Made by a program: the position numbers and the translations under genes. The notes under the pieces are model-generated. The model saw only the letters and a program-made list of their open reading frames with translations, was not told the DNA's origin and made no database searches. This document shows, in pieces, positions 1 to 20,320 of a stretch of 20,320 nucleotides of DNA. The DNA comes from a virus, in IMG/VR virus record IMGVR_UViG_3300038560_000019, positions 1 through 20,320 of that record, one strand, 5' to 3'. The stretch's first letter is position 1. Each line of letters begins with the position of its first letter.

Positions 1-81
1 GGCGTCTATCCGAGTAATGTTTCCTAAGAAATAGCTCGAGGAGCCTGATATTATGACTTCGTCTCCCACTTTAAACTTCAT
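1..81 (-). CDS. Small protein of unknown function, 3'-truncated by window edge
   Basis: An ATG at 81 opens a frame of 27 codons that is still open at base 1, so only the N-terminus is seen. It begins MKFKVGDEVII and continues SGSSSYFLGNITRIDA. The VGDEVxI...GxI pattern resembles the first strands of small SH3-like or KOW-like beta barrels, but this is only a resemblance. There is no Shine-Dalgarno sequence. Instead a strong -35/-10 pair ends six bases before the ATG, so the mRNA is probably leaderless. The promoter is the main reason to accept this start. Confidence 0.6.
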   Translation of the reverse strand, partial: MKFKVGDEVIISGSSSYFLGNITRIDA

Positions 82-117
82 AGTTAGAGTATACCGGTGG
101 GGGGGTGAAGGGGTCAA
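82..117 (-). promoter_or_regulatory. Sigma70-like promoter for a leaderless mRNA
   Basis: On the minus strand TTGACC (112-117), an 18-bp spacer, TATACT (88-93) and then CTAACT directly before the ATG at 81. Transcription normally starts about seven bases after the -10 box, which here is the A of the ATG. The spacer is unusually C-rich. The same layout recurs at 705, 12352, 17418 and 18426. Confidence 0.7.
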
Positions 118-174
118 GAATGTTTTTTCTTGTACGCAACCGCTCTATGTCAATAGAAATAAAAAAAGCCAGGA

Positions 175-705
175 TTAATACCGGTTTGATTTCTTAAGAT
201 TTTCTTCTGCAGTTAAATATTGTAGATTATCTATGACATGTAAACCAGTAACATTTACTCCATTAATCGGTATTTGATGGTCCACGTGATAACCTTTGGG
301 GCAATTCTTGTAAAACTCTCTAATAATATTTAGATCCGCCCATTTAGGAGTAACATCTTTAACTCTTTGCTTTCTAGATGCCAAATAAGCTTTATATGAT
401 TGCCAGTTATTCTTTTTCCATTCTTTAGTCTTTTGCCGTGCCCGTTTGATAGCATTACCATCTCTGTTGCATTTGGGATTTATAAAATTAGGATCGCCGT
501 GTCTTATCCATCTTCTATAATGCATTCCACAATAATCATCAGAGAAGTGTCTTTTATTGCACTCTTTAATAGAGCATTTTCTTAAAGCCATTTGTTGTTT
601 TTTAGATAATTCTGGAGTGCCGCCACGTTTTATTCGGTAATAACACTTACTACACAATCCTTTAGCCATCATTTTTTTATTGCAATTTAACGTTGTACAA
701 ATCAT
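175..705 (-). CDS. HNH endonuclease with tandem zinc-finger-like N-terminus
   Basis: A 176-residue protein. The C-terminal part carries an HNH nuclease core: GYHVDHQIPI (residues 139-148, catalytic DH) followed by DNLQYLTAEEN (159-169) and a final KKSNRY. The N-terminal half holds two copies of a Cys-rich unit: residues 3-29 (CTTLNC...LCSKCYYRIKRGG) and 44-71 (CSIKEC...YCGMHYRRWIRHGD). Each probably binds one zinc and helps DNA recognition. Such proteins are common in phages as free-standing homing endonucleases that spread by cutting intron- or gene-free relatives. It lies just after the capsid gene, behind a terminator, and has its own weak promoter. No sign that it sits inside an intron was found. 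Confidence 0.85.
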   Translation of the reverse strand: MICTTLNCNKKMMAKGLCSKCYYRIKRGGTPELSKKQQMALRKCSIKECNKRHFSDDYCGMHYRRWIRHGDPNFINPKCNRDGNAIKRARQKTKEWKKNNWQSYKAYLASRKQRVKDVTPKWADLNIIREFYKNCPKGYHVDHQIPINGVNVTGLHVIDNLQYLTAEENLKKSNRY

Positions 706-740
706 AGCATAATCATTTCATAAAAAAGTAGGGATGTCAA
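706..740 (-). promoter_or_regulatory. Candidate leaderless promoter for the HNH gene
   Basis: TTGACA (735-740), a 17-bp spacer, a weak -10 AATGAT (712-717), and six bases to the ATG at 705. The geometry matches the stronger promoters in the window exactly. The -35 box lies inside the 5'-terminal half of the capsid terminator stem, and the -10 box is only 4 of 6. No Shine-Dalgarno precedes the ATG, which supports leaderless translation. Confidence 0.45.
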
Positions 741-759
741 ATTTAATCAACATCCCTAC
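722..759 (-). terminator. Intrinsic terminator after the capsid gene
   Basis: The minus strand reads GTAGGGATGT, a 12-nt loop, ACATCCCTAC, then TTTTTT. The arms are a perfect 10-bp pair (728-737 and 750-759) followed by a U tract (722-727). It lies 35 bases after the capsid stop codon. A second AT-rich hairpin (766-784, arms GATTTTAT/ATAAAATC) sits between the stop codon and the terminator. Confidence 0.85.
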
Positions 760-793
760 AATCTAGATTTTATTCAATAAAATCAATGATTTA

Positions 794-1909
794 TCAAGCT
801 GAGAGAGAAACGACCATGTTCCAACCTGGGGCGCTACAAATAAGGTTCCCATAATAGCCTATGCGAATTTCCAACGCATCAGCATTCCCAACTCGCAACC
901 CTTCCAAACCTTCTAACCCGTAGGTGAGAATGTGAGGAACTTTCCCTAAGGAGCGAAGCTTCCAGGTACTCATTGTTAAGAGGTATGCGGTCTGAGGAGG
1001 GCAGGAACGGTCAGCTAAGATGGTGACTCGGCCGTAAGCGGATTGGAAGGTGATCCCTTCGAATGCCACTTCAACTTCATCGTGCTTAGCTTGAACGTAC
1101 TGAACTTTTCCGCCCAATGCATTCACGAGGGATGCATAAGAAGCGAAGTCCATGATACAAAGGTCGGGCTTTCCACCTTCTCGGTTTAACACTGCGAGAG
1201 CGTTTGTCAAACCTTCTTCGATGGTGTAGCTTGTAGCATTGTATCGGTTACCGGCGAGACGGGTGACGTCTGCAGATCGGTTAACACCCCAGAAGCTATC
1301 GCTAGATCCAGGAGAAGTGGTGGGCAGCCATGCAGCTAACCCTGACAATGCAAGGTTCGTGCCTGTGCTGATGTTCCCTGCAACGATATCTCCGTAGATA
1401 CCGAGGGCGTTTCCAACTGTCGTCCAAGAGGAGTCAGTAGATGTTGCAAGAACAGTTATAGTTCCTGTGCTTCGGTTTACAGCGGTGATCGTTGCTTGTG
1501 TGGAGGAGATCGAGGAGATAGCAGATCCGTTGTTTACGAAGTTCACCAAGGTCATTCCAACTTCAAATTGCACGATTTGTTGTGCATTGGAGAGGGTGAT
1601 GGTGTAGGTAGGAGCTGCAGCGGTTGCAGATCCGATATATCCGCGGGTAGCAGATCCGTCACCGAACAATTCGAAAGCGATGTTGTTGGTGATGTTTCTG
1701 AAGCCTGCATCCATTTGGAGCTTAGCAGCGTCAACGAAAGCGCCGGCTGACGTCTTGGTCTGTTCCATCAATAGGTTCGTGATGGTGACCAATTGGTAGT
1801 CGGAGATGACGTAAACGAAGAAAGAAGCAAGCTGCGTAGCAGTTTGCTGTCCTTGAGCGTTAGCGAAGGCATGGCTTCGTCCTTGTGGAACGCCGTATTC
1901 TAAGGGCAC
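794..1909 (-). CDS. Major capsid protein, exon 3 (main part)
   Basis: HK97-fold-like phage major capsid protein; 371 of about 426 residues are encoded here. The exon starts VPLEYGVPQGRSHAF, a motif that lies about 50 residues into related capsid proteins rather than at the N-terminus. Other recognisable parts are FELFGDGSATRGYIG, NAQQIVQFEVGMTLV and WGVNRSADVTRLAGNRY, followed by the TILADRSCP and LEGLRVGNADALEIRIGYYGNL stretch near the C-terminus. There is no ATG or Shine-Dalgarno at the 5' end. A TTG at 1912 is in frame, but its G is inferred to be the last base of a group I intron. The first 55 codons come from exons at 3589-3631 and 2591-2752. The gene follows portal and scaffold, the usual head-gene order. 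The assignment to capsid is strong; the exact splice junction is inferred from P1 pairing and frame. Confidence 0.85.
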   Translation of the reverse strand: MPLEYGVPQGRSHAFANAQGQQTATQLASFFVYVISDYQLVTITNLLMEQTKTSAGAFVDAAKLQMDAGFRNITNNIAFELFGDGSATRGYIGSATAAAPTYTITLSNAQQIVQFEVGMTLVNFVNNGSAISSISSTQATITAVNRSTGTITVLATSTDSSWTTVGNALGIYGDIVAGNISTGTNLALSGLAAWLPTTSPGSSDSFWGVNRSADVTRLAGNRYNATSYTIEEGLTNALAVLNREGGKPDLCIMDFASYASLVNALGGKVQYVQAKHDEVEVAFEGITFQSAYGRVTILADRSCPPQTAYLLTMSTWKLRSLGKVPHILTYGLEGLEGLRVGNADALEIRIGYYGNLICSAPGWNMVVSLSA

Positions 1910-2590
1910 CAAATTGTTATCGTTAGGCTTTTTATCCTAACTTCTTATATTTGTTAATGTAATTAACTAGATTTAAAAATGTTTGTTCATTTTCTTCTAA
2001 GAGCCCTAAAGCTCTATTACATTTTATGCAAAGCACTCCTCTGACTTGCTTAGTATCATGGTTATGATCTAAAGCCATGGCGACTTGTTTTCCACGCCAT
2101 ATAGTCTTTACGTTGCGCTTACAACCTGCACAAACTCCGCCTTGTTCTTCTAACTTGGCGTTAAAGTAGTCTATTCCTACTCCATAAGCTTGTTTCAGCT
2201 TTGTATCCCTTATTTTTTCGGGATTTTCATCGCGGTATTTTTGAACGGTTTTGAGTTTAAATTCTTTTTTCTCTTTATACTCTTGTCGTCTTATTTCACT
2301 TACACATTCTTTACATCTTGCTTCTTTATCAAGCCTTTTATAAAAATTGTTTTGTGATTTAATTTTACCACAACGTTTGCATGCATTCATATAAGTTCGG
2401 CATACATTTTCAACTTAAGTAATTTTAAGTTGCCTACCACTCTTGGCACTATTTTAGTTTAGCACAATTAAATGCTAAGATCAAGTACTATGCTCTACGG
2501 TGGGTGAATCTCTTTAGTTACTCACCTTACCTCGGGATTGGCATTTCAGCTTCCCCCGATACTGGTTGGTTTTATATCCCCTAGCCATTA
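1910..2590 (-). ncRNA. Group I intron 2 in the capsid gene (681 nt, carries an HNH ORF)
   Basis: Inferred self-splicing intron. The 5' exon end ATATCCCT (2591-2598) pairs over 8 bp with the guide sequence GGGGATAT (2574-2581), giving a P1 helix with a U-G wobble at the 5' splice site. The core segment at 2533-2558 starts CGGGGGAA and ends AATCCCG, much like the P4-P5 region of the phage T4 td intron. P7 can be drawn between GTACT (2484-2488) and AGTGC (2446-2450), enclosing a P8 hairpin (2459-2478). A P9 hairpin (2411-2432) follows, then the HNH ORF, then a terminal hairpin (1922-1941). The intron ends in G at 1910. Removing it joins KYIP to VPLEYG in frame. I did not derive P3, P6 or P10 fully. 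Confidence 0.82.
1932..2390 (-). CDS. Intron-encoded HNH homing endonuclease, endonuclease VII type
   Basis: A 152-residue protein. The N-terminus has a four-cysteine zinc finger (CKRCG at 4-8, CKEC at 26-29). Residues 70-134 match the recombination endonuclease VII family: YGVGIDYFNAKLEEQGGVCAGC, then ALDHNHDTKQVRGVLCIKCN with the catalytic DHNH (108-111) and two CxxC zinc pairs (87/90 and 121/124). It lies near the 3' end of a group I intron in the capsid gene, so it most likely acts as the homing endonuclease that cuts intronless capsid alleles. Its stop codon is inside the intron's last hairpin. No clear Shine-Dalgarno precedes the ATG at 2390, so translation may be weak. Confidence 0.85.
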   Translation of the reverse strand: MNACKRCGKIKSQNNFYKRLDKEARCKECVSEIRRQEYKEKKEFKLKTVQKYRDENPEKIRDTKLKQAYGVGIDYFNAKLEEQGGVCAGCKRNVKTIWRGKQVAMALDHNHDTKQVRGVLCIKCNRALGLLEENEQTFLNLVNYINKYKKLG

Positions 2591-2752
2591 AGGGATATAT
2601 TTTCCTGCGAATCCGTCCGTTTGAGCAGGAAAATTAAAGCCCCGACGGTTATCGGGTAGGGCTTTCGTTCTTTGGAACAAGGGCTAAAAAAGGATTTTCC
2701 TTGTAAACAAGGTCCTTCATGTATTCATTTGAATCGGTGTACAACTCTTTTA
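2591..2752 (-). CDS. Major capsid protein, exon 2 (contains a 40-nt disruptive insertion)
   Basis: This exon lies between the two introns. It encodes the end of a split Leu codon, then KELYTDSNEYMKDLVYKENP and FLALVPKNESP (2752 to 2658). After an extra segment of about 40 nt it continues in another frame with DGFAGKYIP (2617 to 2591). The ENPFLALVPK and GKYIPVPLxYG blocks are typical of the N-terminus of this capsid family, so both halves are real coding sequence. Read straight through, the frame stops at TAA (2649-2651) after about 48 residues of capsid protein. With the 40 nt left out, exons 1 and 2 add up to exactly 55 codons and run in frame into exon 3. Confidence 0.8.
2618..2657 (-). 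other. Frame-breaking structured insertion in the capsid gene (candidate bypass or frameshift element)
   Basis: About 40 nt (edges uncertain by a few bases) between the codons for KNESP and DGFAG. It holds in-frame TAA stops at 2649-2651 and 2634-2636, and 40 is not a multiple of three. One hairpin spans 2636-2665: AAAGC/GCTTT and CCCGA/TCGGG with a 4-nt bulge, and the first TAA opens its loop. A second pairs ATTTTCCTGC (2625-2634) with GCAGGAAAAT (2599-2608), tying the insertion to the downstream exon. Identical CCT codons lie before it in the upstream frame (2658-2660) and inside it in the downstream frame (2627-2629), as matched take-off and landing codons would. It is far too short for a self-splicing intron. 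A programmed +1 shift or a sequencing indel are alternatives. Confidence 0.6.
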
Positions 2753-3588
2753 CAGTTTGTTATCGTAGGTTATTAACCCCTACATCATTGGCTTCTTATG
2801 TTATACCAATGCTCAGACTATCGCATCACCTCTCGGCGTTTTCTCATTTAGTCGTTCACGGTGGCTTTCGCCTTCCGCCTTATCACCTACTGCTAGGCGT
2901 CTAAGTCTATTAGAGAAAATTTATAATGCAGCTCTAATTATTCTATATAACTGAAAGTGTGACCCTTATAAGACGTCATTCGATGCTGCGGATTAAGGGC
3001 GGCATAAATACCATTTGCCTTTAATCCTAAGTCCTTTGCTGCCTCAACTACTAAAGTATAAACTTTTTCGTTTTGATGACAAATGAACTTTCGTGCGCGT
3101 TTTCGAAGTTTGGCGGTTCGGGCATCTGTCCGAGCTTTTATAGCTTCGAGAGTTGCCGGACCGCGTTTAGTCCGCCTTCGCGACTTCGCACTGTTAGAGA
3201 TATTTGCTAAGACCTCAGGTCTGGTTTCTTTTTGACCTTTGTTCCAAGCCCACTCTATGCCATGCTGACCTCCGGGAGATACATTGTACCGGGGGGCATA
3301 TTTAGCAATATAGTGTTTCTCAGCAGCATCTAAATCTACTTGATTGTAGTAGATACTATGCTTAGACCATTTAAAAGCTTCAGCTCCGTGCTTTCTAATC
3401 GCAGCACCTAAAACGCTATTCCCACCCTTGAGCGATAACGATATGTGTTGCCTTTGTCGGTCTTCGAGTCGTCTACGTGTTTGTCCTATGTAGACTATTT
3501 CGTCTTCCTTCGTTACGAAATATATTATCATGGGTTTACTGCTCATATGCATACCATTTTATCCTATCAGTTATGGAATTACAAGTTT
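2753..3588 (-). ncRNA. Group I intron 1 in the capsid gene (836 nt, carries a GIY-YIG ORF)
   Basis: Inferred self-splicing intron. The exon end TGCAGCTT (3589-3596) pairs over 8 bp with the guide sequence GAGCTGCA (2927-2934), with a U-G wobble at the splice site. The guide lies after the GIY-YIG ORF, so that ORF occupies the P1 loop. P7 is GACTA (2849-2853) with TAGTC (2816-2820), in the contexts AACGACTA and GATAGTCTGAGC typical of the R and S elements. Two P9-region hairpins follow (CATTGG/CCAATG and GTAGG/CCTAC). The 3' end ...CCTACGATAACAAACTG closely matches the end of intron 2 (...CCTAACGATAACAATTTG), so the introns look related. Removal joins T|TA into a Leu codon and restores the frame AALKELYT. 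Confidence 0.82.
2938..3552 (-). CDS. Intron-encoded GIY-YIG homing endonuclease
   Basis: A 204-residue protein. The N-terminal nuclease domain shows a diverged GIY-YIG signature (IIYFVTKEDEIVYIGQTRR, residues 9-27), with the YIG at 21-23, a His at 36, the catalytic Glu in AAEKHYI (78) and YNVSPGG (89-95). The middle (about 105-155) is rich in Lys and Arg. The C-terminus (about 156-204) matches the intron-encoded-nuclease repeat type of DNA-binding motif: EKVYTLVVEAAKDLGL, then a helix and YKGHTFSYIE. It sits inside the inferred P1 loop of capsid intron 1 and probably promotes homing of that intron. The first ATG is used here; a weak AGGAT precedes it, and a second in-frame ATG lies two codons later. 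Confidence 0.87.
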   Translation of the reverse strand: MHMSSKPMIIYFVTKEDEIVYIGQTRRRLEDRQRQHISLSLKGGNSVLGAAIRKHGAEAFKWSKHSIYYNQVDLDAAEKHYIAKYAPRYNVSPGGQHGIEWAWNKGQKETRPEVLANISNSAKSRRRTKRGPATLEAIKARTDARTAKLRKRARKFICHQNEKVYTLVVEAAKDLGLKANGIYAALNPQHRMTSYKGHTFSYIE

Positions 3589-3631
3589 AAGCTGCAATTT
3601 GGTTACTTGAGTTTGCGTATACAGCAGACAT
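3589..3631 (-). CDS. Major capsid protein, exon 1 (true start)
   Basis: An ATG at 3631 preceded by AAGGAAACGCAA (a good Shine-Dalgarno) opens MSAVYANSSNQIAA and then meets a TAA if read straight through. The last base T (3589) combines with TA at 2752-2751 to form Leu, giving AALKELYTDSNEYMKDLVY, which looks like the N-terminus of this capsid family. A 14-residue free peptide with a strong ribosome-binding site, directly after the scaffold gene where the capsid gene is expected, is best read as the first exon. Confidence 0.82.
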
Positions 3632-3706
3632 TTGCGTTTCCTTAAGCTTTGGTTATAACGTAGGTTAGTACGTCATGATCCGCAGCTAAATCTGATCGTT
3701 TATAAG

Positions 3707-3731
3707 CTATCAAAACACCATGCTTTGATAG
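3707..3731 (-). repeat. Inverted repeat between scaffold and capsid genes
   Basis: Perfect 8-bp arms CTATCAAA (3724-3731) and TTTGATAG (3707-3714) with a 9-nt loop, starting 14 bases after the scaffold stop codon. There is no U tract after it, so it is not a standard terminator. It could be a processing or mRNA-stability hairpin that raises capsid over scaffold expression. The rest of 3632-3706 shows no gene. Confidence 0.5.
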
Positions 3732-3744
3732 GGTTTAGACGAAG

Positions 3745-4779
3745 TTATTTTTTAAGTTTGTTTTCGAATGCCAGTATGGCTCGTTCCTTTGCGCTTAAAG
3801 GGCGAGACGCATTAACTGAATTCGTTAACGTTTTCATTTGTTGCTGCTGAGGCTGAGCGGTTGCCTTCGGGGTAGCATCTGGAGCAGGGGCTCTTGGCGC
3901 TAACCGTGATTGCACCTTGCTGAGTTTCGTCAGTCTAAGTGCTTCGTCAAGCAAGTAATCTTCAACTTGCTGGGCAGCTTCCTCAACCGTCATAAGGATG
4001 CCGTCCTCGTCAAATGTTTTAGTGATTAGTTCCACTACGTCGCCGACGCTGCGGGTTGCCTTGATAGTCTCGAATGCGGGGTCGACTTGAACTAATCTAG
4101 CGACATCTGCTCTAATCTGTCTTTCAGCTTGTGCACGCTGAGCAGTGTTCGCTTCTTCAAAGCTTTTCTTTGTGTTCTCGGTCTCGCCTTTTAGGGCTTT
4201 CATCTCTTCTCTCAGGGCTCTCAGCTCATTTTGGGTAGCCATGTTCTCTTGACTTGGGCCATTGATGGCAGCCTCAGTCAATTGATCGTAGGTTAAGCCT
4301 TGATTCAATAATGTACGAATTGGATCTCTTAGGAGGTCTTCCTTGGAGACATACTTAGATTCGTCGAATTGAGAGGTAGGTTTAGAGCGTTCGGCAGCGA
4401 TCTTGGCCTTTTCGGCTTCCAATGTAGCGCGTTCTTGCCTAATCTGTTGATCTTTAAGGCGATTTGCGCGTTCTTGGCGTGCAAGTGCAGCATAACGAGA
4501 ACTGAGAGGTTGTTCCTCGGCTTTCGTCTCTTCTTGGCCTTGAGGAGGTAGACTCTCATTATTGCTGTTCTGATCTTTTGGAGCAGCTCTTGCACTCCTG
4601 ACGGCAGAAGCTTCCTCAGGGGAGATCTGAGTGGGGTTCTGAACAGGATGCTGCTGAGCTTGTGGAGATCCACCATTTTGGATCATTTCGATAGCTCTTT
4701 GACCTGCTGCGGTTCTAGAGGCTACGGTTGTGTTTGTGGGCTGTACGATGGCTGGTGCGGCCAATGGTTCGAGTTTCAT
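3745..4779 (-). CDS. Head scaffolding protein
   Basis: A 344-residue hydrophilic protein between the portal and capsid genes, the standard place for a scaffold. Residues 1-95 are rich in Pro, Gln, Ala and Ser and likely disordered. Residues 95-130 and about 180-225 (RALREEMKALKGETENTKKS and on) are charged coiled coil. A conserved-looking acidic helical part (about 228-285) follows. The C-terminus RPLSAKERAILAFENKLKK is basic and helical, as in scaffolds that bind the capsid shell. It would direct procapsid assembly and leave or be degraded. The ATG at 4779 has a Shine-Dalgarno GCAGGAGAA supplied by the last codons of the preceding gene. Function rests on position and composition, not on a catalytic motif. 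Confidence 0.75.
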   Translation of the reverse strand: MKLEPLAAPAIVQPTNTTVASRTAAGQRAIEMIQNGGSPQAQQHPVQNPTQISPEEASAVRSARAAPKDQNSNNESLPPQGQEETKAEEQPLSSRYAALARQERANRLKDQQIRQERATLEAEKAKIAAERSKPTSQFDESKYVSKEDLLRDPIRTLLNQGLTYDQLTEAAINGPSQENMATQNELRALREEMKALKGETENTKKSFEEANTAQRAQAERQIRADVARLVQVDPAFETIKATRSVGDVVELITKTFDEDGILMTVEEAAQQVEDYLLDEALRLTKLSKVQSRLAPRAPAPDATPKATAQPQQQQMKTLTNSVNASRPLSAKERAILAFENKLKK

Positions 4780-4780
4780 A

Positions 4781-5071
4781 TTATTCTCCTGCGTTCATGT
4801 TTTGGGTAATTACAAATTGTTTCGATTCTAAATCTTCATCATCCTTGCAATCTGTTATATCAAGGCGAGGAATGGACGCGGAAGTACTGGGATGAGGATT
4901 GGTTAGTCGCTGTATAGCCCATAGACGGCTGTCAATTTTAGGCGGTTTCTTCAATTCAATTTTAATGCTTAAGCCTGCGAATTGATTGTATTTTAGTCGA
5001 AACAATAGATCATTGATTCTCCATTTACATAAGGCGAGGGCGTACGTCAAGTACGATAGGGGGGATTTCAT
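4781..5071 (-). CDS. Hypothetical protein, 96 residues
   Basis: Not recognised. It starts MKSPLSYLTYALALCKWRIN, with a short hydrophobic N-terminal stretch, then a basic middle (LRIKYN- and KPPK-type segments) and an acidic C-terminus (DCKDDEDLE). A good Shine-Dalgarno (TAGGAGTC) precedes the ATG. The last codons supply the ribosome-binding site for the scaffold gene, whose ATG follows one base after this stop codon, so the two are probably translationally linked. Its place between portal and scaffold suggests a head role, but nothing in the sequence shows one. Confidence 0.65.
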   Translation of the reverse strand: MKSPLSYLTYALALCKWRINDLLFRLKYNQFAGLSIKIELKKPPKIDSRLWAIQRLTNPHPSTSASIPRLDITDCKDDEDLESKQFVITQNMNAGE

Positions 5072-5100
5072 TTTATGACTCCTAATACGTTCATTGCTTT

Positions 5101-5125
5101 AACGATATAAGTTGCTTATATCGTT
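5101..5125 (-). repeat. Perfect 11-bp inverted repeat upstream of the 96-residue gene
   Basis: AACGATATAAG (5115-5125 on the minus strand) pairs with CTTATATCGTT (5101-5111) around a 3-nt loop. It is AT-rich with no following U tract. It lies in the 75-base gap between a small membrane-protein gene and the next Shine-Dalgarno, so it could be an RNA processing or stability element, or a weak terminator on the plus strand (GGGTTTT follows there). Confidence 0.5.
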
Positions 5126-5146
5126 GGGTTTTATATTAGTGGCTGC

Positions 5147-5299
5147 TTAGATATGGAGCTTCGCTAGCTCTAAACTTAGTAGTATCACTGTGGATACTAA
5201 AATTAAGATGGCACGTTGATAACCTGAGACGCTGATCATAGGCCTATGAATCTGTGTGACATTACCGCATTCCTTACAGAACTTCCTGAGAGGCATCAT
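5147..5299 (-). CDS. Small protein with CxxC motif and one membrane segment, 50 residues
   Basis: An ATG at 5299 overlaps the portal stop codon as ATGA, suggesting translational coupling. The product starts MMPLRKFCKECGNVTQIHRP, with a CxxC pair (8 and 11) like half of a zinc ribbon, and residues about 29-46 (RAILILVSTVILLSLELA) form a likely single transmembrane helix. The function is unknown. Longer reading of this frame inside the portal gene is a shadow. Confidence 0.55.
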   Translation of the reverse strand: MMPLRKFCKECGNVTQIHRPMISVSGYQRAILILVSTVILLSLELAKLHI

Positions 5300-7194
5300 T
5301 GCGCCCCGCCGGGGTTTCCGTTGGGGACTAACGGGCTTTGGGGCAAAGCTTGAGGGGCAGCCGCAGGTGCTCCAGCTGGCATTGGAGCAGGCGGCTGAGC
5401 GGCTTGAGTCATAGTTTGAACTTGAGAGAAGAAGTCTCTGAGCATTTGGCATCGCTCTTCTTCGAGTTTAGCTGCCGAATACAAATTGTAATATTGAACT
5501 ACAAGCTCTGAGGCCAACTGAAGGTCCATAAACGGATCTGGAGGGGTATACTCGCCGTCTTCGACTATCTTGTCTAAGATTTGATATATACGCTCTTCTG
5601 AGGCGTTGGCAAGCTTTTCGACTTGGTCTAAGTCTGGATAGTCTAAGAGTCGTCGACCTTCCTTGATTGAGATCATACCAGCTTGGATCATCTCGGTGAT
5701 CTTCTGCATTCGGCCTGAAGGATCTTTAGGTAAACTAGATTGGTTAAATACTTGAATTACAAAGGGATCTTGGATTAGCGAACACTCGGGAAGGTCTATT
5801 TGCTTGGTGCCATCTTTGTTAGGATAAATCGTTTGATATGACCCTTCGCGCTCTGCAATATCCTTTGCCAAGTCAGTAACCGCATAAGCCAACTCAACGA
5901 AAATGTTGTCATATCGCTTTGATAGAGCGGCCATACGGTCTGTAGAGATGTCATCATAGGATCGTATTGCTTCTCCAGAATTGAGGCCTGCGGGTTTTTG
6001 GCTTGACGCCTGCATTGCAGACACACCACTTTGTTGGAATCCGTAGTCAATGATACGCTGCAGCTGTGCATATAACTCCTCAGGAACGCAAGGTGCGACT
6101 TCATATTGTGGCTTTGTGCCTCTATATTCGATAATGGAGCCCACATCGTTGTTGAAGGAGGCTTTAGTGACTTTAGACCCTGCTTCTACAAAGATTCTAG
6201 GGACACCAACAAGTTTTTGAGATCGAGAGATAGTGAATAGGAGGGAGTTGATTTCAATTTGGGTTCCCATTAGCTGTTCGGCAAGGCCTTGGGCCCAAAA
6301 GCCTAATAGTTTAGGAGAATACTGCATTATTACAAATGGGAACTTTTCTTTACTGTAATCTTCGTCTAAGAGGATACCTGAGCTGCAAGCTATGACATGT
6401 CTGCCGTCTTTGGCATTCTTACCGCTTGGGAGGTGCCATGCTTCGACAACCATTACTTGGTCAGATACTGTCTTAGAGGCGTCGCCAGAGTTGTCAGGAT
6501 AGGCCGTAGCAGCGTCTGTGATGATGCTCTTGTACTTTGGTGCTATATCTTTCAAAACATCTCTATCAACTAATTTCATTTGAAAGATCTGCCTCGGCTC
6601 ACCGTACATACCGTCATTGGAATCTACGAGAAGTTCGGTCATCAAAACTCGGTCTAAGGCTACTTTATGGTCTGGGGTCTCATAAACCTTCAGAATACCC
6701 GTTCCTAATACACAAGCGTCGCGTAATAGTATAGCGGCTTTGTCATATGCTTTGGTTTGATAGAATTCACCGAGGACGAAGTTATTAAGCTGTTTTGCCA
6801 TCCTACGTTCTTTATAGTCGCCGGCATCGGTGAGGAATACGGGGGCGGGACGGTTTTGACTGAGTCTGGAGACTAAGGTATCTACGCAAGCTTGGACGAG
6901 GTTGAAGGTGGGTCGATCTTGAGGTAGGCCTGTCTGTTGGTCCATCTTCATCATATTAGAGCCGATGAAGCTGAACAGGCTCATATTGCCGTACAGGCGG
7001 GCATAGAGGGCAGACTGACGTTGTAGGTAGTTCTGTGACTCTTTAAGATAGGCTGCCGTGGCTAATACCTGTCCTGTGAGGTCTCTGTCGGTCTTGGCAG
7101 TCCACCACTTGAAAATGCCTTTGAGGGCAGCATTGACATCTGTCGTTTTGAAGGATACTTGACTGCTTGGTGCTGCCTTGGACGTGACTTTCAT
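5296..7194 (-). CDS. Portal protein
   Basis: A 632-residue protein that would form the dodecameric portal ring at the capsid vertex, through which DNA is packaged and ejected. Family-like features: a long helical N-terminal part, a conserved block reading FNLVQACVDTLVSRLSQNRP (about 93-112), VYETPDHKVALDRVLMTELL in the wing region, and a helical stem and crown with QSGVSAMQ and SSQKPAGLNSGEAIRS further on. The last 45 residues are rich in Pro, Ala and Gly. A Shine-Dalgarno (GGAG) lies nine bases before the ATG, and the gene starts two bases after its upstream neighbour. Its place between terminase and scaffold supports the call. The size fits podovirus-type portals, but I cannot assign a subfamily. 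Confidence 0.87.
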   Translation of the reverse strand: MKVTSKAAPSSQVSFKTTDVNAALKGIFKWWTAKTDRDLTGQVLATAAYLKESQNYLQRQSALYARLYGNMSLFSFIGSNMMKMDQQTGLPQDRPTFNLVQACVDTLVSRLSQNRPAPVFLTDAGDYKERRMAKQLNNFVLGEFYQTKAYDKAAILLRDACVLGTGILKVYETPDHKVALDRVLMTELLVDSNDGMYGEPRQIFQMKLVDRDVLKDIAPKYKSIITDAATAYPDNSGDASKTVSDQVMVVEAWHLPSGKNAKDGRHVIACSSGILLDEDYSKEKFPFVIMQYSPKLLGFWAQGLAEQLMGTQIEINSLLFTISRSQKLVGVPRIFVEAGSKVTKASFNNDVGSIIEYRGTKPQYEVAPCVPEELYAQLQRIIDYGFQQSGVSAMQASSQKPAGLNSGEAIRSYDDISTDRMAALSKRYDNIFVELAYAVTDLAKDIAEREGSYQTIYPNKDGTKQIDLPECSLIQDPFVIQVFNQSSLPKDPSGRMQKITEMIQAGMISIKEGRRLLDYPDLDQVEKLANASEERIYQILDKIVEDGEYTPPDPFMDLQLASELVVQYYNLYSAAKLEEERCQMLRDFFSQVQTMTQAAQPPAPMPAGAPAAAPQALPQSPLVPNGNPGGAQ

Positions 7195-7195
7195 G

Positions 7196-7417
7196 TTAGT
7201 TTACTCCGCCACCTGCCGACCAGAAGAGGAGATCCTCTTCAGAAATAGCATCGGGCGTCTCTAAGTGCTGATCTATAATGGGCATGTCTGCTTTTTTCTT
7301 AGTCGTAAGCACCGGTGCATCTTCAGATAGCGTAAATTCGATTTCCGCATTCTTAAAGTGAGTAATCCCGGCTTCTCTACAAGCCTTGGCTAATTTCTTA
7401 AGGTCTTTAGGGCTCAT
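7196..7417 (-). CDS. Conserved small phage protein, 73 residues
   Basis: A small protein starting MSPKDLKKLAKACREAGITH and then FKNAEIEFTLSED, a short helix pair followed by a beta strand, with an acidic C-terminus. Short proteins of this type often sit just upstream of phage portal genes, but I know no function. GAGGTTCGC before the ATG serves as ribosome-binding site. The stop codon is one base from the portal start, so the two are probably co-translated. Confidence 0.7.
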   Translation of the reverse strand: MSPKDLKKLAKACREAGITHFKNAEIEFTLSEDAPVLTTKKKADMPIIDQHLETPDAISEEDLLFWSAGGGVN

Positions 7418-7428
7418 GCGAACCTCAA

Positions 7429-8286
7429 TTAACTACGTTTAGATTTCATTCGCTTACGGATGGAGCTTACCATGTCGTGGCTGTCAGCATCACTGAGTTC
7501 GTCGCCATGTTCGTTGGAATCCATGGGCTGAGAACTGATTTGGCTGTCGTCGTAGTACGTCTTTTTACGAGCGGCGTCGAAGCTTAATTGGTCTTCTTCG
7601 TTTAAATGCTCGTCACCATTGCTGTCTTGAAGGTCAACTTCTCCGCCTCGAGCATACATGTTCTTTTTACGGATCATGTCGGCTACGCTTCCGCCTTTGG
7701 AATATCTAAGAACACCGTCTTTGGATAAGCTGTCTGATTCAAGTTCTTGGTGCATCATGTCGGTTTCCATGCTGTCTCCGTCATCTTCATCAACCATTTT
7801 GGTTGCAGCACGTTTCTCAGACATGTGGCTCATTGGCTTAGCATCAAGCATATCCATGCTGCGTTTACGCTTCATGTCGTCGATGTTGTCCATGTGTTCG
7901 TCATGGAAGCTAATTTCGCCACCTTCAGCGAGAGCCTGTTGATGCACCATGTCCATTTCGCGCTTGTCGTCAGCGTCGTCAATACCGCTCATGTGTTCGT
8001 CGCGTGCATCGATTTCGGCCATATGGCTGAGCTCGTTGGCATCATGTTCAGGATCTAAGTGGTCGGTCATTCTCATGCTGCGTTGTTCCATCTCGTCGAT
8101 CGTAGGTCTTGAGGATGCGGCTTTGATTTCTCCACCAGATGCCATCTTGCGTTTCTTAGCTTGTCGTTGAGTTGAGTATGCAATGGCTAAATTTTGAGCT
8201 CTATTGGCTTTACCTGGGTTAGCTTTCATTTCGGTCGAAACGTTCTTACTGAAAGCTTTAGGAGACTTTCCTTTGATCAATGGCAT
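7429..8286 (-). CDS. Conserved phage protein with Met/His/Asp-rich repeats
   Basis: A 285-residue protein. The N-terminal 48 residues (PLIKGKSPKAFSKNVSTEMK, then AQNLAIAYSTQRQAKKRK) resemble a short basic domain frequent in phage structural gene clusters. The rest is low in complexity, highly charged and rich in Met, His and Asp. Four short GG boxes recur (GGEI at 51 and 122, GGSV at 198, GGEV at 214). An 18-residue unit is duplicated at 96-113 and 129-146 (DEHM, then IDD, then MDM). No catalytic motif is visible. AAGGAAT before the ATG is the ribosome-binding site. It may be a disordered virion or assembly protein; that is inference from position. Confidence 0.7.
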   Translation of the reverse strand: MPLIKGKSPKAFSKNVSTEMKANPGKANRAQNLAIAYSTQRQAKKRKMASGGEIKAASSRPTIDEMEQRSMRMTDHLDPEHDANELSHMAEIDARDEHMSGIDDADDKREMDMVHQQALAEGGEISFHDEHMDNIDDMKRKRSMDMLDAKPMSHMSEKRAATKMVDEDDGDSMETDMMHQELESDSLSKDGVLRYSKGGSVADMIRKKNMYARGGEVDLQDSNGDEHLNEEDQLSFDAARKKTYYDDSQISSQPMDSNEHGDELSDADSHDMVSSIRKRMKSKRS

Positions 8287-8296
8287 GGGTTATTCC

Positions 8297-8536
8297 TTAT
8301 TCGTTAGTGTGAGGGCCTTCGTTATGAGGCGCACTTTCCAATATTTCAAAGGCGGCCTTGATTGCGGACGCCATAGCTTTATAATCTTTCTTTTCGTGGG
8401 CTTTGCAGAAGTCTTCCATGCATGCTTCTAAACCTTCAGAATCTGCTGGGGTTTGTTCTTCCATGCCGTTATCAGTCCTCAATGTAGTAATGACACCGGT
8501 GTTGTTGGGGCTTTTATTCTTGAGAAACGGAATCAT
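8297..8536 (-). CDS. Conserved small phage protein, 79 residues
   Basis: It starts MIPFLKNKSPNNTGV and ends in an acidic helical domain (EGLEACMEDFCKAHEKKDYK and on through AIKAAFEILE). The IPFLKxK start followed by a helical C-terminal half recalls small proteins that lie near the terminase and portal genes of many phages; the function is unknown. AGAGGT precedes the ATG. It is the first gene after the terminase large subunit, with an 84-base gap between. Confidence 0.65.
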   Translation of the reverse strand: MIPFLKNKSPNNTGVITTLRTDNGMEEQTPADSEGLEACMEDFCKAHEKKDYKAMASAIKAAFEILESAPHNEGPHTNE

Positions 8537-8578
8537 GAGATACCTCTAAACTTGCTGTTCTGATCTTAAATGGATACG

Positions 8579-8592
8579 ATTTTGATCAAAAT
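8579..8592. promoter_or_regulatory. 14-bp palindrome in the terminase downstream gap
   Basis: ATTTTGATCAAAAT is a perfect palindrome in the AT-rich 84-base gap after the terminase gene, flanked by similar GTACCCAT and GTATCCAT. It could be a protein-binding site, or chance in AT-rich DNA. I see no clear -35/-10 pair or U-tract hairpin in this gap. Confidence 0.3.
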
Positions 8593-8620
8593 GGGTACTT
8601 TTTGGATAAAATAGGGGTAA

Positions 8621-10078
8621 TTAATCGCCCCAGCCGAGGTTTTTGATTCGATTAGCGTAATCTTGCTGCTCTTGAAGCTTTTCTAAGGTCTTTTCAAACA
8701 TATCCTCTTCCTGCTGCTTGGCCCACGCTTTGGAGCCGTAAGCGGGTAATATTACAGGCTTTTGATAGGTGTAAGCAGGACTCACTTTAAACGCATATAA
8801 CACTGCGTCAATGATGTCAGAGTGGGGTTGTTTCTTGATTACGATCTTATCGGGTGTACTCTTGTCCCAATCGATTTGAATGAGATAGGAGTCTTGAGCG
8901 AAACGAGAGGCGCTTTTAGCCTTGAACTTACCTAACCTTAGAGCATCATTGAGGAATTCGACGTTTTCTTGTTTCCGCAACTTATCTGCGGCTTCTACAG
9001 GAATTTGATGTCGACGGATGAGTTCCTCAGCGATCTTTTTACCTAAGGCGCCGGCGTCCATAACGATCTTATCGACATCATATTTCTTGCGTAAAGCTTC
9101 GATTTGATTGGCTAAAGAGGTGATGTCCTGCTTCGGCGTGATGAGTTCTTCAACTAAATATGTTGAATCAAGTTGTTCAGACCAAGCAAGTATGGCTATC
9201 GCATCGGCATCTTTGAAACCAATGTCGACGCCCATAATATAGTTTAACTTAACAGTGGCACCCAAACCTTCAATTTGAGTGTAATGGTTAAGTTTCTCAT
9301 TATAGTTAATCCATAAAGATTTGGCATCCAACACCCACCTGTTTTTCCACTCGCGAAGTAGTGTCGGGTGATCGTCATCCCATTGGAACTTAGATTTGAT
9401 ACCGTCAATGAAATTCATTGCATCAGGCATAAAAGGGTTGTCTAAGACCGTCCATCGATGTACGGAATATCCATACTTCCCATTTTGAGTCGCATCGAAA
9501 AAATAGCCGCTTGGCACTGGGCCTGGGGTTCCTGTGAGAGCAAGCCATCCGTCTTTATAGTCAGCGAGAGTGGGGGATAAAGCTTCGTCAATGAGAGACT
9601 GGAGGTGTGCGCCAAAATCTTGCGCCTCATCTATAGCTACGCCCGGAGATTTAATACCTTTGAAGCGAGCTTTCAGATTTTTCGAGTCAGCGCCTAATAG
9701 ACGTAATTTAGCACCATTTGGATGGGTCATAGTTAGTCGAGATTCAAGAAATGTGCATCCAATCTTATATTTCTCGTTGTGTTCTTGAAGAACCGGCCAC
9801 ATGATGGCACGAGCGGAGTCTCGAGTTAACGCTAAATAGAGGCACTGTGCGCCTGGGTATTTCTCTAAGGTTCTAAAGAATTTCAGAGCCAAGGCATTGG
9901 ATTTCCCTGCACGGCGTGAGCATTGAGCTATTAGGAATCGAGCAGGATCGTTGACGAATGCGTTTTGCGCTTCGAAATTCTCTTCAAGCTTCAGCGGCTG
10001 AGCCTCGGCTATTGCTTTCTGTCTGCGTAGTTTTTCTACAATCAGGGCGATTTTGTCAGGATTTCTTAGTTTCGTCAA
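8621..10078 (-). CDS. Terminase large subunit (DNA packaging ATPase and nuclease)
   Basis: A 485-residue protein that pumps DNA into the procapsid and cuts the concatemer. ATPase domain: Walker A CSRRAGKS (53-60), Walker B VAIDE (147-151) and the coupling motif TGTPGP (182-187). Nuclease domain of RNase H fold: MGVDIGFKDAD (D285), KIVMDAG (D341) and HSDIIDA (D421, D424). The C-terminus is rich in Gln and Glu. The start is a TTG at 10078: an in-frame stop lies just upstream, the next Met is residue 93, and GAGG sits seven bases before the TTG. It overlaps the preceding gene by 23 bases. It would work with a small subunit and the portal encoded downstream. Confidence 0.93.
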   Translation of the reverse strand: MTKLRNPDKIALIVEKLRRQKAIAEAQPLKLEENFEAQNAFVNDPARFLIAQCSRRAGKSNALALKFFRTLEKYPGAQCLYLALTRDSARAIMWPVLQEHNEKYKIGCTFLESRLTMTHPNGAKLRLLGADSKNLKARFKGIKSPGVAIDEAQDFGAHLQSLIDEALSPTLADYKDGWLALTGTPGPVPSGYFFDATQNGKYGYSVHRWTVLDNPFMPDAMNFIDGIKSKFQWDDDHPTLLREWKNRWVLDAKSLWINYNEKLNHYTQIEGLGATVKLNYIMGVDIGFKDADAIAILAWSEQLDSTYLVEELITPKQDITSLANQIEALRKKYDVDKIVMDAGALGKKIAEELIRRHQIPVEAADKLRKQENVEFLNDALRLGKFKAKSASRFAQDSYLIQIDWDKSTPDKIVIKKQPHSDIIDAVLYAFKVSPAYTYQKPVILPAYGSKAWAKQQEEDMFEKTLEKLQEQQDYANRIKNLGWGD

Positions 10079-10415
10079 GTTTAGCCTCGATCATTTTTGC
10101 AATTTCATCATCCGTGAGTGTTTCAAGTAATTCTTTTTCTTTCTTCTTTAACTCCATGATAAGCTTCATGTTTTCGCGCATGGCCTGAGAACTATCTTTA
10201 CTCAGCTTCTCACCTTTAGCTGATTCTATAAGTAACGCTCGGGTTTCTCGAAAAAGTAGCAAGAGATGCGAATCCATTAGATTATCCAAATTGATCTCAG
10301 CCTTTGGCGGATCTTTTGGACTGTCATCCGCGGGCGGAGGCGTCGCATGCGAGGGCAGGTATGCACCGTTGTCGTCTTTTACGCTCACTACCTGCCCATT
10401 AACGAGTTTACGCAT
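10056..10415 (-). CDS. Putative terminase small subunit
   Basis: A 119-residue protein directly upstream of, and overlapping, the terminase large subunit gene. Residues 1-45 are polar and Pro/Asp-rich; residues 47-119 are predicted almost wholly helical and charged (MDSHLLLLFRETRALLIESA, then MRENMKLIMELKKKEKELLE, ending DDEIAKMIEAKL). Small terminases are often helical oligomers encoded just before the large subunit, so the guess rests on position and helix content. No helix-turn-helix is obvious, and another nearby gene (11265-11684) with an HTH-like end is an alternative candidate. Confidence 0.5.
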   Translation of the reverse strand: MRKLVNGQVVSVKDDNGAYLPSHATPPPADDSPKDPPKAEINLDNLMDSHLLLLFRETRALLIESAKGEKLSKDSSQAMRENMKLIMELKKKEKELLETLTDDEIAKMIEAKLDETKKS

Positions 10416-10416
10416 G

Positions 10417-10674
10417 TTATTTGACGGCCTTTACTGCTGCGACGGGTTTTAGCTCTGAAGCCAATTCCATTAGACTCACATTAGCCAAAGGAATCAGAAG
10501 TTCCTTAGTATGCCCTTGATATTTAAAGCTAATCATAAGACCAAGATCCGACACCGCCATGGTGAGGCCTTCTAAGACTTTGGTTTGAGGAGGGAACACT
10601 GTTCCTAATTCTCCGGCGCCCACAACATAAGCATTTGTTTGTAATCTTGCGTACTTAACTGCTCTGTTCGACAT
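10417..10674 (-). CDS. Hypothetical protein, 85 residues
   Basis: Not recognised. After a basic start the sequence alternates in a way that suggests beta strands (NAYVVGAGELGTVFPPQTKV, then LGLMISFKYQGHTKELLIPL), ending in a helix and VAAVKAVK. CAGGAG lies before the ATG. It overlaps the previous gene by 20 bases, and its stop codon is one base from the next ATG, so it belongs to the same tight transcription unit as the terminase genes. Confidence 0.65.
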   Translation of the reverse strand: MSNRAVKYARLQTNAYVVGAGELGTVFPPQTKVLEGLTMAVSDLGLMISFKYQGHTKELLIPLANVSLMELASELKPVAAVKAVK

Positions 10675-10846
10675 TTTTCTTCTCCTGAGTGAGGTCTTTA
10701 GCTTCTTTGTTTAAAAGCTCTAATTTGTGGTTGATAACAGATAGTTCGCCTTCCAAGATATGAATTTGATAATTCATATGCCCAGCTTGAGCGCATAATT
10801 CTCTATATTCTGCATTAATTTGGTCTAAGGTTCGTGGGGTTTCCAT
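10655..10846 (-). CDS. Small coiled-coil protein, 63 residues
   Basis: Starts METPRTLDQINAEYRELCAQ and continues with heptad-like hydrophobic spacing (IHILEGELSVINHKLELLNK), so a coiled coil is likely over most of its length. AAGGAGAAACC before the ATG is a strong ribosome-binding site and begins at the previous gene's stop codon. Function unknown. Confidence 0.68.
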   Translation of the reverse strand: METPRTLDQINAEYRELCAQAGHMNYQIHILEGELSVINHKLELLNKEAKDLTQEKKNVEQSS

Positions 10847-10855
10847 GGTTTCTCC

Positions 10856-11275
10856 TTAAAGGATGAATGGATTAAATATCCATTGTTTACGATACATAAT
10901 AGAGCGACCTACCTTTGTATAGTGGGTAGCCGTATTAAGATTTGAGGGAACTAAATCTTTTGCTATGCCGATATTGCGCCAGTTACGCTTGCAGAATACC
11001 CAATGTAAAGCATTCTCGTTGTAGACAGAGTATCCTAAGATTACACTTGGGTCTTCTCTGAGGCACGCGATCTTAACGATCGTATTAGGTTTCTTTATCA
11101 AATAATCTATTACGGTGTGGTAATGACCCATAAAGGCGTCCTTGGGTACGTCCGAATACCAGCTGTCGCCATAATACAGGCCTCGCAGCCAACTTGCAAA
11201 TATGAAGTTTAAATCATCTGGATGCAGGTCGCGGATTGTAATTAAGTCTGCCTTATTTATCGCTTCACTTGGCAT
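10856..11275 (-). CDS. GNAT-like acetyltransferase-fold protein
   Basis: A 139-residue protein starting with ITIRDLHPDDLNFIFASWLR (about 12-31). The central strand ILGYSVYNENALHWVFCKRN and the following RNIGIAKDL fit motif A of the GNAT fold, where R-x-x-G-x-A contacts acetyl-CoA. It is shorter than most GNAT enzymes and the C-terminal part is divergent, so it may not be an active enzyme. Proteins of this type are seen in several phages near terminase genes, with no known substrate. The ATG overlaps the upstream gene's end by 11 bases. Confidence 0.55.
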   Translation of the reverse strand: MPSEAINKADLITIRDLHPDDLNFIFASWLRGLYYGDSWYSDVPKDAFMGHYHTVIDYLIKKPNTIVKIACLREDPSVILGYSVYNENALHWVFCKRNWRNIGIAKDLVPSNLNTATHYTKVGRSIMYRKQWIFNPFIL

Positions 11276-11684
11276 ATCGTTTAACCATTTCTTTTCTAAG
11301 CGCCGATAACAGCTCGCGAACTTGCGTACTTGCGACTTTTATACCGTTCTGTTTTAGCTTGTGGGATGTTTCTCGCGAGCTCATACCTTCAGAATGCATC
11401 TCCCAAATCAACCGTTCTAATTCATCTTTAAAGTCGTAGTCATGCAGAAAAAAACCTGCAAGTCTATAATATTCTTCTTTTTCTGCTATGCGCTGTGCGC
11501 TTGAGCGTGGATTCTGCGCGCCTCTGTAAGTTTCGTTTCGCATCTCTGGATAAAGCAATCGATTTACTCTGTGTACAGTCCATCGTTTTAGATGATCTTC
11601 ATCCTGTTCGATATCATCAAAGCCATCATTAGCTAACTTTGCGTACCATTCATCTTGTAGTTCTTTAGGTGGTCGGTTGCCCAT
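11265..11684 (-). CDS. Hypothetical protein with C-terminal helix-turn-helix-like region
   Basis: I start this at the ATG at 11684 (MGNRPPKELQDEWYAKL, 139 residues). The frame is open 46 codons further, but that stretch overlaps the upstream gene almost entirely and looks non-coding. Residues about 103-135 (EGMSSRETSHKLKQNGIKVA then STQVRELLSALRKEM) read like a helix-turn-helix of the kind that detects DNA repeats. This, and its place shortly before the terminase genes, makes it a possible DNA-recognition protein or small terminase. No strong Shine-Dalgarno is visible, and the start overlaps the previous gene by 20 bases. Confidence 0.6.
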   Translation of the reverse strand: MGNRPPKELQDEWYAKLANDGFDDIEQDEDHLKRWTVHRVNRLLYPEMRNETYRGAQNPRSSAQRIAEKEEYYRLAGFFLHDYDFKDELERLIWEMHSEGMSSRETSHKLKQNGIKVASTQVRELLSALRKEMVKRYAK

Positions 11685-12000
11685 TTGATTGTGCTTTTTT
11701 CTGCTCAGCGAGCTGTCTGGTTTTGATCTCATGAAATACTGCGCCAGCGACTTGCTTTGCAACGCCAGAGCAAATAGAGAGATAGAAATAAAACTTGGAT
11801 TTATATGCAGTTGTCGTGCCAAGATTGATGATCATGGCTGCTACTGCGAATCTGATAGAATCCTGATCTTTCGTAGGAAGGTCATAGATCTCTTCGAATT
11901 CGGTGATCCAAGCCTCAAATGCTGTGGCGCCTTGAGGAAGCTTGGAAGGGAATAATGCGCGAACTTGTTTTGCAAGACGTTTAAATGACATCATAGACAC
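11665..12000 (-). CDS. Conserved phage protein of unknown function, GTG start under a hairpin
   Basis: A 111-residue protein: FKRLAKQVRALFPSKLPQGA, then WITEFEEIYDLPTKDQDSIR and a hydrophobic helical centre (VAAMIINLG), followed by YKSKFYFYLSICSGVAKQVA. It looks like a compact helical cytoplasmic protein typical of phages; I know no function. I keep the GTG at 12000 because AAGGAG lies seven bases upstream; in-frame ATGs at 11994 and 11991 are further away. The GTG, both ATGs and the Shine-Dalgarno all lie within a perfect 17-bp inverted repeat, so expression is probably regulated. Confidence 0.7.
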   Translation of the reverse strand: MSMMSFKRLAKQVRALFPSKLPQGATAFEAWITEFEEIYDLPTKDQDSIRFAVAAMIINLGTTTAYKSKFYFYLSICSGVAKQVAGAVFHEIKTRQLAEQKKAQSNGQPTT

Positions 12001-12028
12001 AAAGAATCTCCTTGTGTCTATGATGTCA
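11986..12028 (-). promoter_or_regulatory. 17-bp perfect inverted repeat over a ribosome-binding site and start codon
   Basis: Arms at 11986-12002 and 12012-12028 are exact reverse complements, separated by nine bases. On the mRNA the 5' arm reads TGACATCATAGACACAA, the loop holds GGAG of the Shine-Dalgarno, and the 3' arm contains the GTG start and the two following ATG codons. It could be a translational operator, or a DNA operator for a dimeric repressor, since a possible -10 box also falls inside it. Confidence 0.75.
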
Positions 12029-12049
12029 CAGTTAAACTGAAATTGTCAA
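12020..12049 (-). promoter_or_regulatory. Possible sigma70-like promoter overlapping the inverted repeat
   Basis: TTGACA (12044-12049), an 18-bp spacer and CATCAT (12020-12025), which matches TATAAT at 4 of 6. If used, transcription would begin inside the left arm of the inverted repeat, which would then act as DNA rather than RNA. Unlike the other promoters it is not placed for a leaderless mRNA. Confidence 0.4.
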
Positions 12050-12055
12050 GAGGTC

Positions 12056-12232
12056 TTAACCATTTTTTAACAATTTTTCTACTTCCGTCACCAAGGTGTT
12101 TTCTAAGGCTAAAAGGTTGCCCATAGCTTCTTTATACCTAACGAAATCAAGGGCTTTCTTTGCTCGTGCTGCTTCTTCTTTTACTGCTGCTATTGCTTCC
12201 ATCACATATCGGACGTTCTGTTCGTTATTCAT
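12056..12232 (-). CDS. Small helical protein, 58 residues
   Basis: ATG at 12232 preceded by AAGGAGATCGT, a strong ribosome-binding site that begins at the previous gene's stop codon. The product starts MNNEQNVRYVMEAIAAVKEE, continues AARAKKALDFVRYKEAMGNL and ends VEKLLKNG; it is charged and helical throughout, likely a coiled coil. Codon pattern and ribosome-binding site make it a believable gene. Function unknown. Confidence 0.65.
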   Translation of the reverse strand: MNNEQNVRYVMEAIAAVKEEAARAKKALDFVRYKEAMGNLLALENTLVTEVEKLLKNG

Positions 12233-12241
12233 ACGATCTCC

Positions 12242-12352
12242 TTAACACATGAATTTGATAGTATATCCTAAGTTCTTAAGCATTATGAGTGTGTACACGG
12301 ACATGCTATCTGTTACTACTACGATCTTTCCTTCTGTGTAATATGCGTTCAT
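12242..12352 (-). CDS. Small protein, 36 residues, leaderless start
   Basis: ATG at 12352 directly after a TTGACA-17-TACTCT promoter, with no Shine-Dalgarno. The product starts MNAYYTEGKIVVVTDSMSVY and ends LKNLGYTIKFMC: one strand, a helix and a second strand, so it could be a tiny alpha-beta fold. Its stop codon overlaps the ribosome-binding site of the next gene, so the two form a pair. Function unknown. Confidence 0.6.
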   Translation of the reverse strand: MNAYYTEGKIVVVTDSMSVYTLIMLKNLGYTIKFMC

Positions 12353-12387
12353 GATTAAAGAGTAACAAAGTATAGAAATCTTGTCAA
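12353..12387 (-). promoter_or_regulatory. Sigma70-like promoter for a leaderless mRNA
   Basis: TTGACA (12382-12387), a 17-bp spacer, TACTCT (12359-12364) and TTAATC directly before the ATG at 12352. The -35 box starts one base after the polymerase stop codon. The -10 box is weak (3 of 6) but its context, TACTCTTTAATCATG, closely matches TATTCTTTAACTATG at 18426. Confidence 0.65.
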
Positions 12388-12388
12388 C

Positions 12389-14497
12389 TTATTTTAAGTC
12401 GGCGAGATTCTTGGCAATTTTCGGCTCGGCAATCAACTCGACACCGGGGAGCGTTACGGTGTGCTCCATGGCTTCCTTCAGGATAATCACCATGTCGTCG
12501 GCTAAGGCGTCGGGACCCTCCAGAATTAATTCATCGTGCACTTGTAGTACAATTTTAACCTCTGACCATAACGTATCAGTTTTTGCTAATTCTGTGCACA
12601 TATTGTGGCAGGCTATGGCTGCTCGATTCATTATTGACGCCCCTGTGGATTGAATTCTATGATTTACCGATAAATTCAATATGTTACGAGCCTCATAGGG
12701 TAGATCGGCATGTGGTGTATTGCCATAAATAGCATCTAAAGCCTTGGCTTTGGGCATTCGGCGGGGTCTACCGAACAGGTTTACCACTCGGCCTTCTTTC
12801 TTGGCCTGCTCATGACTCTGCAACATAAAAGTTTTTACTTTGGGGAATTTCTCAAAATAATCATCGATAACCTCTTGAGATTCCTTGGTACTCTTCCCTA
12901 TAGCACCTGCCATTTTAAAGGCTGTAGTGCCGTATGTAGCACTTAAGGCTACGACTTTGGCTATATCCCTCAACTTTTTGTGTTTCGTGCCAAAATCGTC
13001 CTTTGTAGGCTTAGAATCGTAGATGCCAAAGACTTCTATGCCGATGGTAGAATAGAAGTCGGCGTCTGATTTAAAGCAATCTAAGAGCCTGTTATCACCG
13101 CTAAAGCTAGCGAATACCCGTGGTTCCAACTGTGAGTAGTCGGCTCCGACGAAGACTTTACCGGGGCGAGCAACAATGGCCGACTTTACGCGTTTATCGT
13201 CTCTCGGTAAGTTTTGGAAGTTCGGGTTCTTGCTAGAATATCGCCCCGAAGTGGTGCCATGCTGTAGGAATGAGGGCCTAATAACACCATATTGCATGCG
13301 CTCTTGGATTCCTTCTACATAGGTATTCAAGAGTTTCAGGCTCTTGCTGTATTCTAAAAGCTTCTTAACCCATAGGTACTTTTCGGCATATTTCTTCAAT
13401 ACCGCTTTGTCGCATGCTATGTAGTTCCATACTTCCCCGACTTTCTTTGGCCTACCAAGCTTCTTGGTCCTAGGATTGATTCGGGCTTCGTCGTAGGTGT
13501 GCCTTTTAGAGGCTATTATGAGCTGGATAAGTTCTCTTCGAGCCTTCGCGGAGTAAGGTAGTTTGTAACCTAATGATTTACATAGGTTTCTGCCTTCCTT
13601 GGTCAAACCGACGTAATCTTGGTTCAGATGACCAAAGAGAAGCCATGCGAGTTGCTTGGATGATCCGATGTTAAAGTTATTGGTTTTCTTGGTTCCTGGA
13701 TACTTCGCTTTCACCATTGGGGCGATTTCTTTGTGAATGATATCTTTGGCTTCGAGGCATTCGGCCTCTAACTCACCTTTTATCTGCATTAGTCGATCTT
13801 GGGCGACTTTTAGGCCGGTAGTATTGAGGTCATAGGTAGGTCCGCGCAATAAAGGCATAGATTCGTCGTTATAAAAAAAATCGTATAGACCTTGCTCAAT
13901 CAGCTGAGGAACTAGATGATAGAAAAGTTTAATTGTTAAGATGGTATCCTTAGCTCCATACTTGCCGATCAAGTCTGCGTCGGCCTTATAAAGCTCGTAG
14001 TTGGCTTTTGTAAGCTCTCCACCATTAGCTAATACGCTGGCTTTCATAGCTGTTTGCTCATCCTTGGCATCTTCCCCGAATATCGATACGGCCAAATCTT
14101 TAAGACCATTAGCGCGATTTTCATCCAACAGATGACCGAGAATCATGGTATCGGTGTGTAACGAGTCGATTAGCCGCACTTTATAGTTGTTTTCGACCAT
14201 GTAACAGTCAAATGTGCCATTGTGCATGATCAACGACTTCGCGCTGAGGAGCTGCAGCAAGCGCTTAGCGTCGGTCTTAGTTTCCAAGTCGATTAGTTGC
14301 TGTGTAGCGACATCCCAATATGATAGAACGACATAATAGCCGATATCTACATGTGCAGAAACAGAAAAACCGATTATTTTTGATTCTTTATCTAACCCTG
14401 TGGTCTCGGTATCAAAAGCTATATATTCATTATCTTCAATGTACTTCTCTACTTCGGGTAGTTCCGATAATGTTTTGATTACTTTGAGTTGCTCCAT
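12389..14497 (-). CDS. polA: DNA polymerase I family (family A) with 3'-5' proofreading exonuclease
   Basis: A 702-residue replicative phage polymerase; no 5'-3' exonuclease domain. Exonuclease motifs: FDTETTG (D29, E31), NGTFD (N93 to D97) and YGAKD (Y180, D184). Polymerase motifs: TSGRYSSKNPNFQNLP (416-431), motif A DYSQLEPR (D453), motif B R510-x3-K514-x3-L518-x3-YG (522-523) and motif C HDE (654-656). At the position equal to Phe762 of E. coli Pol I this protein has Leu, a variant known in viral family A polymerases and linked in earlier surveys to temperate or slower-growing phages. GGGAGG before the ATG is a strong ribosome-binding site lying within the helicase gene, which it overlaps by 62 bases. 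Confidence 0.95.
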   Translation of the reverse strand: MEQLKVIKTLSELPEVEKYIEDNEYIAFDTETTGLDKESKIIGFSVSAHVDIGYYVVLSYWDVATQQLIDLETKTDAKRLLQLLSAKSLIMHNGTFDCYMVENNYKVRLIDSLHTDTMILGHLLDENRANGLKDLAVSIFGEDAKDEQTAMKASVLANGGELTKANYELYKADADLIGKYGAKDTILTIKLFYHLVPQLIEQGLYDFFYNDESMPLLRGPTYDLNTTGLKVAQDRLMQIKGELEAECLEAKDIIHKEIAPMVKAKYPGTKKTNNFNIGSSKQLAWLLFGHLNQDYVGLTKEGRNLCKSLGYKLPYSAKARRELIQLIIASKRHTYDEARINPRTKKLGRPKKVGEVWNYIACDKAVLKKYAEKYLWVKKLLEYSKSLKLLNTYVEGIQERMQYGVIRPSFLQHGTTSGRYSSKNPNFQNLPRDDKRVKSAIVARPGKVFVGADYSQLEPRVFASFSGDNRLLDCFKSDADFYSTIGIEVFGIYDSKPTKDDFGTKHKKLRDIAKVVALSATYGTTAFKMAGAIGKSTKESQEVIDDYFEKFPKVKTFMLQSHEQAKKEGRVVNLFGRPRRMPKAKALDAIYGNTPHADLPYEARNILNLSVNHRIQSTGASIMNRAAIACHNMCTELAKTDTLWSEVKIVLQVHDELILEGPDALADDMVIILKEAMEHTVTLPGVELIAEPKIAKNLADLK

Positions 14498-16304
14498 CTG
14501 TTCCTCCCGGTTTCACGCTCACGTACTCGACTAATTCTGTCTTCCTATCTTGCTTCCGTTTATTGGTCGCTTTGTTTAAAAAGAAAGAAAAAGCAGTTTC
14601 CTCGTTTTCCGTCAACTCTCTTAGCTTCTGAGTTTCGGAGTCAAATACCAACTTATAGCAGACATCCTGCTGAATGACGTCTTTAGTCTGATTCTTATGC
14701 CTAATCTTACAATATTTAATGGCCGTTATTGTGGGAGCGCCATCTTTGTAGCAGCGCATTAGGGGCTGCCATGCGGTAATAAGATAATCGCAGTAAGCTT
14801 CAAAAAACACTGTCCCATATGCGGCGTCTTTGTTGAGTTCCAAGTCACCGATGCCAGACTTCTCTCTTGGGGCTTGAGATTGTATGATCAGAAGTGTTGA
14901 GGTCTTTACGGCAAAAGATTTGAGCTTATGACAGATGTCCTCGATGCTTTGTCGACCGTCTTTGGACGTCTTCTTAAGTACACCAATGTGGTCAATAACT
15001 ACGCAGCCTATCTTTCGGCCTGTTACGGAGTTGTATTTCAGTATGTAGGCTTCGATCTCCTCTAAGGATAGGTGTCGATACGATCCATCATCGCCATAAT
15101 TGCTAAGTACTTGAACTTTTTCATGTAAATGAACTTTATCGCCGCACAGCACACGCCAACGATCGGCTATTTCATTTTCAGGCTGCTCTAAGGTGACGAA
15201 TATGTGATCATAATCAGGGTTGTTCTGAACAAAGCCCTCAAAAGCATTTAAAGCTATGGCGGTCTTACCTACACCAACGCCAGCTACCAAGCCAATAACT
15301 TGGCCTAAACGAAAACCGCTAACGGTGTTGTCAAGGTAAGACCAACAAGGAAATCTTGTGCCCTTAAGATTGGTACCTGCCTTCTGAAGGATCGACTGTA
15401 CGCTTTTAGATAACAATTCGTTTCCGCTATCTATAGGCGATAGCTCGAAAGTCCATATTTTATCAACAATATTAGTAGCATAGCCTAGTCTATGCTTGGG
15501 GGCACGAGCCAACGCTTTGGCGCTATTCACCAACACGGAGACGGCTTCGCTCTTCGAGAATCCCGAAGCGAACATGATGTGACCTAAACGATAATCCGCT
15601 TTGCTTCGGTCATCATATTTACCTGCCCAAATGTCTCTAACTTCATTGCTTTCGTTTAATAACTGAGCGAATTTATACGGTAATTTCTCGTCGATTTTAT
15701 GGGATTGCGTGTCGATATCATACGTCTTGTTGTAATGTTGATCGCAATAGGCACTATCAGCCATGGTTATTGGAGCCAATTCTTGATCGATATCTTCGCA
15801 AGAATAGGTACTCTCAGACACAAAAATCTCTTCGCATTGCCTGAAATTGTCTTTTATCTTAGTATTTAGAGTATTTGGATATCGCATTAGTTGATAAATT
15901 TTGCCAACAGCTTCGTCGGTGTTAAAATGGCGCGTCAAACGACGTTGTAGGCGGAGATAGCTCTTAGCGTCAAGATCCGTGACGCGCCAATATACATGGA
16001 TGCCGTGTCCTGATTCGACTATCTTAGTGGGATTTAAAGGGAATTTGCCGACGGCTTCAAGAAAGGCTTCGTTGGAGGGATAGGCCCCATCTTTGAGATC
16101 AAAGTCTATGAATAGCCAATCGAAGGTGTCTATGTGGCGTCCGTCGACTGTTCCACCTTCGTAAAGCGAGGGATAGTTGGGTAGAAAATAGATATTATAG
16201 CCCTGAGCATTATAATCTTTTATCTGTTCCTCAGTAAAGGTGCCTTCCAATACTTTGGGGATCAAATTTGCCCACTCAGGACTGATAAGCCTGTATATTA
16301 CCAT
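14436..16304 (-). CDS. Bifunctional primase-helicase (AEP/PrimPol-like primase plus DnaB-like helicase)
   Basis: A 622-residue replication protein. The N-terminal part shows archaeo-eukaryotic primase-like motifs: LFIDFDL (D67, D69), SGHGIHVYW (98-106) and MRYPNTLNTK (140-149). The C-terminal part is a RecA/DnaB-type (superfamily 4) helicase: Walker A AGVGVGKT (341-348), a Glu-rich ThrLeuGlu strand (FVTLEQP), Walker B VVIDH (435-439) and IIQSQAPR (473-480). It would unwind the fork and make primers for the polymerase encoded next. I start at the ATG at 16304, where GGGAGGG lies four bases upstream; a TTG 12 bases earlier falls in that Shine-Dalgarno. The gene follows a terminator, so it may be controlled by read-through. 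Confidence 0.9.
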   Translation of the reverse strand: MVIYRLISPEWANLIPKVLEGTFTEEQIKDYNAQGYNIYFLPNYPSLYEGGTVDGRHIDTFDWLFIDFDLKDGAYPSNEAFLEAVGKFPLNPTKIVESGHGIHVYWRVTDLDAKSYLRLQRRLTRHFNTDEAVGKIYQLMRYPNTLNTKIKDNFRQCEEIFVSESTYSCEDIDQELAPITMADSAYCDQHYNKTYDIDTQSHKIDEKLPYKFAQLLNESNEVRDIWAGKYDDRSKADYRLGHIMFASGFSKSEAVSVLVNSAKALARAPKHRLGYATNIVDKIWTFELSPIDSGNELLSKSVQSILQKAGTNLKGTRFPCWSYLDNTVSGFRLGQVIGLVAGVGVGKTAIALNAFEGFVQNNPDYDHIFVTLEQPENEIADRWRVLCGDKVHLHEKVQVLSNYGDDGSYRHLSLEEIEAYILKYNSVTGRKIGCVVIDHIGVLKKTSKDGRQSIEDICHKLKSFAVKTSTLLIIQSQAPREKSGIGDLELNKDAAYGTVFFEAYCDYLITAWQPLMRCYKDGAPTITAIKYCKIRHKNQTKDVIQQDVCYKLVFDSETQKLRELTENEETAFSFFLNKATNKRKQDRKTELVEYVSVKPGGTDGATQSNQNIIGTTRSREVH

Positions 16305-16320
16305 TATCCCTCCCAAGATA

Positions 16321-16346
16321 AAAAAGAGGGAGGCCGAAGCCTCCCC
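16321..16346 (-). terminator. Intrinsic terminator with UUCG tetraloop before the primase-helicase gene
   Basis: Minus-strand GGGAGGC, loop TTCG, GCCTCCC (arms 16339-16345 and 16328-16334), then TCTTTTTTAT. A 7-bp GC-rich stem closed by C(UUCG)G and a U tract make this a textbook terminator. It lies 27 bases after the stop codon of the ssDNA-binding-like gene and 17 bases before the helicase start. Confidence 0.92.
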
Positions 16347-16372
16347 ACTTAGCGCGACGGCTAAGATTTATA

Positions 16373-16861
16373 CTAACGTGACGCTTTAGCTTTGTTCAAA
16401 AGTGCTTGAACTTGAGCTTGGCGGGCCGGAGTAGGTGCTTGTGCAGCTACGGCGGGCTTTGAAGGGCGTTCTAATGCGGGTTCAGCCTCATCTTCTTCAT
16501 CTCCATATTCTTCGGTATTGTCAACGGGAGCCGATACGTCACTGTCTAAGTCGTTTGGATCGAAGCTAACATCGTAGACTTTCATGGTGCGACCATTCTT
16601 AAGCCGCTGCATCTGTCCTGAGAATGTGATTTCAACGTACATGCCTGGAGTAATACCGTTGTTCTTGATTTGATTGAGAATATTAGCTTGGCCCAATACA
16701 CCTACGACGCCCGTTGGTGTCTTGTAAATGTGTTCAACAGCAGGCAAGCCGTTGATGGTCTTTGTGACCTGTCCTTGATAATATCCCTTGATCGAATCCC
16801 CTGCATTCAAAAACTTGAATGGGGTTGAGTTACTGTCTTTTCTTGCTTTCTGTAGGGCCAT
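16373..16861 (-). CDS. Putative single-stranded DNA-binding protein
   Basis: A 162-residue protein. Residues 10-115 are beta-rich with alternating hydrophobics (PFKFLNAGDSIKGYYQGQV, GVVGVLGQANILNQIK, GMYVEITFSGQMQRLKNGRT), which fits an OB-like barrel. A very acidic stretch follows (EEYGDEEDEAEP, about 122-133), then a Pro/Ala linker and a basic end. Phage SSBs share the barrel plus acidic tail layout, and the gene is immediately upstream of the primase-helicase and polymerase. No invariant motif proves it, so this is a structural and positional inference. A Shine-Dalgarno AAAGGAG precedes the ATG. Confidence 0.5.
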   Translation of the reverse strand: MALQKARKDSNSTPFKFLNAGDSIKGYYQGQVTKTINGLPAVEHIYKTPTGVVGVLGQANILNQIKNNGITPGMYVEITFSGQMQRLKNGRTMKVYDVSFDPNDLDSDVSAPVDNTEEYGDEEDEAEPALERPSKPAVAAQAPTPARQAQVQALLNKAKASR

Positions 16862-16864
16862 CTT

Positions 16865-17182
16865 CTATTTCTCCTTTGGTTTCCATCTGTCATCGTTTTC
16901 TGGGTGATGCAGATAATCGTTTAACAAGTGCTCTAAACAGCATATCGCATGCGCGACGTGACTGCACGAACTTTCTTTGTCTAAATCTTCGCCTTCGGCG
17001 AAAGCAAATATATGTCTTAAAGCAGCGGCGATAGAACGATTGAATTTGAAGCCTAATCTCCAATTGTCTCGTTCATACTTATCAGCGCCAAAGGCTCTAA
17101 CCTTGGCTACTGCTTCCATTAAGTCTTTACTGACTAAACTCAGATCGGGTTTATTTGAGTCATGTTTGGTTCCTTCACTCAT
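16865..17182 (-). CDS. MazG/MazZ-like dATP/dGTP pyrophosphohydrolase-type protein
   Basis: A 105-residue all-helical protein. Motifs KHDSNKPDLSLVSKDL (6-21), AFGADKY (30-36), DNW (39-41), AALRHIFAFAEGEDLDKES (53-71) and HVAHAICCLEHLL (75-87) fit the phage family annotated as dATP/dGTP diphosphohydrolase, which contains MazZ of cyanophage S-2L. Such enzymes hydrolyse dNTPs to dNMP and pyrophosphate; the acidic residues (E64, D65, D67, E70) could bind metal. In S-2L-type phages MazZ supplies dGMP for 2-aminoadenine synthesis, but relatives occur in phages with normal DNA. No PurZ or DatZ gene is in this window. The start overlaps the upstream stop codon as ATGA, with GAGGAAAG as ribosome-binding site. 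Confidence 0.75.
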   Translation of the reverse strand: MSEGTKHDSNKPDLSLVSKDLMEAVAKVRAFGADKYERDNWRLGFKFNRSIAAALRHIFAFAEGEDLDKESSCSHVAHAICCLEHLLNDYLHHPENDDRWKPKEK

Positions 17183-17418
17183 ACTTTCCTCATTATCTTC
17201 TTAGGTATTGCTATTATTCCCCATGAACAGTATGCATATACCTCCGTTTCGGAATTAAACCATTTATGCCCATCCGCGTCAAGAATATGTTTGGGGAGCC
17301 AACATAATTCTATAGGCCTGACGAAAGAGCCTGCAGGCAGAATCTGTTCTGTCCACTTGCTCTTCATGAATCTATAATCTTCCGTAGTTATAAAATTTGG
17401 CGTTGGGAGCATAGTCAT
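17179..17418 (-). CDS. Hypothetical protein, 79 residues, leaderless start
   Basis: Not recognised. It starts MTMLPTPNFITTEDYRFMKS, continues WTEQILPAGSFVRPIELCWL and ends GIIAIPKKIMRKV; it looks like a small beta-rich domain. No Shine-Dalgarno precedes the ATG at 17418, which lies six bases after a promoter -10 box. A second ATG two codons in is possible but less well placed. It is the first gene of the unit that includes the pyrophosphohydrolase and ssDNA-binding-like genes, ending at the terminator at 16321. Confidence 0.7.
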   Translation of the reverse strand: MTMLPTPNFITTEDYRFMKSKWTEQILPAGSFVRPIELCWLPKHILDADGHKWFNSETEVYAYCSWGIIAIPKKIMRKV

Positions 17419-17453
17419 GATTAGAATTTACTACGTCACCGCTTTTGCGTCAA
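17419..17453 (-). promoter_or_regulatory. Sigma70-like promoter for a leaderless mRNA
   Basis: TTGACG (17448-17453), a 17-bp spacer, TAAATT (17425-17430) and CTAATC directly before the ATG at 17418. The TGA of the TTGACG box is also the stop codon of the metalloprotease gene. It would drive the nucleotide-metabolism and ssDNA-binding-like genes. Confidence 0.65.
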
Positions 17454-17872
17454 GCCTTATAAGATTTAATTGAAACCTTTTCTGCTTCGTCATACCACTT
17501 TCCTAGTCGGATACGCAAACGTTGAGCTATATCTCGGCCATATTTCCACGCAATCTTTTCGGCATCAATCACCAATTTAAGTTGGGCTTTAGACTGCTTA
17601 TTGCGGTAGGTTGCGCGGTAAGCTTTGTAAATTCGGTCCGAATATCGGCCCGAGGGGGTTAAAATATCGTCTAAAGCGTGTCCTAATTCGTGTAGGATCG
17701 TAGCAACTTGCTCGGCCTCGTCAAGTTCAGAGTCTACTTTAACGACTCTAGTCCAAGGCAACCATATACCTTCATCGGCATAGGGTTTGATAACGATCTT
17801 GACACCGATGGCTCTGGAGAACAGTTCTAAACGATTTACGTAGACTTTATAATGCTTTAGATTAGTCGTCAT
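17450..17872 (-). CDS. Zinc metalloprotease-like protein (HExxH, ImmA/IrrE-like)
   Basis: A 140-residue protein with TILHELGHALDD at about 58-69, giving the HExxH zinc site (H61, E62, H65). A later acidic residue in DAEKIAWKYG (E105) is a candidate third ligand. The fold order, a strand (KVDSELDE), then the HExxH helix, then further helices, resembles the ImmA/IrrE (DUF955-like) group, some of which cleave phage repressors. The N-terminus lacks a signal peptide, so it acts inside the cell. Its ATG overlaps the stop codon of the lytic transglycosylase gene as ATGA, so the two are coupled. The substrate is unknown. Confidence 0.75.
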   Translation of the reverse strand: MTTNLKHYKVYVNRLELFSRAIGVKIVIKPYADEGIWLPWTRVVKVDSELDEAEQVATILHELGHALDDILTPSGRYSDRIYKAYRATYRNKQSKAQLKLVIDAEKIAWKYGRDIAQRLRIRLGKWYDEAEKVSIKSYKA

Positions 17873-18426
17873 TTGAGTTTTTTGTCAATTTGGAGTCTGC
17901 TGTAGACTTTGAGAACCTTGAGAACGTATTCCTTATTGTGATGCGTAGAATGCCCAGCGTTATAAGCTGAAACGACTTTGGGAGTATCGTGATATCGTTT
18001 ATAGAGCTGATGTAAGAGTTTAGCGGCATAATAGGAGTTAACATCAGGCTTTAATAGGTCTTTGATGTGGCTGATGGTCTTCTTGACCTTTCGAAGCTTC
18101 CCATGCTTCACAACAGATACTGTGACTTGCTCTTCGGCTACAAAGCCGAGGCCGATAGCTGTGTCCTTCTTGATTTGAAATAGTCCATAAGCTTTGTCAA
18201 CTATTCCTGCGTCTCTTTGAGCTTTGTTGCTATCAGATCGGTTTATAGCTCGAGATCGGCAGTTTGATTCTACTGTGCAGATCGCATACATTAAGTTCGC
18301 ATCGATCTTAAATGCTACGGCTGCTTCCCTGACGTAGTGAGGAACTCGGCTTGGAGTTTCCTCAGTAGCGTTAGAGGTTACAGTTAGAAGGCTTATTAGA
18401 GTACTTAATACAATTATCGTTTTCAT
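17869..18426 (-). CDS. Secreted lytic transglycosylase (endolysin-like)
   Basis: A 185-residue protein from the ATG at 18426. MKTIIVLSTLISLLTVTSNA is a clear signal peptide, likely cut after A20. The catalytic domain of soluble-lytic-transglycosylase type follows: CTVESNC with the catalytic E53, YGLFQI (80-85) and SAYNAG (153-158). It would cleave peptidoglycan in the periplasm, at lysis or at DNA entry. A basic insertion (about 102-120) lies between the motifs. Longer reading upstream to 18501 would bury the signal peptide and is rejected. No Shine-Dalgarno is present; a strong promoter ends six bases before the ATG, so the mRNA is probably leaderless. No holin gene was recognised next to it. 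Confidence 0.88.
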   Translation of the reverse strand: MKTIIVLSTLISLLTVTSNATEETPSRVPHYVREAAVAFKIDANLMYAICTVESNCRSRAINRSDSNKAQRDAGIVDKAYGLFQIKKDTAIGLGFVAEEQVTVSVVKHGKLRKVKKTISHIKDLLKPDVNSYYAAKLLHQLYKRYHDTPKVVSAYNAGHSTHHNKEYVLKVLKVYSRLQIDKKLK

Positions 18427-18461
18427 AGTTAAAGAATAACTCATCCGACGATGATTGTCAA
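18427..18461 (-). promoter_or_regulatory. Sigma70-like promoter for a leaderless mRNA (lysis gene)
   Basis: TTGACA (18456-18461), a 17-bp spacer, TATTCT (18433-18438) and TTAACT directly before the ATG at 18426. The -35 box is a perfect consensus, and this is the best example of the recurring layout. It would drive the transglycosylase and the coupled metalloprotease. Confidence 0.75.
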
Positions 18462-18538
18462 GATCTGCTAAGTACTTGATATGTATCGTTATACTCTTCA
18501 TACCATGCGATTACGTCTTTATCGGCGTAGAGACTCAT
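18458..18538 (-). CDS. Candidate small ORF, 26 residues
   Basis: ATG at 18538 overlaps the stop codon of the metallophosphoesterase gene as ATGA. The product starts MSLYADKDVIAWYEEYNDTY and ends QVLSRS, polar and acidic with several aromatics. Its stop TGA lies within the -35 box of the following promoter. The ATGA coupling and sensible composition support it, but it is very short and may not be translated. Confidence 0.4.
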   Translation of the reverse strand: MSLYADKDVIAWYEEYNDTYQVLSRS

Positions 18539-19233
18539 AGTTTTCCAACCCAACGGCCTGCTTTATTGAGCTTCATTGGAATAAATCTCGGGGTTCCATC
18601 CTCAATAATACCAACTCCTATTATTGGTTTCGCTTTGATGTGTTTGCCATAGTTGAAGGCGGGATTGTGGCGATCTATGAGGCACCCGGTATTAAATCCC
18701 CAAATGAGATGTCGGGCATTGGCATAGTATTGAATGCCAGCGTAGGAGTGGAGATGACCTATAACTGTGCATTGCATATTCGCTTGCGCTGCCTTAAGAG
18801 CCCCTTGTTGGCCTGAGAAGCCCTCGCCGTGTTCGTAGATTACACCGTCGATTTCCCAATGATCGGCCCATTGCCACCCCCTCGGTGCTTCGAGGATCTC
18901 AGCATAGGACTTGATTAGATCCCTGGGTACACCTACCGAGAACGGCTTCCTATAGATTCGATCGGTATGATTCGATACGCAAACTTTGACTTTAGGAAAA
19001 ATCTTATAGAGTTCTTTTAGAAGCTTAACGGATTCTCTGAGCTCGTCTCCGGCAGACTTAGAATCAGGATCTTTATCCCAATTCCCGAGCCCAGCCGCGT
19101 CAATTTCATCACCTAAACACACGACTTCATTCGGTTTAAATTTAGACTTAATATATTTTAAAAACTCAAATAAATCCGGATGATGGGCCGGAAAGTGAAT
19201 ATCTGGTAAAGCAAGTACGGTATTTTTAGACAT
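18535..19233 (-). CDS. Calcineurin-like metallophosphoesterase
   Basis: A 232-residue enzyme of the binuclear-metal phosphoesterase family. Motifs in order: PDIHFP (D11, H13), CLGDEID (D42), SNHTDR (N88, H89, the usual GNHD block changed), EHGEGF (H135) and IGHLHS (H160, H162). Together these supply the metal ligands, so the enzyme is probably active. Phage members act on DNA ends, nucleotides or RNA caps, but the substrate here cannot be told. GAGGGATAATC before the ATG serves as ribosome-binding site, and the gene starts three bases after its upstream neighbour. Confidence 0.88.
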   Translation of the reverse strand: MSKNTVLALPDIHFPAHHPDLFEFLKYIKSKFKPNEVVCLGDEIDAAGLGNWDKDPDSKSAGDELRESVKLLKELYKIFPKVKVCVSNHTDRIYRKPFSVGVPRDLIKSYAEILEAPRGWQWADHWEIDGVIYEHGEGFSGQQGALKAAQANMQCTVIGHLHSYAGIQYYANARHLIWGFNTGCLIDRHNPAFNYGKHIKAKPIIGVGIIEDGTPRFIPMKLNKAGRWVGKL

Positions 19234-19235
19234 GA

Positions 19236-19502
19236 TTATCCCTCTGTCTTTGGTGCGGCGATTTCTTCTGCAGTCTCCGCTTTAGGCTTACCGAGGTAAC
19301 TCTCAATTAGATACTTTAAGACTTCCTTTTGTCTGGTATTCATGAGGTCCATGGTTTCTTTGATGTATTTCTCAACTTCATTAAGACGCGCATCTACGTG
19401 CTTTCTAAGGGCTTCGTAGTGCTGTTCGTGAAGCACTTCCGGTAGAAGCTCCTTCACGGCGATTCTCACTTGTCCTCGTAATTCTTTAATATTATTGCTC
19501 AT
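19236..19502 (-). CDS. Small helical protein, 88 residues
   Basis: Not recognised. It is highly charged and helical (IKELRGQVRIAVKELLPEVL, then RKHVDARLNEVEKYIKETMD), probably a coiled coil, with an acidic Ala/Glu tail. Its ATG overlaps the HNH stop codon as ATGA, and AAGGAG at the end of the HNH gene serves as ribosome-binding site. Confidence 0.68.
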   Translation of the reverse strand: MSNNIKELRGQVRIAVKELLPEVLHEQHYEALRKHVDARLNEVEKYIKETMDLMNTRQKEVLKYLIESYLGKPKAETAEEIAAPKTEG

Positions 19503-19885
19503 TTTTTCTTCTCCTTCTTTAATCTTCGGCGTTCTTTGTTCTCTGCCTTCGTTTTAATAGTATGGCAATCTTCACACAATGCTTGTAGGTTATTTTCATC
19601 ACACCATGCTCTATCGACAACTGTGTCTAAACTCATGTCCTCGAATGAGGAATCCAAGGGAATGAGTGGATCTTTGTGATCTACGATCATGTAGCTTTTA
19701 GGCGTCGGCTTGTGGCATTCTCTACAGATACACCAAACTTTGACTCGCGGTCGTGAGGGATCGGTAATAGTGCGATCTACCGAGGCTTCCACAACCTTAC
19801 GTCGTAGGTCGGACCTACTGAAGACGCGGCGTATAGCCCCTTTAAGCAATCCTTGCTCTCTCTTACTGATTCTCGGATTTTTCAT
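19499..19885 (-). CDS. HNH endonuclease
   Basis: A 128-residue nuclease with a zinc-stabilised HNH core. CRECHK (C54, C57) and CEDCHT (C104, C107) bind zinc; VDHKDP (D69, H70), DENNLQ (N98/N99) and H108 form the HNH catalytic set. The C-terminus is a basic tail (NKERRRLKKEKKK). The N-terminal 50 residues are basic and may contact DNA. Small HNH proteins of this kind can be homing nucleases or partners of terminase in packaging; here it is far from terminase and tightly packed between two tiny genes, so an ordinary phage gene role is as likely as a mobile one. Confidence 0.85.
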   Translation of the reverse strand: MKNPRISKREQGLLKGAIRRVFSRSDLRRKVVEASVDRTITDPSRPRVKVWCICRECHKPTPKSYMIVDHKDPLIPLDSSFEDMSLDTVVDRAWCDENNLQALCEDCHTIKTKAENKERRRLKKEKKK

Positions 19886-19977
19886 TTAGATAACAAATCC
19901 TTAAAAGCATAGAGTAAGCCCCAAACCATCGTTACCGTGCAAACATAAATAATAACAGCAATTGCAAAATTTCTCAT
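19882..19977 (-). CDS. Single-span membrane peptide, 31 residues
   Basis: ATG at 19977 preceded by AAGGAGAAATAAT, one of the best ribosome-binding sites in the window. The product starts MRNFAIAVIIYVCTVTMVWG and ends LLYAFKDLLSK: nearly all of residues 4-25 is one hydrophobic helix with a basic end on each side. Its stop TGA overlaps the HNH start codon as ATGA. A membrane role is clear; a lysis-related role is only a guess. Confidence 0.65.
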   Translation of the reverse strand: MRNFAIAVIIYVCTVTMVWGLLYAFKDLLSK

Positions 19978-19988
19978 ATTATTTCTCC

Positions 19989-20320
19989 TTAAAAATCAGT
20001 TTCCGACAAGTCAGTTCCACGTAAGTCAACTCCCGTCAAGTTAGCTCCAGACAAGTTAGCGCCCTCAAAGTCAGTTCCTGATAAGTTAGCTCCTGATAAG
20101 TTAGCTCTTGATAAGTCAACTCCCCATAAGATAGCTTCCGACAAGTTAGCTCTCGACAAGTCAGTTCCTGATAAGTTAGCGCCCCAGAAGATAGCGTCCG
20201 ACAAGTCAGTTCCAGACAAGGTAGCTCTTGACAAGTTAACTCCCGACAATTCAACTCCGGACAAATCAACCTCCGATAAGTCAGCTCTAACGCCGTCGAT
20301 TTCGTTTCTTAGATATTTGG
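19989..20320 (-). CDS. Pentapeptide-repeat protein, 5'-truncated by window edge
   Basis: The frame is open from base 20320 to the stop codon at 19989. It first reads KYLRNEIDGVRADLSEVDLS, then about 20 tandem pentapeptides of the A(D/N)LSx type (for example GANLSGTDLSRANLS). Such repeats form a right-handed square beta helix; relatives such as MfpA and Qnr mimic DNA and protect gyrase, but most have unknown targets. The true start is to the right of the window; the TTG at 20264 lies inside the repeat and is not a sound start. The central Leu is replaced by Phe or Ile at a few turns (DAIFWGA, EAILWGV, TDFEGA). Confidence 0.88.
   Translation of the reverse strand, partial: KYLRNEIDGVRADLSEVDLSGVELSGVNLSRATLSGTDLSDAIFWGANLSGTDLSRANLSEAILWGVDLSRANLSGANLSGTDFEGANLSGANLTGVDLRGTDLSETDF
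19992..20290. repeat. 15-bp tandem DNA repeat coding for pentapeptides
   Basis: On the plus strand a unit like GATAAGTTAGCTCCT recurs about 20 times with substitutions, always in steps of 15 bp. This is the coding trace of the pentapeptide repeats, unspaced and not a CRISPR. The high DNA identity between units suggests recent expansion. Confidence 0.75.

Follow-up and report, generated by a model that had tools for sequence, protein, structure and literature searches.

What is the role of a long inverted repeat that lies across the start of a phage gene and holds part of its predicted promoter? This question is raised by a locus in IMG/VR record IMGVR_UViG_3300038560_000019, which belongs to an uncultivated phage. 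The window analysed here is a stretch of 20,320 nt of this record. The gene in question is gp111.

Position and geometry of the inverted repeat

The genes that flank the repeat are all on the minus strand. A primase/helicase-like gene and a DNA polymerase gene lie upstream. Downstream are gp111, a small gene in the TerS position, a GNAT-like gene, and the genes for the terminase large subunit, the portal and the major head protein. This gene order places the repeat at the junction between replication and packaging/head genes, as the first-pass annotation of the sequence had it. The TerS and GNAT names are what we take these genes to be from the look of their sequence and their position, without a library match. 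The polymerase has only distant similarity to isolated-phage sequences. For gp111, a family search in PHROGs and Pfam gives nothing above noise, and a convincing structural relative was not found with its predicted model, which is helical and confident. The features of the locus, in the direction of transcription, are as follows.

12387-12382, minus strand: TTGACA of P1, the promoter of the mini-ORF; followed by TACTCT, 6 nt and ATG, and leaderless-looking
12242-12352, minus strand: conserved 36-aa mini-ORF, MNAYYTEGKIVVVTDSMSVYTLIMLKNLGYTIKFMC, between the polymerase gene and gp111
12056-12232, minus strand: 58-aa ORF upstream of P2; its stop is 6 nt before the -35 box
12044-12049, minus strand: -35 box of P2, TTGACA; 57 distinct relatives have a -35-like box in the corresponding position
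12020-12025, minus strand: -10 box of P2, CATCAT, with a spacer of 18 and an extended TGn; pairs with ATGATG near the gp111 start in the predicted fold
12012-12028, minus strand: 5' arm of the hairpin (mRNA sense); holds the -10 box, with the predicted start site near 12013
12003-12011, minus strand: loop of the 17-bp repeat, with the Shine-Dalgarno GGAG at 12008-12011
11986-12002, minus strand: 3' arm of the hairpin; holds the GTG start (12000-11998) and ATG ATG codons
11665-12000, minus strand: gp111, 111 aa, at the head of the packaging/head block; predicted model helical, with pLDDT 94.5
11265-11690, minus strand: next gene, read as 141 aa and called TerS-like from its position alone; overlaps with the gp111 end

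The two arms match at 17 of 17 positions around a 9-nt loop, which agrees with the first description of them, and the repeat is the longest in the window. The next-longest inverted repeat in the window is 11 bp. Dinucleotide shuffling of the whole window, repeated 20 times, gives longest perfect arms of 8-12 bp (loops of 3-30 nt). The 17-bp repeat is far beyond chance. When one G.U pair is allowed, the hairpin has a stem of 20 bp and a loop of 3 nt (GAT). Beyond this stem there is a 3-nt bulge and then 6 further pairs (GTTTAA/TTTAAAC). The start codon is within the stem, as first proposed, but the GGAG, described at that stage as exposed in the loop, is mostly absorbed by the 20-bp stem and GAT alone forms the loop. 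The -10 box does lie inside an arm; it had been assigned to the left arm, but the 5' arm of the mRNA is the right-hand arm in plus-strand coordinates.

The arm search that had been suggested as a check shows that the site occurs once in the record, where the closest other sequence is a single match with 3 mismatches. In viral contigs, matches to the arm occur in the same population only. A search of isolated-phage DNA gives no match, and no Rfam covariance model matches in the window.

P2 is a predicted sigma70-like promoter (TTGACA-18-CATCAT, extended TGn). Its -10 box scores 4/6, and in a promoter scan of the region promoter-like sites are no more numerous than in shuffles. The TTGACA at the P2 position recurs across relatives. 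From the usual -10-to-start distance, the start site of P2 is predicted near 12013, which is the end of the 5' arm. The GTG named at first pass as the gp111 start is backed by the relative L008, whose protein is 77% identical and has an ATG with the same -10-to-start distance (19) and the same Shine-Dalgarno spacing.

Predicted folds and the proposed lock

In silico, the RNA that would read through from upstream folds at -36.7 kcal/mol (z -6.6) with the start codon paired at 1.00, and the RNA from P2 folds at -5.1 with the start paired at 0.35, both pairing values being measured on the in-frame ATG. The Shine-Dalgarno and/or the start codon is paired in a stable helix on the computed read-through RNA, and the RNA computed for P2 lacks the 5' strand of that helix. 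As the P2 start site is placed at the end of the 5' arm, its RNA is predicted to be without nearly all of the arm. The folding alters gradually when the start site is placed a few bases away, so its exact mapping matters.

The hairpin is probably a cis-acting, promoter-embedded translational lock that works like those of T4 e, soc and I-TevI. RNA from upstream, either from the DNA polymerase operon or from P1, would read through and carry both arms. This RNA would fold, the gp111 Shine-Dalgarno and GTG would be paired and gp111 would not be translated. P2 has its -10 box in the 5' arm and would start at the arm's end, giving an RNA that lacks the 5' arm and is translated. Because the P2 promoter is inside the 5' arm, only read-through RNA would be locked, a central point that the first-pass annotation lacks. 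This model builds on computed observations, namely the repeat, the promoter-like boxes, both RNA folds and the recurrence at the same gene with different sequence. From them we infer the start site, the read-through, the late timing and the repression in vivo. The lateness of P2 is unsupported by its sequence, because P2 resembles a host sigma70 promoter.

P1 is a likely source of the proposed read-through RNA. The upstream genes are on the gp111 strand, with the promoter-like P1 site upstream and no intervening terminator. In the window, no terminator was found between the 58-aa ORF and P2. Downstream, gp111 overlaps the next gene and that gene overlaps the GNAT gene. These overlaps suggest that the lock may silence several genes via coupling or polarity.

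The logic of such a lock is known from T4. In T4 e, soc, 49, I-TevI and segB and in Aeh1 mobE, early read-through RNA is locked by a hairpin (PMC3014915, PMC2988022). In these systems, RNA from late promoters within the 5' strand escapes the lock, and similar structures occur in related phages (PMC3014915, PMC2988022). T4 gene e (lysozyme) resembles the model for gp111 in that long upstream transcripts fold over the SD/AUG and are untranslated (PMC3014915). It is also alike in having a promoter in the 5' strand that gives RNA without the structure, and in the recurrence of the structure in related phages (PMC3014915). The two differ in that gene e has gp55-dependent late promoters and encodes a lysis enzyme, whereas the promoter here is sigma70-like and gp111 opens the packaging/head block. 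Unlike in gene e, the start region here has the -10 box itself as its pairing partner, the phage family is unrelated and the structure is described in silico only. In T4 I-TevI, soc, gene 49 and segB and in Aeh1 mobE, as proposed for gp111, a hairpin sequesters the ribosome-binding site and the gene's own promoter bypasses it (PMC2988022, PMC3014915). These are mostly homing endonuclease or single genes with unrelated sequence and promoters, and several of them are bench-tested. By this comparison, the sigma70-like promoter, the gene position and the complete turnover of the arms would set the present case apart. If the lock is real, a device described mainly for T4-like phages also exists in a phage family that is uncultivated and unrelated to them, where it stands at the head of the packaging/head genes with host-like promoters.

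Hairpins in the related phages

Profiles of gp111, GNAT and polymerase, run against IMG/VR, bring up a syntenic family. The iterated gp111 profile recovered 158 loci, and start sites for the later tests were set afresh. The comparison set is made up of 57 distinct relatives with a TTGACA-like/-10 promoter just before gp111. A comparable hairpin is kept at the same place, with unrelated arms, in about a dozen of the 57. It is absent in most relatives (about 40/57) and is therefore not essential to the family. Seven of the relatives' hairpins are given here.

L027: GTGGCATAATGTAA
L166: TGTCATTCTATATCT
L021: ATGTGTCATCT
L008: AGTCATTTTTGAC
L030: ACTCATGTGTC
L053: CATAGTTGT
L063: ATTCATATGTCA

The first-pass annotation held that absence of the repeat from close relatives, or drift of its arms without compensation, would count against a function. 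The outcome is divided. Some relatives have the repeat with another sequence and others are without it. The arms have drifted fully, and complementarity is kept in the window's own clade (L008 and L021) and also in L166 and L027.

In a swap test, the sequence upstream of the predicted start site was paired with the downstream sequence of the same relative or with that of other relatives. The swapped control retains the -35, -10, SD and ATG motifs. Among the 57 relatives, the mean pairing is -10.7 for own arms and -8.0 for swapped arms, and none of 10,000 permutations is as low. Nine phages outdo all 56 swaps in both directions. Pairing of -12 or lower is found in 19 phages, where about 6 are expected.

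The hairpins are concentrated at one gene. A hairpin with z < -2.5 is present at 14/57 gp111 starts and at 0/116 pol, GNAT and TerL starts of the same phages. Across 1.48 Mb, scanned on both strands, there are 134 distinct repeats that measure 10 bp or more. A -35-like box together with a start codon inside or adjoining the 3' arm occurs at seven of these, every one of them at gp111. Since the relatives are not independent, the Fisher values overstate significance. At the gene after gp111, the start site has a hairpin with z < -2.5 in 6/45 cases. Structure at this second start exceeds the controls, for example in L174, L041, L071 and L093. Relative L174 (PLNN01000002.1) is in a MAG labelled Candidatus Omnitrophota, which may be a hint of the host or a binning error.

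In many relatives the first three bases of the -10 box are CAT, which is complementary to the start codon. Among phages with a leader longer than 12 nt, a CAT-type -10 box is present in 8/12 with the hairpin and 9/35 without it. Counts of G.U and A.C mismatches (9 vs 6) are uninformative on RNA selection. The sense strand is only slightly favoured (p 0.013, not tree-corrected).

In the polymerase and GNAT tree, the window groups with L008 and L021 in a supported clade, all three of them with hairpins. These hairpins differ in sequence and register. The hairpin label needs about ten changes over the tree. Hairpins with z of -3 or lower cluster in one half of the tree (11/25 vs 1/32, uncorrected for shared descent). 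The presence, absence and complete arm change among relatives thus offer a natural test of how RNA locks arise.

The mini-ORF is also found in L008, L021, L027 and L166, and in a more distant form in L009 and L063. It has its own leaderless-looking promoter in the window and in L021, and directly adjoins the -35 box in L008, L021, L027 and L166. A mini-ORF close upstream is combined with a hairpin in the window, L008, L021, L027 and L166, and the carrier L063 also has a hairpin. In total, the hairpin is present in 6/7 mini-ORF carriers and 6/50 others, counts that are uncorrected for shared descent. In L009, the remaining carrier, a terminator immediately upstream of the promoter takes the place of the hairpin. 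The lock would keep mini-ORF read-through out of the late genes. A broader reading is tentative and somewhat less likely to be right than wrong. In it, the -10 box supplies the strand of the RNA lock that pairs with the start codon, the arms turn over completely while the lock is kept or regained, and the lock is linked to the arrival of a self-promoted upstream gene whose read-through must stay out of the late genes.

Clear terminators occur only in three relatives (L005, L028 and L009). A general rule that terminators replace hairpins was rejected, as three clear cases are too few for exclusivity. The family is also a test of whether RNA locks stand in for terminators. Leaderless-looking promoters are common in this phage family, with -10 boxes 6-7 nt before the ATG and mostly without a Shine-Dalgarno. 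Such -10 boxes are in the window at 12387-12352 (minus strand) and in L005, L009, L028, L063, L070, L073, L075, L081 and L161.

Alternative readings and other features of the window

A DNA operator for a dimeric regulator, one of the two functions first suggested for the repeat, is disfavoured and we regard it as unlikely. A phage repressor or activator on the palindrome would block or license P2, and the RNA fold would be a by-product. The palindrome spans -10/+1, the classic operator position, its arms are perfect in the window, and the sites of phage repressors can change quickly from one relative to the next. However, in eight phages the distance from the start of the -10 box downstream to the symmetry centre is 3.5, 9.5, 11, 12.5, 14, 14.5, 16.5 or 18 nt, with spacers of 4-28 nt and one-sided bulges in some stems. 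Half-sites of conserved sequence and spacing, set at a constant distance from the promoter, are absent, the arms have no common motif beyond the promoter and start codon, and the record has no further site. In every case the start codon is covered by the 3' arm or adjacent to it, an arrangement for which an operator has no need. Because the centres, spacers and bulges vary and the 3' arm still holds or adjoins the start codon, an RNA helix is favoured over a dimer operator.

The other first suggestion was an RNA operator bound by a coat or polymerase protein. Its RNA part is retained, as translational control at the switch from replication to packaging/head genes; its protein part is not, as the hairpins share no loop or stem sequence. 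Feedback repression by a phage protein (coat, polymerase or gp111 itself) bound to the hairpin would explain the symmetry too, and the coat and polymerase operators of known phages are likewise hairpins over a start site. The operators of RNA phages and T4 depend on their bound protein and on conservation of a loop or bulge. Here such conserved identity is absent; loops differ in all relatives, and loop and stem sequences are wholly different even among near relatives. P2 transcripts would miss most of the stem, and the fold alone is stable enough to block without a trans-acting protein. This reading is improbable, about half as credible as the DNA operator.

It is more improbable still that the hairpin is a transcription terminator or attenuator, or an RNase processing site, rather than a translational lock. 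A strong hairpin downstream of replication genes would suit such a role, but neither arm is followed by a U run, true terminators are at other places in L005, L028 and L009, and a processing site would have no need of a start codon inside it. Chance or a recent functionless inverted duplication, which would fit the patchy presence among relatives, is hardly credible, given that the repeat exceeds the shuffles and recurs with independent sequence at the same gene only, and that the permutation test strongly disfavours it. The translational lock is the reading that best accounts for the hairpin.

Elsewhere in the window, a 10-bp inverted repeat followed by TTTTTT (728-759, minus strand) lies after the major head gene and is a likely terminator. 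It overlaps the -35 box (TTGACA, 740) of a promoter-like site before an HNH-like gene at 705. Four small genes (175-705, 1932-2390, 2938-3552 and 19499-19885, minus strand) resemble HNH/GIY-YIG homing endonucleases by eye. They are scattered among the head genes and at the window end. An ORF at 19989-20264 (minus strand) consists of repeated LSGxxLxxAxL-type pentapeptides and probably encodes a pentapeptide-repeat protein.
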